The translations under genes were made by a program, and so were the position numbers. 64,000 nt of DNA, from the NCBI RefSeq assembly GCF_014204865.1, contig NZ_JACHMG010000001.1, positions 6,660,501 through 6,724,500 on the forward strand, given 5' to 3'. The notes under the pieces are model-generated. The model saw only the letters and a program-made list of their open reading frames with translations, ran no database searches and was not told the DNA's origin. Every line of letters begins with the position of its first letter. The stretch's first letter is position 1. Below, one piece after another: positions 1 through 64,000 of the stretch. The DNA comes from Amycolatopsis jiangsuensis (GTDB taxonomy: Bacteria > Actinomycetota > Actinomycetes > Mycobacteriales > Pseudonocardiaceae).

Positions 1-90
1 CTGCAGATCGTCGGCCCCCGGCATTCGGACGACCTGGTACTGGCCGTGGCGAAACTGCTCGAGGAAGTCCGCCCCTGGCCAACGCACTGA
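1..90 (+). CDS. Amidase-like protein, C-terminal end only
   Basis: The window opens inside a reading frame that ends after 29 codons. The visible tail reads LQIVGPRHSDDLVLAVAKLL, which resembles the C-terminus of amidase-signature enzymes, where a 'GLQ(L/I)VGPR..D..LL' strand-helix closes the fold. The catalytic Ser-cisSer-Lys core would lie upstream and is not visible, so substrate and start cannot be judged. It runs in the same direction as the MaoC gene 108 bases downstream. The assignment rests on one short motif; another family with a similar tail is possible. Confidence 0.5.
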   Translation: MQIVGPRHSDDLVLAVAKLLEEVRPWPTH

Positions 91-198
91 CTCCGCCCGA
101 CGGCCCCGGCCGGTGACCTCTCCACGCTCCGGCCGTGCCGTGCGGGCAGCACCGGCGCGGGCGGGTTTCGGCCGTGCCGGTGTGGCAGTCTGGCGGTC

Positions 199-678
199 AT
201 GACCGAGTTCACCACGCCGATCGGGGATCGCTGGTTCGAGGACTATCCGCTCGGGGCGGTGTACGAGTTCGGGGACGTCACCGTCACCGAGGCGGAGATC
301 GTCGAGTTCGCCCGGCGGTTCGATCCGCAGAGCTTCCACGTCGATCCGGTGGTCGCGAAGTCCGGGCCGTTCGGCGGGCTCATCGCCAGTGGCTGGCACA
401 CCGCGAGCCTGATGATGCGGATGTTCGCCGACCACTACCTGTCCTCGGTGGCCAGTCTCGGCAGTCCGGGAATGGACGAGCTGCGCTGGCCGCGGCCGGT
501 GCGGCCGGGGGACCGGCTGCACATGCGCGCCACCGTCACCGAGGCCCGGCTGTCGAAGTCCAAGCCGGATCGCGGACTCGTCCGCACCCGGATGGAGGTC
601 TTCACCGCGGACGACGAGCTGGTCCTCAGCGGCAGCGCGGTCAACTTCCTCTCCGTGCGGCCCGCCACGTCGCGTTAG
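199..678 (+). CDS. MaoC-family dehydratase (hot-dog fold enoyl-CoA hydratase-like)
   Basis: A 159-aa single hot-dog-domain protein. The N-terminus (GDRWFEDYPLGAVYEFG) and the strand-helix with 'RRFDPQSFHVDP', followed by 'GPFGGLIASGWHTASLMMRM', match the MaoC hydratase-2 motif, in which an Asp and His hydrate or dehydrate (R)-hydroxyacyl-CoA substrates. It is cytoplasmic, with length normal for a free-standing MaoC protein. It faces the WS/DGAT acyltransferase tail to tail, 41 bases apart. The substrate is not readable; these proteins occur in fatty acid, polyketide and dicarboxylate pathways. The ATG was chosen because the family motif begins about ten residues in; no strong ribosome site is visible. 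Confidence 0.88.
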   Translation: MTEFTTPIGDRWFEDYPLGAVYEFGDVTVTEAEIVEFARRFDPQSFHVDPVVAKSGPFGGLIASGWHTASLMMRMFADHYLSSVASLGSPGMDELRWPRPVRPGDRLHMRATVTEARLSKSKPDRGLVRTRMEVFTADDELVLSGSAVNFLSVRPATSR

Positions 679-719
679 TCCACACAGGACCAATCCGCCC
701 GCGAGTGGCGCGAGGGGAG

Positions 720-2084
720 TCAACGCACTCCGGCCGCGCCCTCCAGTTCGGCCAGTGCGGTGTCCAGGTGGTTCAGCAGTCGCTGCAGGTGTGGCACGCT
801 GCGGCGGCATCCGGTGATGCCGAAGTCGAGCTTGTCGCCGTTGCTGGTCAGCGTGATGTTGAGCGCCTGGCCGTCGAGCAGCACCGACGCGGGGTAGATA
901 CCGTCGAGAGCGGCGCCGTTCCAGTACATCTGCGAACGCGGGCCCGGGACGTGGGAAATCACCAGGTTGAACGGCGGGCGGGTGTTGGACACCACGCCCG
1001 GGACCGCGGAAACGCCGAGCTGGGCCACGTTGATCCCGGACAGCAACAGCGTCTGCAACGGCGACAGCTGCGAGAACAGCTTCTTCCCGTTCGACATCGA
1101 CGTGGAGATCTCGGCCAGCCGGTCACCCGGGTCGGCCAGGTCGGTGGCCAGATTGCACAGCAGCGCGCCGATGTTGTTGCCGCTCGCCTCGCCTGCGTCG
1201 CGGCGGCGCAGCGACACCGGGACCATCGCCACGAGCGGCGCGTCCGGCAGCGCGCTCTGTTCGATGAGGTAGTCCCGCAACGCGCCGGCGCACATGGCGA
1301 GCACGACGTCGTTGCGCGAAGTACCGGACGCGGAGGCGATCGCTCGCACGCGTTCGAGCGGCCACGACTGCGCGGCGAACCGGCGCGCGCCACCGATCGG
1401 CACGTTCAGCATCGTCCGCGGTGCCTGCATCGGCAGCGTCAGCCGATGCTCGCGGAACGCTTCGCGCGCCACCTTCGCCGCCGCGGGCGCCATTCCCGCG
1501 AACTGCCCGAAAGTCTTGCCCGCGGTGTTCAGCAGGGAACCACGCCGTTCGCGGTTGCCGGCGGCCTGGCCGCGGGTGCCCCACGGCGGCGGGCAGTCCA
1601 GATCGGACGGGTCGTCCGACAGCGTGCCCTGCAGGTGCCGCAGCGCGGAGACCCCGTCCATCAGCGCGTGGTGGATCTTCGAGTAGATCGCGAACCGGCC
1701 GTCCCGCAGACCCTCGATGAGGTGGGTCTCCCACAGCGGACGGTGCCGGTCCAGCAGGGTGCTGTGCCAGCGCGAGGTCAGCTCCAGCAGCTCACGGATC
1801 CGCCCTGGCTGCGGCAGCGCGGAATGCCGGAAGTGGTAGTCCAGCTCCAGCTCGCGTTCGACCGCCCAGCGCAGATGGCCCACGGTGTTCACCGGAGTGC
1901 CGGGCCGCCGCCGGAACACGCCGCGCATGTTGTCCGACTCCAACAGCGAACGGCGCAGGTCCCGCAGATAGTCCTCGCCGGCGCCGTCGGGTTTGCGGAA
2001 CAGCTGCAGTCCGCCCACGTGCATCGGGTGCTCGCGGGTCTCGACCATCAGGAACATCGAGTCGGTCACGGGCATCATCGGCAT
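720..2084 (-). CDS. Wax ester synthase/diacylglycerol acyltransferase (WS/DGAT)
   Basis: A 454-aa bifunctional acyltransferase that would join acyl-CoA to fatty alcohols or diacylglycerol, making storage wax esters or triacylglycerol at the inner membrane face. The N-terminus MPVTDSMFLMVETREHPMHV is typical. The catalytic HHxxxDG motif is present as HHALMDG about one third in, and the C-terminal half has the conserved 'SNTRPPFNLVISHVPGPR' stretch. The start was set at ATG 2084, which has GGAAGG about ten bases upstream. The same frame stays open far upstream, but that part is low-complexity antisense to the next gene. A TAGACT hexamer upstream (minus strand, near 2131) could be its -10 box. 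Confidence 0.93.
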   Translation of the reverse strand: MPMMPVTDSMFLMVETREHPMHVGGLQLFRKPDGAGEDYLRDLRRSLLESDNMRGVFRRRPGTPVNTVGHLRWAVERELELDYHFRHSALPQPGRIRELLELTSRWHSTLLDRHRPLWETHLIEGLRDGRFAIYSKIHHALMDGVSALRHLQGTLSDDPSDLDCPPPWGTRGQAAGNRERRGSLLNTAGKTFGQFAGMAPAAAKVAREAFREHRLTLPMQAPRTMLNVPIGGARRFAAQSWPLERVRAIASASGTSRNDVVLAMCAGALRDYLIEQSALPDAPLVAMVPVSLRRRDAGEASGNNIGALLCNLATDLADPGDRLAEISTSMSNGKKLFSQLSPLQTLLLSGINVAQLGVSAVPGVVSNTRPPFNLVISHVPGPRSQMYWNGAALDGIYPASVLLDGQALNITLTSNGDKLDFGITGCRRSVPHLQRLLNHLDTALAELEGAAGVR

Positions 2085-2438
2085 TCCGGCCACCCTTCCG
2101 CCAGCTGGGGCCGCGTCGCCCCGGCCCGAGTCTACGCACGAGAATTCGGCTCGCTGCGGTTGCACTCTGGCGAGTATGACCCGTGGCGAAGCGCGTGAAA
2201 CCGAGGGCTGTGCCGAGGTGACGACCGAGGACCGCTCTCCAGCCGTGGGACAGCGGAACGTGGACGCCGGAGGCGGCGGATCGCCAAGGCGCTCGAGTGT
2301 CCCGACGACGAGGTGGCCGTCCTCGAGCAGTGCTCCGGCCCAGCGAAGAGCTACGGCTGACCTGCGCCTGCCCCGCCGCCGGCCGCCGTCCGGTGACGTG
2401 TCTGCGTGCACCTGGCCGCGACGGATACGATCGCTGGC
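2085..2438. other. Divergent intergenic region between WS/DGAT and the TPP enzyme
   Basis: 354 bases hold the promoters of the two divergent genes. I see a possible -10 (TAGACT, minus strand) for the acyltransferase and a clear -10 (TACGAT) at the far right for the TPP enzyme. Open frames here are Arg/Ser/Pro-rich, lack ribosome sites and look like chance products of high GC. Confidence 0.6.
2426..2438 (+). promoter_or_regulatory. -10 box for a leaderless GTG start
   Basis: TACGAT at 2426-2431 is followed by seven bases and then GTG 2439. In actinobacteria a TANNNT box six to eight bases before a start codon marks a leaderless transcript. No -35 element is evident. This decides the start of the TPP enzyme. 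Confidence 0.55.
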
Positions 2439-4085
2439 GTGGCAGGACGGACTGGAGCTCAGCAGCTGGTAGACGCGCTCATGGCTCTCGGGACCGAGGT
2501 GGTGTTCGGCCTTCCGGGTGTACACAACCTGCCGTTGTGGGAGGCCTTGGGCCAGACCGGGATCCGCGTCATCGGCGTCCGGCACGAACAGGCCGCCGGA
2601 TATGCCGCGGACGGTTATGCCCGCAGGACCGGAAAACTCGGTGTCGCGCTGGTGACGACCGGTCCGGGCGCGGCCAACACGCTCGGCGCGGTGGGCGAGG
2701 CGATGGCGTCCGCGGCGCCGGTGCTCGTGGTGGCCACGGAGATCCCGTCCACCCTGCACCGGCCCGGGGTCGTGCGCGGGGTGCTGCACGAAACCTCCGA
2801 CCAGCAGGCGATGTTCGCGCCGGTGACCAAGGCCGGGTTCACCGTGCACCGCGCGGACCAGATCGGCACCACCGTGCACCGCGCGGCGCGGCTCGCCCTG
2901 CAGCCGCAGACCGGTCCGGTGTACCTGGGCATCCCCACCGACTACCTGCGTGAGGTCACGCCGCCGCGGGAACCGCCTGCACCGCCCGCCGAGCGTGTGC
3001 TCGACCTGCCGGATCTGGCGCGGGCGGCGGAACTGCTGTCCACCGCCCGCCGTCCGCTGATCTGGGCCGGCGGGGGTGCGTTGCGGGCGGAAGCGGGCGA
3101 GGCCATCGGCAAGCTCGCCGAGCGGCTGGCCGCGCCGGTGCTCACCACCTTCGGCGCGCGCGGCCTGCTGCCGCTCGAACATCCCTGCCTGGCACCGAAT
3201 CCGGTGCACACGCCGGAGGTCGGCCAGCTGTGGGACGAGGCCGACGTGGTGCTCGCCATCGGGACCGACTTCGACGGGCTGATGACCCAGAACTGGCTGA
3301 TGCCCGCGCCGCCGAAGCTGATCGCGGTCAATGTGGACGCCGGGGACGCGGCGAAGAACTACCGCCCGGACATCACGCTCGTCGGCGATGCCCGCCGGGT
3401 CGTCGAATCGCTGCACCCGCAACAGCGTCCGGGGCTGGCCGAGCTGACCGCGCGCCTGGCCGGGATCGGCCGCCGGGTTCGCCGGCGGATCCGGGACGAG
3501 GAGCCGCAGGCCGCCGACTTCCTGTCCACTTTGGAGGAAGTGCTGCCGCCGGATGCCATGCTGGTCACCGACATGTGCGTCGCGGGTTACTGGGTCGGTG
3601 GATTCCACCGGGTACGGGCACCACGCCGGCTGGCCTACCCCATGGGCTGGGGCACGCTCGGCTACGGCTTCCCGGCCTCGATCGGCGCCGGCGCGGCGGC
3701 CGAGGCAGTACAGGGCGGCCGCGTGGTGTGCGTGACCGGCGACGGCGGATTCCTTTACGCCGTGGGGGAACTGGCAACGCTCGCGGAGGAGCAGCTGCCG
3801 GTCACCGTCGTGGTGGTGGACGACGGCGGCTACGGCATGCTGCGCTACGACCAGGATTCCGAGGGCGTACCACGCCGCGGGGTCGACTGGGACAGTCCGG
3901 ACTTCGTCGGGCTGGCTCGTTCGTTCGGCGTGCACGCGGACCGGGTGTCCGGCTTCGGGCGCGCGTTCCGGCGGTTGCTGAGCGAATCCGTGGAGTCCGA
4001 CGAACCGAACATGCTGGTGGTGCGCGCGAAGCTGAAGCCACCGTTGAACACTTCGCCGCGCTGGTACCGCAAACAGCGCGATTGA
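2439..4085 (+). CDS. Thiamine-diphosphate-dependent enzyme, acetolactate synthase/benzoylformate decarboxylase-like
   Basis: A 548-aa protein with the three-domain layout of TPP enzymes. The N-terminal PYR domain has 'VVFGLPGVHNLPLWEAL' and the activating Glu in 'GVRHEQAAGYAADGYAR'. A central TPP-III fold follows, then a C-terminal PP domain with the metal and diphosphate motif 'GDGGFLYAVGELATL'. The end of that motif reads DDGGYG where NN is usual, an uncommon variant. The family decarboxylates or condenses 2-keto acids; the exact reaction is not readable. The gene stands alone, three bases from the convergent AraC gene. An in-frame GTG 33 bases upstream is a less likely start. Confidence 0.88.
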   Translation: MAGRTGAQQLVDALMALGTEVVFGLPGVHNLPLWEALGQTGIRVIGVRHEQAAGYAADGYARRTGKLGVALVTTGPGAANTLGAVGEAMASAAPVLVVATEIPSTLHRPGVVRGVLHETSDQQAMFAPVTKAGFTVHRADQIGTTVHRAARLALQPQTGPVYLGIPTDYLREVTPPREPPAPPAERVLDLPDLARAAELLSTARRPLIWAGGGALRAEAGEAIGKLAERLAAPVLTTFGARGLLPLEHPCLAPNPVHTPEVGQLWDEADVVLAIGTDFDGLMTQNWLMPAPPKLIAVNVDAGDAAKNYRPDITLVGDARRVVESLHPQQRPGLAELTARLAGIGRRVRRRIRDEEPQAADFLSTLEEVLPPDAMLVTDMCVAGYWVGGFHRVRAPRRLAYPMGWGTLGYGFPASIGAGAAAEAVQGGRVVCVTGDGGFLYAVGELATLAEEQLPVTVVVVDDGGYGMLRYDQDSEGVPRRGVDWDSPDFVGLARSFGVHADRVSGFGRAFRRLLSESVESDEPNMLVVRAKLKPPLNTSPRWYRKQRD

Positions 4086-4088
4086 CGA

Positions 4089-4922
4089 TCACCGTGCCGC
4101 TCGTGCGGCGGCCGGGGTGGTGCCGGTGAGGCGGCGGTAGAACTTCACGAAGTTGGTGGCTTCGCTGAAGCCGAGTTCCCGGCCGAGCGCGGCGACGGTG
4201 ACTTCACTGGTGGCCAGCCGTCGCCGGGCTTCCAGCGCGATGCGTTCGTCGAGGAACCGCTTGGCACTGACGCCGCGGGCTTGCCGTACCGCCCGGTCGA
4301 TGGTGCGCGAACCGGCGTGCACCAGCCGCTCGTACTCGCGGACGTGGTGCAGCCGTGTATGTTCGGCCTCCACCGCGGTCGCGAAGCGGGTGAATACCGA
4401 GTTCGCGCGGACTTCCTGGGGCAGGCCGGCCGCGGCGGCCAGCGGTGTGAGCGCGAGCCGGAGCGCGTCGGCGACATCGTCGGTAGTGGACGGTTCGGCG
4501 AGCAGGAGTTCCAAGTGCCGCAATGCGGCGTCGGCGAGTGTGCCATGTGGACCGAGCTGCCATTGGCTCGGCCGGGCGACGTCGTCGGCGAACGCGGCGA
4601 CCCGGGTGCCGGGGGCGAGCGCGGACGCGGTGAACAGCACCAGCGCGCCGCGCAGCCGGGCGGTGTCGGGGATCCGGTGGACCTGACCAGGACGCAGCCA
4701 GAACACCGTGCCGGCCGCCAGGTCCGCCGGCCGGAAGTCCACTTCGTGCGCTCCGGTTCCGCCGGTGAGCACGCCCACGACGTGGAAATCCGGCCGCACC
4801 GGGTGCCTGCGTACCGGCCCGCGCAGCACCCCGGTCGAGGGGAACCGCCGCACCTCGGCCATTCCCGCGCAGGCCGGCGCGTAGCCGACGCCGAGGACCT
4901 GTTGACCGGTTTCTACCACCAT
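4089..4922 (-). CDS. AraC-family transcriptional regulator
   Basis: 277 aa: an N-terminal cupin-like sensor (through 'GTVFWLRPGQVHRIP') and a C-terminal double helix-turn-helix whose second part reads 'VAALGRELGFSEATNFVKFY', the classic AraC signature. It is divergent from the alpha/beta hydrolase and methyltransferase and probably controls them through the 73-base gap. A TACTTT box eight bases before its ATG suggests a leaderless transcript. The ligand is unknown. Confidence 0.9.
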   Translation of the reverse strand: MVVETGQQVLGVGYAPACAGMAEVRRFPSTGVLRGPVRRHPVRPDFHVVGVLTGGTGAHEVDFRPADLAAGTVFWLRPGQVHRIPDTARLRGALVLFTASALAPGTRVAAFADDVARPSQWQLGPHGTLADAALRHLELLLAEPSTTDDVADALRLALTPLAAAAGLPQEVRANSVFTRFATAVEAEHTRLHHVREYERLVHAGSRTIDRAVRQARGVSAKRFLDERIALEARRRLATSEVTVAALGRELGFSEATNFVKFYRRLTGTTPAAARAAR

Positions 4923-4995
4923 TGGTCGTCAAAGTACCTGTTTGACAGCGACTTGCCGAGGTGGGATGGAGCTATTCGACCAGACGGGAGAAACC
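4923..4995. promoter_or_regulatory. Shared promoter region of AraC regulator and hydrolase operon
   Basis: On the minus strand, TACTTT near 4934 is a candidate -10 for the regulator, with TCGGCA 17 bases upstream as a weak -35. On the plus strand, TTGACA at 4942-4947 is a perfect -35 hexamer, but no good -10 follows at the usual distance. That arrangement suits an activator-dependent promoter. GGGAG before ATG 4996 is the ribosome site. Confidence 0.4.
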
Positions 4996-5796
4996 ATGTA
5001 CCCGAGCGAACCGCGCCCGCACGTCCTTGACTCCGGCGGCCGCGGCCCGGCCGTCCTCTTCCTGCACGGCAACCTGATGGACTCGACCATGTGGGACGGG
5101 CTGGTCGAAGCCCTGCCCGGTTACCGCTGTCTCCGGTTCGACTTCCGGTTGCACGGAGCCACTGCGGACGACGGTTTGCCGTTCACCTACTGGGATGCCG
5201 CGCGGGACGCGTTGGCCGTCCTCGACGCGCTCGACGTTCGCTCCGCGCATTTCGTCGGGCATTCCCAGGGCGGGTTCACCGCATTGCGCGCCGCGCTGCT
5301 GGCGTCGGGGCGAGTCGCCAGCCTGACTCTCCTGGACACCGCCGCCGACGCGTTTCCCGGCGCCGCGCTGGCACAGATGGCACAGATCCGCGACGGTTTC
5401 GCGGCCGGTGCCGTCACCGAAACCGGCACCGCGGTGCTGGAACTGCTCCTGGGCGCCGGCGCCCCGCAGACCGAATACTGGCTGAGCCGCCTCATTCGGC
5501 AACCGGGCGAACGGCTCGCGCGTGCTGTCGGGGTCCTGATGGGCGTCGACAGCATTGCCGGCCGGCTCGGCGAAATCACTGCGCCAGCCTTGGTCCTGCA
5601 CGGTTCCGCCGACCTGCCGATCCCGCCCGCGTCCGGTGCCGCGCTGGCTACGGCGCTTCCGTCTGCCGAACCGTTCCGGGTGCTCGACGGTGTCGCGCAC
5701 ACCCCGCCGGTCACCCATCCAACGGAGACCGGTGCCCTCTTACGGAGCTTCCTCGAAGCGCGTACGCTCCCACTATCCGAACAGTCTGTCTCATAG
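4996..5796 (+). CDS. Alpha/beta hydrolase
   Basis: 266 aa with the oxyanion segment 'VLFLHGNLMDSTMWDGLV', the nucleophile elbow GHSQGG near residue 92, a late Asp in 'LVLHGSADLPIPP' and the catalytic His in 'VAHTPPVTHP'. All elements of an esterase/haloperoxidase-like serine hydrolase are in place. No signal peptide, so cytoplasmic. The ATG at 4996 has GGGAG at a good distance; an earlier in-frame start lacks one. One Leu codon near the end is TTA, rare in such genomes. It is followed 14 bases later by a methyltransferase, likely co-transcribed, and is divergent from AraC. The substrate is unknown. Confidence 0.88.
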   Translation: MYPSEPRPHVLDSGGRGPAVLFLHGNLMDSTMWDGLVEALPGYRCLRFDFRLHGATADDGLPFTYWDAARDALAVLDALDVRSAHFVGHSQGGFTALRAALLASGRVASLTLLDTAADAFPGAALAQMAQIRDGFAAGAVTETGTAVLELLLGAGAPQTEYWLSRLIRQPGERLARAVGVLMGVDSIAGRLGEITAPALVLHGSADLPIPPASGAALATALPSAEPFRVLDGVAHTPPVTHPTETGALLRSFLEARTLPLSEQSVS

Positions 5797-5810
5797 AGTG
5801 GGAGTAGCTG

Positions 5811-6611
5811 GTGTCCCCCAAGGACGTGTACACGCACGGCCACGGCGAGGTCGTCGTGCGCAGTCACGCGGCGCGTACCGCCGCGAGTTCGGCCGCCTAC
5901 CTCCTGCCGTCGCTGCGCCCCGGGCTGGACTTGCTCGACGTAGGTTGCGGGCCGGGCAGCATCACCGCCGACCTCGCCGAAGCCGTCGCTCCGGGACGCG
6001 TCCGGGGTGTCGAGATCACCGACGCGGCGTTGCCCGAGGCGCGGAGGACTGCCGAAGCCCGTGGCGTAGCAGTCGAATTCGCGGTCGACGACGCGTACCG
6101 GCTTTCCGATCCCGACGACAGCTACGACGTCACCCATGCCCACCAGGTGCTCCAGCACCTCTCCGACCCGGTCGCCGCCCTCCGTGAGATGCGGCGGGTG
6201 ACGCGGCCGGGCGGTGTGGTGGCCGTGCGCGACGCCGACTACGCCGCGTTCACCTGGTGGCCCGGCGACGAACGGCTCGACAGGTGGCTCGAGCTGTACC
6301 GAGCCGTGGCCCGCGGCAACGACGCCGAACCCGACGCCGGTCGCCGGCTGCTGGCATGGGCGCACGAGGCCGGGTTCACCGAGGTCACGCCGTCGGCGTC
6401 GGTCTGGTGCTACGCGACGCCCGAGGAGCGCGCGAGCTGGGGCGGCATGTGGGCGAAGCGCATCTACTCCTCGGTGGGCACGATGGCGCTCGAACGCGGG
6501 CTCGCCACCGAAGCCGAGCTTGACGCGATTTCCCAAGCGTGGCAGGACTGGACCGCGCATCCGGACGGCTGGCTCGTCATCCCGCACGGCGAGTTGCTCG
6601 CCCGCGCCTGA
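5811..6611 (+). CDS. Class I SAM-dependent methyltransferase (UbiE/Methyltransf_11 type)
   Basis: 266 aa. Motif I is 'LDLLDVGCGPGSITADLAEAV' in effect (glycine-rich DVGCGPG), motif II an acidic strand end 'VEITDAALPEARR', and 'VTHAHQVLQHLSDPVAALRE' is the post-I helix typical of Methyltransf_11. The C-terminal part is the lid seen in small-molecule methyltransferases. The GTG start follows GGGAG at about nine bases. It probably forms an operon with the upstream hydrolase under the divergent AraC protein. The methyl acceptor cannot be read from sequence. Confidence 0.9.
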   Translation: MSPKDVYTHGHGEVVVRSHAARTAASSAAYLLPSLRPGLDLLDVGCGPGSITADLAEAVAPGRVRGVEITDAALPEARRTAEARGVAVEFAVDDAYRLSDPDDSYDVTHAHQVLQHLSDPVAALREMRRVTRPGGVVAVRDADYAAFTWWPGDERLDRWLELYRAVARGNDAEPDAGRRLLAWAHEAGFTEVTPSASVWCYATPEERASWGGMWAKRIYSSVGTMALERGLATEAELDAISQAWQDWTAHPDGWLVIPHGELLARA

Positions 6612-6845
6612 CCGGCTGCGGACTCGCCCGAAAACTCACCCGCGACTGGGTAGCCGTGAGCTGTCCGCTCGCGCCCCGGCAGCGGCGGACACGCTCGCGC
6701 CTGGCCGCCGTGTTCGCTCGCGCCCGGCGGACCCACTCGCGCCTGGGCAAGCGTGAGCTGTTCGCTCGCGCGGTACTTGCCGGTGGGTGCCCGAGCGATC
6801 CGCCGATCGTCTCGACGGCCGTCCGTTCGCCGGTGCCGCGCGGCT
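6612..6845. repeat. Intergenic degenerate repeats built on CTCGCGC
   Basis: This gap between convergent genes is packed with variants of CTCGCGCC(T/C)GG. A 20-base unit, CGTGAGCTGTNCGCTCGCGC, occurs twice (6655-6674 and 6752-6771) with one mismatch, 97 bases apart. I see no coding potential, terminator hairpin or mobile-element ends. It may be a dispersed intergenic repeat of the genome. Confidence 0.6.
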
Positions 6846-8828
6846 TCAGCAGGTGATCGCCGCGTCGGCCCAGTCGGCGTGGTCGGAGTTGGTGCCGTCG
6901 CCGGCGTCGGTGACCACGAGGTCGACTGCCTGGACGCCGTCGAGCGGCACGTCCAGCTGCCCGGCCGGGGAGCCGGGACGGAACACGCCGGTGGTGGCCA
7001 GTGTCCGGCCGTCGCCGTGGACCTCGAACGTCACGCTGCCGGCCGTGGACTCGTCGTCCAGGCCGACGACCGTGTGCAGGGTCCGGCAGTCGCCGCCGAG
7101 GTAGATCCGGATCAGCGACGGGGCGTGCGCACCGAGTCCGTCCTCGTGGACCTTGCCGTTGATGGTGATCGGATTCCCGTCGCCCGGCTGGTCCTCACCG
7201 TTGCTGGTACCTCGTTCGACGGGACCCCATCCGTTGTTCTCTGCGAGGAACTTCGCCTGGGACAACGGGTTCACCCCCGGCCCCGGCGCATTCACCACTG
7301 GTCCGCTCGCACCGGCGGAGCGGCTTCGCGCACCCCACGCGGTGAAGTAGTCGGCTTTCGCCGACAACGACAGCGAATCACCGGGATGCACGGGTTGCAG
7401 CGTCACCTCGCGTTGCCACGCCTTGCCGGGTGCGACGACCGGTACGAACGTGTCCGGACGTCCGCCGACCTGCCAGCCGGCCGGGGCGTCGACCCGCACG
7501 CGGGCAGCGGCGAGCGGGGTACTGCCGTCGTTGGCCAGCCGGAGCGTGGCCGTGAACGGCTTGTCCGCCGGGAAGTATTCGCCGGTGTCGAGGGACAACG
7601 TGGCATGGGGAGCCGCGCCCGGGGCTTTCGCCGGCCATACGCGCAGGACCGCGGAACCGTGGCTCGCCACGTTCGCCCGCAGCGTTCCGGCGGTTTCGGT
7701 CTCGGCGCCGGACCACAGGTCCCGCACGCGGTAGCCGGGCGCGGAAAGGCCGAGCTCCTCGGCGGTGGCGGAGATCGTGGCGGCGGTGTTCCCGCGGTTG
7801 AACAACACGGTCGCCACCGATCCGTCCGACATCGGCTTGGCCCAGACCTCGGTGTCCCCGTCGTCACGGATCCGATGCCCCTGTACCCCGGCCCAGTCCT
7901 GGTCGAGAGCGATGATGTCCTTGTTCTCCAGGATGTTCTTGGTCGCGGCGGGCATGGAGCGCAGATCGTTGCCCGCCAGCAGCGGCGCGTTCATCAGTGC
8001 CCACAGGGAGAAGTGCGCGCGGTACTCGGTGTCGCTCATGCCGCCGTTGCCGACCTCGAGCATGTCCGGGTCGTTCCAGCCGCCGGGCCCGGAGTACTTC
8101 TCGAGCCCGTCTTGCTGGTCCAGGATGCCGGTCATGCTGGTCCAGCTGTCGCTGATGTCGCCGGTGGTGCGCCACAGCTGCGCACCCGCGTCCCGGCCCC
8201 AGAGCCACGGCTGGTTCTCGCCCCATTCACACAGCGCGTAGAGCATGGGGCGGCCGGTCCGCTCGATCGCCGCACCCATTTTCGGGTACCGCTCGAGCGC
8301 CGGGCGGCCCTGGTTGTTGCAGTTGTCGTACTTGAGGTAGTCCACGCCCCAGCCGGCGAACGTCCGCGCGTCGAGTTCCTCGTGGTCCAGCGCGCCGGGC
8401 ATGGTGTTGGCGCAGGTGAGCGTGCCGGCGCTGGTGTAGATGCCGAGCTTGAGGCCCTTGCCGTGCACGTAGTCCGCGAGCGCCTTGATGCCGTGCGGGA
8501 AGCGTTCGTGGTTGGGCTCGAAGGTGCCGTCGGCGTTGCGGTTCTGCTCGGCCCAGCAGTCGTCGATGTTGACGTACTGGTAGCCGGCGTCCTTGAGCCC
8601 GCTGGCGACGAGTGCGTCGGCCGTCTCCCGGATCAGGTCCTCGTTGATGTCACAGCCGAACTTGTTCCAGCTGTTCCAGCCCATCGGCGGAGTCTGTCCG
8701 GCGGCCTGCTGTGCCGCGAACGGTGCTTCGGTGCCTTTTTCGCCGGCGCCTGCGCTTGCGGTGGTGACGCAGGCGAGGACGCCGGCGACAAGAGTGACGG
8801 TCGCGAAGGCTCCCACACAACGACGCAT
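6846..8828 (-). CDS. Secreted GH27 alpha-galactosidase with NPCBM domain
   Basis: 660 aa with a Sec signal peptide (about 1-28, ending ASAGA). The GH27 barrel starts at TPPMGWNSWNKFGCD (about residue 46). By family alignment the nucleophile is Asp168 in YLKYDNC and the acid/base Asp224 in RTTGDISDSW; 'GPGGWNDPDMLEVGN' follows. A beta-sandwich and a NEW3-like domain (about 400-500) lead to a C-terminal NPCBM domain (about 520-660) beginning 'LAENNGWGPVERGTSNGEDQ', a carbohydrate-binding module. It would cleave terminal alpha-galactosides (or related alpha-linked sugars) outside the cell. GGGAGGAATC gives a strong ribosome site. A palindrome lies 17 bases upstream of the start. Specificity within GH27 is inferred. 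Confidence 0.94.
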   Translation of the reverse strand: MRRCVGAFATVTLVAGVLACVTTASAGAGEKGTEAPFAAQQAAGQTPPMGWNSWNKFGCDINEDLIRETADALVASGLKDAGYQYVNIDDCWAEQNRNADGTFEPNHERFPHGIKALADYVHGKGLKLGIYTSAGTLTCANTMPGALDHEELDARTFAGWGVDYLKYDNCNNQGRPALERYPKMGAAIERTGRPMLYALCEWGENQPWLWGRDAGAQLWRTTGDISDSWTSMTGILDQQDGLEKYSGPGGWNDPDMLEVGNGGMSDTEYRAHFSLWALMNAPLLAGNDLRSMPAATKNILENKDIIALDQDWAGVQGHRIRDDGDTEVWAKPMSDGSVATVLFNRGNTAATISATAEELGLSAPGYRVRDLWSGAETETAGTLRANVASHGSAVLRVWPAKAPGAAPHATLSLDTGEYFPADKPFTATLRLANDGSTPLAAARVRVDAPAGWQVGGRPDTFVPVVAPGKAWQREVTLQPVHPGDSLSLSAKADYFTAWGARSRSAGASGPVVNAPGPGVNPLSQAKFLAENNGWGPVERGTSNGEDQPGDGNPITINGKVHEDGLGAHAPSLIRIYLGGDCRTLHTVVGLDDESTAGSVTFEVHGDGRTLATTGVFRPGSPAGQLDVPLDGVQAVDLVVTDAGDGTNSDHADWADAAITC

Positions 8829-8844
8829 GATTCCTCCCTCGGAA

Positions 8845-8860
8845 TGTGCGACTTCGCACA
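8845..8860. promoter_or_regulatory. Operator-like palindrome upstream of the alpha-galactosidase
   Basis: TGTGCGA-CT-TCGCACA has perfect 7-base arms around a 2-base centre, 16 bases before the ATG on the minus strand. Position and symmetry fit a repressor site for sugar control. No cognate regulator is adjacent. Confidence 0.55.
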
Positions 8861-8987
8861 GAATCCATCAACAATCAACGCCGGGCACGCACCCCCGTCA
8901 AGCGGCCGTTGGTGGGTAATCCCGCACCCGGCAGGTAGAAAGGGGTGGCCGGGCAAGTACGGGAGTCCCGGCCACCGGAAGTACTGC

Positions 8988-9017
8988 GCCCCCGACCGCA
9001 CCGCCCCCGACCGCACC
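8988..9017. repeat. Two perfect tandem copies of a 15-base unit
   Basis: GCCCCCGACCGCACC occurs twice head to tail, ending 28 bases before the CoA-transferase start. It could be an activator or repressor site or just a slippage product. Confidence 0.5.
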
Positions 9018-9045
9018 GCCCGTCGGAACCGTCCCGAGGAGCCCG

Positions 9046-10236
9046 ATGTCCCAGCCCCGCCCGCTCGACGGTGTCCAGGTCGTCGATCTCTCCCGCATTC
9101 TCGCCGGGCCCTACTGCACGCAGTACCTCGGGGAAATGGGTGCGGACGTGGTCAAGGTCGAGCCGCCGGGGCACGGGGACGACACGCGGCTGTGGGGGCC
9201 GCCGTTCGTCGGGGAGGGTGCCGAGGCGGTGTACTTCCTGGCCGCCAACCGCAACAAGCGCGGGATCGTGCTGGACCTCAAGACCGAGCGTGGCCGGGAC
9301 GCGGTGCGGCGGCTCGTCGCGCGGGCGGACGTGCTGGTCGAGAACTTCCGGCCGGGCACGCTGGAGCGCTGGGGGCTGTCCTACGCCGAGCTGGCGGAGC
9401 TGAACCCGCGGCTGATCCACGTGTCGATCACCGGATTCGGCCAGACCGGCCGGTACCGCGACCGGCCGGGGTACGACCTCGTGGCGCAGGCACTCGGCGG
9501 GGTGATGGGGCTGACCGGCGAACCGGACGGCGCGCCCGCCAAGGTGGGGCTTCCGGTGGCCGATCTGAACGCCGGCACCTGGGCGATCATCGGCGTGCTG
9601 ATGGCCCTGCAGGCCCGGCACACCACCGGTCGCGGCCAGTACCTGGACGTCTCCCTGCTCGACGCGCAGCTCGCCTGGCACGTCTACGCCGCGGGCGCGA
9701 CCTTCTACGACCAGCCGAGGCCGCGCCGGATGGGGTCGGCGCATCCGAGCATCGTGCCGTACCAGGCCTACCGTGCCGCCGACGGCTGGCTGATCGTCGC
9801 GGCCGGCAGCGAGAAGCTGTGGCGGGCGCTGTGCCGGGTGCTGGAGCTGGACATCGCCGAGGATCCGAAGTTCGTCGTCAACGCCGCCAGGGCGGAACAC
9901 CGCGACGAGCTCAACGCGCGGCTCGGCGAGGTCTTCCGCACCCGCCCGGCCGCCGAGTGGCTGCGGATGCTCGACGAGGCGAGCATCCCGGCCGCGCCGA
10001 TCAACGACATCGACGACGTCTACGCCGACCCCTGGGCCGCCGAACGCGACCAGGTGGTGCGGCTGCCGCATCCGACTGTCGGCACGTACGTGGGCACCGG
10101 GTTTCCGGTCAAGGCCTCGGAAACCCCGCCGCGGCCGACCTCGGCCCCGCCCACCCTCGGCCAGCACACCGACGAGGTGCTGGCCGAACTCGGCTATTCC
10201 GAGGCGGAGATCGCCGGATTCCGGGAACAGTCCTGA
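9046..10236 (+). CDS. CaiB/BaiF (family III) CoA-transferase
   Basis: 396 aa. The family N-terminus 'LDGVQVVDLSRILAGPYCTQ' and 'MGADVVKVEPPGHGDDTR' is clear, and the catalytic Asp sits in 'VGLPVADLNAGTWAIIG' near residue 170, where the enzyme forms an aspartyl-CoA thioester while moving CoA between acids. Length is normal. GAGGAG lies six bases before ATG. The next gene, a class III aminotransferase, begins 16 bases later, so the two are probably an operon handling an amino acid or its keto/acyl-CoA derivative. The acyl donor is unknown. Confidence 0.93.
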   Translation: MSQPRPLDGVQVVDLSRILAGPYCTQYLGEMGADVVKVEPPGHGDDTRLWGPPFVGEGAEAVYFLAANRNKRGIVLDLKTERGRDAVRRLVARADVLVENFRPGTLERWGLSYAELAELNPRLIHVSITGFGQTGRYRDRPGYDLVAQALGGVMGLTGEPDGAPAKVGLPVADLNAGTWAIIGVLMALQARHTTGRGQYLDVSLLDAQLAWHVYAAGATFYDQPRPRRMGSAHPSIVPYQAYRAADGWLIVAAGSEKLWRALCRVLELDIAEDPKFVVNAARAEHRDELNARLGEVFRTRPAAEWLRMLDEASIPAAPINDIDDVYADPWAAERDQVVRLPHPTVGTYVGTGFPVKASETPPRPTSAPPTLGQHTDEVLAELGYSEAEIAGFREQS

Positions 10237-10251
10237 ACCGAAGGAGGAGAA

Positions 10252-11529
10252 ATGGCAGACCAGCGACCGAATCCGCTGTGGCACCCGTTCGCCGACATGG
10301 GCGCGGTGGACGGTGACCGGTTCGTGGTGACCCGCGCCGAGGGCTCGTACGTGTGGGACGACGCGGGCACCCGCTACTTCGACGCCACCGCGTCCCTCTG
10401 GTATGCGAACGTCGGGCATGGGCGTCCGGAAATCACCCGGGCCGTGACCGCGCAGCTGGAGCAGCTCGACGCCTACCATTTGTTCGCCCGCACCGCGAAC
10501 GAGCCCGCGCTGCGGCTGGCGGAGCGGCTGTCCGAGCTCGCTCCGGTGCCGGGCTCGAAGGTGTTCCTCGGTTCCGGCGGTGGCGATGTCGTGGACACGG
10601 CGGTGAAGATCGCACGTACCTACTTCGTCCACATCGGACGTCCGGACAAGACGCACGTGATCAGCCGGACCCAGGGTTACCACGGCACGCACGGATTCGG
10701 CACCGCGGCCGGCGGAATCACGGTCAACGCCGAGGGTTTCGGCCCGCTGCCGGGAGATTTCTCCCACGTCGCCTACGACAGCCCCGAAGCGCTGGAGGCG
10801 GAGATCCAGCGGCTCGGCGCCGAACGGGTGGCGGCGTTCCTGTGCGAGCCGGTGATCGGCGCCGGCGGGGTGCTGCTTCCGCCGGACGGGTACGTCGAGG
10901 CGGTGGCCGAGATCTGCCGCCGGCACGACGTGCTGTTCGTGGCGGACTGCGTGATCTGCGGGTTCGGCCGGCTCGGCACGTGGTTCGGCATCGACCGCTG
11001 GTCGGTGCGGCCGGACCTGGTGACCACGGCGAAGGGCATCACCGGCGGCACGATCCCGCTCGGCGCGCTGCTGGTCGCGCCGCACGTCGCGGAGCCGTTC
11101 TTCACCGGACGTCCCGGCGCGCCGGTGCTTCGCCACGGCGCGACGTACGCGGGGCATCCGGTGGCGTGCGCGGCCGCGAACGCCACTTTGGACCTCTACG
11201 AGCGCGACGACCTGATCCCGCGCGGGCGAAGCCTGGAAAAGCCGTTGGCCGACTCGCTTTCCGGCGCCGCCGGACACGAGGCTGTCGCGGAAGTGCGTGC
11301 GGGCCTGGGGTTCCTGGCCGCTGTCGAGCTGACGCCGGACGTGCTGGCCGCGCACCCGGGTGCCGCTGACCGGCTTTACCGGCTCCTGCTCGGCGAAGGC
11401 GTGGTCGTGCGGCCGGTGGCCAAGGGCATCGTGCTGTCGCCGCCGCTGATCGCGGACGAACCGGAGCTGGATCTGCTGGCCTCGGCGATCCCTCGGTCGC
11501 TGGACCGGCTGCTGTCTACAGTGGACTGA
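10252..11529 (+). CDS. Class III PLP aminotransferase (omega-aminotransferase type)
   Basis: 425 aa of fold-type I aminotransferase with the N-terminal 'LWHPFADM' of omega-transaminases, the 'GSGGGDVVDTAVKIAR' phosphate region and the Schiff-base Lys in 'TTAKGITGGTIPLGA'. The PLP-ring Asp is in 'FVADCVICGFGR', where the usual DEV.TGFGR has become DCVICGFGR: the conserved Glu and Thr/Ser are both Cys, which is odd. GGAGGAG lies before ATG. It follows the CoA-transferase in a likely two-gene operon. The amino donor is not readable; beta-alanine or taurine-like substrates are common for the group. Confidence 0.91.
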   Translation: MADQRPNPLWHPFADMGAVDGDRFVVTRAEGSYVWDDAGTRYFDATASLWYANVGHGRPEITRAVTAQLEQLDAYHLFARTANEPALRLAERLSELAPVPGSKVFLGSGGGDVVDTAVKIARTYFVHIGRPDKTHVISRTQGYHGTHGFGTAAGGITVNAEGFGPLPGDFSHVAYDSPEALEAEIQRLGAERVAAFLCEPVIGAGGVLLPPDGYVEAVAEICRRHDVLFVADCVICGFGRLGTWFGIDRWSVRPDLVTTAKGITGGTIPLGALLVAPHVAEPFFTGRPGAPVLRHGATYAGHPVACAAANATLDLYERDDLIPRGRSLEKPLADSLSGAAGHEAVAEVRAGLGFLAAVELTPDVLAAHPGAADRLYRLLLGEGVVVRPVAKGIVLSPPLIADEPELDLLASAIPRSLDRLLSTVD

Positions 11530-11533
11530 CCGG

Positions 11534-12520
11534 TCAGCCCTGGCAGGGCAGCGTGCCGCTGCGCAACGCGTGCTCGTCGTCGCTGCTGTCGTCGGACCAC
11601 AGCACCGGCCGGTCGCTGCCGGTGCACGCGGGTGCGATCGCGAACCCTTCGTTGTTGTAGTCCGGCATTTCGGAGGGGCGGTCGTACTCCGCGTCGACCG
11701 CGAAGCTGCCCTGCGCGTCGATGGAAAGCGTGGTGGAGCGGCCTTTGCACGTGTCGTCGCACGTGGCCCACAGCTGTGCGCTCTGCGGTGCATACTCCAG
11801 CTCCATCACGGCCGGCTGGCCGCTCGGGACGGTCGCGACGCGGGTGTAGCCGCCGCCCGACTGGTCGAGCGCGTAGGCGTACACGGCGCCGTTGTCCTCG
11901 AGGCCGACCAGGAAAAGACCGCCGCCGTGTCCGGGGTACTCGGCGGGGTCGTAGGCCGCTTTCGTGTGCTCGTCACGGAAACCGTGCGCGGTGAGCGCCG
12001 CGTCCGGGATCCAGGTGATGGCTTCGAGGCCCTTGTTGCTGTGCACCTCGGGCAAATCCTCGGTGAGGTCCCATTCGGCAGTCGCGTCGAGCGAGGCGGC
12101 GGTGGATGCGTCGTAGCGGAGTACTTCCGGCTTGCTCGCGTCGCCGTTGTCGTTGTCGCGCTCGGTCGAGACGAAAACCCCCTCCGGCGTCGCGACCACG
12201 CCTTCGGCGTCGGGATCGCCCTTCCCGTCCGGATAGTGCAATGCCGTGCCACTGGCGGGTTCGGGCTGCCACTTCCCGTCGTCGGGGGCGAGGTGGTAGA
12301 GCGTGCCGGGCCCGTTCCGGACCGCCCACAACGTCTTCGAGTCCGAAAAGGACAGTCCGCTGAGGTTCTCGCCGAAAGTGCCGGGACTGTCGGCCTCCGC
12401 GACTGCCGGGCCTCCCGGCCATGCGGTGGTTTTCGGAGTCGCGTCCGCGGTACCGGCGCTGAGGCTCAGCCCCACCACGGCCGTCGCGACGATGAAGCGG
12501 TGCATTCCACGCCGGTCCAC
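11534..12520 (-). CDS. Secreted beta-propeller-like protein (phytase-like esterase family, tentative)
   Basis: 328 aa. A signal peptide (MHRFIVATAVVGLSLSAGTADA core) precedes a repetitive beta-rich body with 'FGENLSGLSFSDSKTLWAVR', 'DAEGVVATPEGVFVSTERD', 'NKGLEAITWIPDAAL' and 'DYNNEGFAIAPAC'. Such 'EG/GLE' strands recur in the secreted family annotated as esterase-like activity of phytase. No classical catalytic triad is obvious, so the function is open. GTG at 12520 was preferred because GGAAGGGG lies six to seven bases upstream; ATG 12505 has no good site. It converges on the aminotransferase four bases away. A promoter-like inverted repeat lies just upstream. Confidence 0.6.
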   Translation of the reverse strand: MDRRGMHRFIVATAVVGLSLSAGTADATPKTTAWPGGPAVAEADSPGTFGENLSGLSFSDSKTLWAVRNGPGTLYHLAPDDGKWQPEPASGTALHYPDGKGDPDAEGVVATPEGVFVSTERDNDNGDASKPEVLRYDASTAASLDATAEWDLTEDLPEVHSNKGLEAITWIPDAALTAHGFRDEHTKAAYDPAEYPGHGGGLFLVGLEDNGAVYAYALDQSGGGYTRVATVPSGQPAVMELEYAPQSAQLWATCDDTCKGRSTTLSIDAQGSFAVDAEYDRPSEMPDYNNEGFAIAPACTGSDRPVLWSDDSSDDEHALRSGTLPCQG

Positions 12521-12571
12521 AGCCAACCCCTTCCACGCCTTTCGCGAGGACCCGGTGATCGAACGGGAAGA

Positions 12572-12600
12572 GTTGACCACGCAGCCGTGGCCAGGTCAAC
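12572..12600 (-). promoter_or_regulatory. Inverted repeat overlapping a putative -35
   Basis: GTTGACC and GGTCAAC are perfect 7-base arms separated by 15 bases. Read on the minus strand, TTGACC is a good -35 and TCAACT 17 bases on could serve as -10, so a protein bound here would sit on the promoter of the propeller-like gene. Confidence 0.45.
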
Positions 12601-12731
12601 GGATCACGAGCGGCGCTGCTCCGTCCGGCCCGCCCGGAACCGGCCATCCGGACGGCAGTGTGGACGATGTTGGCCTGGCGTTGGGCTGCCGGTCGGCCTG
12701 GGTTCGCCCTGCCGTCGCACGCCAGTCAGCC

Positions 12732-12755
12732 CGCCCGCCGCGGCCGCGGCGGGCG
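12732..12755. terminator. 24-base perfect GC palindrome
   Basis: CGCCCGCCGCGG and its complement abut with no spacer, giving a strong cruciform or hairpin 60 bases past the end of the 66-aa gene on the minus strand. There is no U-tract; GC hairpins like this often end transcripts in actinomycetes. The rest of the 294-base gap to its left shows only the inverted repeat annotated separately. Confidence 0.45.
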
Positions 12756-12814
12756 AGCGGCCCACTGCCTCAGCGGGCCGCCGTCCGCCGCAGCGGTCGT
12801 CCGCCAGCCTTCAC

Positions 12815-13015
12815 TCAGCGAGCAGTCATGCGCCACACCGGGACGTTGACCACCGCGGCCACCGCCGGCTGTGCCCCTCCGGTGTCCGAGGGCACGACGG
12901 TGAAGTGCCACTTGTCCACGCCGCCGCCGATGATCTCGGCGTAGCGGCGGGCTCCGTCGGCGTTCGCGAACCGGACCTGCTGGCCATTGGCCAGGTGGGT
13001 GATCTTGACCGCCAC
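12815..13015 (-). CDS. Small conserved-looking protein of unknown function, 66 aa
   Basis: MAVKITHLANGQQVRFANAD begins a compact alpha/beta protein with 'GARRYAEIIGGG' and a second half 'KWHFTVVPSDTGG' and 'VVNVPVWRM'. It has no signal peptide or membrane segment. The GTG start is supported by GAGGAGG seven bases upstream. The alternation of strands and the neat ribosome site argue for a real gene. I do not recognise the family; a small nucleic-acid or ligand-binding fold is conceivable. It is flanked by hairpins on both sides, so it is probably monocistronic. Confidence 0.7.
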   Translation of the reverse strand: MAVKITHLANGQQVRFANADGARRYAEIIGGGVDKWHFTVVPSDTGGAQPAVAAVVNVPVWRMTAR

Positions 13016-13036
13016 ACTGCCTCCTCGGGGTTCTGG

Positions 13037-13070
13037 GCCGGCCCGCGGAGCTTCCCCCTCCGGGGCCGGC
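13037..13070 (-). terminator. Bulged GC hairpin between two small genes
   Basis: GCCGGCCC pairs with GGGCCGGC, and CGGAG with CTCCG, with one bulged G and a 7-base loop. It lies downstream of the YrhK-like gene and directly before the ribosome site of the 66-aa gene (both minus strand). It is a terminator of the former or an attenuator of the latter. Confidence 0.5.
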
Positions 13071-13139
13071 TCACCTAGTAGAACATGTGTTCGATCCGTG
13101 CGCCACCGGGGTCTGCGTCACAGGCAGCGGAGCGGGTCC

Positions 13140-13472
13140 TCAGAAGTCGGAGCCCGAGTCCACGGCTCCGTCGGTGCGGATGCGACGCAGGTGCACCGCG
13201 CGGACGAGCCGGATGCCGGGACGGATCAGCAGTTCGATGCTGCCGAGGAGGAAGAACCAGGTGGCGAGCGTGGTGAGCGCTTCGGAGAAGAACAGGAGAC
13301 TGCCGGCGACGAACCAGAGCGCGATGAGGATGTCGTTGACGATGCTCAGTACCTCGTACCGACGGCGGATGATGAGTTCGTCGTGGCCGAACGTGAGAAC
13401 GAGGTCTGTCGTCCGGCCGGCGCCGCGCTCGTCCGGATCGTGCGGCCGGGTTTCCCCCGCGTGGTTCGCCAT
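13140..13472 (-). CDS. YrhK-domain membrane protein
   Basis: 110 aa. A short polar N-terminus is followed by 'LIIRRRYEVLSIVNDILIAL', the hallmark of the YrhK family, and two membrane spans ('DILIALWFVAGSLLFF' and 'LATWFFLLGSIELLI'), ending in a basic-to-acidic tail. The ATG has GAGGAGAGG six to seven bases upstream. Its biochemical role is unknown; relatives are small inner-membrane proteins. A second tiny membrane protein lies 68 bases upstream on the same strand, so they may be expressed together. Confidence 0.8.
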   Translation of the reverse strand: MANHAGETRPHDPDERGAGRTTDLVLTFGHDELIIRRRYEVLSIVNDILIALWFVAGSLLFFSEALTTLATWFFLLGSIELLIRPGIRLVRAVHLRRIRTDGAVDSGSDF

Positions 13473-13540
13473 GTCCTCTCCTCGCCCGGCGAATCGTGCG
13501 GGCTGGGCCCGCGGAAGTGCGGTCGCTCGGGAACGCACCG

Positions 13541-13702
13541 TCAGCGGTGTCCGAGTGACTTGCGTTTGACGAAGCCGACCGCCGCGGTCGCGACGAACAG
13601 GATGGCGCCGACGACGAGGAGCCAGATCAGGCCCTTGACCGCGATTCCGATCACGACGCACACCAGCCAGACCGCCAGCAGGAAACCGAGCAGTGCAACC
13701 AT
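13541..13702 (-). CDS. Small two-span membrane protein, 53 aa
   Basis: MVALLGFLLAVWLVCVVIGI opens the protein and a second hydrophobic segment 'GLIWLLVVGAILFVATAAVG' follows, then the basic tail VKRKSLGHR, which predicts a hairpin in the membrane with a cytoplasmic C-terminus. GAAGGAG stands at an ideal distance from ATG. It resembles the many small hydrophobic proteins of actinomycetes annotated only as membrane proteins or hydrophobic stress-type proteins. Function unknown. Confidence 0.75.
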   Translation of the reverse strand: MVALLGFLLAVWLVCVVIGIAVKGLIWLLVVGAILFVATAAVGFVKRKSLGHR

Positions 13703-13876
13703 GGGGATCGACTCCTTCTTCCCTGTTCGTCGGCGCGGCAGATCGTCGGATACCCCGCCGGCGAGGGACCAAAACCCGGCAGGGAGACGGGCCGGCCAGT
13801 CCGAGTCCGAAGTGGACACCTCATTGTCTCCGAACTCGGTGGAGCAGGGGAAAGCCGGCGGATTCCGGCCCGTGTC

Positions 13877-14377
13877 TCAGTGCAGCCGCAGCATCGCCAT
13901 CCGCGGCCAGCGGTCCAGGCCGCGGTCGATCTCGGCCTGGCGGATCGCCCGCAGGTGCGGTCCCTGTTCCTCGGGCGGGAGCGGGCAAAAGCCGAGTCGC
14001 GCGTAGTACGGCCCGTTCCACGGCACGTCGGTGAACGTGGTCAGGGTGAGCCCGGGCAGGCCGCCGGCGACGGCCCACTCGCCGACGGTATCGATCAGCC
14101 GGCGGCCCAGTCCGCGGCCGGTGTGCTCCGGTCGCACCGAAACCTGTTCCACGTGGCCGAATCCGTCGACCTCGGCGGCCAGGACGTAGCCGGCCGGGCG
14201 GGCGTCCTCCTCGTACACCCAGCAGCGGCCGCCGGTCTGGAACACCGCCAGTTGCTCGGGGGAAGCCGGTTCGTCGTCGGCGATCGCGGCCATCCCGACG
14301 TCTCGGAACACCGCGCCTGCCGCGCGTTCGAGCTCGGTCAGCAGCGGCAGGTCGGTGGGGGTCGCGAGGCGGATCAT
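13877..14377 (-). CDS. GNAT-family N-acetyltransferase
   Basis: 166 aa with the GNAT core: 'GRCWVYEEDARPAGYVLA' strands, then 'VEQVSVRPEHTGRGLGRRLID', the acetyl-CoA pyrophosphate loop (Q/RxxGxG as GRGLGRR), and the C-terminal 'TDVPWNGPYYARLGF' strand-helix typical of small GNATs. It would acetylate an amine from acetyl-CoA in the cytoplasm; the substrate is unknown. It begins 16 bases after the IclR gene on the same strand and is likely co-transcribed with it. AAGGGCGG touches the ATG, an unusually close ribosome site, so leaderless translation is possible. Confidence 0.9.
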   Translation of the reverse strand: MIRLATPTDLPLLTELERAAGAVFRDVGMAAIADDEPASPEQLAVFQTGGRCWVYEEDARPAGYVLAAEVDGFGHVEQVSVRPEHTGRGLGRRLIDTVGEWAVAGGLPGLTLTTFTDVPWNGPYYARLGFCPLPPEEQGPHLRAIRQAEIDRGLDRWPRMAMLRLH

Positions 14378-14393
14378 CCGCCCTTGCTACCGG

Positions 14394-15164
14394 CTACAGT
14401 GCATACTCCGAAACCGATTTCCGGATCCGCTGGGCATAGGAACCGAGCGCCTCGATCGCTCCCGCCCTGGCCACGTCCCCGAGCCGGGTCGCCGGACCGA
14501 CGAGGCTGAGCACACTCGGCCGCATCCGGCCGGTGTCCACCGGCACCGAAGCCGCCCACACGCCCTCCTCGATCTCGCCCCAGGTCTGCGCGTGCCGGTT
14601 CTCCCGCGCCCGCTTCAACTCGTCACGCAGGTCGAGACCGCGTTCACTGGAGATCCGGGCCACGTGCTGTTCCCGCTCCCCGTCCGGCAGCAGCGCCAGC
14701 AGCATCTTCCCGGTCGCGCCCACCCCGAGCGGGATGGAATGCCCCGGCTGGAAGGTGAACCGCATCGCCCGGTCGCATTCCACCCGGTCCGCGCACACGG
14801 CGAGTTCCCCGAAGTGCTGGAACAGCAGAATGGTCTCGCCGAGCTCGTGCGCTGCCTCCTCCATCGCCGGACGGGCGATCCGGGCCAGGTCGTTGGCCAG
14901 CCGGGCGGCGCGCGCGAGCGGCATCACCCGGCTCGTCACGTGGTAGCGGCCCGAGCGGGCTTCCTCGAGCAGGTGCAGTTCCTTCAGCAGCTGCACGTAC
15001 CGGTAGGTGGTGGCGACCGGACTGCCGATCTCCTCGGCCAGCTCGGCGACGCTCGCCTCCCACCGCCGTTCGGTGAACGACAGCAGCAACTGCAGCACCT
15101 TGCGCGAACTGCTCGCGCCGGGTGTGCGGCGCGGGCCGGGGACGGAAACGGGCGAATCCGGCAT
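14394..15164 (-). CDS. IclR-family transcriptional regulator
   Basis: 256 aa. The N-terminal winged helix-turn-helix reads 'SSRKVLQLLLSFTERRWEAS' and 'VAELAEEIGSPVATTYRYVQ', and the C-terminal effector domain carries 'IPLGVGATGKMLLALLP' and 'GVWAASVPVDTG', both standard IclR landmarks. GAGG lies before the ATG. IclR proteins bind small organic acids and control catabolic genes. A GGTAAATTACC palindrome 49 bases upstream is a candidate operator. The likely partner is the GNAT gene just downstream. Confidence 0.92.
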   Translation of the reverse strand: MPDSPVSVPGPRRTPGASSSRKVLQLLLSFTERRWEASVAELAEEIGSPVATTYRYVQLLKELHLLEEARSGRYHVTSRVMPLARAARLANDLARIARPAMEEAAHELGETILLFQHFGELAVCADRVECDRAMRFTFQPGHSIPLGVGATGKMLLALLPDGEREQHVARISSERGLDLRDELKRARENRHAQTWGEIEEGVWAASVPVDTGRMRPSVLSLVGPATRLGDVARAGAIEALGSYAQRIRKSVSEYAL

Positions 15165-15212
15165 CCGGTACCTCTTCGCGTGCTCGAAGCCGGTCGATGC
15201 GGCGAACGACTG

Positions 15213-15223
15213 GGTAAATTACC
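15213..15223. promoter_or_regulatory. Palindrome upstream of the IclR gene
   Basis: GGTAA-A-TTACC is a perfect AT-rich palindrome in otherwise GC-rich DNA, in the 64-base gap upstream of the regulator. An autoregulatory IclR site is plausible. Confidence 0.4.
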
Positions 15224-15228
15224 ACAGC

Positions 15229-16770
15229 TCAGCGGTCGTCCGGGACGAGAAACGGGGTCAGCAGACCGGGAACCGCGGCGTCCGCGAGCGCGATGCCGGC
15301 GTGCTCGCCGACGTCGAGCACCTGGTAGTGACCACGGCCGGCGGCAATCGGCGCGCGCACCGTCACCAGCCCGGCTCGGCGCTGGAACCACGACCGCTCC
15401 AGCACGATCCCGGTCAGCCGGTCGCGCCGCACCGCGACGGTCGCGCGGGCCAGCGAACCCGAGCGCGTGACCAGGTACCGGCCGATGATCACGTGCCCGA
15501 GCGTGCGGTACCGGTCGAGGCCGACCACCACCGCGAGCGGAACCAGCACGAGCGCGCCCTGCCACGGCCATTCCGGCAGCCCGGCCAGCCGCGCGAGCAC
15601 GAACAGGATCGCGGCGAGCACGAGCACACTCGTCGTCGCACGGGTGATCCGTCGGACCCGGGCGCGCCGGGGATGCCGGGCGAGTGCCACGTTCGCGACG
15701 TCCTCGCCGAGCACGTCGGCCGCCACCGCCCGCGCCCGCGCCGCTGGGGCGGGCGGCAGCAGCAGGCTGCCACCACGGTCGGCGCCCTTGCCTTCGCGCA
15801 GGCCGGCGGCCACCGCGACACACTTCGCGCCGCCGACCATGCGAAGCGGCAACGGTTCCTTCAGCTCCACTCCGCGCAGCCGCTCCTCCTCGATCGACAC
15901 CGAACGCGTGGTCACCAGGCCACGGCGGATGTGCAGGGTGCCGCCCGGCTCCCGGCTGAGCCGGAAGTTCCAGAAGGACAGCACGTACCCGCCCACCGAC
16001 AGCACCGACACGATCAGCAGCAGCCCCACCGCGGCGATCAGCACGGTGAGCCAGACCGGCTGCTCGAGTGCGCGCTGGGTGAGGTCGCGGAGCGGACCGT
16101 AGCGGGTCGGGTCGAAATGCAGCTCGTGCGCGAACTGGTAGGTGGCGCCGAGGATCGCGCCGACCACGGCGATGCCCGACAGCGTGAACGGCGCGTACCG
16201 CACCCAGCGCTTGTCGACGGTGGCGAGGAGCGTCTCCGCCGGAGCGGGCGGTTCCTCGGCTGTCTCCGCCTGCGTTGCCGGTGTGCGGTGCAGCAGCAGG
16301 GTGCGCAACCGTGCGGCCTCGGCCTGGGTGACCGCGTCGAGCACCAGCTCGTCCTTGCCGGGACCCTTGCCGTGGGAATGCCGTCCGGTGCCGATCCGCA
16401 CCGCGGAGAGGGAGAACAGGCGGTGTTTCGGTTCCGAAACCACGTCCACGGTGCGGATCCGGTCCCGCGGCACCGCGCGGTGCTTGCGCAGCACCAGCCC
16501 GGTACGCCATTCGACCTGCGTCGCGGTGACGCGGTAGCGCGAGGTGAGGCAGTGCGAGACGCCGACGGCCACGGTCGCGGCGGTGGCGGCCAGCCCGAAC
16601 CACTGCCAGTAGCTGCCGTGCCCGAGAAACAACGCGCCGATGAGCACCGGCAGCGAGCGGACCAGGTCCAGCACCGGACGGATCAGCAGCATCCGCCGGT
16701 CGAGCCGGTGCCACGGAGCCTGGTCGCTGCCTTCGGCGGCGATCGGCGCGGAGGGTGCGGGCAGGCTCAC
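15229..16770 (-). CDS. Membrane protein with repeated bacterial PH-like (bPH2/YdbT) domains
   Basis: 513 aa. Hydrophobic pairs of helices alternate with PH-like modules; each module starts after a strand such as 'RYRVTATQVEWRTGLVLRKH' and contains 'VPRDRIRTVDVVSEPKHRLF'. Further copies appear as 'LVTTRSVSIEEERLRGVEL' and 'VRRDRLTGIVLERSWFQRRA'. This is the YdbT type, inner-membrane proteins of unknown biochemical role. The GTG start overlaps the upstream gene's stop as GTGA, so translation is coupled with the single-PH partner, matching the usual YdbS-YdbT pair. Confidence 0.9.
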   Translation of the reverse strand: MSLPAPSAPIAAEGSDQAPWHRLDRRMLLIRPVLDLVRSLPVLIGALFLGHGSYWQWFGLAATAATVAVGVSHCLTSRYRVTATQVEWRTGLVLRKHRAVPRDRIRTVDVVSEPKHRLFSLSAVRIGTGRHSHGKGPGKDELVLDAVTQAEAARLRTLLLHRTPATQAETAEEPPAPAETLLATVDKRWVRYAPFTLSGIAVVGAILGATYQFAHELHFDPTRYGPLRDLTQRALEQPVWLTVLIAAVGLLLIVSVLSVGGYVLSFWNFRLSREPGGTLHIRRGLVTTRSVSIEEERLRGVELKEPLPLRMVGGAKCVAVAAGLREGKGADRGGSLLLPPAPAARARAVAADVLGEDVANVALARHPRRARVRRITRATTSVLVLAAILFVLARLAGLPEWPWQGALVLVPLAVVVGLDRYRTLGHVIIGRYLVTRSGSLARATVAVRRDRLTGIVLERSWFQRRAGLVTVRAPIAAGRGHYQVLDVGEHAGIALADAAVPGLLTPFLVPDDR

Positions 16771-17279
16771 GTCGCGTCACCACGGACGGCCTGCGTGGTG
16801 CGCGTCAGCTCGTCGGCCAGCGCCACGGCCCGGTCGTGGCCGAGCCCGGAAATCCGCAGCGGACCGGCGGCGGACGCGGTGGTCACGGTGATCCGGGAGA
16901 GCCCGAACAGCTGCTCCAGCGGGCCGCGTTCCACGTCGACGGTCTGGATGCGGGAGATCGGCGCGATCCGCCATTCCTGCTTGAGCCAGCCGGACTGGGT
17001 GTAGACCGCCTCCCCGGTCACCTCCCAGCGGTGCACGCGGTAGCGCCACTGCGGCATCACGAGCAGATGCAGCGGGCCGAGCACGCAGCAGAGCACGAGC
17101 GTGACGGAGAGCCACGACGGCGGGTCGTCCGCGGTGGACACCACCAGTGCCTGCACGGAGATCAGCACCAGCCAGACCACGCCCGCCGATGCCGTCCAGT
17201 GCCCGATCGCCTTCCGGCTCACCCGGTGCTCCGGGGGCCGTAGACGCAGCTGCAACGTGGGGTTTTCGCGTCCGTTCAC
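16767..17279 (-). CDS. PH-domain membrane protein, YdbS-like
   Basis: 170 aa: two membrane helices ('GVVWLVLISVQALVVST' and 'WLSVTLVLCCVLGPLHLLVM') then one PH-like module with 'WRYRVHRWEVTGEAVYTQSG' and 'PISRIQTVDVERGPLEQLFG'. It pairs with the larger three-module protein through a 4-base overlap, which indicates a complex. GTG 17279 was chosen because the conserved part begins soon after; the ribosome site is weak, and a start 14 codons upstream is also open. Role unknown beyond membrane location. Confidence 0.85.
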   Translation of the reverse strand: MNGRENPTLQLRLRPPEHRVSRKAIGHWTASAGVVWLVLISVQALVVSTADDPPSWLSVTLVLCCVLGPLHLLVMPQWRYRVHRWEVTGEAVYTQSGWLKQEWRIAPISRIQTVDVERGPLEQLFGLSRITVTTASAAGPLRISGLGHDRAVALADELTRTTQAVRGDAT

Positions 17280-17458
17280 CTGCTCAGCGTGCCCGATACG
17301 GGGTGATCGTGGCCACGACAAGTGTCACGACCCCCTGATCCGGGGACTGCCGTGGCTGCGGCGCGTTACTATTTCCGCTGCGGACGGGATGGAATCGCCG
17401 TCGCGGCGCGTTGTACGTCGGTACGTCCGTGCACGACAGCGAGCAGCAGGAGGATCCG

Positions 17459-18370
17459 GTGGGATTCGATCCCGAGGAACTGTACGAGGTGGACTCGGAC
17501 GTCCCCGACCTGGACGGAGCTGTGCTGCTGCACTTCTTCGAGGGTTTCATGGACGCCGGCTCGACCGGTCGGCTGACCGCCGAACACCTCACCGGGGAGG
17601 TCGACAACCGGGTGATCGCCCGGTTCGACGCCGACCGGCTCATCGACTACCGCTCGCGGCGTCCCTCGATGACCTTCGCGGTGGACCACTGGGACGACTA
17701 CGAGACGCCCGAGCTGGTCGTCCGCCTGCTCCACGACGCGGACGGCACGCCGTTCCTCCTGCTGTCCGGCCCGGAGCCCGACCGCGAGTGGGAACGCTTC
17801 GCCGCCGCCGTCCGGCAGCTGGTCGAACGCTGGGGTGTGCGGCTGACCGTGGGCTTCCACGGCATCCCGATGGGCGCACCACACACCCGGCCGCTCGGCG
17901 TCACCGCGCACGCCAACCGCGAGGACCTCGTGGGGGAGCACCAGCCGCTGCCCAACCGGATGCAGGTGCCCGGCAGCGCCGGAGCACTGCTGGAGTACCG
18001 TCTCGGCGAATGGGGTCACGACGCGATGGGGTTCGCCGCGCACGTGCCGCACTACCTCGCCCAGTCGGCCTACCCGGCCGCGGCACTGCAGGTGCTGGAG
18101 AAGATCGGCGAAGCGACCGGGCTGCGGCTTCCCGAGGGTGAGCTGCGCACGGCCGCCCAGGTGGCCAACGCGGAGATCGACCGCCAGGTCGCCGAATCCG
18201 ACGAGGTCGCCGACGTGGTGCACGCGCTGGAGCGGCAGTACGACACGTTCGTCGCCGCGTCCGGACACAGCCTGCTCGCCGAATCCGAGGAACACATGCC
18301 GACCGCGGACGAACTGGGCAGCCAGTTCGAACGCTTCCTCGCCGAACAAGGCGGCGACAGCTCCTCCTGA
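17459..18370 (+). CDS. PAC2-family protein (proteasome assembly chaperone-like)
   Basis: 303 aa. '[20 protein letters not shown]' near the start, '[20 protein letters not shown]' and '[20 protein letters not shown]' are diagnostic of the actinobacterial PAC2 family. These organisms have 20S proteasomes, and PAC2 proteins are related to eukaryotic assembly chaperones and archaeal PbaB, though the bacterial role is unproven. The C-terminus is charged and coiled. The GTG at 17459 has AGGAGG five bases upstream, better than earlier in-frame starts. TACTAT near 17367 is a possible -10. A perfect hairpin terminates the gene. Confidence 0.9.
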
Positions 18371-18402
18371 GTGGTGAGGCCGGTTCCCACCGGCCTCACC
18401 AC
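18371..18402 (+). terminator. Perfect 14-base stem terminator
   Basis: GTGGTGAGGCCGGT and its complement flank a TCCC loop immediately after the PAC2 stop codon. No U-tract, as usual here. Confidence 0.75.
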
Positions 18403-18420
18403 TCGCGAAGGGCCTGGGGT

Positions 18421-18432
18421 TATCGTCCCTGG
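18421..18432 (+). promoter_or_regulatory. -10 box for a leaderless ATG start
   Basis: TATCGT at 18421-18426 lies six bases before ATG 18433, too close for a ribosome site, so the methyltransferase mRNA probably starts at its first codon. Confidence 0.55.
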
Positions 18433-19302
18433 ATGAACCAGCAGCGCCAAGATCGTTTCACGGCACGGAGTCTGGGGCTTGGGGTGCGCCGGCGGGCCGC
18501 CCTGGTACTGCGCCGGGCCGCCGCCCGGTTGGACGATCCCTATCCGGAACGTCTGTACGAGCTGGAGCGGGAGGTCCGCCGCACGCGCGACGACCTGCAC
18601 GCGGAGCTGGTCCGCCAGGGTGACCGGTTGCTGGACCGGGTCGTGGAGTTCGAGATCCGCAGCCGCCGCGACATCGTGTACGCCGGCGACCAGGACGCGG
18701 CGCTGGAAAGCAACGTGTTCGCGCGCGAGAACCTGGTCGGCGCGCCGCACTTCGGCAGTCCGAAAGAAACCCTGCAGTACGCGCTGTCCCTCGCGCCCAG
18801 CGGCGGGATGGCGCTGGAATTCGGGGTGGCTTCGGGAAACACGCTGCGCACGATCGCGTCCGCGCGTGGTGGGAGCGACGTCTACGGCTTCGATTCCTTC
18901 GACGGGCTGCCCGAGGCGTGGCTCAACGGGATGCCGGCCGGCGCCTTCGCCCGCGAGGACCTGCCGGACGTGCCCGGTGCCGAACTGGTGGTCGGGCTGT
19001 TCTCCGACACCCTAGCCGGATTCCTGGACGACCACCCCGGACCGGTGGATTTCCTGCACGTGGACAGCGATCTCTACAGCTCCGCCAAGACCGTGCTCGA
19101 CCTGGCCGGCCCGCGGCTGCGGGTCGGCAGCATCGTGCACTTCGACGAGTTCTTCAACTTCCCCGGCTGGAAACGGCACGAGTACCGGGCGTGGCTGGAG
19201 CACGTGGCGAAGACCGGGGTGACCTTCGACTACGAGGCCTACACCTACAACGACAACCAGGTCACCGTCCGGATCACCGGCGGGCCCGGGCTGCTGGACT
19301 GA
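18433..19302 (+). CDS. TylF/MycF-like class I SAM methyltransferase
   Basis: 289 aa. After an Arg-rich helical N-terminus (about 1-75), the catalytic domain has 'GGMALEFGVASGNTLRTIA' (SAM motif I), 'YGFDSFDGLPEAW' (the FDSFEGLP signature of TylF-type macrocin O-methyltransferases) and 'VDFLHVDSDLYSSAKTVLD' and 'IVHFDEFFNFPGW' with metal-binding acidic residues. TylF enzymes methylate sugar hydroxyls in antibiotics; here no sugar or polyketide genes are adjacent, so the substrate may be a cell-surface glycan. It abuts, tail to tail with no gap, the orphan mce gene. Confidence 0.85.
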   Translation: MNQQRQDRFTARSLGLGVRRRAALVLRRAAARLDDPYPERLYELEREVRRTRDDLHAELVRQGDRLLDRVVEFEIRSRRDIVYAGDQDAALESNVFARENLVGAPHFGSPKETLQYALSLAPSGGMALEFGVASGNTLRTIASARGGSDVYGFDSFDGLPEAWLNGMPAGAFAREDLPDVPGAELVVGLFSDTLAGFLDDHPGPVDFLHVDSDLYSSAKTVLDLAGPRLRVGSIVHFDEFFNFPGWKRHEYRAWLEHVAKTGVTFDYEAYTYNDNQVTVRITGGPGLLD

Positions 19303-20283
19303 TCACCGCGGAAAGCAGCCGGGTTCGTTGACCGGCCCGATCGCGGGCGGCAGCAGTCCACAGAGGTAGCCGTCGACCCAGTGGCCGTTGCCGGTGAGGT
19401 TCGTGGCCAGGCGGATCAGCGGGGCGAGGCCGCGGATTCCCTCCGCGAGCGAGTCCTGGTCGCGCTGCAGCAGCGTGCTCAGCTGGGCGAGCACGGGGGC
19501 CAGGCTGCGGTCGTTGTCGGAGACGAGGCCGGACAGCTCGGTCGCCAGCCGGCGGGACCCTTCGAGCAACGCGGAAATCGCCGACTCGCGGCGTTGCACC
19601 TCGGTGAGCAGGCGGTTGCCGTCGAGGAGGAGACGGTGCACCTCGGCGTCGCGTCCGGCGAGTGTGGCCGAGGCTGCGCGGGTGCCGGCCAGCAGGTGGG
19701 TGAGCTGGGCGTCGCGGGAGGCCACCGAATCGGAGAGCCGGGAAAGACCGTCGAGTGCGGTGCGCACGGAGGCCGGTGTGTGCGCGAAAGCCTGGGTGAT
19801 CGCCTGGAAGCTACGGGAAAGTCGCGCGGTGTCGAGGCGGTCGATGGTCGTGGACAGCCGCTGAAACGCCGGCAGGACGTCGTACAGGGCGGTCGTGCGG
19901 GCCCGCGGGATCGGTACGTCGGGGTCGAGCTGCTCGCTTCCGACCGGGTCGAGCGCGAGATACTTCTGGCCGAGCACCGTTTTCAGCCGGATCGAAGCCG
20001 TGCTGTCCGCGCCCAACCAGGCCCCGGACACGCGGAACGAAACCCGCACGGACGCCCCGTCCAGCGCGATCCCGGCCACCCGGCCGACCTTGACGCCCGC
20101 GATGCGCACGTCGTCGCCCGCCCGGAGCCCGGCCGCTTCGCTGAACTCGGCGGCGTAACCGGTGCCGTCGCCGATCACCGGAAGGCTCCGCGCGTTCAGC
20201 GCCACGACGATCCCCAGCACCAGCACGGTCAGCCCGGCCAGGGCTGTGTGCACAGGGTGCCGGGTTGCCTCCACAGCGTGCAT
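19303..20283 (-). CDS. Orphan Mce/MlaD-domain protein, MceC-like
   Basis: 326 aa: one N-terminal membrane helix ('TALAGLTVLVLGIVVALNA'), an MlaD domain ('GYAAEFSEAAGLRAGDDVRI' to 'LGQKYLALDP', about 42-118) and a long helical body ending 'DGYLCGLLPPAIG'. Its layout and tail ('WVDGYLCGLL') match the MceC protein of the operon near 60.5 kb ('WIDTYLCGLI'), which suggests a duplicated mceC. It is not flanked by YrbE or other mce genes. It may be an alternative subunit of an Mce lipid transporter. ATG has GGTGG upstream. Confidence 0.88.
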   Translation of the reverse strand: MHAVEATRHPVHTALAGLTVLVLGIVVALNARSLPVIGDGTGYAAEFSEAAGLRAGDDVRIAGVKVGRVAGIALDGASVRVSFRVSGAWLGADSTASIRLKTVLGQKYLALDPVGSEQLDPDVPIPRARTTALYDVLPAFQRLSTTIDRLDTARLSRSFQAITQAFAHTPASVRTALDGLSRLSDSVASRDAQLTHLLAGTRAASATLAGRDAEVHRLLLDGNRLLTEVQRRESAISALLEGSRRLATELSGLVSDNDRSLAPVLAQLSTLLQRDQDSLAEGIRGLAPLIRLATNLTGNGHWVDGYLCGLLPPAIGPVNEPGCFPR

Positions 20284-20399
20284 GGTGAACCACCCACGTG
20301 AGTGAGGCCAGCCACTCCACTCGAACGGGGTATGGCGGGCCCGTTTCCCGTAAGTCCACAAAGGACGGTGTTTCGACCCCTGCACTGCCCGGGTAACCG

Positions 20400-20420
20400 G
20401 GGGATCCGCAACGGATCCCC
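20400..20420. promoter_or_regulatory. Hairpin or operator in a divergent promoter region
   Basis: GGGGATCCG-CAA-CGGATCCCC has perfect 9-base arms. It lies between the divergent orphan mce gene and the 65-aa gene, so an operator is likelier than a terminator. Confidence 0.45.
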
Positions 20421-20543
20421 GGCTGCCCCGGGGCACGGCGAGTGATCGGGGTCATCGGAACATCCGGCGCCGGAACGCCGTTGAGGAAGTAGGACCGCGC
20501 GCGGGAACCCCTCGCGCCGACGCCCGCACGGGGAGGAGCCACC

Positions 20544-20741
20544 ATGCGAGACCTGACCACCGGACTGCACCCGGCGCCGGACCTCGTCACCGACGAGGCC
20601 GACACCGGCGCCCAGGAAGCCCGCCGCCGCAAGGCCGCACTGGCAGTGGCCTCACGAGCCAAGGACGCCGACGAATGCGCCCTGCTGCTGGACATGCTGG
20701 GCCTGCACACCGGCGGCACCAGCCGCACCGAGGTGGCGTAG
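20544..20741 (+). CDS. Small hypothetical protein, 65 aa
   Basis: A soluble, mostly helical protein: an acidic N-terminal stretch (LHPAPDLVTDEADTGAQEAR) and a basic-acidic helix ending 'KDADECALLLDMLGLHTGG'. The segment 'DADECALLLDMLGL' resembles short actinobacterial proteins that occur near regulators, but I cannot name a family. GGGAGGAG is well placed before ATG. It is divergent from the orphan mce gene. Confidence 0.65.
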   Translation: MRDLTTGLHPAPDLVTDEADTGAQEARRRKAALAVASRAKDADECALLLDMLGLHTGGTSRTEVA

Positions 20742-21655
20742 CCGGACCCGAGCCCGGGACGGCTCGGTTTGAGACGGCTCGGCCCCCAGTGAGCCGGTTG
20801 GGATCGCTGCGGCGGTTCAGTTCGAGCGGGCGTGGCTGGAGCGGGTCGGGCCGAGACGGGTTCGGCCGTTGTCGTTCGGCTGAATCAACCCGCCGAAACG
20901 GTCCGCGCGAGGCGGTCCGGCTGCATTGAGTGGGCCTGCTGGTCCTTTGGTTGGGACGAGTGGGCAAGAGTGTGCGCGAGCCGGGCTGCTTCATCGGAGC
21001 GGGTTCGCCCTGGGTTGCCCGACCGGACGGGGAGCGAAGCCATCGGGCTGGCTCCAGTGAGTTGGCCGGGATGGCTTTGCCTGGATCGATCGCTCGACGG
21101 AGGCGCGTGCAGCCGTGTTCCCTCGAGGTATCTGCTGCTGCGTCCCGAACTTACTGCCACGTCCGCACGCGCCACCGCGCCCGCGAACGCCACCGCGCCC
21201 GCGAACGCCACCGCGCCCGCGAACGCCACCGCGCCCGGGGACGCTCTATCGCGCCTGAAATCGCCACCGCATCCGGAGATCGCCACCGCGCCCTGGAATC
21301 GCGGGAATCACGCGCCTGCGACGCTGACGGCCGCCGGTTCGGCGCATGTCATCGTTGTCTCCCAAGCAGTAGGCGGCTTACCTGCGCCCCTCAGTCGCGC
21401 CTCGTATCGCTGTCATCGTTGTCACCAACGGAGTTTTTCCGTTCGCTGGCAGCGCAATGCGACGCGCCGTGGCGGAAACCCAGTGCCTGCCGGGGAGTGC
21501 GGCATACTCACTCCATCGGTCCAATCGCATGCTTCGGTACCGGAACCGCGGGTAGTCTTGTACTCCAAGAGGGAGCGCGTCCGCCGTATCTGTCACTCTG
21601 GTGGAGCATCCGTCAAGGGGAGAGGCCGAGTGGGATCGGTCGCGGGGAGGGGAAC
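20742..21655. other. Gene-poor, repeat-rich stretch of 914 bases
   Basis: No convincing gene. The left third has recurring CGGCTCG/GAGCCGG words. The middle carries an 18-base tandem repeat with decayed copies to its right. At the right, GGAGTG and CACTCC (21494-21499, 21509-21514) form a short inverted repeat, and TAGTCT near 21555 may be the -10 of the next gene. Base composition is slightly lower in GC than the neighbours. Open frames here are repeat-driven (Ala-Val-Ala-Phe-Ala-Gly) and lack ribosome sites. Confidence 0.6.
21173..21244. repeat. Four tandem copies of an 18-base unit
   Basis: The unit CACCGCGCCCGCGAACGC is perfect in copies one to three and changed at two bases in copy four. 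Degenerate CGCCACCGC(G/A)(C/T)CC words continue to about 21300. There are no spacers, so it is not a CRISPR array. Confidence 0.8.
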
Positions 21656-22120
21656 GTGGTGCAGGATTCGGGGAGTGCGGTCCGTGGCGACTATCTGACC
21701 CGCCAGCGGCATGCGCTGGCGGGGGCGTTGCGCCACGGCAAGGGCAAGCGCAGTTACCAGCTGGCGGAGCATCTTTCGGCCGAGGGCGAGGTGCACCGGG
21801 CGGACGTGCTGGCCGCGACCACTCTTTTCCTGGCGTGCCGGGCCGTGCGGGAGGGCGATGCCGAGGCCGCGACCCGGTTCACCCGGCGGTTGCGCCGGAT
21901 GGACAAGGGCAGCGTCGAACTCGTGCACCAGCTGATGTGGCTGGAAACCGGCCGCGAGCAGGGCTGGCTGCCGCGTCCGCAGTACGACGCGTTGCTGGCC
22001 TACGCCCGGCGCGAGAAGCGGTTCGACCTCGCGCTGCGGGCCGTGCCGATCCAGGCTCGCGAAGCCGAGGCTTCCGGCTGGTGGGCAGAACTCGAACACC
22101 AGCTCGGCCCCTGGAACTGA
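21656..22120 (+). CDS. Unrecognised helical protein, 154 aa
   Basis: An all-helical, basic protein. It opens with 'GDYLTRQRHALAGALRHGKG', then helices 'SYQLAEHLSAEGEVHRADVL', 'ATTLFLACRAVREGDAEAAT' and 'GSVELVHQLMWLETGREQGW', ending at 'WWAELEHQLGPWN'. The helix pairs have the look of TPR- or ANTAR-like hairpins, but I assign no family. GGGGAGGGGAAC gives a strong ribosome site for GTG 21656. It converges on the reverse transcriptase with only 16 bases between stops. It could be a retron partner, yet nothing in its sequence shows toxin or nuclease motifs. Confidence 0.7.
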   Translation: MVQDSGSAVRGDYLTRQRHALAGALRHGKGKRSYQLAEHLSAEGEVHRADVLAATTLFLACRAVREGDAEAATRFTRRLRRMDKGSVELVHQLMWLETGREQGWLPRPQYDALLAYARREKRFDLALRAVPIQAREAEASGWWAELEHQLGPWN

Positions 22121-22136
22121 ACTGCGGAACCAGCAG

Positions 22137-23189
22137 TCAATCCCAGTCGATACCACGAAACAGCGCGGTCAGCTTCGCGCCGCGAGCCGGATTCGTGGCG
22201 GACACCCAGGCGATTCTGCCGAGCAGATGGGCCCGGAAATCCGGGTGGCCGGAGCGGTTCTGCGCCGCCGGGCCGGTTCGTGCGCAGTTGTGCAGGACCG
22301 CCCGCAGTTCGTCGTACTGGGCGCGTGCGACAGCGGGTTCCGCGTTCACCACGAGCCCGGCCACCCGTTGCTGCCGGTACGCGGGAACCACCGACGTCTT
22401 GTCGTCACGCAGGCGGAATCCTTCGTCGGTGACGATCCGGCGGACGCCGGGCAGGAGCCGGTGCAGCGGCAGAGCCGTACCGCCGGAAAAGGCGAGATCG
22501 TCGGCGTAGCGGGTGTAGCTCGCGTCGAGACTCGCGGCCAGGCCGGACAGCCGCCGGTCGAGGTGGTTCGTCACCGCGTTGGCGACCGACGGTGAGGACG
22601 GCGCGCCTTGCGGCAGGTGACTTCCGGCGAGCTGGTTGAGCAGCCGGGTCCTGGCCGGAGCCGTGCGCAGCACATCGACGGGCGTGCGCGTGGTGAGGAT
22701 CCCGGCGAGCGCGGAGCCCACAGCGGGTGGATAGCCGGCCAGCCCCAGCAGCGATCGCACGCGCGCCGCGGACACCGTGGGGAAGAAGCCCTCGAGATCC
22801 ATCCGCACCACGATCGGCTGCCCGGCATGTGGCCGCGCGCACGTGTGGATCGACCGGCCGCGGCGGAATCCGTGCGCGGCCTCGTGCACCGGCAGCGCGT
22901 CGAGCACGTGCCGGCGGACCCTGCGTTGCAGCTCGGCCAGCCGTGGTTTCGGCTGTTCGATCAGCCGGACGCCGCCGGCGGCGGTCAGGATCCAGTGGTG
23001 GCGGTAGTGGCGCAGCCGGGCGGGCGCACGGCGGTTCCAGCCCCGGTCGTCGGCGAACCAGCTCAGCTCACCGGGCGTGAGATCGAGCGCCGCGGCGCAT
23101 TCGTCGAACGTCGTCCACCGCGCGACCTGCCAGCGCCACACCGGCATCGGCCCGAGCAGCGACGCGGAGGTGACTCTTTCTCCGTTCAT
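22137..23189 (-). CDS. Retron-type reverse transcriptase
   Basis: 350 aa, RT domain only with an N-terminal extension ('LDLTPGELSWFADDRGWNRR'). Motifs in order: 'VRLIEQPKPRLAELQRRV' (about 75-91), 'HGFRRGRSIHTCARPH' (106-121, a variant of the retron NAxxH box with Cys for Asn), 'RMDLEGFFPTV' (catalytic Asp131), 'LPQGAPSSPSVAN' (192-204), 'YTRYADDLAFSG' (catalytic Asp230/231), and 'VAGLVVN' (276-282, a variant of the retron VTG box). No maturase, endonuclease or protease domain. Retron RTs make multicopy single-stranded DNA from a nearby structured RNA and usually defend against phage with an effector. Neither effector nor RNA is certain here. Confidence 0.9.
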   Translation of the reverse strand: MNGERVTSASLLGPMPVWRWQVARWTTFDECAAALDLTPGELSWFADDRGWNRRAPARLRHYRHHWILTAAGGVRLIEQPKPRLAELQRRVRRHVLDALPVHEAAHGFRRGRSIHTCARPHAGQPIVVRMDLEGFFPTVSAARVRSLLGLAGYPPAVGSALAGILTTRTPVDVLRTAPARTRLLNQLAGSHLPQGAPSSPSVANAVTNHLDRRLSGLAASLDASYTRYADDLAFSGGTALPLHRLLPGVRRIVTDEGFRLRDDKTSVVPAYRQQRVAGLVVNAEPAVARAQYDELRAVLHNCARTGPAAQNRSGHPDFRAHLLGRIAWVSATNPARGAKLTALFRGIDWD

Positions 23190-23350
23190 CCGCGCGGTCT
23201 TGCACGCGGAGCGTGCCGCGCTCGCGTGGGGTGCGGTGCCTGCGTGTCGTCCTGCTCCCCGGGGTTGCCCCGGAGTGGGTGGTGATCCACCGGCTCACCT
23301 CCGCGTCGCCGCGGCCCACTCTAGACGAACGGCACACGTGGGGGACGAGC
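23190..23350 (-). other. Candidate msr-msd (retron RNA) region, unproven
   Basis: The 161 bases upstream of the RT are non-coding. On the minus strand, GTGTGCCG (23330-23337) can pair through all 8 bases (one G-U) with CGGCACGC (23211-23218), as a1/a2 repeats would. Between them is a hairpin CCGGGG-TTG-CCCCGG (23259-23273), and GCACGC/GCGTGC pairs near the RT start. The conserved priming AGC is not clear, and the space is short for large retron RNAs. This is suggestive only. Confidence 0.3.
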
Positions 23351-24721
23351 TCATGCGATGCCTCGAGAATGCCCGCGCCAGAACGGGGCGCGCAACGCTC
23401 GTTTGTCGACCTTGCCGACCGCGGTCAACGGCAGGTGATCGGTGATCTCCACAGCGGCGGGTACGAAATGCTCGCCACCCAGCTCCTCTCGGACGTGCGC
23501 ACGTAGTTCGCCGGCGGTGACCGCGCCGGCGGTGACGACCACCGCGTGCACGAGTTCGCCTTCGCCGCCGGGCCCGGGGACCGCGAACACCGCGGCGTTG
23601 CGCACCCGGGGGTGGCCGAGCAGCGCGTGTTCCACAGCCGTCGACGCCACCTTGGTGCCGTGCTCACCGGTGACGATCACGTCGCCGGAGCGGTCGTGCA
23701 GGTAGAGGTAACCGTCCTCGTCGAAGTGGCCGAGATCGCCGGTCGGCAGCCAGCCGTCGCCGATCGGCGGCCGCCCGTGGTAACCCTCCATCATGGACAG
23801 TCCTCGTACGGAGACCTCGCCGTCCTCGACACGGGCTTCCATTCCCGGCACGATCCGGCCGACCGAACCCAGCAGCTCGGGCCGCTCGAGCACCTCGGCG
23901 GCGGAGATGCTGGCGATCATCGGCGCCTCGGTGAGCCCGTAGCCCTGACCGACCACCGGCCCGAACACCGACAGCGCCTCGGTCAGCCGGCGAGGCGACA
24001 AGGGTGCGGCGCCGAGGGAGAGCTGCCGCACGCTGGAAAGATCCGTGCGGTGCAAGGAAGGGCTGTCCAGCACGGCGGCCAGCCGTGCGGGTGTGAGGGA
24101 TAGGGCGGTGACGCGGTGCCGCTCGATGGCGGCGAGCACGGCGTCCGCGTCGAACTTCCGGTGCAGCACGACGGTGTCGCCGCAGAGCAGCGCGCCGAGC
24201 ACGGCGGCGTTTCCGGTCATGTGGGTCAGTGGTGCGGTGACGAGTACGGTCCGGGTGCCGTCCGGGCGGAAGATCCCGGCCATGCCGTCGTAGATGCCGC
24301 GGTGGCGGATCAGCTTGGGTACGCCGGTGGTGCCGCCGCTGGGGAACACCGTGGTGACGCCGCCGGGCAGCGTGTCCGGAGTGGACGGTTCCGATCCGGC
24401 CAGCGCGTCCAGGTCGCTGTCTGTGAGCAAGGCCGCGCCGGTCGTCTCCAGGGCGGCCGCACGGGCCGGTCGGCTGGCCGACGCGGCGATCAGCAGCACG
24501 TCCACCCCGCGCAGCTGTGCGGCCAGCTGCGCGAGGACGATCTCGGGCCGGTTGCCGGCGTCGATCGCCACCGTCCCGTGCACACCGGAAAGCCCGCCGT
24601 AAAAGCGGGACAGCAACTCCCCGGCCTCGCGGTAGGTCAGAGTGGTGCCGTCGTGGTGGAACAACACGTGGTCGCCGCCGTCGTCGAGCGCGGCGAGTAC
24701 CCGGGACAGGAAGACGCTCAC
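23351..24721 (-). CDS. Acyl-CoA synthetase/AMP-dependent ligase
   Basis: 456 aa of the ANL superfamily. The phosphate loop is 'FPSGGTTGVPKLIRH', motif A5 'GQGYGLTEAPMIA', hinge 'TGDLGHFDEDGYLYLHDRSG', and the catalytic Lys is in 'LPLTAVGKVDKRALR'. It would activate a carboxylic acid as acyl-AMP and then acyl-CoA. It is somewhat shorter than typical ligases at the N-terminus. GTG 24721 is preceded by TACGGT and six bases, so the transcript is probably leaderless. Substrate unknown. Confidence 0.9.
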   Translation of the reverse strand: MSVFLSRVLAALDDGGDHVLFHHDGTTLTYREAGELLSRFYGGLSGVHGTVAIDAGNRPEIVLAQLAAQLRGVDVLLIAASASRPARAAALETTGAALLTDSDLDALAGSEPSTPDTLPGGVTTVFPSGGTTGVPKLIRHRGIYDGMAGIFRPDGTRTVLVTAPLTHMTGNAAVLGALLCGDTVVLHRKFDADAVLAAIERHRVTALSLTPARLAAVLDSPSLHRTDLSSVRQLSLGAAPLSPRRLTEALSVFGPVVGQGYGLTEAPMIASISAAEVLERPELLGSVGRIVPGMEARVEDGEVSVRGLSMMEGYHGRPPIGDGWLPTGDLGHFDEDGYLYLHDRSGDVIVTGEHGTKVASTAVEHALLGHPRVRNAAVFAVPGPGGEGELVHAVVVTAGAVTAGELRAHVREELGGEHFVPAAVEITDHLPLTAVGKVDKRALRAPFWRGHSRGIA

Positions 24722-24878
24722 CGCCCCACCGTAGCCGGGACTCCGCCGAGACCGTCCGGCGTCCACTTCGGACGGATCGGCGGGCAGCCGGGTATTACGG
24801 ACATCGGACGCGCATCGGTCGGAAAGTTTCCCTCGGTCACCCGCAAGCGTTACCGTGTGGGCCACTGGAGGGAGCACC

Positions 24879-25994
24879 ATGACACGGATGACGCGCAGAA
24901 GGACGTTGCAGGCCCTGGCCGGAGCAGTGCTGGCGGGCGCGGCCACCGGCACCGCGGCCACCACCGTGGCGGCCGCGCCCGGCAGGGCAGGGCTGACGCC
25001 GCGGCAGCTGGCCGGGCAGCGGGTGATCTACTCCTACGCCGGGCTGACCCCGCCCGACACGCTGCTGCAGCGGATCCGGGCAGGCGAAGCGGCCGGGGTG
25101 ATCTTCTTCGGCGAGAACGTTTCCAGCGCCGAGCAGATCGCCGGCGTCGTGCAGCAGCTGCGGGACGCGAACGCGCAGAGCCCGGTGCGCCGGCCGTTAC
25201 TGCTGATGACCGACCAGGAGGGTGGCAAGGTCCGGCGGTTGCCCGGCGAGCCCGCCCTTTCCGCGAAACAGGTCGGCCAGGCGGCGGACCCGGAAGCGGC
25301 GGCCACGGACGCCGGCAAGGGCGCCGGGGCCACGCTGTCCGCCGCCGGGATGAACCTGAACCTCGCGCCCGTGCTCGACGTGTTCCACGAGCCGGGAGAC
25401 TTCATCGACGAGTTCGGCCGCTCCTTCAGCGATGATCCGAACACCGTCGCAGCGCTGGGCGCGGACTTCATCACCGCGCAGCAGACGGCCGGTGTCGCCG
25501 CCACCGCCAAGCACTTTCCCGGCCTCGGCGCGGCGCCCGCCGGAAGCAACACCGACGAGGGGCCGGTCACCCTGGACGTGCCGCTCTCCCAGCTGCGGGG
25601 GACAGACGGAGCGCCCTACGGCCCGGCGATCGCGGCCGGGGTGAAGCTCGTGATGCTGTCCTGGGCGGTCTACCCGGCGCTCGACGCGTCGCATCCGGCG
25701 GGTCTGTCGCCCGCCGCCGTCCAAGAGCTGCGGCAACACCAGAAGTTCACTGGCGTGACCATCACCGACGCGCTGGAAGCCAAGGCGCTGAAGGACTACG
25801 GCGACACCGGCAACCGCGCGACGCTCGCGGCGAAGGCGGGAATGGACCTGATCCTGGCCTCGGCCCGAGACGTGACCCAGGGCGACGAAGCGGTGTCCGC
25901 GCTGGCCACCGGCCTGTCCGATGGTTCCCTGCCGGACAGGGACTTCGCCGCCGCTGTCGACCGGACCTGCGCACTGCGTGACGGGCTGCAGTGA
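24879..25994 (+). CDS. Exported GH3 glycoside hydrolase (NagZ-like beta-N-acetylhexosaminidase type)
   Basis: 371 aa with a twin-arginine leader (RRRTLQALAGAVLAGAATG) and cleavage near AAAPG. The GH3 barrel shows 'AAGVIFFGENVSS', 'LLLMTDQEGGKVRRLPGEP', 'LNLAPVLDVFHEPGDFIDEF' and 'ATAKHFPGLGAAPAGSNTDE', with the nucleophile Asp in 'GVTITDALEAKAL'. NagZ enzymes have KHFPGHG with Asp-His; here it is KHFPGLG with Asn-Thr, so the His/Asp acid-base pair is changed and specificity or activity may differ. GGAGGGAG lies before ATG 24879. A TTA Leu codon is present near residue 106. Confidence 0.88.
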   Translation: MTRMTRRRTLQALAGAVLAGAATGTAATTVAAAPGRAGLTPRQLAGQRVIYSYAGLTPPDTLLQRIRAGEAAGVIFFGENVSSAEQIAGVVQQLRDANAQSPVRRPLLLMTDQEGGKVRRLPGEPALSAKQVGQAADPEAAATDAGKGAGATLSAAGMNLNLAPVLDVFHEPGDFIDEFGRSFSDDPNTVAALGADFITAQQTAGVAATAKHFPGLGAAPAGSNTDEGPVTLDVPLSQLRGTDGAPYGPAIAAGVKLVMLSWAVYPALDASHPAGLSPAAVQELRQHQKFTGVTITDALEAKALKDYGDTGNRATLAAKAGMDLILASARDVTQGDEAVSALATGLSDGSLPDRDFAAAVDRTCALRDGLQ

Positions 25995-26121
25995 CTGGCC
26001 ACGGCTGAATCGGGCGTACCTCGGCCGGACACGTTCCGGGGTCACTCGGGCGGGTAGACATCCGCTCCGGCGCGGGCTGAGCGGGCACCCTTGCCTGCGA
26101 CCACCCACGACGGGAGGACGC

Positions 26122-26427
26122 ATGCACGCCTGGTGGCCGCTGGTGGCGGGGGCCGCGCTGTTCGCTGTTGTGGCCTTGGTGTTCCTGCGCCGCTCGGCCC
26201 GGTCGCGTCCGTCCGGGAAGCCATCGCCGAGAGCGCCGGAACCCTCGGCACCCGGACGGCGGTTGACCTCGCCTGCCGACGAGCGGCCGCGGCGGGCGCG
26301 GCACCGGCTGGACGAGACGCATCCGTTCGCGCGTTATCCGGTGGCGAGGCAGCGTCCGACGCCGCATCCGCGACCGGCGGACCGGCGGGGCGCCGACCAG
26401 GAGCAGATTCAGCGATTCCGGCGCTGA
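26122..26427 (+). CDS. Small membrane-anchored protein, 101 aa
   Basis: An N-terminal membrane helix ('WWPLVAGAALFAVVALVFLR') followed by a very basic, Pro- and Arg-rich tail without recognisable domain. GGGAGGACGC precedes ATG. The layout predicts a single-pass protein with a cytoplasmic disordered tail. It is followed by another small membrane protein and may form a unit with it. Function unknown. Confidence 0.6.
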   Translation: MHAWWPLVAGAALFAVVALVFLRRSARSRPSGKPSPRAPEPSAPGRRLTSPADERPRRARHRLDETHPFARYPVARQRPTPHPRPADRRGADQEQIQRFRR

Positions 26428-26483
26428 ATCGCAGCGGAAACCGGCGTTGGACGGGCCGGCCGGGGGTGCCGGATACTTCCGGA

Positions 26484-26699
26484 ATGGCCGACGGGGAAGT
26501 GTCGAAAGACCTGGGCCGGCTGCTGCGGCAGTTCGGGGTCCGGGCGTTCGCGCTCGCCTTCGTCGCGGGCCTCACCGGGCTGAGCATGCTCGCGCTCGCG
26601 CTGGCGCTGGCCGGGTTCGCGCTCGTACTGGCACCGATCCGGGCGCGGCCGGTCAGCCCAGCAGATGGGCCAGCAGCGCCCGGGCAGCCGGAATCGTGA
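26484..26699 (+). CDS. Small membrane protein, 71 aa
   Basis: A short amphipathic start (ADGEVSKDLGRLLRQFGVRA) leads to one long hydrophobic segment rich in Leu/Ala and a Pro-rich tail. It has no ribosome site but an ATACTT box close to the ATG, so may be leaderless. Its last 47 bases overlap the convergent LysR gene. The family is not recognised. Confidence 0.5.
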   Translation: MADGEVSKDLGRLLRQFGVRAFALAFVAGLTGLSMLALALALAGFALVLAPIRARPVSPADGPAAPGQPES

Positions 26700-27516
26700 G
26701 TTCCGCGGCGCGGCCGACCAGGTGAATCGTGCGGCTGAGCGCGGGCTCGACGACCCGGGCGAACGGCAGCCCGGACCGCTGCGCCACCGACTCCGGCACC
26801 ACGGTGCTGCCCAGCCCGGCCGCCACGAGGTCGACGAGCAGCGGCACGTGACTGGCCTCGCACGCCGGTTCACGCCGGATCCCGGCACTGGCGAACGCCC
26901 GGTCCACCAGGGCTTGCAGACCGCTTCCGGCGAAGTCCACGAACGGTTCGCCTGCCAGCTCGGCGAGCCGGACCCGGCGGCGCGCGGCCAGCCGGTGCCC
27001 GGGGTGGGTCAGCAGGACCAGCCGCTGGTCCCAGGAGGCGAAGCCGGTCAGCCCGTCCGGCAGCGGATCGGTGGTGACCACAAAGGACAGATCGAGTTCA
27101 CCGGCGAGCACCGCCGCGGTCAGCACCGGGTCGGTGCCCTCGCGCACCCGGATGCGGATGGCCGGGTACTGCCCGCGAAACTGCCCGAGCAGGGCGGGGA
27201 GATCGACCGCGGTCAACGTCTGGATGGTGCCGATCGACACCTGCCCGCGCACGAGTCCGGCCACCGCGGCGACCTCCCCGCGCGCCGCCTCGGCGTCCGC
27301 GACGATCCGCCGGGCAGGCGCCAGCAGCGCTTCCCCCGCAGAGGTCATCGTGACCCGGCGGGTGGTGCGGTCGAACAGGTCGGCGCCGAGATCCGCTTCG
27401 AGCTTCCGGATCGACGCGCTCAACGCGGACTGCACGACGTGCACCTCGTGCGCCGCGCGAGTGAAGCTCCGGTGCCGCACCACGGCGAGGAAGTGTTCGA
27501 CCTGCCTCAACTCCAT
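26653..27516 (-). CDS. LysR-family transcriptional regulator
   Basis: 287 aa: N-terminal winged helix 'MELRQVEHFLAVVRHRSFTR' and 'VQSALSASIRKLEADLGADL', linker helix, and a two-lobed effector domain ('VSIGTIQTLTAVDLPALLGQ', 'AGLGSTVVPESVAQR'). LysR proteins typically control a divergent gene, but none is divergent here, as the next gene (MarR) runs in the same direction. The start is the conserved MELRQ. Ligand unknown. Confidence 0.92.
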   Translation of the reverse strand: MELRQVEHFLAVVRHRSFTRAAHEVHVVQSALSASIRKLEADLGADLFDRTTRRVTMTSAGEALLAPARRIVADAEAARGEVAAVAGLVRGQVSIGTIQTLTAVDLPALLGQFRGQYPAIRIRVREGTDPVLTAAVLAGELDLSFVVTTDPLPDGLTGFASWDQRLVLLTHPGHRLAARRRVRLAELAGEPFVDFAGSGLQALVDRAFASAGIRREPACEASHVPLLVDLVAAGLGSTVVPESVAQRSGLPFARVVEPALSRTIHLVGRAAELTIPAARALLAHLLG

Positions 27517-27596
27517 CCGGCGAACTGACCGCGGGAGCCTCGCGAACTCACCGGCCGACGCAAGTCCACATCGGACGCCAGGGGCGTGGCGAACCG

Positions 27597-28181
27597 TCAC
27601 TGCTCTGCGATCACGCGCGCCAGCCGCTGCAGGTCGGTGGCGAGCGCACGCAGTTCGGCCGGGGTGTAGTGGTTCAGTGTGTGACGTTGCCGGGCGCGCA
27701 GATCGTCGCGTACCGCGGCGAGGCGCTTGGTCCCGTCGCCGGTGAGGCGGATCAGAACCTGACGCTCGTCCGCCGGTGAGCGCCGGCGCGTGACCACGCC
27801 CTTGGCTTCGAGGTGCTTCAGCATCCGGGTGGCGGTGGGCACGCTGACCTCCGCCGCCGAGGCCAGCCGCCCGACCGGCAGCCCCGGCTCGACCGGCGCC
27901 TCGGTCAGCGGGGCGAGCAACGCCAGCTGTGCCAGGGACAGCCCGTCGCTCGCCTGGCCCACGGTCAGCGCGCGCGACCGGCGCATGGCGTAGAACAGCC
28001 GGTCCGCGGCCTGCGACAGCTCCTCGACCGCCTGCTCCGCATCCGGTTTCGCCGCCCGGACTGTCGCGGCCGTGGCGCTCAGGCCGGCCTTCGCCTCCTG
28101 ACCAGCCCCACTTCCCGTGGCGTCGACGTGCTGCCTCGCCCTGCGCGGTGCGCTCTCTCGCTTCGTGCTTTCCCGCCGCAT
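27597..28181 (-). CDS. MarR-family transcriptional regulator
   Basis: 194 aa. A basic 40-residue extension precedes the MarR fold: 'LSLAQLALLAPLTEA', recognition helix 'VGRLASAAEVSVPTATRMLK' and wing 'GVVTRRRSPADERQVLIRLT'. It is divergent from the amidohydrolase, with a 24-base palindrome in the 57-base gap that overlaps both promoters, so it most likely represses the amidohydrolase and itself until a phenolic or similar ligand binds. Confidence 0.93.
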   Translation of the reverse strand: MRRESTKRESAPRRARQHVDATGSGAGQEAKAGLSATAATVRAAKPDAEQAVEELSQAADRLFYAMRRSRALTVGQASDGLSLAQLALLAPLTEAPVEPGLPVGRLASAAEVSVPTATRMLKHLEAKGVVTRRRSPADERQVLIRLTGDGTKRLAAVRDDLRARQRHTLNHYTPAELRALATDLQRLARVIAEQ

Positions 28182-28200
28182 ACGGAGTAGTCTAGCAAAG

Positions 28201-28224
28201 TAATAGTTAGCAAGCTAACCATTA
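28201..28224. promoter_or_regulatory. MarR operator
   Basis: TAATAGTTAGC-AA-GCTAACCATTA: the inner arms GTTAGC/GCTAAC are perfect and the outer bases match except one pair each side. It sits in AT-rich DNA midway between the MarR start and the amidohydrolase ATG. Confidence 0.75.
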
Positions 28225-28238
28225 GTGAGGCAATCACC

Positions 28239-29180
28239 ATGACCGCCCGGATCGACGTTCACCAGCACTTCATCCCGCCTGCCTGGGGCACCGCCATGGA
28301 ACGCGGCGGGCTCAGTTCCGGCGGCTGGGCGATGCCTTCGTGGAGCCCGGCCGCCGCGGTCGCGATGATGGACGGGCACGGGATCGAGACCGGGATCCTC
28401 TCCATCACCACGCCCGGCGTGCACTTCGACGACGACCGCGCCGCTCGTACGCTGGCCCGGCAGGTGAACGAGGACAGCGCGGAGCTCGTCAAGGACCGCC
28501 CGGACCGGTTCGGTCACTTCGCCTCGGTGCCGCTGCCGGACGTCGACGGCGCGCTGGCCGAGACCACCCACGCGTTGGACGTGCTGGGTGCGGACGGGGT
28601 CGTGCTGATGTCCAACGCGCACGGGCGCTACCTCGGCGACAGCGAGTTCGTCCCGCTCTGGGCGGAGCTGGACCGACGGGCCGCGGTCGTCTTCGTGCAT
28701 CCCGCGCAGCCGCCGATGCCGTGGCTGCCCGGTGCGCCGGCGCCGCTGGTCGACTTCGTCTTCGACACCACCCGCACGGCGGTCGACCTGGTGCTGGCCG
28801 GGGTACCGCGCCGATTCCCGAACGTCCGGATCGTACTGGCGCACGGCGGTGGCTTCCTGCCGTACGCGGCGTACCGCTTCTCCGGACTCACGTCGACCTC
28901 GCTGGACCCGTCCCGCGATCCGGACGAGCTCATCCGCGACTTCACACGGTTCTACTTCGACACGGCGCTGTCGGCCAGTCCCAGCGCACTGCCGTCGCTG
29001 CTGGCGTTCGCCGAACCCGGCCACGTCCTCTACGGCAGCGACTGGCCGTTCGCGCCCGAGGCCGCGGGTGAGTACTACAACGGTTTCCTGGAGAGTTATC
29101 CCGGTTTCGGGGAAGGCGGGGCGCACGCGGTGGACCGCGGGAACGCGGAAGCGCTGTTCCCGCGGCTGGCCCACCGCTGA
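28239..29180 (+). CDS. Amidohydrolase family 2 (ACMSD-like metal-dependent decarboxylase/hydrolase)
   Basis: 313 aa TIM barrel. The metal ligands are His8 and His10 in 'IDVHQHFIPP', a His in 'VFVHPAQPP', a His in 'VLAHGGGFLPY' and the catalytic Asp in 'LYGSDWPFAP', as in 2-amino-3-carboxymuconate-semialdehyde decarboxylase and resorcylate-type decarboxylases. It would act on an aromatic acid or its ring-cleavage product in the cytoplasm. The gene is under the divergent MarR protein. Neighbouring oxidoreductase genes converge on it, so the exact pathway is not shown. Confidence 0.9.
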   Translation: MTARIDVHQHFIPPAWGTAMERGGLSSGGWAMPSWSPAAAVAMMDGHGIETGILSITTPGVHFDDDRAARTLARQVNEDSAELVKDRPDRFGHFASVPLPDVDGALAETTHALDVLGADGVVLMSNAHGRYLGDSEFVPLWAELDRRAAVVFVHPAQPPMPWLPGAPAPLVDFVFDTTRTAVDLVLAGVPRRFPNVRIVLAHGGGFLPYAAYRFSGLTSTSLDPSRDPDELIRDFTRFYFDTALSASPSALPSLLAFAEPGHVLYGSDWPFAPEAAGEYYNGFLESYPGFGEGGAHAVDRGNAEALFPRLAHR

Positions 29181-29181
29181 T

Positions 29182-30081
29182 TCAGAGGTCCACCACGAGC
29201 CGGTCCGAACACGACCGTGAGACGCACGGGTACATCCGCCCGTCCGCGGCGCCGAGTTCGTCCCGGTGCTCCGGTTGTCCACTGAGGACGTTCAGCTCGC
29301 AGCTGCCGCAGATGCCTTCGCGGCAGCCGGACTGCAGTGGGTGGCCGGCGTGGTGGAGCGCGTCCAGCATGGTCATGTCCGGCTCGACCCGGACGGTGTC
29401 CCCGGACCGTGCGCAGACCACGTCGAAGGCGCTGTTCGGCGGGAACGTGCGAGCCACCGGCTGAAACCGCTCCACGTGCAGCTGTCCGGCCGGGAACGCG
29501 GCTTCGGCGGCGGCGATCATCGAGGCCGGGCCGCAGCAGTAGACCAGTGCGCCCGCGGGCAGCGCGGCGGCCAGCGCGGAGAAGTCCGGACGGCCCTCGC
29601 GTCCGGTCTCCACGATCCGTGCGCGGTTCCCGTACTCCGCCCGGAGTTCGGCCGCGAACGGCATGGTCTCGGCGGACTTCCCCAGGTACACCAACGTCCC
29701 GGCCGCACCCGCCGCGCGCAGCATCGGCAGCAGCGGGGTGATCCCGATCCCACCGGCGAGGAACAGGTAGGCGGGGGCGGGCAGGAGCGGGAAGTTGTTG
29801 CGTGGCAGGGAAACGTCCAGAGCTCGGCCGGTGCGCAGGAAGCGGTGGATGTACTCCGATCCGCCGCGGCTGAGCCGGTCGTAGCGCACCGCCACGCGGT
29901 AGGCGCCCCGGTCGGCCGGGTCGCCGCACAGCGAGTACTGCCGGGTCAGCCAGTTGGGCAGCGCGAGGTCGAGGTGCGCACCGGGTTCCCACGGTGCGAG
30001 CGGACCGTCCGCGCCACGCAGGACGAGGGAGACGACGTCGCCGGCGACCTGGTCGACGCGGTCGAGGATGGTGTGCTGCAT
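29182..30081 (-). CDS. PDR/VanB-type ferredoxin reductase (FMN, NAD(P)H, 2Fe-2S)
   Basis: 299 aa in three parts: flavin domain with RQYSLCGDP (RxYSL binds FMN), nucleotide domain with 'AGGIGITPLLPML' and 'VYCCGPASMI', and a C-terminal plant-type ferredoxin with Cys in CREGICGSC and a fourth Cys in YPCVSRSC. Such single-chain reductases pass electrons from NAD(P)H to a Rieske oxygenase or demethylase; no oxygenase is adjacent. It follows the flavin-binding protein by 14 bases in one operon. GGAG lies upstream of ATG. Confidence 0.92.
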   Translation of the reverse strand: MQHTILDRVDQVAGDVVSLVLRGADGPLAPWEPGAHLDLALPNWLTRQYSLCGDPADRGAYRVAVRYDRLSRGGSEYIHRFLRTGRALDVSLPRNNFPLLPAPAYLFLAGGIGITPLLPMLRAAGAAGTLVYLGKSAETMPFAAELRAEYGNRARIVETGREGRPDFSALAAALPAGALVYCCGPASMIAAAEAAFPAGQLHVERFQPVARTFPPNSAFDVVCARSGDTVRVEPDMTMLDALHHAGHPLQSGCREGICGSCELNVLSGQPEHRDELGAADGRMYPCVSRSCSDRLVVDL

Positions 30082-30095
30082 AGCGTGCTCCGGGG

Positions 30096-30725
30096 TCAGT
30101 ACAGCCGCTGGTAGGAGGATTCGAGCATCTGGCCGACCGCTTCGGCGGGCACGTCGAGGCCCATCTGCTCAGCGGCGATCTCCCCGGCCGAGGGCAGTTC
30201 GGCCGCCAGCGCCTGGCTCGCCGGGTCCCACAGCCGGGACCGGACGAGTGCCCGTCCACAGTGGAAGAACACCTCGGCCACCTCGACCACGATCGCCAGT
30301 TCCGGGGTCCGTGCCTCGATCTGCATCCGGGCCAGCACGTCCGGTTCGTCGGTCGGATAGCCCGCACCGTTGACCCGCAGCACCTCGCGGAAGCCGGGAA
30401 CCAGGAACAGCAGGCCGACGCCGTCGTTCTCGCCCAGGTTGCGGAACGAGTCGGCGAGCTTGTTGCCGGGCCGGTCCGGGATCGCGACGGTGCGCTCGTC
30501 GAGCACCTTCACGAATCCCGGGTAGTCCCCGCGCGGTGTGCAGTCGGTGCGGCCACGGGCGTCCGCGGTCGCCATGGTCAGGAACGGCGAGTGCGCGATG
30601 AACCGGCGGGCGTGCTCGTCGACGCGGGCGTGCTTCTTGTTCTCGATCATCTCCTCCGGCTCGCCGAGCCGGGCGCGGACTTCCTCCGGGCTGAGCCGCC
30701 GGGGGCGGGTGGATACTGCCGTCAT
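30096..30725 (-). CDS. Pyridoxamine-phosphate-oxidase-fold flavin-binding protein
   Basis: 209 aa with a split-barrel FMN fold: 'RRFIAHSPFLTMATADARGR', 'DCTPRGDYPGFVKVLDERTV', 'IPDRPGNKLADSFRNLGEND', 'VGLLFLVPGFREVLRVNG'. This is the MSMEG_1061-type subgroup of PNPOx-like proteins of about 200 aa. It precedes and is coupled in operon with the PDR reductase, so may be a redox partner or a flavoenzyme reduced by it. GAGGGGACC is the ribosome site for ATG 30725. The divergent TetR gene is probably its regulator. Confidence 0.88.
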   Translation of the reverse strand: MTAVSTRPRRLSPEEVRARLGEPEEMIENKKHARVDEHARRFIAHSPFLTMATADARGRTDCTPRGDYPGFVKVLDERTVAIPDRPGNKLADSFRNLGENDGVGLLFLVPGFREVLRVNGAGYPTDEPDVLARMQIEARTPELAIVVEVAEVFFHCGRALVRSRLWDPASQALAAELPSAGEIAAEQMGLDVPAEAVGQMLESSYQRLY

Positions 30726-30773
30726 CGCGGTCCCCTCGTCGATGGTTGGGCTTCGTGCCCAGGTCATGGCACT

Positions 30774-30785
30774 ATTGTGAGCAAT
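30774..30785. promoter_or_regulatory. Operator-like inverted repeat near the TetR gene
   Basis: ATTG-TGAG-CAAT lies in a short AT-rich patch between the divergent oxidoreductase operon and the TetR gene. It is short, but its position suits a TetR site. Confidence 0.4.
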
Positions 30786-30835
30786 TATTCGGTTCTTCCG
30801 CCACTCGCTTTCCACACCCGCCGACAGGAGTTGCC

Positions 30836-31462
30836 ATGACCACAGGGGACCGCCGCCTTCGTGCACGTAAAGAGCCTCGGCAGCTGCGCGCCGAGCGGAC
30901 GCGGGAGCGCATCCTCACTTCGGCTGCTCACATTTTCACCGAGCACGGCTACGCCGGCGGCACCACGAACCGCATCGCCGAGCACGCGCGGATCTCGATC
31001 GGCTCGCTGTACCAGTACTACCCGAACAAGGACGCGATCCTCGCCGAGCTGATCTCCCGCCACCTGGACGTCGGCGCGGCGGCGGTGCAGCGGCTGCTGG
31101 CGGGCGGGCTGCCGACCTCGCTGGAGGACATCATGCGCGGCTTCGTCCGCGCCGCACTCGAGAACCACTTGGACGATCCGCAACTGCTGCGCGTGATCGC
31201 CGAGGAGGCGCCGCGGTCGCGGGAGCTGCTCAACCGGGTCGAGGGGTACGAGCGGGAACGGGTCGATTTCCTGCGGGACCTGCTGGAGCGGCACCCGGAA
31301 AGCCGCGTCGCCGACACCCGGACCGCGGCGCGGCTCGTCACCACGACCATGGAGCTGGTCGTGCACAAGATGATCGCCGCGCCGGACCCGGTGGATGTCG
31401 TCTCGCTGGAGAACGAGATGGTGGCGATGCTGACCCGCTACCTCACCGCCGGAGGTGAGTGA
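30836..31462 (+). CDS. TetR-family transcriptional regulator
   Basis: 208 aa. A basic arm, then the TetR DNA-binding domain 'RERILTSAAHIFTEHGYAGG' and 'RISIGSLYQYYPNKDAILAE', followed by a helical ligand domain. ATG follows a GACAGGAG ribosome site. It is divergent from the PNPOx/PDR operon and probably represses it. Its C-terminus reads into the start of an eroded sigma-factor region 60 bases on. Confidence 0.93.
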   Translation: MTTGDRRLRARKEPRQLRAERTRERILTSAAHIFTEHGYAGGTTNRIAEHARISIGSLYQYYPNKDAILAELISRHLDVGAAAVQRLLAGGLPTSLEDIMRGFVRAALENHLDDPQLLRVIAEEAPRSRELLNRVEGYERERVDFLRDLLERHPESRVADTRTAARLVTTTMELVVHKMIAAPDPVDVVSLENEMVAMLTRYLTAGGE

Positions 31463-31521
31463 CCGGCGACACGCCGGGCGAATGTCACGCTTCCCGGCCG
31501 GGGCGTGTCTCGACGGGCGTG

Positions 31522-31998
31522 ATGGAGGAGAACGCGTTCACCGAGCACCGGCCGTTGTTGTTCGCCATTGCCTAAGGTCAAGGCCCGGCGCGAGGACTAC
31601 GTCGGCACCTGGCTGCCGGAGCCGATCCGGACCGCGCCGGACGTGGCCGAGGACGCGATCCACGCCGAATCGGTGTCGATGGCGATGTTGCTCGTCCTGG
31701 AAACGCTCACCCCGGTGGAACGCGCGGTCTTCGTCCTGCACGACGTGTTCGGCTACTCGCATGGCGAAATCTGTGCGTCGCGCGCCGCGTGATGGGAACG
31801 GCACGGTTCGAGTACGCCACGTACAACGGCATGCCCGCCGCCCGTTTCCACGCCGAGTCGGGGCCCGGCTGGGTAGCGGTGTTCGAAATCCACGAAGGCC
31901 GCGTCAACGGTCTCTACGGCATCCGCAATCCCGACAAGCTCCAGCGTCCGGACATCGTGCGGGCACTGGGGAGAGGAGGTTCGAAGTGGAAACCGTGA
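31522..31998 (+). pseudogene. Wrecked ECF41 (SigJ-like) sigma factor
   Basis: Three pieces of an ECF41 sigma factor remain in order. Piece one (31522-31572) codes FTEHRPLLFAIA, the start of region 2, then stops. Piece two (31568-31792) has 'EDYVGTWLPEPIRTAPDVAE' and 'LTPVERAVFVLHDVFGYSHG', the linker and the first helices of region 4. Piece three (31789-31998) has 'FEYATYNGMPAARFHAESG' and 'GLYGIRNPDKLQRPD', the end of the SnoaL-like C-terminal domain. Most of region 2, the rest of region 4 and half of the SnoaL domain are gone, with frame changes at the joins. At under 160 codons against about 300, it cannot work as a sigma factor. Confidence 0.82.
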
Positions 31999-32312
31999 CA
32001 GTGGAACGCTTCATCGGCGCGCCACCGGACGAGGTCTTCGACTGGCTCACCACGACGACCCGTTACCGCGCTGCGCCGATGGTGCTGTGGTGCCGGCTGA
32101 CCCGCCCCGGTGCGGACGCGCCGTACGGCGTCGGCGCGGTCCGCAGCCACCTCTGGCTGATCGGCTGGCATCGCGAGCGCATCACCGTCCACGAGCGGCC
32201 GCACCTGACCGAATACTTGGTGAAGCTGACACGTCCGTTGCTGGCCCGGATGTTCGGGAGCATTCTCGACGCGGCGGAAACGGCCTTGTGTCGGCCGAAA
32301 ACCGCCGGTTGA
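31986..32312 (+). CDS. SRPBCC-family protein, shortened
   Basis: 108 aa. 'VERFIGAPPDEVFDWLTTTT' and 'GVGAVRSHLWLIGWHRERIT' are the first strands and helix of a START/Bet v 1-like polyketide cyclase/dehydrase fold. The family usually needs about 140-160 residues, and here the C-terminal helix ends abruptly ('LDAAETALCRPKTAG'), so the protein may be truncated. GGAGAGGAGG precedes GTG. It overlaps the end of the sigma-factor remnant, consistent with decay of the whole locus. Confidence 0.6.
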   Translation: METVTVERFIGAPPDEVFDWLTTTTRYRAAPMVLWCRLTRPGADAPYGVGAVRSHLWLIGWHRERITVHERPHLTEYLVKLTRPLLARMFGSILDAAETALCRPKTAG

Positions 32313-32313
32313 G

Positions 32314-32589
32314 CTAGACCGGCTCCGCCGAAACGACCGCGGGCAGTTCACGAAGACGGTCGAGCAGGGCGTCCATCTCCTCCGCGGACACCAGGACGGC
32401 ACAGGCCATACTGCTTTCGCTGACGCCGTCGCGGACGTCGACGGAGAGGTCGTGCACGTGGCGGCCGGTTTCGGCCAGTGCGCCGACGAGCGCGGGGATT
32501 TCCTCGATACCGCCGGTGAAGTAGGTGGCGATCCGGCGGCGCGGCAGGAACGCCGGGCGGGTGGCGGGAAAGGACGGGGCAGCGGACAC
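32314..32589 (-). CDS. Small ACT-like domain protein, 91 aa
   Basis: After a 20-residue leader the protein shows a beta-alpha-beta-beta-alpha-beta pattern: 'IATYFTGGIEEIPALVGALA', 'HVHDLSVDVRDGVSES', 'SMACAVLVSAEEMDALLDRL', 'LPAVVSAEPV', as in ACT or ACT-like ligand-binding domains. It is free-standing, so may be a sensor or a subunit partner. GGAGGAAACC directly before GTG 32589 fixes the start. Upstream lie a hairpin and a leaderless mini-ORF that look like a control region. Confidence 0.65.
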   Translation of the reverse strand: MSAAPSFPATRPAFLPRRRIATYFTGGIEEIPALVGALAETGRHVHDLSVDVRDGVSESSMACAVLVSAEEMDALLDRLRELPAVVSAEPV

Positions 32590-32659
32590 GGTTTCCTCCG
32601 GAACGGGAACTGGCGGGAACCGGGCCAGGTCTCCGGGGAACACGGCGGACGCCGAACGT

Positions 32660-32690
32660 GCGCGCCGGCCTCCTGGTTCAGCCGGCGCGC
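32660..32690 (-). promoter_or_regulatory. 10-base-stem hairpin in the leader of the ACT-like gene
   Basis: GCGCGCCGGC and GCCGGCGCGC are perfect arms with an 11-base loop, about 70 bases before the ACT-like start. The first arm met by polymerase overlaps the end of a 13-codon leader ORF, so ribosome position could decide whether it forms. Confidence 0.5.
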
Positions 32691-32719
32691 CCGGCTACGA
32701 ACCGTCCGAGGCACGACAT
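32678..32719 (-). CDS. Leaderless 13-aa upstream ORF
   Basis: MSCLGRFVAGRAG is encoded from an ATG that lies six bases after TAGCCT (32726-32731, minus strand), the geometry of a leaderless transcript. It ends inside the hairpin annotated separately and precedes the ACT-like gene by about 90 bases. It may be a control peptide rather than a product. Confidence 0.4.
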   Translation of the reverse strand: MSCLGRFVAGRAG

Positions 32720-32833
32720 GGCGTCAGGCTAACACGGCGATCGGCCGCGAGGAACCGGTCCCGCTGCTCCCGGTGGTGGTCCGCCACGCACCGGCGGGAG
32801 CGCGGGGCCGGCTCCGGATCCGCGGGCCACGGT

Positions 32834-32847
32834 CCCGCCGCGGCGGG
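32834..32847 (-). terminator. GC palindrome downstream of the P450
   Basis: CCCGCCGCGGCGGG is a perfect 14-base palindrome 21 bases past the P450 stop, a plausible simple terminator. Confidence 0.45.
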
Positions 32848-32868
32848 CAGGCCGCTCGCGGTGGCGGA

Positions 32869-34056
32869 TCAGCCCCAGGCGACCGGGAGGCCGACCGGTC
32901 CGTAGATGGACGCGTGTTCGGGCAGCACGATCTCCGCGGCGGGCACGGCGAGCCGCAGATCCGGGAAGCGGGCGAACAGCCCGGCCAGCGCGATCCGCAT
33001 CTCCACGCGCGCGAGCTGCTGACCGAGGCACTGGTGCACACCGTGGCCGAAGCCGACGTGCCCGATGGCCTTGCGGCCGAGATCGAGCACGTCGGGTTCG
33101 GGGTAGCGCTTCGGATCACGGTTGGCCATCGGAACCGAGATCGTGATGCTGTCCCCGGCTTTGATGGTCCGGCCGCCGACTTCGAGGTCCTCCAGTGCGG
33201 TCCGGATCGGTCCGATGTGGATCACGCTGAGATAGCGCATCAGCTCCTCGACCGCGTTCGCCGCGAGCGACGGGTAGGCCTCGAGCCTGGCGAGCTGCTC
33301 CGGGTTCTCCAGCAACGCGTACGTGCCGAGCGCCAGCATGTTCCGGGTGGTCTCGAAACCGGCGACGAGCAGCATCATGCCGATGTTGGCGAGCTCCTCG
33401 TCGTTCAGGGAGCCTTCCGCGACGAGGTCGGAGAGCAGGTCGTCGGTGGGCTCGGCACGCTTGGCCCGGATCTGCTCGGCGATGAACGTGACCACCCCGG
33501 TCACCGCGGCCAGCCGCTCGTCCATCGACACTTCCGTGCCCGCGGCGAACATTTTCGCCGCGTACGCCTGGAATTCGTTGCGCCGGTCGTAGGGGGCGCC
33601 GAGCAGCTCGCAGATCACCAGCGCCGGCACGGGCCGCGCGAACGCGGTGACCAGGTCGACCGGAGGCCCGGCCGCGGCCATCGCGGCGAGGTGCTCCTCG
33701 ACGATCTCGGTCACCCGCGTTTCCAGCAGCCGCATCCGCCGTACGGTGAAGGCGCCGGTCAGGAGCTTGCGGTACTCGTGGTGCTGTGGGTCGTCCATCC
33801 CGGTGAACACCCCGGGATCGGCCGGTTTCGGCGCCGGCATCGGCCCGAGGTCGAACGGCACCCGCGCGAGCTCCGCTCGAGCCGACACCCGCCTGTCCGC
33901 GAGCACGGCACGCGCTTCGTCGTACCCGGTGACCAGCCAGCCCTCGGTCCCGTCCGGATAGGTGAGCGGCTCGACCGCCGGCCGCCCCCGCAACGCGGGC
34001 GGCGGGTCGAACGGACAGGCGCCACGCTCCAGCGGAAGCCCTGGATGAAGAGTCAT
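32869..34056 (-). CDS. Cytochrome P450
   Basis: 395 aa, soluble bacterial class I type. The I-helix oxygen-binding motif is 'LLVAGFETTRNMLAL' (AGxETT), the K-helix ExxR is in 'AVEELMRYLSVIH', and the heme loop is FGHGVHQCLGQQLARVE with ligand Cys343. It needs ferredoxin and reductase, which are not adjacent. The substrate is unknown. GAGGAGCGGAA sits right before ATG 34056; the frame is open much further upstream but that part is Arg/Pro-rich and non-coding. A perfect 13-base inverted repeat covers its promoter, so it is tightly regulated, possibly by the neighbouring TetR. Confidence 0.95.
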   Translation of the reverse strand: MTLHPGLPLERGACPFDPPPALRGRPAVEPLTYPDGTEGWLVTGYDEARAVLADRRVSARAELARVPFDLGPMPAPKPADPGVFTGMDDPQHHEYRKLLTGAFTVRRMRLLETRVTEIVEEHLAAMAAAGPPVDLVTAFARPVPALVICELLGAPYDRRNEFQAYAAKMFAAGTEVSMDERLAAVTGVVTFIAEQIRAKRAEPTDDLLSDLVAEGSLNDEELANIGMMLLVAGFETTRNMLALGTYALLENPEQLARLEAYPSLAANAVEELMRYLSVIHIGPIRTALEDLEVGGRTIKAGDSITISVPMANRDPKRYPEPDVLDLGRKAIGHVGFGHGVHQCLGQQLARVEMRIALAGLFARFPDLRLAVPAAEIVLPEHASIYGPVGLPVAWG

Positions 34057-34110
34057 TTCCGCTCCTCGATCGCCATGTCGTGCCATGTCGGATGACTGAT
34101 TCAGACGGTA

Positions 34111-34140
34111 CACACTCTTCACAAATCTGTGAAGAGTGTG
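34111..34140. promoter_or_regulatory. Perfect 13-base inverted repeat over the P450 promoter
   Basis: CACACTCTTCACA-AATC-TGTGAAGAGTGTG. On the minus strand TTCACA and TACCGT, 18 bases apart, form a promoter that this repeat overlaps, with the P450 ATG 54 bases on. A repressor here would block transcription. The remaining 293-base gap to the TetR gene shows no gene. Confidence 0.75.
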
Positions 34141-34349
34141 GCCGGGTAAGGGTTCGGCGCAGGTATGGCGGGTCGATGGGTGGGGTGGCGTGACGATCGG
34201 GATCGGAGGGGAGTGGCGTGCCCGCGTGGCGTGCGGGGCAAGCCGACGCGGGCGGATGTGGTGGCCGAGGTTGACGGTGCCCGACGTGGCTGTTGCTGGT
34301 GGTGCCCGGTGCCGAAGCGGTGGGACCGACCTCCAGAAAGCCGATCCCG

Positions 34350-34970
34350 TCAGCCGGCGTTGTTTGCGTTGTCGGCTTCTGCGGCGTCCAGGGCGGGAGT
34401 CAGTGGGTCCAGTGCCTCGTGCAACAGGTCGGGCAGTGAGCCGGCGGCCACCACCAAACCGCTGCCTGCCGGGCGGATCCAGCTTTCCAGCGCGATCCGA
34501 ACCGCGGCGGCGACGCCGGCTGCCAGGACTCGCGGCAGTGGTCCTTCGGGGACGGCGAGACGGTCGGCGATCGCGGTCGTCAGCGGGCCTTCGAGGGTGG
34601 CCGGTTGGTGCAGGAAAGCCGCGCGCACCGCGGGATCGTCGGTGATCAGCCGCAGTGTCTCCCGGTGGTGGGCGCCGGGAGTGGTGTACTGCTCGACGAT
34701 CGCGTCCCGGATGGCGGTCGCCAGGCGGGTTCCCGGCGGCTTCCCGGCTATGGCGTGGCCGATCCGGGTTTCCCGTTCGGCCGTGACTGCGGCGACGATC
34801 GCGTCCTCGCGGCTCGCGAAGTAGTTGTTGTACGTCCGCGGGGAAACGCCTGCGGCTTCGGCGATGTCGTCGACCCGGACGTTCGACGGCCCGTGTTCGA
34901 GCGCCAGCCGCAGGGCGGCCTCCCGCAGGGCTTCCCGGGTGGCCTGCTTCTTCTGCTCGCGTAAGCCCAC
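34350..34970 (-). CDS. TetR-family transcriptional regulator
   Basis: 206 aa: 'QATREALREAALRLALEHGP' and 'VDDIAEAAGVSPRTYNNYFA' form the TetR helix-turn-helix, followed by a helical effector domain and an Ala-rich tail. GTG 34970 was chosen because an upstream in-frame TTG lies inside a perfect palindrome that looks like the operator. The third codon is TTA, the rare Leu codon read by bldA tRNA, which could tie its synthesis to development. It is divergent from the TIM-barrel gene at 35063 and upstream, on the same strand, of the P450. Confidence 0.9.
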   Translation of the reverse strand: MGLREQKKQATREALREAALRLALEHGPSNVRVDDIAEAAGVSPRTYNNYFASREDAIVAAVTAERETRIGHAIAGKPPGTRLATAIRDAIVEQYTTPGAHHRETLRLITDDPAVRAAFLHQPATLEGPLTTAIADRLAVPEGPLPRVLAAGVAAAVRIALESWIRPAGSGLVVAAGSLPDLLHEALDPLTPALDAAEADNANNAG

Positions 34971-35007
34971 CCCTGCAGTCTGCCGAAGAACCTGCGCAGG
35001 CGCAAAC

Positions 35008-35021
35008 TTGCGTGCACGCAA
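35008..35021. promoter_or_regulatory. TetR operator palindrome
   Basis: TTGCGTG-CACGCAA is a perfect 14-base palindrome between the TetR start and the divergent TIM-barrel gene, next to an A-tract. It differs in sequence from the repeat at the P450 promoter, so one regulator is unlikely to serve both. Confidence 0.65.
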
Positions 35022-35062
35022 AAAAATCCGCTAAGCTTCGTTCGAGCACGAAGGAGGAGGCC

Positions 35063-36097
35063 ATGCGAGCCAAGGGAATGACCTACGACACCGGGTTCGT
35101 CCGCGCCGGCGGAACGTCGCGGGTGGACTTCGAGCCCGCGGTGGTCCGGCGGGAGCTGCAGATCATCCGGGACGATCTGCACTGCACGGCGGTCCAGATC
35201 ATCGGCGGGGACGCCGACCGGCTCGAGCTCGCCGCCCGGAGCGCCGCCGAGCTGGGGCTGGAGGTCTGGTTCTCGCCGTATCCGCTGGAGCTCGCTCAGG
35301 ACGAGATCCTCGCGTTGTTCGCCGACTGCGCGGCGCGCGCCGAACGGATCCGCGCCGGTGGGGCGGAGGTCGTGTTCGTCGCCGGGGTCGAGCTGAGCGT
35401 GATGAACCGCGGATTCCTGCCGGGCGCGGACGTGCAGGAGCGGGTCGCGCGGCTGGTGAGCGACCCGGAAGGGCGGGCCGAGCGGATTGCCGAGGTGAGT
35501 GCCCGCCTCGATGACTTCCTCGGAAAAGCCGTGTCCGAGATCCGCGCGCACTTCCGCGGCAAACTCACTTACGGCGCGATCCCGTTCGAGCGGATCGACT
35601 GGACGCCGTTCGATTTCGTCTCGCTGGAGCTGATCCGCTCCGCGGAGGTGGCCGACCAGTACCGGGCCGGAGTGCGGGACCTGGTGGCGCAGGGCAAACC
35701 GGTCGCGATCACCGGCTTCGGCTGTCCGGCCTGGAAAGGGGCGCCGGACGTGGCGCCGCGGGCGATGGAGATCGTCGAGTACGACCCGGTGACCGGTGAG
35801 CCGGCCCGACTGGACGGCGTCTACGAGCGGGACGAGGCCGGTCAGGCCGGATACCTGAGCGAGCTACTGCAGATCCACGCCGAAGAAGGGGTCGACAGCG
35901 CGTTCGTGTTCCTTTTCGCACTCCACGATTTCCCGCACCGGCCCGACGGAAACCCGCGCGAAGACTTGGATCTCGCCGGACCGGGCATCGTGAAGGTCTT
36001 CGAGGACCGCTTCGGCACCACTTACCCGGACCTGCGCTGGGAGCCGAAGGCGGCCTTCGCCGCGGTCGCGGAACGCTACCGCGAACTCACTGCGTGA
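35063..36097 (+). CDS. TIM-barrel glycosidase-like protein of unknown function
   Basis: 344 aa. 'KGMTYDTGFVRAGGTSRVDF', 'VRRELQIIRDDLHCTAVQII', 'AELGLEVWFSPYPLELAQDE', 'AGVELSVMNRGFLPG' and 'VDSAFVFLFALHDFPHR' follow a (beta-alpha)8 pattern with acidic residues at strand ends, as in glycoside hydrolase-like barrels. Close relatives in actinomycetes are, as I recall, often labelled abortive infection proteins without evidence I know of. AAGGAGGAGG is an excellent ribosome site. It is divergent from a TetR with a palindrome between, and its last 11 bases overlap the convergent GH127 gene. Confidence 0.75.
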   Translation: MRAKGMTYDTGFVRAGGTSRVDFEPAVVRRELQIIRDDLHCTAVQIIGGDADRLELAARSAAELGLEVWFSPYPLELAQDEILALFADCAARAERIRAGGAEVVFVAGVELSVMNRGFLPGADVQERVARLVSDPEGRAERIAEVSARLDDFLGKAVSEIRAHFRGKLTYGAIPFERIDWTPFDFVSLELIRSAEVADQYRAGVRDLVAQGKPVAITGFGCPAWKGAPDVAPRAMEIVEYDPVTGEPARLDGVYERDEAGQAGYLSELLQIHAEEGVDSAFVFLFALHDFPHRPDGNPREDLDLAGPGIVKVFEDRFGTTYPDLRWEPKAAFAAVAERYRELTA

Positions 36098-38564
36098 AGG
36101 ACATTTCCAGGATCCCGCCGGAAAAGCCGTCCTGAAGCGCTGCTTCGATCCGGAAGCACTGCGCCTGCACCGGGTCGAAGCGGACCACGTTGGGCCGGTC
36201 GCGGTCCGTCCCACAAGGACCGGCGCCGGTCACTGGCCGCCACGTTTCCCCGTCCAGCCACAGTATCTGCCAGGACGCCGGGATGCGGCACTCGCCCACG
36301 CCGGTGTCGTCGAACCAGTACACCGACGCCTGTCCTATGGTCTGGACGGCGCGGAGATCCTGTTCGATCCACTCGGTTCCGCCGCGATGGTCCCACCAGG
36401 TGAACCGCGGAATCGACTGATCGCCCGAATCGGTCGGCGTCCGTCCATCGTAGACCGCTTCGTAGGAGTCGCTGTCTCCGATGTGCGAGGCACGTACGAG
36501 CGGCAGCCGTCGCCACTGGTTTCCGCCGTCGCCGTCCACTGTGGTGGGAAACGTCGTGATGCGCAGCCGGGCGGCGCCCATCGGAAGGAGGGTGACGGTC
36601 TCGACCGCGGAATCGGAGCGTGCGGGACTCGCTTGCAGCAGGCCGACGACGTCCTCGCTGTCGGCCTCCCATTCCGGGATCCGCTTGGCCTGCGCGGTCA
36701 GCCGCACTGGCGCACCTTCGTGGGTGAACGGATCGCCGTCGCCGACCGGCTTCTCACTGAGCGTGAATCCGGTGCCGCTCAGCAGCCCATAGTTCCACGG
36801 TGAAGTGGGGTGTACCGCGAGTGCGGGCCACTGTTCGGTGCCGCCGACCTGTTCGGTTTCCTCGCCGATTTCCAGTGAGTAGGTGATCGGCCCGCGATCG
36901 ACCGAAACGGCGTCGTGGTTGCCCGTCCACTGCCGGGTGGTGACCCGCATCGGCAGCTTCACCGTCACGGTGTCGCCATCCTGCCAGGTCCGGTCCACTT
37001 TGGACCAGTCGCCGGCGGTCCCCGGCACGACGGGCGCGCCGGGAGCCTGCACGGTGGCGCCGTCGGCCCAATGCGGGATTCTCAGGTACAGCGGGAAAGT
37101 GACCGGATTCGGCGTCGACACGGTGAGCCTGATCTGGTCGCCGAACGGATAGTCGGTGTCCTCGGTGACCGTGACCTCGGTGCCGTCGCCGACCTTGGCG
37201 CGCACCTCGTTCGGTGAGTACATCGAGGCCGCGAGGCCGCCGTCGCAGGTGGCCAGCCACAGTTCCTCGGTGAAGTAGGGCCAGCCCATTCCGTAGTTGT
37301 GCGGGCAGCAACGGTATTCGTGCACGCCGGGTTTGTAGGACTGCATGGCGAACGCGTTCTGGAACTGGCCGTGTTTGAGATTGTCGTCGAGCTGGATGCT
37401 GTTGGCGCTGGTGATGTAGTGCAGGCCGCGTTCCTCGGCGTCGTAGGATGCGGGCAGCAGGTTGAACGCCAGCTCCTCGCACCGGTCGGCCCACGTGGTG
37501 TCCGCGGTGAACCGGGTCAGCATTTCGAAGCTGTGCATGTACTCGACGATCCCGCAGGTTTCGAAGCCCTGGCGGGGATCGCCGAATCCGGGACGGCAGT
37601 TTTCGTCGCCGGCGAAGCCGCCACCGGCGAACTGGCCGTACTGCGCCATCACCGTGGCGTAATTGCGATAGGTCGCGTCGTGGAACCGGTCCTCGCCGGA
37701 CAGCAGCCAATACTGCAGGGGCTCACGGAACCCCTGCGCGAGATTGACGTTGTGCCAGGTGGGGATTCCGGACGTGTAGTCGGCCGAGCCCTGGTGCATT
37801 TTTGTCACCAGGTCCAGCAGCCAGGAGTCACCGGTGCGGTTGTAGAGCCAGTAGACGCTGTCGATGTTGTCGCCCCAGCGGAACGCGCCCCATGACCGGT
37901 TGAACACCTCGGCCGGCTGGTTGTTCTGGAAGCCGAAGTAGCGCGTCATGAACGGCACGACCCGGTCGTCACCGGAGTACTCCTGCCACGACCGCAACGC
38001 CGACAGCAGCGGCATTCCCGGCCAGAAGTCGGGGCCGTCCTCGAGCGAGGTGCGCAGTTCGTCCGGGCCGAACCAGCCGTCAGCGGCCTGGGTGGCCATG
38101 ATCCCGTGCAGCCACCGTTCGGCCTTGTCCAGCACGGCTTTGTCGCCGGTGACATATCCGAGATCGCCGAGCCCGCGCAGCCAGTACGGCAGTTCCTCCC
38201 ACGCATGGTTCGCCGGGTCGACCCAGCCGTTGCCCTCGTAGACCAGGAAATCGGAGATCTCGTCGTAGCGCCCGGAGAGGCCGTGCACCTGCAGGTCGAG
38301 GTGCTTGCTGAGCCAGCCGCGCGGCCGCACCGCGCCGGGCGGGAGCTTCTGGAACGGCACTGGGCGCAGTGGATCGCGGTTCGGCGTGTACAGCCCGCCG
38401 CGAGCCGGATCCGGCCCCCCTGCCCGCGGTTTCGCGGAGGCCGTGCCGTTCAGCGCGGGCAACGCGAGCGCGGCGCCGGCAAGCGCCAGCCCACCGAGAA
38501 AACGGCGCCGGCCGAGGATCGGCTGCCGACCGAACGCGGGACGGGGTGCGGGCTCTCGGCTCAT
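36087..38564 (-). CDS. Exported GH127 beta-L-arabinofuranosidase
   Basis: 825 aa. A twin-arginine signal (GRRRFLGGLALAGAALALPA) leads to 'FQKLPPGAVRPRGWLSKHLD', an alpha/alpha barrel with 'WLRGLGDLGYVTGDKAVLDK', then the zinc/catalytic cluster of GH127: Glu and Cys in 'FETCGIVEYMHSFEML' and adjacent Cys in 'HEYRCCPHNYGMGW'. These Cys act as zinc ligands and nucleophile in the family. A beta-sandwich and a C-terminal 'YWFDDTGVGECRIPASWQIL' binding domain follow. It would release L-arabinofuranose from plant glycans or glycoproteins outside the cell. Confidence 0.92.
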   Translation of the reverse strand: MSREPAPRPAFGRQPILGRRRFLGGLALAGAALALPALNGTASAKPRAGGPDPARGGLYTPNRDPLRPVPFQKLPPGAVRPRGWLSKHLDLQVHGLSGRYDEISDFLVYEGNGWVDPANHAWEELPYWLRGLGDLGYVTGDKAVLDKAERWLHGIMATQAADGWFGPDELRTSLEDGPDFWPGMPLLSALRSWQEYSGDDRVVPFMTRYFGFQNNQPAEVFNRSWGAFRWGDNIDSVYWLYNRTGDSWLLDLVTKMHQGSADYTSGIPTWHNVNLAQGFREPLQYWLLSGEDRFHDATYRNYATVMAQYGQFAGGGFAGDENCRPGFGDPRQGFETCGIVEYMHSFEMLTRFTADTTWADRCEELAFNLLPASYDAEERGLHYITSANSIQLDDNLKHGQFQNAFAMQSYKPGVHEYRCCPHNYGMGWPYFTEELWLATCDGGLAASMYSPNEVRAKVGDGTEVTVTEDTDYPFGDQIRLTVSTPNPVTFPLYLRIPHWADGATVQAPGAPVVPGTAGDWSKVDRTWQDGDTVTVKLPMRVTTRQWTGNHDAVSVDRGPITYSLEIGEETEQVGGTEQWPALAVHPTSPWNYGLLSGTGFTLSEKPVGDGDPFTHEGAPVRLTAQAKRIPEWEADSEDVVGLLQASPARSDSAVETVTLLPMGAARLRITTFPTTVDGDGGNQWRRLPLVRASHIGDSDSYEAVYDGRTPTDSGDQSIPRFTWWDHRGGTEWIEQDLRAVQTIGQASVYWFDDTGVGECRIPASWQILWLDGETWRPVTGAGPCGTDRDRPNVVRFDPVQAQCFRIEAALQDGFSGGILEMSFTQ

Positions 38565-38770
38565 GCGGACCTCGATGTCTCCGGCGGGAACTCACCGTCA
38601 ATGCTTCAACTCCGAACGGAAGAAGTCAACAACGAACACCCGAGCGATCCTTCGTAGTGCCCCCTTTCGCGGAGAGCTGGCCGGTGCAGGCCGCGATCAC
38701 CCGGGCGGCGCACGACTTTCGTCGCGTCGGCGCGCCGAGGGTCGGCGCTGTTCGGTTCTGTTCGATTCGG

Positions 38771-38800
38771 GCCGGTGCCGGTGCCGGTGCCGGTGCCGGT
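38771..38800. repeat. GCCGGT microsatellite
   Basis: Five perfect tandem hexamers, followed by imperfect GCTGGA/GGGGCC variants for about 60 bases. Confidence 0.8.
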
Positions 38801-39044
38801 GCCGGTGCTGGAGCTGGGGCCGGTGCCGGAGCTGGGGCCGAGAATGGGCCGGAGCTGGGGCCGAGGTTCGCGGGCGACCGGGAGCGGGTGCGCGGGCGAC
38901 TGGAGCGGGGTGCGGGTGCGCGGGCGGCCGGAGCCGCACTCTTCTGTGGGCGTGATCACCACCTCGATCCGAATGGTTTTCGTCTTCAGTGCAAGTGTGC
39001 ACGTAGTGCCGGTGAATGCTCGAAAATGCATGACCGAATGGGAC

Positions 39045-39063
39045 TTAGGGTAGCCTTGCTCGC
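39045..39063. promoter_or_regulatory. Iron-box-like (DtxR/IdeR) site, imperfect
   Basis: TTAGGGTAGCCTTGCTCGC matches the consensus TTAGGTTAGSCTAACCTAA at 12 of 19 positions by my count: the left half is nearly perfect, the right half poor. It lies about 190 bases before the first gene of the operon, consistent with a promoter with a long leader. The strong box at 45481 near the convergent exporter supports iron control of the locus. Confidence 0.45.
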
Positions 39064-39254
39064 GCTGGTCGTCGGTGTTAGCGTACGGCCCAGCCGCACG
39101 GCGGGCGCAATTGCGGAAAGGGCGATCCGGCGCCGTACGAAGACGTATGCCGGCCCCTTTGTTTCTCGTCCGTGAAACCCGAACCGAGGCACGCCACCAC
39201 GACGCGAACTCCATTCCAGCACTGCTCTCTTCAGTCGGATTGCGAGAAACAGCG

Positions 39255-40232
39255 ATGCCCACACCGGAACTGCACATCCTGACCAGGTCCGAACTGGCCG
39301 GACTGGACATCTCCCCGCAGGAGGTGATCGGCGCGGTCCGGGCCGCGTACGCCGCCTATGCGGAGGGGAAATCCCGTAACCCTGCCAAACTGATGATGCC
39401 GGTGCCCGCGGGCCGTGACGCGGTGTCGTACGCCATGCTCGGGTTCGACGGCGCGCTCGAGTACGTGGGGTTCAAGACCTCCTACCGCCAAGGGACGGAC
39501 AACCCGGACAAGTACTACACGACCATCAGCCTCTACGACGACACGACCGGCCTGCCGTACGTCTTCATGGACTGCCACCGGGTCGGCGGGTCGCGGACTC
39601 CGGCGACGACCGCGTTGATCGCCGAGGAATGTGCCAGGCCCGGCGCCCGCTCGGCGTTGCTCATCGGTACCGGCCGGCAAAGCCTCAACACCCTGCCCTA
39701 CCTCGTCACCAGAATGCCCCAGTTGGAAAAGCTGCGCTTCTTCGGTACCCATCCGGAAGGCATCACAGCGACCGCGGCCACGTTCGCGCAGTACTTTCCC
39801 GACCGGAAGCTGGAACAGATCGGCGACGTGCCGTCCGCGGTCGCGGAATCCGACATCGTGATCGCCGCGTCCGGCAGGGCCGCGCACCCGCCGGTCAGGA
39901 CGAGCTGGCTCCCACCGGGCGGACTGCTGATCTCCGTGTCCAGCAAGGGGGTCGATTCGAGTGCGCTGGCCGAGGCCGACTACGCCCTGGCCACCAGCGA
40001 AAGCCAGCTCGGGGTGACGGGTTCGCGGTTCGACAGCGAGGACGGTGCCGCGGTGCTCGACGCGGAGTTCCCCGACGTCGTGGCGGGTCGCAAACCCGGC
40101 CGCCGTAGCGGGGACGACCGGGTGTTCGCCTTCTCGAGCGGCATGGTCATCACCGACATCCCGGTGGCGCACGCGTTGGCAGCCAAGGCGATCGACGCTG
40201 GTCTCGGTCAGAAGGTGCAGCTGTGGACCTGA
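39255..40232 (+). CDS. Ornithine cyclodeaminase/mu-crystallin family, SbnB-like amino acid dehydrogenase
   Basis: 325 aa. 'VIGAVRAAYAAYAEGKSRNP' and 'KTSYRQGTDNPDKYYTTISL' form the substrate lobe, and the Rossmann lobe has 'SALLIGTGRQSLNTLPYLVT' and 'SDIVIAASGRAAHPPVRTSW'. In staphyloferrin B synthesis SbnB oxidises N-(1-amino-1-carboxy-2-ethyl)-glutamate, releasing L-2,3-diaminopropionate and 2-oxoglutarate. The neighbouring SbnA- and SbnH-like genes make that role likely here, though the amino acid partner could be aspartate. ATG 39255 starts the conserved region; the ribosome site is weak. The next gene overlaps by 10 bases. Confidence 0.82.
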   Translation: MPTPELHILTRSELAGLDISPQEVIGAVRAAYAAYAEGKSRNPAKLMMPVPAGRDAVSYAMLGFDGALEYVGFKTSYRQGTDNPDKYYTTISLYDDTTGLPYVFMDCHRVGGSRTPATTALIAEECARPGARSALLIGTGRQSLNTLPYLVTRMPQLEKLRFFGTHPEGITATAATFAQYFPDRKLEQIGDVPSAVAESDIVIAASGRAAHPPVRTSWLPPGGLLISVSSKGVDSSALAEADYALATSESQLGVTGSRFDSEDGAAVLDAEFPDVVAGRKPGRRSGDDRVFAFSSGMVITDIPVAHALAAKAIDAGLGQKVQLWT

Positions 40233-41566
40233 TCACGGCGGATGTCTCGCCGGCTGTCCCGGCGAACGAGGCGAAGTGGGCGCACGAGGCACGCGCGGAC
40301 CCGCGGTTGCTGGCCGATATCGCGTATGCCGTGGGCGGGCCGTTCCACGTGTTGTTTCCTGACCAGTTCGGGGAGAACGTGCTCGCGTTGCGTGAGACGC
40401 TGAGTGCGGCAGGCGTAGACGGCACTGTCTACTTCGGCAAGAAGGCCAACAAATCGTCCTGCTGGATTCCGGAATGCGTACGTTCGGGCGCTGGAGTGGA
40501 CGTGGCCAGCGAACCGGAGCTGGTGCGCGCGCTGGCCGGTGGAGTGCGCGGTGAGGACGTGGTGGTCACCGGCGCGGCGAAGAAGGACTCGCTGCTGTGG
40601 CTGGCGATCCGGCACGGAGCGCTGATCGCGGTCGACGCGCTGGACGAACTGGACCGGCTCACCGGGCTCGCTCGGCGCACCGGGCCGGCGCGGATCCAGC
40701 TGCGGGTGCGTCCGCCGAACGACCCCACCAGCCGCTTCGGTCTCGATGAGAGCGAGCTGGAGCAAGCGCTGCACCGCTGCGTGACCGCGGCCGGTGCGCT
40801 GCGCATGGAGGGCTTTTCCTTCCACCTCAGTGGATACCTCGCCCAGCCGAGGGCAGCGTTGGCGGCGGAGCTGGTGGATCGCTGCGTACGGGCCCGCACT
40901 CTCGGACTCGACGCGTCCTCGGTGGACATCGGCGGTGGTTTCGCCGTGTCCTATGTGGATGAACAGGATTGGCGCACCTATACCGGTGACCTCCCGGCGG
41001 AATGGTTCCACGCAGGCAGGAAGTTCGGCCACTTCTACCCGTACCACCAGAACCCGGCCGGAGCCGACATGCTCGCCGCGATCCTGGATACCACAGTGGA
41101 CGGTGGGCTGACTCTGGCAGACAAGCTCACCTCGACCGGGACGAGGCTGCTCATGGAACCGGGCCGAGCGCTGCTCGACCGCGCGGGATTCAGCGTGTTC
41201 CGGGTGCAGGGCCTCAAACACCGCGGCGACTACGCGATCGCGACCGTCGGCGGGCTCAGCCTGAGTGTGTCCGAACAGTGGAAGAACAGCGAGTTCCTGC
41301 CTGATCCGCTGCTGTGGCCGCGGACCGGCGAGTACGCACCGATCGGCGTGTGCGTGGGCGGGGCCAGCTGCCTGGAGTACGACATGCTGAGCTGGCGCAA
41401 GATTCCGCTGCCGCGTCCGCCGCGGTCCGGGGACCTGCTCGTCTATCCCAGCACCGCCGGTTACCAGATGGACAAGAACGAATCGGAGTTCCACCAGCTG
41501 CCGTTGCCCGACCGGGTGGTGCTCGACCGCACCGCCGGCGGGTTCCGCTGGCGGCTGGACCGCTGA
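40223..41566 (+). CDS. PLP fold-type III decarboxylase, SbnH-like
   Basis: 447 aa, alanine-racemase-like barrel plus beta domain. The PLP Lys is in 'VYFGKKANKSSCWIPECV', followed by 'SGAGVDVASEPELVRALAGG', the His-bearing 'FSFHLSGYLAQPRAALAAEL', the phosphate loop 'SSVDIGGGFAVSY', 'MEPGRALLDRAG' and a C-terminal active-site Cys region 'CVGGASCLEYDML'. Relatives are diaminopimelate, ornithine and citryl-Dap decarboxylases; SbnH removes CO2 from a Dap-containing intermediate to leave an ethylenediamine unit. GTG with AAGG upstream; it overlaps the SbnB-like gene, so translation is coupled. Substrate is inferred from context. Confidence 0.84.
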   Translation: MDLITADVSPAVPANEAKWAHEARADPRLLADIAYAVGGPFHVLFPDQFGENVLALRETLSAAGVDGTVYFGKKANKSSCWIPECVRSGAGVDVASEPELVRALAGGVRGEDVVVTGAAKKDSLLWLAIRHGALIAVDALDELDRLTGLARRTGPARIQLRVRPPNDPTSRFGLDESELEQALHRCVTAAGALRMEGFSFHLSGYLAQPRAALAAELVDRCVRARTLGLDASSVDIGGGFAVSYVDEQDWRTYTGDLPAEWFHAGRKFGHFYPYHQNPAGADMLAAILDTTVDGGLTLADKLTSTGTRLLMEPGRALLDRAGFSVFRVQGLKHRGDYAIATVGGLSLSVSEQWKNSEFLPDPLLWPRTGEYAPIGVCVGGASCLEYDMLSWRKIPLPRPPRSGDLLVYPSTAGYQMDKNESEFHQLPLPDRVVLDRTAGGFRWRLDR

Positions 41567-41593
41567 ACCCGTCGACAAGTGAGGGACTTCGTG

Positions 41594-42667
41594 ATGCGGC
41601 GAGGCGAGAACATCGTGGCACGGATGTCGGACCTGGTGGGCAGGACACCGTTGCTCGAAGTGTGCACCACGGCCACCGGAAGCCGGCTGCTGGTCAAACT
41701 GGAACAGTTCAATCCCACCGGATCGGCCAAGGTCCGGATGGCGCGGGAAATGATCACGTCCGCGGAACGATCCGGCGCGCTGGCGCCCGGCGGGCGCATC
41801 GTGGAACCGACGTCCGGCAACACCGGTCTCGGGCTCGCGTTGATCGCGGTGGAGCGCGGCTACCGGTTCACCGCGGTCGTCGATCACCACGCCAGCGCCG
41901 GCAAGCTGCGTGCGATGGCCGCGATGGGCGCGGACCTGGTCTACGTCGGCGAGCCCGGTACCGGCGGCCCGAGCACCGTGGTGCGACGGGCGAAAGCGGC
42001 CGAGCTCGTCGCCGAGGATCCGACCGCGTTCTGGCCGGACCAGCACAACAACCCGGCCAACCGCGTGGGCTACCGCGGCCTGGCCCGGGAGCTGCTGGCC
42101 GACCTGTTCGGCGACGTGGACCACCTGATCTGCGCGATCGGCACCGGTGGCTCGCTCTGCGGTACCGCCGCCGAGCTGCGCGCGCTGGGGTCGCGCGTCC
42201 GCACGGTGGGCGTCGAACCGAAGGGCTCGATCATCTTCGGCGGCGAACCGGGCAGGTACTGGCAGACCGGCAGCGGCAGCCCGGCAGGATTCCCGGTGGG
42301 GCGCAACGTCGATTATGCTCAGATCGACGAGGGCTGCCAGGTCGGTGACGTGCCGGCCTTCGCGACCGCCCGCGTTCTGGCGCGCAGGACCGGACTGATG
42401 ATGGGAGGTTCGGCGGGAGCCGCGCTGTACGTCGCGTTGCAGCGGCTGGGCGGGCTGCCGCCGGGCAGCACTGTGGTGACTTTGGTGTGCGACGCGGGGG
42501 AGAAGTACCTCGACAGCGTGTTCGACGACGAGTGGCTGCGCGCGAAGGGCCTGTTGGCCCCCGACGTCGAGGAGGAGGTGGCAGGGCTGCTCGCCGGTCA
42601 CTCCGGCGCGGTGCCGCCGCCGCGCAACGAGGATGCCGCGACCCCGGACCTGGTGGTGCACCCGTGA
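41594..42667 (+). CDS. Cysteine synthase-family beta-replacement enzyme, SbnA-like
   Basis: 357 aa, PLP fold type II. The Schiff-base Lys is in 'EQFNPTGSAKVRMAREMI', the phosphate loop and substrate loop in 'IVEPTSGNTGLGLALIAVER', the glycine loop in 'VDHLICAIGTGGSLCGTAAE', and 'GLMMGGSAGAALYVAL' near the end. SbnA joins O-phospho-L-serine and glutamate to feed SbnB; ordinary cysteine synthases use sulfide. The Asn-Pro-Thr-Gly-Ser-Ala-Lys box is closer to the amino-donor type. GAGGG lies eight bases before ATG 41594. The next gene starts in its stop codon (GTGA). Confidence 0.85.
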   Translation: MRRGENIVARMSDLVGRTPLLEVCTTATGSRLLVKLEQFNPTGSAKVRMAREMITSAERSGALAPGGRIVEPTSGNTGLGLALIAVERGYRFTAVVDHHASAGKLRAMAAMGADLVYVGEPGTGGPSTVVRRAKAAELVAEDPTAFWPDQHNNPANRVGYRGLARELLADLFGDVDHLICAIGTGGSLCGTAAELRALGSRVRTVGVEPKGSIIFGGEPGRYWQTGSGSPAGFPVGRNVDYAQIDEGCQVGDVPAFATARVLARRTGLMMGGSAGAALYVALQRLGGLPPGSTVVTLVCDAGEKYLDSVFDDEWLRAKGLLAPDVEEEVAGLLAGHSGAVPPPRNEDAATPDLVVHP

Positions 42668-44070
42668 ACCTGGCCGTGCTGACCAAGGGGTACCGCCCGC
42701 TGGTCGCCCTCGCCGCGCCGATCGCGGGCATCCAGCTCGCGCAGGTCGCGCTGACCACGACCGACCTGGCGATGATGGGCCTGCTCGGTGTGCGGGCCGT
42801 CGCCGCGGGCGGGCTTTCGATCACGCTGTACAACCAGCTTCGCACCATGTGCGTCGGCATGGTCACCTCGGTCGGCAACCAGGTCGCCGGCGCGGTGGGC
42901 CGCGCCGAGGCCCGCACCGGAGACGGCGGGCTGGACGAAAGCGGCCGGGAAGAGGTCCGGCGGATCCTCCGTGCTTCTTTCCTGGTGGCCACCGGTGTCG
43001 GCCTGGTGGCCGCACTGGCGCTTGCCGGGCTGAGTTTCGCGCTGACCTGGTTCGGGCAGCCGCCCGAGGTGCTCGCCATGGCGCGGCCGATGATGATCGC
43101 GCTGGCACCGGGGCTGATCCCGATGCTGTGGCTGAACGTGGTGCGTCAGTTCGCGGTCGGCCTGCACCGGCCGGGTTCCCTCCTGGGCATCACGATCGTG
43201 TCCATCGGGGTCAACGCCGGTCTCGACGCGGTGTTCATCTACGGGTTGTTCGGACTTCCGGTACTGGGCCTGACCGGGGTCGGGCTCGCCACCAGCTTCG
43301 TGCAGCTGTTGACGTTCCTGGCCTTCCTCGCCCTGGTCCGCCGGGACCGGCAGCTGCGGCCGCTGCTGTCGGTCAACGCGTGGCAGGCCGACCTGGACAC
43401 GGTGAAGTCGGTGCTGCGCCTGGGTTTCCCGATCAGCCTCACCTACGGGTCGGAGGCCGGGATCACGTCGGTGGCCACCCTGATGATGGGTGCGTTCGGC
43501 CCCGTGACGCTGGCCGCGCACAACGTCGTCAACCAGTGCGCCTACATCGTCTACCAGCTCAACATCGGACTGTCACAGGGTTCGTCGATCTCGATCAGCC
43601 GGGCGGTCGGCAAGGGCGACCGGGCCGGAGCCGGCGAGGTCGCGCGCCGCGCGTTGACCCTCGGGCCGGCCATCATGACCGTGATCGGACTGGTCTACGT
43701 GATCGCGCCGGCTCCGGTGCTGAAGGTGTTCCTCGGCGGCGACGCGGACGCCGGCGTGCTGGCCGCGGCGAGCACGCTCTTGCTCTTCGCGATCCTGCAG
43801 CAGTACTGCAAGGGCACGCAGAACATCGGCGTCGGGCTGTTGCGCGGGCTGGGCGACACGAAGGCCGGATTCCGGATGACGCTGATCGGGTACTGGCTCA
43901 TCGGCACGCCGGTGATGGTGGTGTGCGGGTACGTGCTGGGTCTGCACGGCCCCGGGATCTGGATCGGCCTGTGCGCCGGGTTCGGGGCGACCGCGGTGCT
44001 GCTGCTGCGCCGGTTCCGCAGGCAGCTGCGGCCGGAGCCGGACCTGAGCAACGTCCGGATGCTGCGGTGA
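42664..44070 (+). CDS. MATE-family efflux transporter
   Basis: 468 aa with twelve membrane segments in two related halves ('LVALAAPIAGIQLAQVALTT' opens the first, 'LRLGFPISLTYGSEAGITSV' the second), the hallmark of MATE antiporters that use Na+ or H+ to export drugs and metabolites. It is the fourth gene of the operon, joined by a 4-base GTGA overlap to the SbnA-like gene. Export of the operon's product is therefore the likely role. Its end faces the iron-box-controlled MFS exporter 23 bases away. Confidence 0.92.
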   Translation: MNLAVLTKGYRPLVALAAPIAGIQLAQVALTTTDLAMMGLLGVRAVAAGGLSITLYNQLRTMCVGMVTSVGNQVAGAVGRAEARTGDGGLDESGREEVRRILRASFLVATGVGLVAALALAGLSFALTWFGQPPEVLAMARPMMIALAPGLIPMLWLNVVRQFAVGLHRPGSLLGITIVSIGVNAGLDAVFIYGLFGLPVLGLTGVGLATSFVQLLTFLAFLALVRRDRQLRPLLSVNAWQADLDTVKSVLRLGFPISLTYGSEAGITSVATLMMGAFGPVTLAAHNVVNQCAYIVYQLNIGLSQGSSISISRAVGKGDRAGAGEVARRALTLGPAIMTVIGLVYVIAPAPVLKVFLGGDADAGVLAAASTLLLFAILQQYCKGTQNIGVGLLRGLGDTKAGFRMTLIGYWLIGTPVMVVCGYVLGLHGPGIWIGLCAGFGATAVLLLRRFRRQLRPEPDLSNVRMLR

Positions 44071-44093
44071 GGATTCCCCACTGCAGGCGCGGC

Positions 44094-45467
44094 TCAGCGG
44101 TTTGCCGCCACCGGTGGGGCCACAGCGGCGCTGGTGCCCGGCAGCAGCAGAGCAGCGAGCAACGCGGCGGCCGCGGCGCAGCCGAAGGTGACCGCGAACG
44201 CCACCGCGTACCCGTGCGCGCCGTGGTCACCCGCGGCGGTGCTGATCGCGGTCAGCACCGCGACGCCTGCTGCCCCGCTCGTCTGCCGCGTGGTGTTCAG
44301 CAGCCCGGCAGCGATCCCGGCGTAACCCGGTTCGACCCCGCGGGTGGCCGCCACCGTGATCGGCGTGAACGCCAGGCCGATGCCGAACCCGACCACCGCA
44401 ACCGGTATCCCGACGCCGAGCACGTACGGTGCCGCCGTCTCGGTCAGGACGGCGAGGAGCCCGAACCCGGCCGCCGCGATCAGCGAGCCGGCGACGGACG
44501 CACGCCGTAGGCCCCATCGCGGCGTGACCCGTCCGGCCAGCCGTCCGCCTGCCAGCGTGAGCACGGACGACGGCGCGAACGCCAGCCCGGCCTGCAGTGG
44601 CGAATACCCCAGCACCCCTTGCAGGTACAGGGAAAGCAGGATCGGCGTGGCGAAGAACGCCAGTCCGATGGCGAACATGGTCAGATTCGCGGCGCTGACC
44701 GTGCGCACGCGGAACAACCGCAGCGGCAGCATCGGCTCCCGGCCGCGGTGCTCCCAGCCGAGAAACGCCGACAGCAACAGGACCCCGGCCGCTCCCGGCA
44801 ACCAGCTGGTCAACGCGGTGCCGGACCCGGAGATCGCGTAGACCACCAAGGTGAGCCCCGCGGTCACCAGCAGCGCTCCGGGGAGATCGAGCGGCCGCCG
44901 TGTCCCGTCGCCGTGCGGGGGCAGAGCCGGCCGGACCAGCGCCGCGGCGAGCACGACGATCGGCACGTTGATCAGGAACACCCACCGCCAGCCGGCCGCC
45001 TGCGTGAGCACACCGCCGAGCACCGTGCCGGAAGCCGCGCCCACCGCGCCGACCATGCTCCACGTGGCGAGCGCCGAGGCCCGCCTTGCCCCGTCCGGGA
45101 CCACTGTGGTGATGCACGCCAAGGCCGTCGGCACCAGTAACGCGCCGCCGAGGCCTTGCACGGCGCGCGCGGCCAGCAGCAGCCAGGCGTTCGGCGCGAG
45201 ACCGGCGAGCACGCTGCCGACACCGAACACCACCAGGCCGGCGTACAGCACCCGGCGCAGCCCGTAGACGTCGGCGCATCGGCCGCCCAGGAGCTGAAAT
45301 CCGGCGAACACCAGCGTGTACCCGGTCACCACCCAGCCGATCCCGGCTTCGCCGAAGCCCAGTTCGCCGCGGATGCCGGGGAGCGCGACCGCCACGATCG
45401 TCGCGTCCAGAATCACTGCGAACACGCACACACAGGCCAGCACGACCACCAGCCGTTCCCCACGCAT
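44094..45467 (-). CDS. MFS exporter (DHA2-like), iron-box controlled
   Basis: 457 aa with about 14 hydrophobic segments. 'FAVILDATIVAVALPGIRGE' and 'GWVVTGYTLVFAGFQLLGGR' begin it, with motif A-like 'GGRCADVYGLRRVLYAG' and motif C-like 'AVGAASGTVLGGVLTQAAGW', typical drug:H+ antiporters. A near-perfect iron box ends the promoter 14 bases before the ATG, which has GGGAGG. Iron-regulated MFS exporters often secrete siderophores. Its position tail to tail with the Sbn-like operon suggests it shares that product or a related one. Confidence 0.92.
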   Translation of the reverse strand: MRGERLVVVLACVCVFAVILDATIVAVALPGIRGELGFGEAGIGWVVTGYTLVFAGFQLLGGRCADVYGLRRVLYAGLVVFGVGSVLAGLAPNAWLLLAARAVQGLGGALLVPTALACITTVVPDGARRASALATWSMVGAVGAASGTVLGGVLTQAAGWRWVFLINVPIVVLAAALVRPALPPHGDGTRRPLDLPGALLVTAGLTLVVYAISGSGTALTSWLPGAAGVLLLSAFLGWEHRGREPMLPLRLFRVRTVSAANLTMFAIGLAFFATPILLSLYLQGVLGYSPLQAGLAFAPSSVLTLAGGRLAGRVTPRWGLRRASVAGSLIAAAGFGLLAVLTETAAPYVLGVGIPVAVVGFGIGLAFTPITVAATRGVEPGYAGIAAGLLNTTRQTSGAAGVAVLTAISTAAGDHGAHGYAVAFAVTFGCAAAAALLAALLLPGTSAAVAPPVAANR

Positions 45468-45480
45468 ACAGCCTCCCTCG

Positions 45481-45499
45481 TTAGGTTAGGCGAACCTAA
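45481..45499. promoter_or_regulatory. Iron box (DtxR/IdeR/DmdR1 type)
   Basis: TTAGGTTAGGCGAACCTAA matches TTAGGTTAGSCTAACCTAA at 18 of 19 positions. It lies 14 bases upstream of the MFS exporter start, overlapping where its promoter must be, so iron-loaded regulator would repress it. The TetR remnant lies on the other side. Confidence 0.9.
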
Positions 45500-45546
45500 C
45501 ATGCCGGTGACGGTGCTTTCCCGAAATCTGTGGTCACAGTGCGCCG

Positions 45547-45822
45547 GTGGCACGGAAACGCGGCCGGCCCTCGCGGCTCAGCCTGGAGACGATCGTCGAG
45601 GCGGCCCTGGTCCGGGACCGGTCCGGCGGCGCGGACGAAGCTCTCGTGCGCCAGTACTGGTACGCCTACCGCGCGGCTGTGCTGGGGTGGGTGGCCGCCG
45701 AGCAGAATCGGCAGCACCAGCCGGCCGTCCCACCGGATTTCGAAGTGCTCACCGGGGTTCTCCCGCGTGGGACGGAACCGGGTCGGGGCGCTCACTCCAG
45801 CGGGGCAGCAGGAACGGCGTAG
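45547..45822 (+). pseudogene. Remnant of a TetR regulator with internal deletion
   Basis: The first 17 codons, 'MARKRGRPSRLSLETIVEAA', are the basic arm and helix 1 of a TetR protein. The reading then jumps to 'GGADEALVRQYWYAYRAAVL', which resembles the C-terminal helices and end of such a protein ('FEVLTGVLP'). The helix-turn-helix and most of the ligand domain, some 120 codons, are missing. The tail runs into antisense of the next gene. CTGTG-GT-CACAG just upstream (45530-45541) may be its former operator. It was probably the regulator of the adjacent transporter. Confidence 0.7.
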
Positions 45823-46984
45823 CCAGCAGGAGGATTCCGGCGAGCGCGATCGCCGTCCGGGTTCCGGTGAGCTGCGCCAGCACGCCCCAGATCAGAGTGA
45901 GTGCCGCGGTGGTCCCGCTGCGAGTGACCGACCACGCGGTGAGCATCCGGGCCTGCCGGTCGCGGTCGACCTCCCTCAGCCGGTGCGCTGCCATCACCGG
46001 GTTGTAGACGCCGATGCAGAGGATCAAGCCGAATTCGGTGACCATCACGACGACCAGTCCGGCCAGGCCCGGCTGGATGAACACGAGCCCCAGCGGCCAG
46101 CAGGCGCGGAGGGTGCCGAAAACGCGGAGCACGGTCCGTTCGCCGAAACGCGCGACGATCCGGCGCGATGCCCGCGCGCCGAGCAGCCCGCCGAGGCACG
46201 GGATCGCGAACGCCAGCCCGTACTGCCAGACCGGAAAACCCAGCTCCGACAACATGAGTACGGAAAGCAACGGCTCGGTGGCCATGATCAGCGCGTTGAC
46301 GCCCACGGTGTTCAGGAACAACCGGCGCAGCGTCCGGTGACCGAGGAGATGACGCCAGCCGTCCGCAAGGTCGCTCCACCGCCGCGGGGCCGCCGGTTTC
46401 GGCGCCGGAGGCTGCTCCGGCTCCCGGATCGCGGTGATGCCCAGTGCGGAGAGCAGATAGCTCGCCGCGTCGAGCACGACGGTGGCGACGGGTCCGAGCA
46501 GCCCGATGACCGCGCCCCCGAGCGGCGGGCCGAGGACGGTGGCCGACCACGTGGTGGATTCGAACCGGCTGGTCGCGGCGAGGAGCAGCTCGTCCGGTAC
46601 GACGGTCTTGAGGTAGGCGCCGCTGGCGGCGGTGAACGCGATCTTCGCCGCCGCGGCGACCACGGACACCACCAGCAGCTGGGCGAAGGACAGCACGTCC
46701 AGCCAGTAGGCGAACGGGATCGTCGCCATGGCGGCGAAGCGGACCACGTCCATGGTGATCAGGACCGGTCGTTTCGCCCGGAACTCCATCCACGGCCCGA
46801 GCGGGACCGCGAGCAGAGCGCCGATCGCGAGCCCGGCCGCGGACAGCGCCGCCACCCCGGCCGAACCGGCGTGCAGGATCTCGATGGCAATCACCGAGAA
46901 CGCGCCGAACCCGAGCCCCGTGCCGTAGGCGCTGACCGCGTACGCCGTCCACAGCCACCCGAAAGTCCGCCCCAGCTTCGCCAT
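45749..46984 (-). CDS. MFS transporter (EntS/MFS_3-like)
   Basis: 411 aa with twelve predicted spans. It starts 'LGRTFGWLWTAYAVSAYGTG' and has 'ATSRFESTTWSATVLGPPLG' and 'VVLDAASYLLSALGITAIRE' in the middle, patterns of the MFS_3 group that includes enterobactin exporter EntS and macrolide pumps. GAGGGGAACG precedes ATG. It is divergent from a LysR gene with a palindrome between, so its control is probably by LysR. Its 3' end overlaps the TetR remnant. Substrate unknown. Confidence 0.88.
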   Translation of the reverse strand: MAKLGRTFGWLWTAYAVSAYGTGLGFGAFSVIAIEILHAGSAGVAALSAAGLAIGALLAVPLGPWMEFRAKRPVLITMDVVRFAAMATIPFAYWLDVLSFAQLLVVSVVAAAAKIAFTAASGAYLKTVVPDELLLAATSRFESTTWSATVLGPPLGGAVIGLLGPVATVVLDAASYLLSALGITAIREPEQPPAPKPAAPRRWSDLADGWRHLLGHRTLRRLFLNTVGVNALIMATEPLLSVLMLSELGFPVWQYGLAFAIPCLGGLLGARASRRIVARFGERTVLRVFGTLRACWPLGLVFIQPGLAGLVVVMVTEFGLILCIGVYNPVMAAHRLREVDRDRQARMLTAWSVTRSGTTAALTLIWGVLAQLTGTRTAIALAGILLLATPFLLPRWSERPDPVPSHAGEPR

Positions 46985-47064
46985 GCGTCGTTCCCCTCAC
47001 CGTCCCGCCGGGAAGTGAACCCGGTTCGCCGGCCCTGGCACCAACAACGGCTCGAACGGCGTGC

Positions 47065-47081
47065 CACAACCGGCTGTTGTG
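47065..47081. promoter_or_regulatory. LysR-type palindrome
   Basis: CACAAC-CGGCT-GTTGTG is perfect in the arms and contains a T-N11-A-like spacing. It lies between the divergent MFS and LysR genes, ending 18 bases before the LysR start. Confidence 0.6.
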
Positions 47082-47099
47082 CGAGTAGGTTCGACGGTC

Positions 47100-48032
47100 G
47101 TGGAGCTCGATGCGGTGCGGACCTTCGTCGCGGTCGCCGAGGCCGGGCAGTTCCAGGCCGCGGCCGACGAGCTGGGCATCACGCAGCAGGCCGCTTCGAA
47201 ACGGGTGGCCTCCCTGGAGCGGCAGTTGGGCGCGCGGTTGTTCGCGCGGGTCGCCCGCGGGGTCCGGCTGTCGGTCGACGGGCAGGCGCTGCTGCCGCAC
47301 GCGCGGGAGCTCCTGCGTGCTGCCGAACGCGCCGTCGCGGCCGTGACGCCGGGGCGGCGGGCGCTGCGGATCGACGTGGTCAACCGCCGGATCACGCCGG
47401 CCAACGTGCTGTATGCGTTCTACCGGCAGCGTCCGGGCATCGAGCTGGACGTCGTCACGCTGACCGGTCTGGACTCGGCGGCGGTGCTGGCCGAGGTGGG
47501 TGCCGGGGCGCTGGACGCGACTTTCCGCTCGCTGCGCGATTCCGCGGGCGCTGTTCCCCGCGGGCTGGCCGCGGCCAGGGTGATCGACGAACGGCACGAG
47601 GTGCTGGTCGGTCCCCGGCATCCGCTGGCCGACGCGTCCGAGGTGACCCCGGCCGAGCTCGCCGGGCACCCGCTCTGGATGCCCGGCCTCACCGAGGTCG
47701 AGCCGCGCGGCTACTACGCGGACCTGGCGGAGGCGTTCGGGCTGACGATCGACACGCTCGGACCGAGCTTCGGCGTCGAGGCGATGCTCGCCGAACTCGC
47801 CGGCTCCGACCGGCTGGCCACCTTCGTCGGCGACGGTTCGCGCTACCTCTGGCCGGAAAGCTACGACCTGCGGCGGATCCCGGTCGTCGATCCGGTGCCG
47901 GTGTATCCGCTGTCGGTGATCTGGCGGGCGGGCAACCCGCATCCGCTGCTGGCCGGGTTCCTCGAGTACCTGGACGCGCGCTACCGAGCCCGCCCCGGTG
48001 GCGACGTCTGGGTGCCGGGCTGGGCGCGCTGA
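47100..48032 (+). CDS. LysR-family transcriptional regulator
   Basis: 310 aa: 'VELDAVRTFVAVAEAGQFQA' and 'ITQQAASKRVASLERQLGAR' form the winged helix, followed by a periplasmic-binding-protein-like sensor ('PLWMPGLTEVEPRGYYADLA', 'RLATFVGDGSRYLWP'). GTG 47100 lies eight bases after TAGGTT, so may be leaderless. It likely controls the divergent MFS gene and itself through the CACAAC palindrome. Confidence 0.92.
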   Translation: MELDAVRTFVAVAEAGQFQAAADELGITQQAASKRVASLERQLGARLFARVARGVRLSVDGQALLPHARELLRAAERAVAAVTPGRRALRIDVVNRRITPANVLYAFYRQRPGIELDVVTLTGLDSAAVLAEVGAGALDATFRSLRDSAGAVPRGLAAARVIDERHEVLVGPRHPLADASEVTPAELAGHPLWMPGLTEVEPRGYYADLAEAFGLTIDTLGPSFGVEAMLAELAGSDRLATFVGDGSRYLWPESYDLRRIPVVDPVPVYPLSVIWRAGNPHPLLAGFLEYLDARYRARPGGDVWVPGWAR

Positions 48033-48115
48033 AGGCTTCCGCGAGTGGAACGTTGTGACGGAACTGTCACACAGTCATCGAGGTCCGGAGCCATTGCCGA
48101 GCCACGCTGAGGCGC

Positions 48116-49654
48116 ATGCGAAAGCGATCTTTGGTGCTGGCCGGGCTGTGTGTGCCGGTCCTCGCGGCGGCCGGGGCGCTGCCCGCACAGGCCATCATCG
48201 GCGGGCACGAATCGAACGCGGCCTATTCGTTCATGGGCTCGTTCCAGCCGGACTATCCGGCGCCGCCGCGGGCGGACGGACATGGGTGCGGGGTGGAAGT
48301 CCTTGCACCGCAATGGGTGCTCACCGCCAGTCATTGCGCCGGGAAGAATCCCACCAACGCGCGCAACGGCGTTCCGCAGGGCTGGAAGGTGCGGGTCGGT
48401 TCACTGGACACCACCTCCGGTGGCGAGGTCGCCGAAGTCGACCACTACTACCGGCTGGCAACGAGTCAGGACGAAGGTGGCTTCTGGGGCAAGGACGTGG
48501 CGCTGCTGCACCTGAGTACGCCGGTCCGGGCCGAGCCGGTGCGGATCGCGTCGGCCACGCCCGAGCCGGGTTCGCCGGTGCGGATGCTCGGCTGGGGCAT
48601 GACCTGCGACGGCCCGGACTGCTACCCGACCCGGCTGCACGAGGCGGACTCCGAGGTCCAGCCGGTTGCCGAGTGTCCTTCGGTTTCGGCGGCGAACGAG
48701 CTGTGCATCGGCAGCCGGGACGGCAGTGTCGCCGCGGCGAACATGGACTCCGGCGGACCGGCGCTGGTCCGCGACAATGCCGGATGGGCGGTGGCGGGTG
48801 TGGTCACCGGCCCCGGCGGCGGCACCGACGACCCGACGATCTACACCGACGTCACCCCGCACGCGGACTGGATCAACGGCATCATCGACGGCACCGCGGT
48901 TCCGCCCGACGACGTGATCCCGAACGTTGAAGGAGCGGTGGACCTGAACGCCTGCGTGGGCTCGGTGATCCGCACGCCGGACTCCCGGCCCGAGGACCCG
49001 GCGCTGATGCTGACGAACGGGCATTGCGTCGAGGGCCAGCGCCCCGCACCGGGCGCCGCCGTCCTCGACCAGCCCGCCGACCGTCCGGTGCCGATCGCCG
49101 ACCGGCAGGGCTATCCGCGGGTCACCGCCCGGGCGAACCGGCTCCTGTACGCGACCATGACCGGTACCGACATCGCGCTCTACCGGCTGGACCAGACCTA
49201 CGGCGGGCTGGCCGCCGCCGGAGCGAAGGTCTTCCAGCTGGCCACCACGCCGGTACGGCCGGGCGATCCGCTGTCCATGGCCTACCCCAGCAAACGTTTC
49301 TCCTGCACCGCGGAAGCGGTGGTTCCGCACTTGCGTGAGGGCGGGTACGACCAGCACGACTCGATTCGCTACGCGACCACGCCGGACTGCGATCCCTGGC
49401 CGGGCACGTCCGGAGCTGCCCTGCTGACCGCGGACGGCAACACCGTGGCCGGGATCCACAACACGCACAACGTGGACGGTGCCCAGTGCACCGACGACAA
49501 CCCGTGCGAGGTCGCTCCGGACGGGACGGTCACCGCGGTCAAGGGCCGTGCCTACGGTCAGCAGGTCGCCGGGATCGCCGCCTGCCTCGGCGATGGGTCC
49601 ACTGTGGACCTCAGCCGACCGGGTTGCGCGCTCACCGGGGCGAAATCTCGCTGA
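48116..49654 (+). CDS. Secreted protein with two tandem trypsin-like serine protease domains
   Basis: 512 aa. A signal peptide ends at PAQA, followed directly by IIGGHES, the mature start of S1 proteases. Domain 1 (about 27-265) has His in 'WVLTASHCAGKN', Asp in 'GKDVALLHLS' and Ser in 'NMDSGGPALV'. Domain 2 (about 280-500) has its own His in 'LMLTNGHCVEGQ', Asp in 'GTDIALYRLDQ' and Ser in 'PWPGTSGAALLTADG', so both triads look complete. A tandem arrangement is unusual; most bacterial S1 proteases have one domain. No pro-region is seen, as the IIGG follows the signal cleavage site directly. Confidence 0.88.
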   Translation: MRKRSLVLAGLCVPVLAAAGALPAQAIIGGHESNAAYSFMGSFQPDYPAPPRADGHGCGVEVLAPQWVLTASHCAGKNPTNARNGVPQGWKVRVGSLDTTSGGEVAEVDHYYRLATSQDEGGFWGKDVALLHLSTPVRAEPVRIASATPEPGSPVRMLGWGMTCDGPDCYPTRLHEADSEVQPVAECPSVSAANELCIGSRDGSVAAANMDSGGPALVRDNAGWAVAGVVTGPGGGTDDPTIYTDVTPHADWINGIIDGTAVPPDDVIPNVEGAVDLNACVGSVIRTPDSRPEDPALMLTNGHCVEGQRPAPGAAVLDQPADRPVPIADRQGYPRVTARANRLLYATMTGTDIALYRLDQTYGGLAAAGAKVFQLATTPVRPGDPLSMAYPSKRFSCTAEAVVPHLREGGYDQHDSIRYATTPDCDPWPGTSGAALLTADGNTVAGIHNTHNVDGAQCTDDNPCEVAPDGTVTAVKGRAYGQQVAGIAACLGDGSTVDLSRPGCALTGAKSR

Positions 49655-49790
49655 TGACGGACGGCGGCGGTCACTCTTCGAAGTGGCCGCCGCACGTCCA
49701 CCGGTCACCCCGGGGCGGGCCGGCATCGCCTTCAGCGAAGAACTGCATGATCGGAAAAGTCAGGGTCCGCCCAGCACCGCGGCGCCGTCT

Positions 49791-50126
49791 TCACCGACCG
49801 GTGGTCCGGTCCAGCAGCTCCGCGTCCAGGAGCGCGAGCAGCCCCGGGAACCGGTGCTCGACATCCGCGCGGCGAAGGCGGATGCCCTTGCGGTTGCCGT
49901 AGTCGACCTCGTGGATGAGCCCCGCCTCGCGCAGCACCCGGAAGTGGTGGGTCTGGGTCTGTTTCGAGATCGGGAGGTCGAACGAGTTGCAGCCCCGTTC
50001 GCTGTCGCTCGGGTCGGCGGCCAGCTCGGCCATCACGACACGGCGGTGCTCGTCGCCGAGGGCGCGGAACACCGTACCCAGATCGAGCGCGTCGGCTTCC
50101 GGGCCGACCAGGTTCCTCCCGGCCAT
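49791..50126 (-). CDS. ArsR-like winged helix-turn-helix regulator
   Basis: 111 aa. 'LDLGTVFRALGDEHRRVVMA', the recognition helix in 'PISKQTQTHHFRVLREAGLI' and the wing 'EVDYGNRKGIRLRRADVEHR' match the ArsR fold, without metal-binding Cys pairs, so the ligand is not evident. GGAGGTGTCGCCGT is the ribosome site. Two AGGTACG...CGTACCT palindromes lie upstream between it and the divergent monooxygenase remnant, probably its operators. Confidence 0.88.
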   Translation of the reverse strand: MAGRNLVGPEADALDLGTVFRALGDEHRRVVMAELAADPSDSERGCNSFDLPISKQTQTHHFRVLREAGLIHEVDYGNRKGIRLRRADVEHRFPGLLALLDAELLDRTTGR

Positions 50127-50143
50127 ACGGCGACACCTCCTGT

Positions 50144-50165
50144 AGGTACGTCTTGCATCGTACCT
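50144..50165. promoter_or_regulatory. ArsR-type operator, copy 1
   Basis: AGGTACG, 8 bases, CGTACCT: perfect 7-base arms, 22 bases in all, 18 bases before the regulator start on the minus strand. Confidence 0.75.
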
Positions 50166-50182
50166 GGGAACGGTGTTTCCTG

Positions 50183-50204
50183 AGGTACGAAATCGGTCGT
50201 ACCT
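50183..50204. promoter_or_regulatory. ArsR-type operator, copy 2
   Basis: AGGTACGA-AATCGG-TCGTACCT: 8-base arms, also 22 bases in total. Its centre is 39 bases from copy 1, close to four helical turns, on the side of the monooxygenase remnant. Confidence 0.75.
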
Positions 50205-50249
50205 GGCCGTGAGTGTGGTCCGATCGCCGTCGCCGGGAGAGGTCATGTC

Positions 50250-50861
50250 ATGAAGAAGCCCGAGGTGCTGGTCGTCGGGGCGGGAATCGCCGGCCCGGCA
50301 GTCGCGTACTGGCTCTCCCGGCTGGGATACCGGCCGACCGTGGTCGAGCAGGCTCGGCAGCTGCGCTCCGGCGGCAGCCCGATCGTGGTGAAAGGGCCCG
50401 CGATCCCGGTCGCCGAGCGGATGGACATCCTCCCGAAGCTGCGTGACCTCGCCACTCGTGCCCGGTCGCTGACCCTCCTCGCCCCCGACGGGAGCCAGAT
50501 CCTGCGGCTTCCGCTGACCTCGGACACCGCGCCCACGGTCGTGCTGCTCGGCGACGCCGCAGCGGCGACCGCCCTGCTGGGCGACGGGTCCAGCATGGCG
50601 ATGGCGGGCGCCCACGCCCTCGCCATGGAGCTTGCCGCGTACCCCGGCGACCACTCGCGCGCGTTCGCCGCCTATGAAGCGAGGATCCGCAGGGAAGTCG
50701 ACCCGCGGCAGCGTCGCGTCGGGATCGTCTCCCGGCTCCTGGTGCCGCGCACCCGGCCGGGCCTCGCGACGCGCAACGCCGTCGGGCGCATCATCGGCCG
50801 AACGAGCGGGACGGGTGTCCGGGAGACCGTTGAACATCTGGGCGGAGAACAGCTGAGGTGA
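50250..50861 (+). pseudogene. FAD-dependent monooxygenase with central domain deleted
   Basis: 203 aa in an intact frame. The N-terminus 'EVLVVGAGIAGPAVAYWLSR' is the FAD Rossmann start (GxGxxG), and 'PTVVLLGDAAAATALLGDGS' is the GDA motif near the end of aromatic hydroxylases. Between them, at about residue 90 ('QILRLPLTSDTAPTV'), roughly 190 residues of substrate and FAD domain are missing compared with the usual 400. Such a protein cannot form the active site. The ribosome region and start look normal, so a fragment may still be made. It is divergent from the ArsR-like regulator. Confidence 0.75.
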
Positions 50862-50863
50862 AA

Positions 50864-50909
50864 ACGTACTTCGGCGGCGACGCGAGAACGCGTCGCCGCC
50901 GAAGTACGT
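50864..50909. terminator. 21-base perfect stem, bidirectional terminator
   Basis: ACGTACTTCGGCGGCGACGCG, an AGAA loop and its exact complement fill the gap between two convergent genes. It is the strongest hairpin in the window and can stop transcription from both sides. Confidence 0.85.
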
Positions 50910-50921
50910 GCTGGAAAACGG

Positions 50922-52223
50922 TCAGCCGACCGGCTGCTCCGGCGCCAGCGAGTTGCCGGGTGCGATCTGCCCGCAGCTCGATGGTGCCGCTGTGCCGGCG
51001 AACCGGCCGCCGAGCCAGGAAATGGCCTCCGGGGCCCACGCCGCCAGCGCGGACGTGTGGCTCAGCGCGTCGTACTGGCTGTACTTGATCGAGGAGTTGC
51101 CCGTGTCGCAGTACTGCTGGGCGAGCGCGCGGACGTCACCGGCGACCATCACGCCGTCACCGCCGCCGATGCCTTCGCCACCTTCGGGCGTGCCCTCCAG
51201 CGCGCCGTTCGCGCCCTGTCCGATGAAGCCCGGAACCGACGGCGTCGGCGCGGAACCGAGGTTGACCTTGTTGACCGCCTCGACGTAGGGCAGCACGGAA
51301 TTCGGATCGGAGTACTCCGGCTTGACGAGTTTCTGCCAATCGAGACCCGGATAGCGGCCCAGCGCCTGTGCGATGGACGCGTGCTCGATTTCGGAAAGCA
51401 CCTTGAGCCCGTATTCACTGGCGTAGGGCTTCAGGTCGATGTCGAAACCGCGCGCCACGCCGACCAGCGCCATCGGCACGACCCCGGCCCACACCGGGCT
51501 GCCGCCGACGTATTCCAGGTTGTGCGCGGGATCGACGAGCACGCCGCCTTCGGCGAAGCCCACGAGTTTCCCGTTCACCTCCGGCGCGTAGCTCGGCGCG
51601 AGCGCCGCCGCCCAGCCGGTCGCGATAGCGCCACCCGAATAGCCGATCAGCCCGAACTCGGTGTCGGCGGTCAGCCCGGTGCCGTTCGCGTGTGTCGCGG
51701 CACGGATCGAGTCCAAAGTGGTCGTTCCGTATTCCGGGCCGGCGGCGAAGTCCGCGGTCTGCCCTTCGGTGTCCGGAATGACCACGTTGTAGCCGGCCAG
51801 CAAGGCCGGCGCGAGCACCAGCGATTCCACGTTCGGCAGGGCCGTGCCCAGGGAGACGTCACCGGCGATCGCGCGGGACGGGCCGTCCTCGGCACTGAGC
51901 GAATCGTAGGCCGACTGGTACGACAGGGCTTTGCTGCCGTTTCCGTCCGGACTGCGCACGACCGAGGTGACATTGGCGCTCGGCCGGCCCTGTGCGTCCG
52001 CGGTCCGGTAGAGCAGCTGGGTGGCCTGCACCGGCGACGGGATGCCGAAGACGTGGTAGCTCACCGTTCGCGTTTTCAGCACCGTGCCCGGCGCGTAGGA
52101 CGACAGCGGGGCGCTGCCGTCGTAGCTGTAGAACGAATCGTCCGTCGCCGCGGCCGCGGGTGCGGCGACGGTCCCGGTGAGCACGACCGCGACGGCCAGT
52201 GCCCGGACAGTTTTCGTGATCAT
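50922..52223 (-). CDS. Secreted lipase (LIP family, alpha/beta hydrolase)
   Basis: 433 aa with a signal peptide (MITKTVRALAVAVVLTGTVA, cleavage near AAAAT). 'GTVLKTRTVSYHVFGIPSP' and 'TQLLYRTADAQGRPSANVTS' are the conserved start of secretory lipases. The nucleophile is in 'FGLIGYSGGAIATGW' (GYSGG), and late Asp and His in 'QYDALSHTSALAAWAPEAI' complete the fold. It would hydrolyse triglycerides or esters outside the cell. ATG 52223 directly precedes the signal peptide; GGGGAG is unusually close. It faces away from the polyketide operon across a 356-base gap. Confidence 0.9.
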   Translation of the reverse strand: MITKTVRALAVAVVLTGTVAAPAAAATDDSFYSYDGSAPLSSYAPGTVLKTRTVSYHVFGIPSPVQATQLLYRTADAQGRPSANVTSVVRSPDGNGSKALSYQSAYDSLSAEDGPSRAIAGDVSLGTALPNVESLVLAPALLAGYNVVIPDTEGQTADFAAGPEYGTTTLDSIRAATHANGTGLTADTEFGLIGYSGGAIATGWAAALAPSYAPEVNGKLVGFAEGGVLVDPAHNLEYVGGSPVWAGVVPMALVGVARGFDIDLKPYASEYGLKVLSEIEHASIAQALGRYPGLDWQKLVKPEYSDPNSVLPYVEAVNKVNLGSAPTPSVPGFIGQGANGALEGTPEGGEGIGGGDGVMVAGDVRALAQQYCDTGNSSIKYSQYDALSHTSALAAWAPEAISWLGGRFAGTAAPSSCGQIAPGNSLAPEQPVG

Positions 52224-52579
52224 GACTCCCCTTCGAACCATGAAGTGGATCACACTGGCGGGTAACTTACCTGTCAGTAGGTTCGGGTGCAAGGGGCCAT
52301 GGTTCCGAATCGAACCAGATCAGCCGCCCGCTAGTCCTCTTTGGACAGGCGTACGGCAGCCATCACGGCATTCGGCGGCTCGTGCCGGACCGATCGGGAA
52401 CGATCACGGCCCGGCCCGCTCCGCGACTTCCGGGGTAGTTGTGATCCGTACGCGAAAAACGGTTCCCTTGCTTGGCGTATCGATGACAAAACTGCTGCTC
52501 GGCAGCGACCTGCTGGTGTGTTTTCCGGATCGTGACCCCTAGCATCGGTACCGCGGAAATGGGCTGCGGGAGGTCGCCG
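52224..52579. other. Divergent promoter region of lipase and polyketide operon
   Basis: 356 bases, relatively AT-rich. On the plus side TAGCAT at 52540-52545 is a good -10 for the leader ORF, without an obvious -35, and GGGAGG precedes its ATG. On the minus side ACCT-GTCAGT-AGGT (about 52269-52282) is a short inverted repeat near the lipase start. GCTGC-TCG-GCAGC (52494-52506) is a small hairpin. No gene is supported. Confidence 0.55.
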
Positions 52580-52657
52580 ATGAGGGTGCTGGTTCCACCG
52601 CCGGAAAACACCTGTGGCCCGCCCGGCCCCGTGCGGCACGCGGCGTCGCTGTGGTGA
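52580..52657 (+). CDS. 25-aa leader ORF coupled to the polyketide synthase
   Basis: MRVLVPPPENTCGPPGPVRH begins the peptide, which ends ASLW. GGGAGG is seven bases before ATG and TAGCAT is a -10 upstream, while the synthase GTG itself has no ribosome site. Its TGA overlaps that GTG (GTGA), so ribosomes finishing here can restart on the synthase. It may serve only for coupling; a bioactive peptide is possible but unproven. Confidence 0.55.
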   Translation: MRVLVPPPENTCGPPGPVRHAASLW

Positions 52658-55200
52658 GTCCGGGCGTCGCGATCGTCGGAATGGGAGTGCTGCTGCCCGG
52701 CGCCGGCACGATCGACCAGTACTGGCACAACCTCGAGAACGGCATCGACTCGATCACCGAAATCCCCGGGGAACGGCGGGGCCCGGGTTTTCCCGGGCCT
52801 GCCGGTGAAACACCGCATGGCGGATTCGTCGCCGGCAGCGTGGAATTGGCTCCCGTGGCTGCCGAGCTCCTGTCGTCCGCGGTGGACGGCACCGAACCCG
52901 GCCAGATCGCGGCGTTCGCCGTCGCGCACGCGGCGATCGACGATGCCGGCGGTCCCGGACGGCTCGGTGACCGGGAACGGGCCGGAATCGTGCTCGGCCG
53001 CGGCGGATACGTCTCGCCTGGCCTGCGGGCGTTCGACCAACGGGTACGCACGGTACGGGAAATCGCCGGCGCGGTCGCCGACCTCGTACCGTCGGCGGGG
53101 CCGGAGCTGCTGACCGAGGTGCGCGACGCGTTGCCGGCCCCGCCCCGGCAGCTCCGGCCGGAAACCGTTGCCGGCCTGGTGCCGAATCTCGCCGCGTCCC
53201 GGCTGGCGAACGCCTTCGACCTCGGTGGCCCTGCCTACACCGTGGACGGGGCGTGCGCTTCGTCCCTGCTGGCCGTGGACCACGCGGTCGGCGAACTCCT
53301 CCGCGGCCGCTGCGACGTGATGCTCGCCGGCGGGGTGCACCACAACCACGACGACACGTTGTGGTCGCTGTTGACACAGCTCGGCGCATTGTCGCCGAGC
53401 CGGCGGATCAGCCCGTTCTCCCGGCAGGCCGACGGCATGCTGCTCGGTGAGGGTGCCGCGATCGTGGTGCTCAAACGGCTGGCCGACGCACGACGCGACG
53501 GGGACCGGGTCTACGCGGTCATCCGCGGCACCGGTACGGCCGGCGGGTCGCCGGAGCCTTCGACCGCCGGGCAGATCCGGGCGTTGCGCCAGGCGTGGCA
53601 CGGCGCGGACTCGGCGGAAATCGGCCTGCTGGAAGCACACGGCGCTGCCACTCCGGCCGGCGACGAGGCCGAACTGCGGACGCTCGCCGAGGTGTTCGGC
53701 CCGGCTTCGGGACCGCGCGCGATTCTCGGCTCGGTCAAATCGATGATCGGGCACACCATGTCGGCCGCGGGCGCGGCCGGACTGGTCAAGGCGGCGCTGG
53801 CGCTGTACCACGGGATCCTGCCGCCGACCCTGCACTGCAGCGATCCACATCCGCTTCTGGAACGGACCCGGTTCGAGATGCTGGAACAGGCGCGGCCGTG
53901 GGAGGGCCTGGCCCGGGTGGCGGCGGTGAACGCCTTCGGCTTCGGCGGGACCACCGCGCACGTGGTCCTGACCGGCGCCGATTGTGGACCGCGGCGGCGC
54001 GTGAGGGTCGCCGAGCCGGAGCGGGTGATGCGGCTGGCCGCGGATTCGCCGGAGGCCTTGCTGGCCCGGCTCAAGGATCCCGGCGAGCCGGGTACCGGGC
54101 GATGCCGGATCGGGATCGCCGGGCCGAGCCCGGATGCGTTGGCACTGGCCGGCAGGGTGATCGCCGAGGCGGGCCGGACGGGGAAGTCGTGGCACGGCAC
54201 CGGGGGTATCTGGTGCAGTGTGGATCCGTTGCTGCCGCGCGGGCGTACGGTGTTCATCCACTCCGGACTGGAGGACGCTGACGAACCGCAGTGTTCCGAC
54301 GTGGCAGGGTATTTCGGTCTTGACCGGCCACGGTGGACGGACACGACGGTACCCGCGCACGCGGCGAGTGTGACCGCGGTCGGAATCCTGCTGGGCAAAG
54401 CGTTGCGGCGCATCGGGGTACGGCCGGACGCGCTCGCCGGGCACAGCGTGGGCGAATGGACCGCGATGCAGGAGGCCGGCATGTGCTCCGGCGTGTCGAT
54501 CGGCGAACTGGTCGGCCAGTACTGGCCGGAAGGCCTGGCACTGCCCGAAGTGGACTACCTGGTGCTCGGCTGCCCGGCGGGCCGGATCGCCGATCTGCTC
54601 CCGGCGGAGCTGGTGATCTCCCACGAGAACGCTCCACAGCAGACGGTGGTGTGCGGGCCGCCGGACACCGTCGCCGAGTTCGCCGCGTGCTGCCGGGAGG
54701 ACGGGATCGTGGCCCGGATCCTGCCGTTCCGGTCCGGCTTCCACTCACCGTTCCTGCTGGCGCACCTGGATCCGTTCATCCGGCTGGTCCGGGGCCTGCG
54801 GCTCTCCCCGCCGAAGATCCCGGTCTGGTCGGCGACCACCGCACGGCCGTACCCGGCGAGCCCCGAGTCGGTGCGTGAGCTGTACCTGGCGCACCTGCTC
54901 GAGCCGATCCGGTTCCGGGACCTCGCCGAAGGACTGCACAACGCCGGGTTCCGCGCGTTCGTCCAGATCGGTGCCGGGCAGCTGGGTTCGTTCGTCTCCG
55001 CGACTTTGGCCGGAAAACGGCACCTGGTGGTCTCCGCCGCGTCGACCACGAGGCCCGGGATCACCCAGCTGCGGCGGGTCGCGACGGCACTGTGGACGGA
55101 GGGCGGCGATCCCGATTTCGCCGCGCTCGAACCGAGCCGTATCCGGCTCGACACCGGGCCGGTGCGGCTCGACCGGGCCAAGGACGGGAGCACGCCATGA
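52654..55200 (+). CDS. Polyketide synthase with ketosynthase and acyltransferase domains only (KS-AT)
   Basis: 848 aa. The KS (about 1-430) has the active Cys201 in 'TVDGACASSLLAVDHA', His329 in 'EAHGAATPAGDEAE' (family EAHGTGT, altered), and His367 in 'GSVKSMIGHTMSAAG'. The AT (about 510-830) has Ser598 in 'AGHSVGEWTAMQ' and the catalytic His in 'RSGFHSPFLLAHL'. No ACP, ketoreductase or thioesterase is present, so it needs a carrier protein from elsewhere. The organisation recalls the KS-AT part of PUFA or iterative synthases. It overlaps the leader ORF by GTGA and the next gene by ATGA, and so works with the 41-aa peptide and a glycosyltransferase. Confidence 0.9.
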   Translation: MSPGVAIVGMGVLLPGAGTIDQYWHNLENGIDSITEIPGERRGPGFPGPAGETPHGGFVAGSVELAPVAAELLSSAVDGTEPGQIAAFAVAHAAIDDAGGPGRLGDRERAGIVLGRGGYVSPGLRAFDQRVRTVREIAGAVADLVPSAGPELLTEVRDALPAPPRQLRPETVAGLVPNLAASRLANAFDLGGPAYTVDGACASSLLAVDHAVGELLRGRCDVMLAGGVHHNHDDTLWSLLTQLGALSPSRRISPFSRQADGMLLGEGAAIVVLKRLADARRDGDRVYAVIRGTGTAGGSPEPSTAGQIRALRQAWHGADSAEIGLLEAHGAATPAGDEAELRTLAEVFGPASGPRAILGSVKSMIGHTMSAAGAAGLVKAALALYHGILPPTLHCSDPHPLLERTRFEMLEQARPWEGLARVAAVNAFGFGGTTAHVVLTGADCGPRRRVRVAEPERVMRLAADSPEALLARLKDPGEPGTGRCRIGIAGPSPDALALAGRVIAEAGRTGKSWHGTGGIWCSVDPLLPRGRTVFIHSGLEDADEPQCSDVAGYFGLDRPRWTDTTVPAHAASVTAVGILLGKALRRIGVRPDALAGHSVGEWTAMQEAGMCSGVSIGELVGQYWPEGLALPEVDYLVLGCPAGRIADLLPAELVISHENAPQQTVVCGPPDTVAEFAACCREDGIVARILPFRSGFHSPFLLAHLDPFIRLVRGLRLSPPKIPVWSATTARPYPASPESVRELYLAHLLEPIRFRDLAEGLHNAGFRAFVQIGAGQLGSFVSATLAGKRHLVVSAASTTRPGITQLRRVATALWTEGGDPDFAALEPSRIRLDTGPVRLDRAKDGSTP

Positions 55201-55322
55201 CGATCGATCGCGGTCCCGCAGGGCGTCGCCGGACCGCTGAGTGCACTGTGGACTCAACGGCCAAGGAGAACTCCTTCTGGACCCGGGCGAACGCCGGTCC
55301 GCGCCACCGGCAGACGGCATGA
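55197..55322 (+). CDS. 41-aa peptide gene between PKS and glycosyltransferase
   Basis: MTIDRGPAGRRRTAECTVDS opens the peptide; the rest includes 'KENSFWTRANAGPRHRQTA'. Both ends are ATGA overlaps: its ATG lies in the PKS stop and its TGA in the glycosyltransferase ATG. This is a sign of real translation. GGAG words within help ribosome re-initiation. It is basic, has a single Cys and no leader or membrane signature, and no carrier-protein serine motif at normal length. It could be a spacer for coupling, a docking peptide, or a small modified product. I do not recognise it. Confidence 0.6.
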   Translation: MTIDRGPAGRRRTAECTVDSTAKENSFWTRANAGPRHRQTA

Positions 55323-56431
55323 GATTTCTCTTCGTCGTACCACCGCTCGCCGGGCACGTCACGCCGCTGCGAGGAGTCGCCGCCGTCCTCACCGGACGTG
55401 GGCACGAGGTGCGGTGGTGCGGACCGGAGCCGGAGACGTCGTCGCTCGTCGGCGGGCCCGTGCACGCCGCGGGGGACTCGGCGACGTTCGTGATGAGCCG
55501 GTGCCCGTCCGGGCTACGCGGGATCGCGGCGCTCCGGTACCGCTGGAAGGACTACCTGATCCCGCTGGCCGACGCGATGATGCCGGGGGTGAGTGACGCG
55601 GTCGCGTGCCTCGGTCCGGACGTCGTGGTCGCCGACCAGCACACCTTCGCCGGTGCGGTGGCCGCGACGAGGTCCGGGGTGCCGTGGGTGACCTCGGCAC
55701 CGACGTCCACCGAACTCGGCGACCCGCTCGCCGCGTTGCCGAAGATCGCGGGCTGGACCCGGGCATTGCAGGACGAGCTGTGTGCCCGGCACGGCATCGC
55801 GGCGCGGGATCTGCGGTTCTCGCCGGACCTGGTGTTGGCGTTCACCACTCCCGAGCTGGCAGGACCGCCTGCGGTGCCGGGCGTGCGGTACGTCGGTCCG
55901 GCACCACCGTCCTTTTCGGACCGCGAGTTCCCGTGGGAAAGGCTCGACGGCCGCCCGCTCGTGGTGGTGGCCTTGGGCGCGGACGTCGAGGAAGGAAAGC
56001 GGTTCCTGCGGGAGAGCGCGGCGGCACTGTCCGCGCTGCCGGTGCAGAGCCTTGTCGTGGACCCGACCGGAACGGTCGATGTCGACGGTGTCGTGGTCCG
56101 GCAGCGAATTCCGCGGCCGGAGGTGCTGAGCGGTGCGGCCGCGGTGGTCTGCCACGGCGGGCACACCACGGTGTGCGCCTCGTTGGCGGCCGGTCTGCCG
56201 CTCGTGGTCGCCCCGATCCGGGACGACCAGACGGTCCTCGCCGAACAGGTGGTGCGGGCCGGGACCGGCGTGCGGATCCGGTTCGACCAGGCCGGCGCCG
56301 AGGACATCCGTGCGGCGGTGACCGCGGTGTTGGAGCAACCGCGGTACCGGGCCGCGGCGGACCGGGTGCGCGGGTCGTTCCGGGCCTCGGACGGCGTGAT
56401 CGGCGCGGCGGACGCACTCGAAGTCCGCTGA
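55319..56431 (+). CDS. GT1-family glycosyltransferase (MGT/UGT-like)
   Basis: 370 aa of GT-B fold: 'MRFLFVVPPLAGHVTPLRGV' is the acceptor-domain start, 'GPDVVVADQHTFAGAVAATR' follows, and the nucleotide-sugar site is near the end, 'AAAVVCHGGHTTVCASLAAG' with 'PLVVAPIRDDQTVLAEQVVR', as in macrolide and aglycone glycosyltransferases. A sugar would be attached to a polyketide or lipid product. Sugar biosynthesis genes are not in the window. It is the last gene of the coupled operon that begins with the leader ORF. Confidence 0.9.
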   Translation: MRFLFVVPPLAGHVTPLRGVAAVLTGRGHEVRWCGPEPETSSLVGGPVHAAGDSATFVMSRCPSGLRGIAALRYRWKDYLIPLADAMMPGVSDAVACLGPDVVVADQHTFAGAVAATRSGVPWVTSAPTSTELGDPLAALPKIAGWTRALQDELCARHGIAARDLRFSPDLVLAFTTPELAGPPAVPGVRYVGPAPPSFSDREFPWERLDGRPLVVVALGADVEEGKRFLRESAAALSALPVQSLVVDPTGTVDVDGVVVRQRIPRPEVLSGAAAVVCHGGHTTVCASLAAGLPLVVAPIRDDQTVLAEQVVRAGTGVRIRFDQAGAEDIRAAVTAVLEQPRYRAAADRVRGSFRASDGVIGAADALEVR

Positions 56432-56537
56432 CCGGACGGCGCGACCTGCGTCCGTTCGGCTGCGTCCCCGGATGACACTTTCTCCGCGTCCGCCGCTGGC
56501 GCGGATGACAAAGAACGTCCCCGGCAACGCGCATTCC

Positions 56538-56567
56538 TTGTCACGCCGGAGAAACGCTGGCTAACGT
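56538..56567 (+). promoter_or_regulatory. Promoter of the mce operon
   Basis: TTGTCA and TAACGT are separated by 18 bases, giving a start near 56574 and a short leader. The GTG at 56566 lies inside the -10, so it cannot be the start codon. GGATGACA occurs twice upstream (56470-56477 and 56503-56510), and the -35 contains the reverse word TTGTCA, hinting at a regulator binding TGACA. Confidence 0.6.
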
Positions 56568-56613
56568 GACTCGACCGGCTCCCCGCGACGACGCGAAACG
56601 AGGAATGATCCGG

Positions 56614-57426
56614 ATGTCCGCGTTCAGGCGATCAGGTGCGCTGCCGGCGCAGGCCGCGGCGCGGGCAGGCAACGGACTGCGTGAGTTCGGCCGGATGTGC
56701 TCGCTGGCGCTGGACGTGCTCGTGGCGATGGGCAGGCGGCCGTACCAGGTGCGGGAATTCGTCGTGCAGTTCTGGTTCATCGCGAGCGTGTCCATCACCC
56801 CGGCGATTCTCGTGTCCATTCCGTTCGGCGCGGTGATCTCCCTGCAGCTGGGCTCGCTGACCAGCCAGCTCGGCGCGGAGCAGTTCAACGGCGCGGCCGG
56901 GGTGCTCGTGGTGGTCCAGCAGGCGAGTCCGATCGTCACCACGCTCATCATCTCGGGTGCCGGGGGCAGCGCGATCTGCGCCGACCTCGGCGCCCGGACC
57001 ATCCGGGAAGAGATCGACGCGATGGAGGTACTCGGCGTTTCGCCGGTCCAGCGCCTGCTCGTGCCCCGGGTGCAGGCCGCGGTGTGCGTTTCGGTACTGC
57101 TCAACGGACTGGTCAGCGTCGTGGGCGTGGTCGGTGGCTACTTCTTCACGGTGGTCGTGCAGGGCGGCACGCCGGGTGCGTACCTGGCCAGCTTCAACGC
57201 CCTCGCGCAGCTGCCGGACCTGATCATCAGCACGGTCAAGGCGGTGCTCTTCGGTTTCCTCGCCGGCGTGGTCGCCTCCTACCGCGGACTGAACCCGAAG
57301 GGCGGGCCGAAGGGGGTCGGCGACGTGGTCAACCAGTCGGTGGTGATCACGTTCCTGGTGTTGTTCTTCGTCAACACCGTGCTGACCGCGCTGTACCTGC
57401 AGCTGGTCCCGGCGAAGGGAACCTGA
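56614..57426 (+). CDS. yrbEA: YrbE/MlaE-family permease, first subunit
   Basis: 270 aa with five to six membrane helices. 'FIASVSITPAILVSIPFGAV', 'LIISGAGGSAICADLGARTI' and 'REEIDAMEVLGVSPVQRLLV' are the signatures of MlaE permeases (the EEIDAMEV loop binds the ATPase). ATG 56614 has GAGGA nine bases upstream. Together with YrbEB it forms the transmembrane channel of the Mce lipid importer. The ATPase MceG is not in the window, as is usual in actinomycetes. Confidence 0.93.
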   Translation: MSAFRRSGALPAQAAARAGNGLREFGRMCSLALDVLVAMGRRPYQVREFVVQFWFIASVSITPAILVSIPFGAVISLQLGSLTSQLGAEQFNGAAGVLVVVQQASPIVTTLIISGAGGSAICADLGARTIREEIDAMEVLGVSPVQRLLVPRVQAAVCVSVLLNGLVSVVGVVGGYFFTVVVQGGTPGAYLASFNALAQLPDLIISTVKAVLFGFLAGVVASYRGLNPKGGPKGVGDVVNQSVVITFLVLFFVNTVLTALYLQLVPAKGT

Positions 57427-58254
57427 GTGAGCGACCTGCGCAGTGTTCTCGGCAAACCGGGGGACCGGCTGTTCGCGCTCGGCGACCAGCTGCTGTTCTA
57501 CGTCCGCGCGCTCGCGGCGATCCCGATCACGCTCAGCCGGTATTTCCGCGAAGTGGTGCGGTTGCTGGCCGAGGTGACGTTCGGCAGCGGGGCGCTCGCG
57601 GTCATCGGCGGCACGGTCGGGGTCATGGTCGGGCTGTGTGTGTTCACCGGCGTGACCGTCGGGTTGCAGGGTTTCAGTGCGCTGAAACAGATCAACATCT
57701 CTGCGATGACCGGGTTCCTCACCGCGTTCTTCAACACCCGGGAAATCGCGCCGCTGGCCGCCGGGCTGGCGCTTTCGTCCACAGTGGGCAGTGGGTTCAC
57801 CGCGCAGCTGGGTGCGATGCGGATCTCCGAGGAGATCGACGCGCTGGAGGTGATGGCCGTGCGCAGCATGCCGTACCTGGTCACCACCCGGATCGTGGCC
57901 GGGTTCGTCGCGATCATCCCGCTGTACGTGGTGGGCCTGCTCATCTCCTACCTCGGTTCCCGGGTCACCACGGTGCTGTTCTTCGGGCAGTCCGGCGGTA
58001 CGTACGACCACTACTTCACGCTCTTCCTGCCACCACAGGACGTGCTGTGGTCCTTCGGGAAAGTCCTGGTGTTCAGCGTCGCGGTGATCCTCACGCACTG
58101 CTTCTACGGCTACCGCGCGAGCGGTGGACCGGCGGGCGTCGGCACCGCGGTCGGCCGCGCGGTGCGGACGTCGATCGTGCTGATCAGCGTGCTCGACCTG
58201 TTCTTGTCGCTGGCGATCTGGGGAGCGAACGTGACGGTGAAGGTGTCCGGATGA
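57427..58254 (+). CDS. yrbEB: YrbE/MlaE-family permease, second subunit
   Basis: 275 aa, same fold: 'VTFGSGALAVIGGTVGVMVG', 'LSSTVGSGFTAQLGAMRISE', 'EEIDALEVMAVRSMPYLVTT'. It begins one base after the YrbEA stop, and its stop overlaps the MceA start as ATGA. It pairs with YrbEA as a heterodimer in the membrane. Confidence 0.93.
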   Translation: MSDLRSVLGKPGDRLFALGDQLLFYVRALAAIPITLSRYFREVVRLLAEVTFGSGALAVIGGTVGVMVGLCVFTGVTVGLQGFSALKQINISAMTGFLTAFFNTREIAPLAAGLALSSTVGSGFTAQLGAMRISEEIDALEVMAVRSMPYLVTTRIVAGFVAIIPLYVVGLLISYLGSRVTTVLFFGQSGGTYDHYFTLFLPPQDVLWSFGKVLVFSVAVILTHCFYGYRASGGPAGVGTAVGRAVRTSIVLISVLDLFLSLAIWGANVTVKVSG

Positions 58255-59441
58255 GCCGCCTCGGTACGCAGCTGGCGGGGGTCGCGTTCCTCTGCGTGCT
58301 CGTTCTGCTCGGCTGGCTCTCGGTGGCGATCTACGACCAGGACTTCTCCCGTGCCGACGTGGTGCGGCTGGAGACCGACCGGGTGGGCAGCCAGCTCACC
58401 GAATCGGCCGAGGTCAAGGTGCGTGGTGTGCCGTTCGGTGAGGTTCGCGCCATCCGCCGCACGGACGCCGGTGCCGAGCTCGACCTCGCCCTCGATCCGG
58501 CGAAGATCGCCGCGCTGCCGCGGAACGTGTCCGCTCGCCTGCTGCCCAAGACGTTGTTCGGCCAGCGCTACGTCGACCTCGTGTTTCCCCCGGTTCCGCA
58601 GGGTTCACTGGCTTCCGGGGACGTGATCACGCAGGATCGTTCCTCGGCGGCGATCGAAGTGGAACGAGTGCTCGGCGACCTGCTGCCGTTGCTGCGTGCG
58701 GTCCAGCCGCAGAAGCTCAACAGTTCACTGGGTGCGATTTCCGAGGCGCTGGACAACCGCGGCAAACCGCTCGGCGACAGCATCGTGCAGCTGCAGGATT
58801 TGCTCGCCGAGTTCAATCCCCTGCTGCCACAGGTGGAAGAGGACCTGAAAGGCCTGGCCGCCACCTCGGACGTCTACACCACGGCGGCTCCGGACATCCT
58901 GCACGCGCTGGCCGATTTGTCGACCACCGCCAAGACGGTCGTGGACAGCCAGGACGGTTTGCGGGAGTTGTTCGGCAGCGTCACTTCGGCGAGCGACAAT
59001 CTCGGCGACTTCGTGCGCGAGAACAAGGAAAACCTGATCGGCGTGTCCGTGTCGAGCCGTCCGGCACTGCAGTTGCTGGCCACGTACTCGCCGGAGTTCC
59101 CGTGCCTGTTCGACACGGTGAACCGGCTGAAGCCGTTGATGGAGAAGGCACTCGGCGCGGGGACCGGTGAGCCGGGGCTGCACGTCGTGCTCTCGACGCA
59201 GGATCCGCGGGAGAAGTACGTGCCCGGGCGCGACACCCCGTCGTTCACCGCGTCCGGTGGTCCGCAGTGCTACGGCGCAGGCGGTGGCGGGGCCGCCGGA
59301 TCCGCGCTCGGCCCGGCGAACTCGCCCGGTGAACGCGAGCTGGTCAGTGAACTGCTCCGGCCGCGGCTCGGGGAGGTGCCGGACTGGAGCAGCGTGCTGA
59401 TCGGACCGGCGCTGCGGGGTACGGAGGTGACCGTCCGATGA
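58251..59441 (+). CDS. mceA: MceA-type MlaD-domain protein
   Basis: 396 aa: an N-terminal anchor helix ('LAGVAFLCVLVLLGWLSVAI'), the MlaD domain ('SAEVKVRGVPFGEVRAIRRT' to 'TLFGQRYVDLVFPP'), a long helical region that builds the tunnel, and a Gly-rich tail with 'RPALQLLATYSPEFPCLFDT' containing paired Cys later. The 'YSPEFPC' motif is common in MceA proteins. It would stand outside the membrane as a subunit of the hexameric Mce shaft. Confidence 0.92.
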   Translation: MSRLGTQLAGVAFLCVLVLLGWLSVAIYDQDFSRADVVRLETDRVGSQLTESAEVKVRGVPFGEVRAIRRTDAGAELDLALDPAKIAALPRNVSARLLPKTLFGQRYVDLVFPPVPQGSLASGDVITQDRSSAAIEVERVLGDLLPLLRAVQPQKLNSSLGAISEALDNRGKPLGDSIVQLQDLLAEFNPLLPQVEEDLKGLAATSDVYTTAAPDILHALADLSTTAKTVVDSQDGLRELFGSVTSASDNLGDFVRENKENLIGVSVSSRPALQLLATYSPEFPCLFDTVNRLKPLMEKALGAGTGEPGLHVVLSTQDPREKYVPGRDTPSFTASGGPQCYGAGGGGAAGSALGPANSPGERELVSELLRPRLGEVPDWSSVLIGPALRGTEVTVR

Positions 59442-60454
59442 GGAACGTCACGGGCCCTGCCGTCAAGGGGCTGCTGTTCTTCCTGGTGACCGCGCTGGCC
59501 ACGGCGCTGCTCGCGATCACGATCGCCAACACCGGAACCGGCGACACCGTGCGGTATTCGGCGCGGTTCAGCGACGTGACCTCGGTCAACCCCGGCGACG
59601 AGGTACGGATGGCCGGGGTCCGGATCGGGCAGGTCGACGGCGTGCGCGTGGTCGAGCACCGGCTCGCGGAGGTGGACTTCTCGGTGGACCGGGCGCACCG
59701 CCCGACCGGCGCGAGTTCCGTCGCCATCCGCTACCGGAACCTCGTGGGCCAGCGGTACCTGTCGATCGATCCCGGTCCCGCGCCGTCCCCGGCCGCGCTA
59801 CCCGACGGCGCGCGGATCCCCTTGGACCGGACCACGGCGGCGCTCGACCTCACCACTTTGTTCAACGGGTTCAAGCCACTCTTCCAGGCACTGTCGCCGA
59901 AGGACGTCAACCAGCTGTCGTTCGAGATCGTGCAGGTCCTGCAGGGCGAGGGCGGCACGGTGGAGAGCCTGCTGCAGCACACGGCTTCGCTCACCTCGAC
60001 GCTGGCCGGCAAGGACCAGGTCATCGGCCAGGTGATCGGCAACCTGAACTCGGTGCTGGACACGGTCAACGCGCAGGGCGACCAGTTCGACGCGCTGGTG
60101 GACACCACCGCGCAGCTGGTGCACGGCCTCGCCGCGGACGCCGGGCCGATCGCGCGGGCGGTCGGCGGTCTCGGAGATTTGTCGACCGCGACCGCGAGCC
60201 TGCTCGAGCAGGGCCGGAAACCGCTGGCGGACAGCGTCACCGGCCTCGGCGAGCTGTCGGAGAACCTGGCCGACAACACGCCGGTCTTCCAGAAGTTCCT
60301 GGACAACCTGCCGACGAAGTTCGACCGCATCGGCACGCTGTTCTCCTACGGCTCGTGGGCGAACTTTTACCTCTGCGCGGTGAAGACCGACGCGAAACCC
60401 GCCCCGGGAGGCCCGCCGCCGGGAATCCCGGTGACCGCCGGGAGGTGCCGATGA
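59438..60454 (+). CDS. mceB: MceB-type MlaD-domain protein
   Basis: 338 aa. Anchor helix 'LLFFLVTALATALLAITIAN', MlaD domain with 'FSDVTSVNPGDEVRMAGVRI' and 'RNLVGQRYLSIDPGP', helical body, and a short tail ('NFYLCAVKTD') with a Cys typical of MceB/C. ATGA overlap with MceA and with MceC shows tight coupling. Confidence 0.92.
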   Translation: MRNVTGPAVKGLLFFLVTALATALLAITIANTGTGDTVRYSARFSDVTSVNPGDEVRMAGVRIGQVDGVRVVEHRLAEVDFSVDRAHRPTGASSVAIRYRNLVGQRYLSIDPGPAPSPAALPDGARIPLDRTTAALDLTTLFNGFKPLFQALSPKDVNQLSFEIVQVLQGEGGTVESLLQHTASLTSTLAGKDQVIGQVIGNLNSVLDTVNAQGDQFDALVDTTAQLVHGLAADAGPIARAVGGLGDLSTATASLLEQGRKPLADSVTGLGELSENLADNTPVFQKFLDNLPTKFDRIGTLFSYGSWANFYLCAVKTDAKPAPGGPPPGIPVTAGRCR

Positions 60455-61485
60455 GACTGAAGCTGCGCCGCGACGACGGTGCGCCCCGGATCAGGCCGTT
60501 CCGCTCCCGCAGCCCGATGAAGGTCGGCCTGGTGACCGCGTCCGTGCTACTCGTGCTCGGGCTGCTGACCTTCTTCTCCGACGACCTGCCGCTGGTCGGC
60601 GGCGGTACCACCTACCACGCGGAGTTCACCGAGGCGGCCGGCCTGCGCTCCGGCGACGAGGTGCGCGTCGCCGGGGTCAAGGTCGGCGAGGTCACCGCCG
60701 TGGACCTCGCCGGGGATCACGTGGACGTCGAGTTCCGCGTCCGCGACACGTGGGTGGGCAGCCGCAGCACCGCTTCGATCAAGATCAAGACGTTGCTGGG
60801 ACAGAAGAACCTCGTGCTCGATCCGGTCGGGGACGGCGAACTCGATCCGGACCAGCAGATTCCGGTGTCCCGTACGCGTTCGCCGTATGACGTCACCGAG
60901 GTGTTCAACGACCTCGCGGGCACCGTGGGCGCCATCGACACCGACCAGCTGGCGAACGCCTTCCGGACGCTGTCGGACACGCTCGGTGCTTCGGCACCGC
61001 AAGACGTGCGTGCGGCTTTCACCGGCGTGGCCGCGCTGTCGAAGACGCTGGCGTCCCGGGACGACGAGCTGGTCAAGCTGTTCCACAACACGCAGGCGGT
61101 GTCCACCACGCTCGCGGATCGCTCGGACCAGATCCAGACCCTGATCCGGGACGGGAACACCCTGCTCGGCCAGTTGAACGCACGCAAGGAGGCGATCGGC
61201 AAGCTGTTCACCGGAATCCGGAGCCTGTCCACCCAGCTGTCCGGCCTGGTCGCGGACAACCAGAAGACTCTCGGCCCGGCACTCGACCAGCTCGACCGCG
61301 TCGCCGGGGTGCTGCAGCAGAACCAGGCGAAACTCGAGGACAGCCTGCGCCTGGCCGGGCCGTACTACCGGCTGCTGGGCAACGCGGTCGGCAACGGCCG
61401 CTGGATCGACACCTACCTGTGCGGCCTGATCCCGGCCGGAGGCGCGCCGGGCAGCTGTGTTCCGCCGAAGAACGGAGGACGCTGA
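60451..61485 (+). CDS. mceC: MceC-type MlaD-domain protein
   Basis: 344 aa. A basic N-terminus precedes the anchor 'VGLVTASVLLVLGLLTFF', the MlaD domain ('HAEFTEAAGLRSGDEVRVAG', 'KTLLGQKNLVLDPVGDGEL'), helices, and the tail 'WIDTYLCGLIPAGG'. The orphan gene at 19.3-20.3 kb encodes a protein of the same layout. Stop and the next start overlap (TGATG). Confidence 0.92.
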   Translation: MRLKLRRDDGAPRIRPFRSRSPMKVGLVTASVLLVLGLLTFFSDDLPLVGGGTTYHAEFTEAAGLRSGDEVRVAGVKVGEVTAVDLAGDHVDVEFRVRDTWVGSRSTASIKIKTLLGQKNLVLDPVGDGELDPDQQIPVSRTRSPYDVTEVFNDLAGTVGAIDTDQLANAFRTLSDTLGASAPQDVRAAFTGVAALSKTLASRDDELVKLFHNTQAVSTTLADRSDQIQTLIRDGNTLLGQLNARKEAIGKLFTGIRSLSTQLSGLVADNQKTLGPALDQLDRVAGVLQQNQAKLEDSLRLAGPYYRLLGNAVGNGRWIDTYLCGLIPAGGAPGSCVPPKNGGR

Positions 61486-62480
61486 TGGCGCATCACGTCG
61501 AGGATCTCGGCGCCGAATCCCGAAGGCGCACGCTGCTGCGCCGGCTCGCCGCCGCAGTGGCCGTCGCGTTGCTGGTGTGCGCGATCTGGCCGCTGGTCAC
61601 CACCCGCGCGGACCGGCTCCTCACCGCCTCCTTCGCCGCCACGGTCGGGATCTACCCGAACTCCGACGTCCGGGTGCTCGGGGTGGCGGTCGGCTCGGTG
61701 ACCGAGGTGCGGCCGCAGGGCACCGCGGTCGAGGTGAGCATGAAGATCCGGCCCGATCTGCAGCTGCCCGCGAACGCGGGTGCCGTGGTGATCACGCCGA
61801 GCCTGGTCGCCGACCGCTACGTGCAGCTCACTCCCGCCTACACCGGCGGGCCGGAGATGACCGGTTCGGTGATCCCGCGGCAGCGGACCGCGACGCCGGT
61901 CGAGATCGACCAGCTGCTCGCGAGCCTCAACCAGCTGATGGGCGCGCTCGGGCCGGACGGGGCGAACAAGGACGGCGCGGTCAGCGACGTGCTGTCCCGG
62001 GGCGCGGAATACCTCGACGGCAACGGTAAAACCCTCGGCGAGGCGATCAAGAACCTCGGTGATCTCGCGCGCACCGCCGGCGATTCGAAGGACGATCTGT
62101 TCGGCACCGTGGATGACCTCGCGAAGTTCACCGGCATGCTGGCCGGCAACAACGAGCAGGTGAAACAGGCCGCCGGCAATCTCTCGTCGATCAGCAAGGT
62201 GCTCGCCGACCAGCGGGACCAGTTCTCCGGTGCCCTTGACGAGCTGACCCAGGCACTCGGGGTGGTCCAGCAGTTCGTCCGGGACAACCGCGGCAAGGTG
62301 CAGTCCAATGTGGACAAGCTGGCCGACGTGACGAAGGCCCTTTCGGACCAGAAGGAGTCGCTGTCGGAGGCGCTGACCGCGGCGCCGAACGCACTGACGA
62401 ACCTGCTCGGCGCCTACGATCCCTCGACCGGGCTGCTGGACGGCCGGGGCAACCTCCTCGAGTTCCCGGAGCCGAAATGA
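61485..62480 (+). CDS. mceD: MceD-type MlaD-domain protein
   Basis: 331 aa with anchor 'LAAAVAVALLVCAIWPLV', MlaD domain ('VGIYPNSDVRVLGVAVGSVT', 'PSLVADRYVQLTPAYTGGPE') and helical repeats of 'LADQRDQFSGALDELTQ' type. No long tail. It is a fourth, distinct Mce subunit, as expected of a heterohexamer. Confidence 0.92.
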   Translation: MAHHVEDLGAESRRRTLLRRLAAAVAVALLVCAIWPLVTTRADRLLTASFAATVGIYPNSDVRVLGVAVGSVTEVRPQGTAVEVSMKIRPDLQLPANAGAVVITPSLVADRYVQLTPAYTGGPEMTGSVIPRQRTATPVEIDQLLASLNQLMGALGPDGANKDGAVSDVLSRGAEYLDGNGKTLGEAIKNLGDLARTAGDSKDDLFGTVDDLAKFTGMLAGNNEQVKQAAGNLSSISKVLADQRDQFSGALDELTQALGVVQQFVRDNRGKVQSNVDKLADVTKALSDQKESLSEALTAAPNALTNLLGAYDPSTGLLDGRGNLLEFPEPK

Positions 62481-63448
62481 ACCGTGCGCTGAAATCCGCC
62501 GCCGTGCTCGCGCTGGTGCTCGGCGCGACCGGATGCGGCAGTGGCCTCAACGTCTACGACCTTCCGTTGCCAGGGGGCGCGCCGGTCGGCGACAACCCGA
62601 TTCACCTGACCGCGAGTTTCACCAACGTGCTCGACCTCGTGCCGCAGTCCGCGGTCAAAGTGGACGATGTCGCGGTCGGGAAAGTGAGCGAAATAGAGCT
62701 CGCCTCGGACGGGCGCAGCGCGATCGTCGGCCTGACGCTGGATCACACGGTCGACCTCCCGGCCAACTCCGTGGCTCGCGTGCGGCAGGCGAGCATTCTC
62801 GGGGAGAAGTTCGTGGAGCTGGCACCGCCGCCGGACGCGACGCCGGCCGGAAAGCTGCGGGACGGCGCGGTGCTGCCGCTCGATACTTCCAGTCTCACGC
62901 CGGAGATCGAAGAAGTGTTCGGCGCGTTGTCGTTGCTGCTCAACGGCGGCGGCGTGGCCCAGGTGCAGAACATCAGCCACCAGCTCAACGAAGCACTCGG
63001 TGGCAAGGAGTCCGCCGCGCGCAGCCTGTTGTCGAGTTTGGACACTCTGACGACCGGGCTCGACAGACAGCGTGGCGAGATCACCCACGCGCTGGACAGC
63101 GTCAACAAGCTGGCCGGCACACTCAGTGCGCACCGCGAGGAGATCACCGTCACGCTGAACGATCTCACTCCCGGGATCAAGGTGCTCGACGAGCAGAAGC
63201 AGGCGCTGACCGGCATGCTCGACTCGCTCGACGGACTGACCTCGGTCGCCGTCGACACGGTCAACCGCAGCAAGGACGATCTCGTGGCCGACCTCAAAGC
63301 CCTCGCCCCGCTGCTGCACCGTCTCGCCGATGCGGGGGACCGGCTGCCGAAGGCGATGGAGATGCTGTTCACCTTCCCCTTCCCGGACGCCGCGCTCGAC
63401 GCGATCCGCGGTGATTACCTCAACACGTTCGTGCGGAAGGGGAGCTGA
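62477..63448 (+). CDS. mceE: MceE-type lipoprotein (LprK-like)
   Basis: 323 aa. The signal ends in a lipobox (LGATGC, Cys20), so unlike its siblings it is lipid-anchored, the mark of MceE. The MlaD domain ('HLTASFTNVLDLVPQSAVKV', 'QASILGEKFVELAPPPD') and a helical tunnel region follow. Overlaps the preceding stop (ATGA). Confidence 0.92.
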   Translation: MNRALKSAAVLALVLGATGCGSGLNVYDLPLPGGAPVGDNPIHLTASFTNVLDLVPQSAVKVDDVAVGKVSEIELASDGRSAIVGLTLDHTVDLPANSVARVRQASILGEKFVELAPPPDATPAGKLRDGAVLPLDTSSLTPEIEEVFGALSLLLNGGGVAQVQNISHQLNEALGGKESAARSLLSSLDTLTTGLDRQRGEITHALDSVNKLAGTLSAHREEITVTLNDLTPGIKVLDEQKQALTGMLDSLDGLTSVAVDTVNRSKDDLVADLKALAPLLHRLADAGDRLPKAMEMLFTFPFPDAALDAIRGDYLNTFVRKGS

Positions 63449-64000
63449 TGCTGTCGCGGGTCGTCCGGGTCCAGGTCGCGCTGTTCGGGGTGCTCGCGAT
63501 CGGTGGCACCGCGTACGTCGGCGCGAGTTACGCGGGCCTGGACAAGCTCTTCCTCGACCGCGGGTACACCGTGGTCGCGCAGTTCCCCTCCGGCGGCGGC
63601 ATTTTCAGCAACGCCGAGGTGACCTACCGCGGCGTTCCGGTCGGGCGGGTCGGTGATCTGCGGCTGACCGCAGGGGGAATGGAGGCGGACCTGAACCTCG
63701 ATTCCGGTACCCCGGCGGTCCCCGCGGACACCCAGGCAGTGGTCGCGGACCGATCGGCGGTGGGCGAGCAGTACGTGGACCTGCGTCCGCGTACAGACGG
63801 CGGACCGGATCTGCACGACGGTTCGGTGATCACCGAGAAGGACACCGAGATCCCGTTGCGGGTGGACACCGTGCTGGCGACCACTGATTCCTTTGTGGAG
63901 TCGGTGCCGAAACCCGCGCTGCGCACGGTCGTCGACGAGCTCTACGACGCCACCTCCGGAGCGGGTCCGGCGCTGGACGATCTCGTCGGGAAGGGGATCG
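63448..64000 (+). CDS. mceF: MceF-type MlaD-domain protein, cut by the window end
   Basis: 184 codons are visible. Anchor helix 'VVRVQVALFGVLAIGGTAYV', MlaD domain ('VVAQFPSGGGIFSNAEVTYR', 'RSAVGEQYVDLRPRTDGG') and the first tunnel helices. ATG overlaps the MceE stop (TGATG). It completes the A-to-F series; the C-terminus lies beyond the window. Confidence 0.9.
   Translation, partial: MLSRVVRVQVALFGVLAIGGTAYVGASYAGLDKLFLDRGYTVVAQFPSGGGIFSNAEVTYRGVPVGRVGDLRLTAGGMEADLNLDSGTPAVPADTQAVVADRSAVGEQYVDLRPRTDGGPDLHDGSVITEKDTEIPLRVDTVLATTDSFVESVPKPALRTVVDELYDATSGAGPALDDLVGKGI

Follow-up and report, generated by a model that had tools for sequence, protein, structure and literature searches.

EDDS is a natural EDTA-like chelator and a biodegradable rival of EDTA. 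Its [S,S] form is made by Amycolatopsis japonica (also named A. japonicum) with the aes genes, which are under Zur control (Spohn et al. 2016, as described in papers citing it), and zinc at 2 uM is reported to inhibit EDDS production in the known producer. Another compound, EDHA (ethylenediaminesuccinic acid hydroxyarginine), is assigned to a cluster of Streptomyces scabiei (Spohn et al. 2018, as cited in PMC8914351). Cluster 7.2 of Nocardia mangyaensis is described as having a MATE gene and a predicted site for DmdR1 (iron) (PMC10920908), and EDDS-like clusters are described in Corynebacterium striatum (PMC10486106). In the open literature, to which the search was confined (subscription papers not being covered), no account of the EDDS pathway or of an iron/zinc split was found.

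The 64-kb stretch of Amycolatopsis jiangsuensis DNA analysed here (the window) contains, at 39255-44070, four open, undamaged and closely spaced frames on the same strand, as judged by ORF reading. All four lie on the plus strand and their products score above their Pfam cut-offs: an OCD/mu-crystallin-family (SbnB-like) enzyme (39255..40232, 325 aa; PF02423, 91 bits), a LysA/SbnH-like PLP-dependent decarboxylase (40223..41566, 447 aa, GTG start; PF02784, 72.4 bits), an SbnA-like PLP beta-replacement synthase (41594..42667, 357 aa; PF00291, 223.8 bits) and a MATE-family exporter (42664..44070, 468 aa; PF01554, 113.1 bits; TIGR00797, 182 bits against a cut-off of 147.4). The OCD and decarboxylase genes overlap by 10 nt, a gap of 27 nt precedes the synthase gene, and the synthase and MATE genes overlap by 4 nt. 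These intact frames and Pfam matches bear out the three enzymes and exporter with overlapping frames of the original prediction, as well as its lack of an NIS synthetase or NRPS, since none of the genome's IucA/IucC (NIS) or NRPS condensation domains falls within the 64-kb window. The same prediction had set against itself an outcome of plain CysK, OCD and LysA matches with no conserved cluster. All four genes, with order and strand kept, were found (matches above 70 bits) in 76 of the 80 named loci, that is, those fetched with the SbnA-like alignment, in actinobacterial and proteobacterial hosts, and the plain cysteine synthase/LysA/OCD reading is rejected on the strength of this conservation. 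The 76 include one locus (L069) whose MATE gene is cut by a contig end; of the incomplete loci, two (L025, L081) end with their contig at the expected position of the OCD gene, one (L028) has no OCD match and a decarboxylase split in two pieces, and one (L053) has no MATE match.

The genome recognized as A. japonica (G217) by its plasmid pAmyja1 (100% match, identical coordinates) holds one copy of the operon, its four genes ordered as in the window. Identity between the window proteins and these counterparts amounts to 64% for the OCD protein (323 aligned positions), 56% for the decarboxylase (449 aligned positions), 64% for the synthase (316 aligned positions) and 62% for the MATE protein. 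Among named relatives the closest is Amycolatopsis minnesotensis, with 82% identity in the synthase. We strongly infer that this A. japonica operon corresponds to the published EDDS (aes) genes, and most likely its four genes enable it to make EDDS. Because the block is conserved and A. japonica carries the same four genes, the window operon most likely belongs to the EDDS-type operons for aminopolycarboxylic-acid metallophores, an already known kind, and the earlier proposal of EDDS or a relative is thus supported by the same ordered genes at 56-64% identity and by a widely conserved cluster. The fuller account, an EDDS-type (aes) operon with the pathway proposed below, on the iron-box side of its family and used in iron scavenging, appears quite probable as judged from sequence. 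Gene content and order, kinship to A. japonica, tree position and control boxes were computed.

From these features we infer the chemical steps, product and metal of the window operon in the following form. The SbnA-like enzyme would couple O-phosphoserine (or O-acetylserine), at its beta-carbon, with L-aspartate; the product, N-(2-amino-2-carboxyethyl)-aspartate, would hold the first arm. The second, succinyl arm would best be assigned to the SbnB-like enzyme, which, as a reductive N-alkylase working in the reductive direction with NAD(P)H, would act on the free amine and oxaloacetate. The decarboxylase would remove the serine-derived carboxyl of the diaminopropionate unit and leave the ethylenediamine bridge, these last two steps possibly occurring in either order, and the MATE protein would export the product.

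The names SbnA and SbnB, used in the original prediction, denote family resemblance only. The window SbnA-like protein scores 234.3 bits against an NCBIfam SbnA equivalog cut-off of 349.95 (TIGR03945) and the SbnB-like protein 85.7 bits against one of 326.9 for SbnB (TIGR03944), so that equivalog identity is given up for both; the A. japonica counterparts also score under these cut-offs (229.5 and 95.9). The family likeness extends to solved structures, which include the SbnA structures 5d84-5d87 for the synthase, and pyrroline-2-carboxylate reductase, iminosuccinate reductase and SbnB for the OCD protein, the last being the 4m54 group, titled only 'putative ornithine cyclodeaminase', which we take to be SbnB. 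This likeness would suit an operon that supplies diaminopropionate to another pathway, with true SbnA and SbnB roles, yet such a reading is highly improbable: both proteins lie far under the cut-offs, the decarboxylase and exporter are steady members of the block, and the window has no NRPS or NIS match. Moreover, the genome has a second SbnA-family gene, over the cut-off, at 2.16 Mb, which adjoins an OCD-family gene and has an NRPS condensation domain some 4 kb away; its product is 31% identical to the window synthase. This separate gene makes the plain diaminopropionate reading unlikely. A different arm, whereby another amino acid or 2-oxo acid (e.g. glutamate or 2-oxoglutarate) would give an EDDS relative that is an unsymmetrical or longer chelator, is conceivable since the enzymes share no more than 56-64% identity with those of A. 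japonica, and relatives with a TauD gene show that a different arm is compatible with an intact block. The window OCD protein is, however, as close to the proteobacterial copies (median 66.6%, 11 loci) as to that of A. japonica, whereas its median identity to the low-OCD group is far lower, at 46%. This suggests that operons of the OCD-conserved type all use one substrate, and leaves the changed arm an unlikely alternative to EDDS itself.

The relatives with a TauD gene bear on the choice of arm. A TauD-family gene adjoins the operon in 30 of 36 loci with an OCD protein under 55% identical and in 0 of 53 at 55% or above (duplicates included), neighbour-gene counts that are approximate because the ORF caller sometimes picked the wrong frame. 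In the window, this caller displaced the decarboxylase and synthase by an antisense frame. One TauD representative scores 207 bits against the model of the arginine beta-hydroxylase VioC (cut-off 418.6), a sub-threshold match in keeping with the hydroxyarginine in the name of EDHA; the TauD-type relatives would thus represent the EDHA type, the S. scabiei cluster itself lying outside the comparison. No TauD-family or arginine-hydroxylase-like gene occurs among the genes flanking the window operon, and both this absence and OCD identity to the window (64% for A. japonica, a median of 46% for the low-OCD group) place it with the A. japonica operon over the TauD type; by the AU test alone, a tree that joins the window to the TauD-type outgroup was not rejected (p 0.145). 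Between the two types, switched and shared conserved positions number 23 and 95 in the OCD protein, 7 and 125 in the decarboxylase, 17 and 139 in the synthase and 12 and 112 in the MATE protein. Since the OCD protein changes most, it probably sets the arm that differs between the EDDS-like and hydroxyarginine-like types, and the comparison suggests that the second arm is set by the SbnB-like enzyme.

Control sites were scored with a Zur consensus taken from PMC2823685 and with two iron matrices, the first trained on sister operons and the second on five sites at this genome's siderophore-binding-protein loci; the two are not fully independent, because the sites of the second were chosen with the first, and both resemble the published consensus (PMC1382209). 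A weak DtxR/IdeR-like site, TTAGGGTAGCCTTGCTCGC (39045..39063, 12/19), lies 210 nt before the operon ATG. Its scores of 9.8 bits (first matrix) and 7.5 bits (second matrix) were reached by 57/2000 and 277/2000 composition shuffles, and as a candidate iron site of the operon it is suggestive only, one of the two matrices not lifting it above noise. The strong iron box of the locus is found on the adjoining MFS gene only: the near-perfect TTAGGTTAGGCGAACCTAA (45481..45499) scores 27.2 bits, the highest in the window, against a maximum of 14.4 in 60 simulated 64-kb sequences, and no shuffle of 2000 reached it. It lies 13 nt from the start codon of a DHA2-type MFS transporter gene (44094..45467, minus strand; PF07690, 186.5 bits; TIGR00711, 232.1 against a cut-off of 230.2), which stands tail-to-tail with the MATE gene and possibly belongs to the same iron-responsive locus as the operon. 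A conserved link between MFS gene and operon was rejected, the one match beside other operons being a 33% match in Sciscionella marina.

Across the operon tree, one branch (99/98) separates 9 iron-box rows from 12 zinc-box rows, and the window falls among the former; none of 500 shuffles came out as low. The window falls in a set of 8 rows (96/96) that holds five iron-box rows, and in which Pseudonocardia eucalypti and Sciscionella sediminilitoris have neither an iron nor a Zur box. The ambiguous Nocardia jinanensis locus (L034; iron 13.8 bits, Zur 11/15) was left unlabelled; a plain threshold of 12 would label it iron within the zinc side, i.e. a second change. The Corynebacterium sp. locus (L068; iron 17.3 bits, OCD 51%, very long branch) was excluded from the tree; no TauD gene is clustered with it. 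When entire loci were scanned, Zur sites of 12/15 in three of them (L007, L118, L016) stood apart from the operon and any SBP_bac_5 importer, so that single sites of this score also occur by chance. The zinc control named in the original prediction fits A. japonica, whose Zur box (13/15 at -63) is as expected for the published Zur-controlled genes. No Zur box was found upstream of the window operon, the best match (10/15) equalling the maximum of the coding-sequence controls. A zinc-controlled zincophore operon, which the match in genes and order to A. japonica would favour, is for these reasons improbable, slightly more so than a changed arm, as the AU test rejects placing the window with the A. 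japonica clade (p-AU 0.000265) or the whole zinc side (p-AU 7.3e-08) and the adjoining MFS gene carries an iron box. Since the window copy falls on the family's iron-box side, iron scavenging would be its most likely use, possibly aided by the adjoining iron-boxed MFS transporter.

No importer was found among the genes flanking the operon, and the genome's Peripla_BP_2 matches all lie outside the window; the Peripla_BP_2 binding protein of the A. nivea importer has no relative in this genome at E 1e-10. The genome has six relatives, 26-33% identical, of an iron-boxed SBP_bac_5 protein from Streptomyces sp. HNM0575, but their loci hold no iron site above 8.8 bits, and no importer is therefore assigned. 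Somewhat short of an even chance, and hence tentative, is the view that the metal switched once, from an iron-boxed basal grade, often beside FecCD-type importers, to Zur in a single lineage, partly with NikA/Opp-type importers, which includes the A. japonica zincophore operon; the window operon, on the iron side, would then produce a simple siderophore of EDTA type with neither NRPS nor NIS enzymes. If the sister branch answers to iron, it would offer EDDS producers that respond to another switch, and would illustrate how a small chelator pathway is reassigned between metals through control box and importer, with the enzymes unchanged.

Compared with known systems, the window operon has enzyme families in common with sbnA, sbnB and sbnH of staphyloferrin B, from which it differs in scoring under the SbnA and SbnB cut-offs and in having no NIS synthetase in the window. 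EDHA belongs to the same aminopolycarboxylic-acid class, and the TauD-type relatives equated with it share all four genes, whereas the window operon has no adjoining TauD gene and the OCD proteins of the low-OCD group are only about 46% identical. The aes operon of A. japonica has the four genes in the same order, at 56-64% identity per protein, yet it has a Zur box at -63 which the window operon lacks, and the AU test places the window outside the A. japonica clade. The aminopolycarboxylic acid metallophore class of antiSMASH 7 (PMC10320115), cluster 7.2 of N. mangyaensis with its MATE gene and iron-regulator site (PMC10920908) and the EDDS-like clusters of C. striatum (PMC10486106) are all of the class of the window operon. 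In their available text, these three reports offer single-species or pangenome predictions, without a family-wide comparison of iron and zinc boxes; that the control boxes follow the operon tree is new here.

The operon at 39255-44070 on the forward strand consists of four intact genes, coding for an OCD-family, SbnB-like enzyme (39255-40232), a PLP decarboxylase (40223-41566), an SbnA-like PLP synthase (41594-42667) and a MATE transporter (42664-44070). Their junctions, with overlaps of 10 nt and 4 nt and one gap of 27 nt, bear out the original prediction of an SbnB/SbnH/SbnA/MATE-type set with overlapping frames. The lack of an NIS synthetase or NRPS noted originally is likewise confirmed, the IucA/IucC and condensation-domain matches of the 8.05-Mb genome all lying outside the window, with zero within it. 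The SbnA and SbnB names hold as family resemblance and fail as NCBIfam-level identity: the window synthase and OCD both score far under the SbnA and SbnB cut-offs, as their Amycolatopsis japonica counterparts also fall under them, and the two labels are, judged from sequence, family resemblances. Another SbnA-family gene of the same genome (contig C1, 2163210-2164106), 31% identical to the window synthase at the protein level, does exceed the NCBIfam cut-off (373.6 bits). It adjoins an OCD-family gene (2162167-2163066), and some 4 kb away there is an NRPS condensation domain (2158058-2159380); this combination, at 2158058-2164106, is perhaps a diaminopropionate-using NRPS cluster.

Among 7996 candidates scored, 2752 synthase relatives were found at E 1e-3, of which 120 were listed, the nearest named one among these matches being that of Amycolatopsis minnesotensis (82%). 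A scan of named genomes, for which 30 of these 120 proteins were aligned as the query, gave 227 loci; in 76 of the best 80, which were kept, the four genes recur in identical order and strand (hits >70 bits). Represented among them are loci of Nocardia, Sciscionella, Streptomyces and Pseudonocardia, and also of Rhizobium, Bradyrhizobium, Methylobacterium, Trinickia, Undibacterium and Erwinia. In 23 of 80 genomes of the window's genus (its own counted) the synthase finds a match at E 1e-80, and in four of the 23 it is a distant one (best E 3e-134 to 4e-129). Loci L020 and L021, on two scaffolds of Nocardia albiluteola NEAU-G5, are identical over 16987 bases, so that either the region was duplicated recently or the assembly contains it twice.

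When 89 four-gene loci besides the window were compared, some being copies of one locus, OCD identity to the window proved bimodal, at least 55% in 53 and lower in 36, and a TauD-family gene is clustered beside the operon in 30 of these 36 low-OCD loci versus 0 of the 53. The one TauD-type gene scanned contains a TauD domain and scores 207 bits for VioC (arginine beta-hydroxylase) and 243.4 for GntD, both below cut-off. A second known product, ethylenediaminesuccinic acid hydroxyarginine (EDHA), is named with its cluster in the accessible text of PMC8914351. The TauD-bearing low-OCD type would fit the EDHA type, the S. scabiei EDHA cluster being known here by description, whereas the window operon groups with the EDDS-like loci, the first type. 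For the two groups (OCD at least 55% versus low-OCD), identity to the window has medians of 66 versus 46 for OCD, 56 versus 54 for the decarboxylase, 65 versus 59 for the synthase and 62 versus 51 for MATE; in 11 proteobacterial loci the OCD median is 66.6%. When only positions are counted whose conservation reaches 90% in each of the two types (31 and 20 selected loci, 19 for MATE), the ratio of switched to shared positions is 23/95 for OCD, where the decarboxylase has 7/125, the synthase 17/139 and MATE 12/112, which makes OCD the enzyme most altered between product types; this SbnB-like enzyme probably sets the second arm. A third arrangement, decarboxylase-OCD-aminotransferase-synthase without a MATE match, occurs in same-genus genomes (L122:4583-9218, with aminotransferase PF00155; L123:4939-9630, adjoining Peripla_BP_2/FecCD-cluster genes; L128:4518-9071) and possibly leads to another aminopolycarboxylate product.

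The chemistry of SbnA and SbnB is established, and together with solved relatives of the OCD (these include pyrroline-2-carboxylate reductase, SbnB and iminosuccinate reductase) it suggests a simplest route, of which we infer all chemical steps and their order. The synthase would join aspartate and O-phosphoserine, the OCD would reductively couple the free amine to oxaloacetate, decarboxylation by the PLP decarboxylase would follow, and MATE would export the product. The second arm, left unplaced originally, may thus be accounted for by the OCD coupling. The proposed OCD direction is reductive; SbnB runs oxidatively in staphyloferrin B synthesis.

The genome of the known [S,S]-EDDS producer A. 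japonica, recognised by its plasmid pAmyja1 (100% match over identical coordinates), holds a single synthase match, in an operon sharing the window's gene order, with 56-64% identity for all four proteins (OCD 64%, decarboxylase 56%, synthase 64%, MATE 62%). A Zur-box-like site, AGACAATCATTTTCA (13/15), lies 63 nt upstream, in agreement with the zinc control of A. japonicum named originally and with the accessible portions of open papers, in which the EDDS genes were discovered via Zur sites and EDDS production is inhibited by zinc. Operon, site and papers together strongly imply that the aes operon in print and this one are the same.

After identical ones were dropped from a set of 111, the upstream regions of 104 distinct loci were scored with a DtxR/IdeR-like iron-box matrix and the Zur consensus from the accessible text of PMC2823685, coding-sequence controls of 350 nt from these loci reaching at most 11.1 bits (iron) and 10/15 (Zur). 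Among 47 actinobacterial EDDS-type loci, window excluded, an iron site of at least 12 bits stands directly upstream of OCD in 11, a Zur site of at least 12/15 in 14, both in 0 and neither in 22. A whole-locus scan of 18 of these 22 revealed in 8 a Zur site (12-13/15) at an adjacent SBP_bac_5 importer, centred 20-42 nt from the predicted importer gene start. One such protein has as best solved relative 8efz, a family-5 solute-binding protein with ligand unstated (166 bits), nickel-binding solved proteins scoring about 100 bits and lower. Five iron-side loci (L009, L018, L020, L035, L036) have iron boxes at the Peripla_BP_2-cluster gene of an adjacent FecCD-type importer. In Streptomyces sp. HNM0575 the iron box belongs to an SBP_bac_5 importer instead, so the kind of importer does not strictly follow the metal. 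Upstream of OCD in 46 distinct low-OCD loci there are one iron site (L068) and zero Zur sites, a count that says little because in the TauD type this stretch is mostly the TauD gene. A Peripla_BP_2-cluster gene lies nearby in nine proteobacterial loci (Pfam on one). Near Nocardia iron-side operons, genes for a histidine kinase and a response regulator form a pair (L035:10681-12842, similar in L036 and L037; Pfam: L035 only), and iron boxes scoring 15.5-23.5 bits lie between the two.

A careful tree was built on the three enzymes OCD, decarboxylase and synthase (37 selected rows, three low-OCD loci as outgroup; five of the twelve zinc labels taken from the importer's box, the ambiguous L034 unlabelled, L068 excluded). 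In it one branch parts the 9 iron-labelled from the 12 zinc-labelled rows, with support 99/98 and presence in 100% of 200 bootstrap trees; label shuffles gave as low a result in 0 of 500. The split recurs in a quick 52-row tree that carried earlier, looser labels (8 iron, 9 Zur). Iron rows are basal under the low-OCD root, and the window falls in an 8-row set (96/96) containing five of them. With groups named after the tree was seen, AU tests reject placing the window in the clade of A. japonica (p-AU 0.000265) or anywhere with the zinc side as a whole (p-AU 7.3e-08) and leave its placement with the outgroup unrejected (p 0.145).

Before the operon itself, the best iron-like site, at 39045, is a weak one, at 9.8 bits by the first matrix and 7.5 by the second. 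Shuffles reach these scores in 57 and 277 of 2000 cases, respectively, and about 0.55 such sites are expected per simulated 64 kb (first matrix); it is the sole exact genome match of TTAGGNTAGSCTT, a pattern composed after the site was seen. The window's strongest iron box is the near-perfect TTAGGTTAGGCGAACCTAA at 45481-45499 (27.2 bits; maximum in 60 simulated 64-kb sequences 14.4; 0 of 2000 shuffles reach the score), 13 nt before a DHA2-type MFS gene (44094-45467, reverse strand) convergent on the MATE gene. The motif is probably in use in this genome, since boxes of 16-27 bits stand at 5 of its 9 siderophore-binding-protein (Peripla_BP_2) loci. Kinship in the tree and the iron-boxed neighbour gene make iron control of the operon likely. 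The long stretch that precedes the operon also carries a GCCGGT tandem repeat (38771-38840, period 6, 11.7 copies), and more short repeats continue to 38934.

By its gene content the window operon is most likely of the aminopolycarboxylic-acid metallophore type, a known class for which antiSMASH 7 already holds a rule, according to the accessible text of PMC10320115. Added here are the iron-side position, the single-branch split of iron and zinc boxes, and evidence for the SbnB-like enzyme setting the second arm. In the accessible text of PMC10920908, one Nocardia cluster of the class is already listed as having a predicted iron-regulator site.
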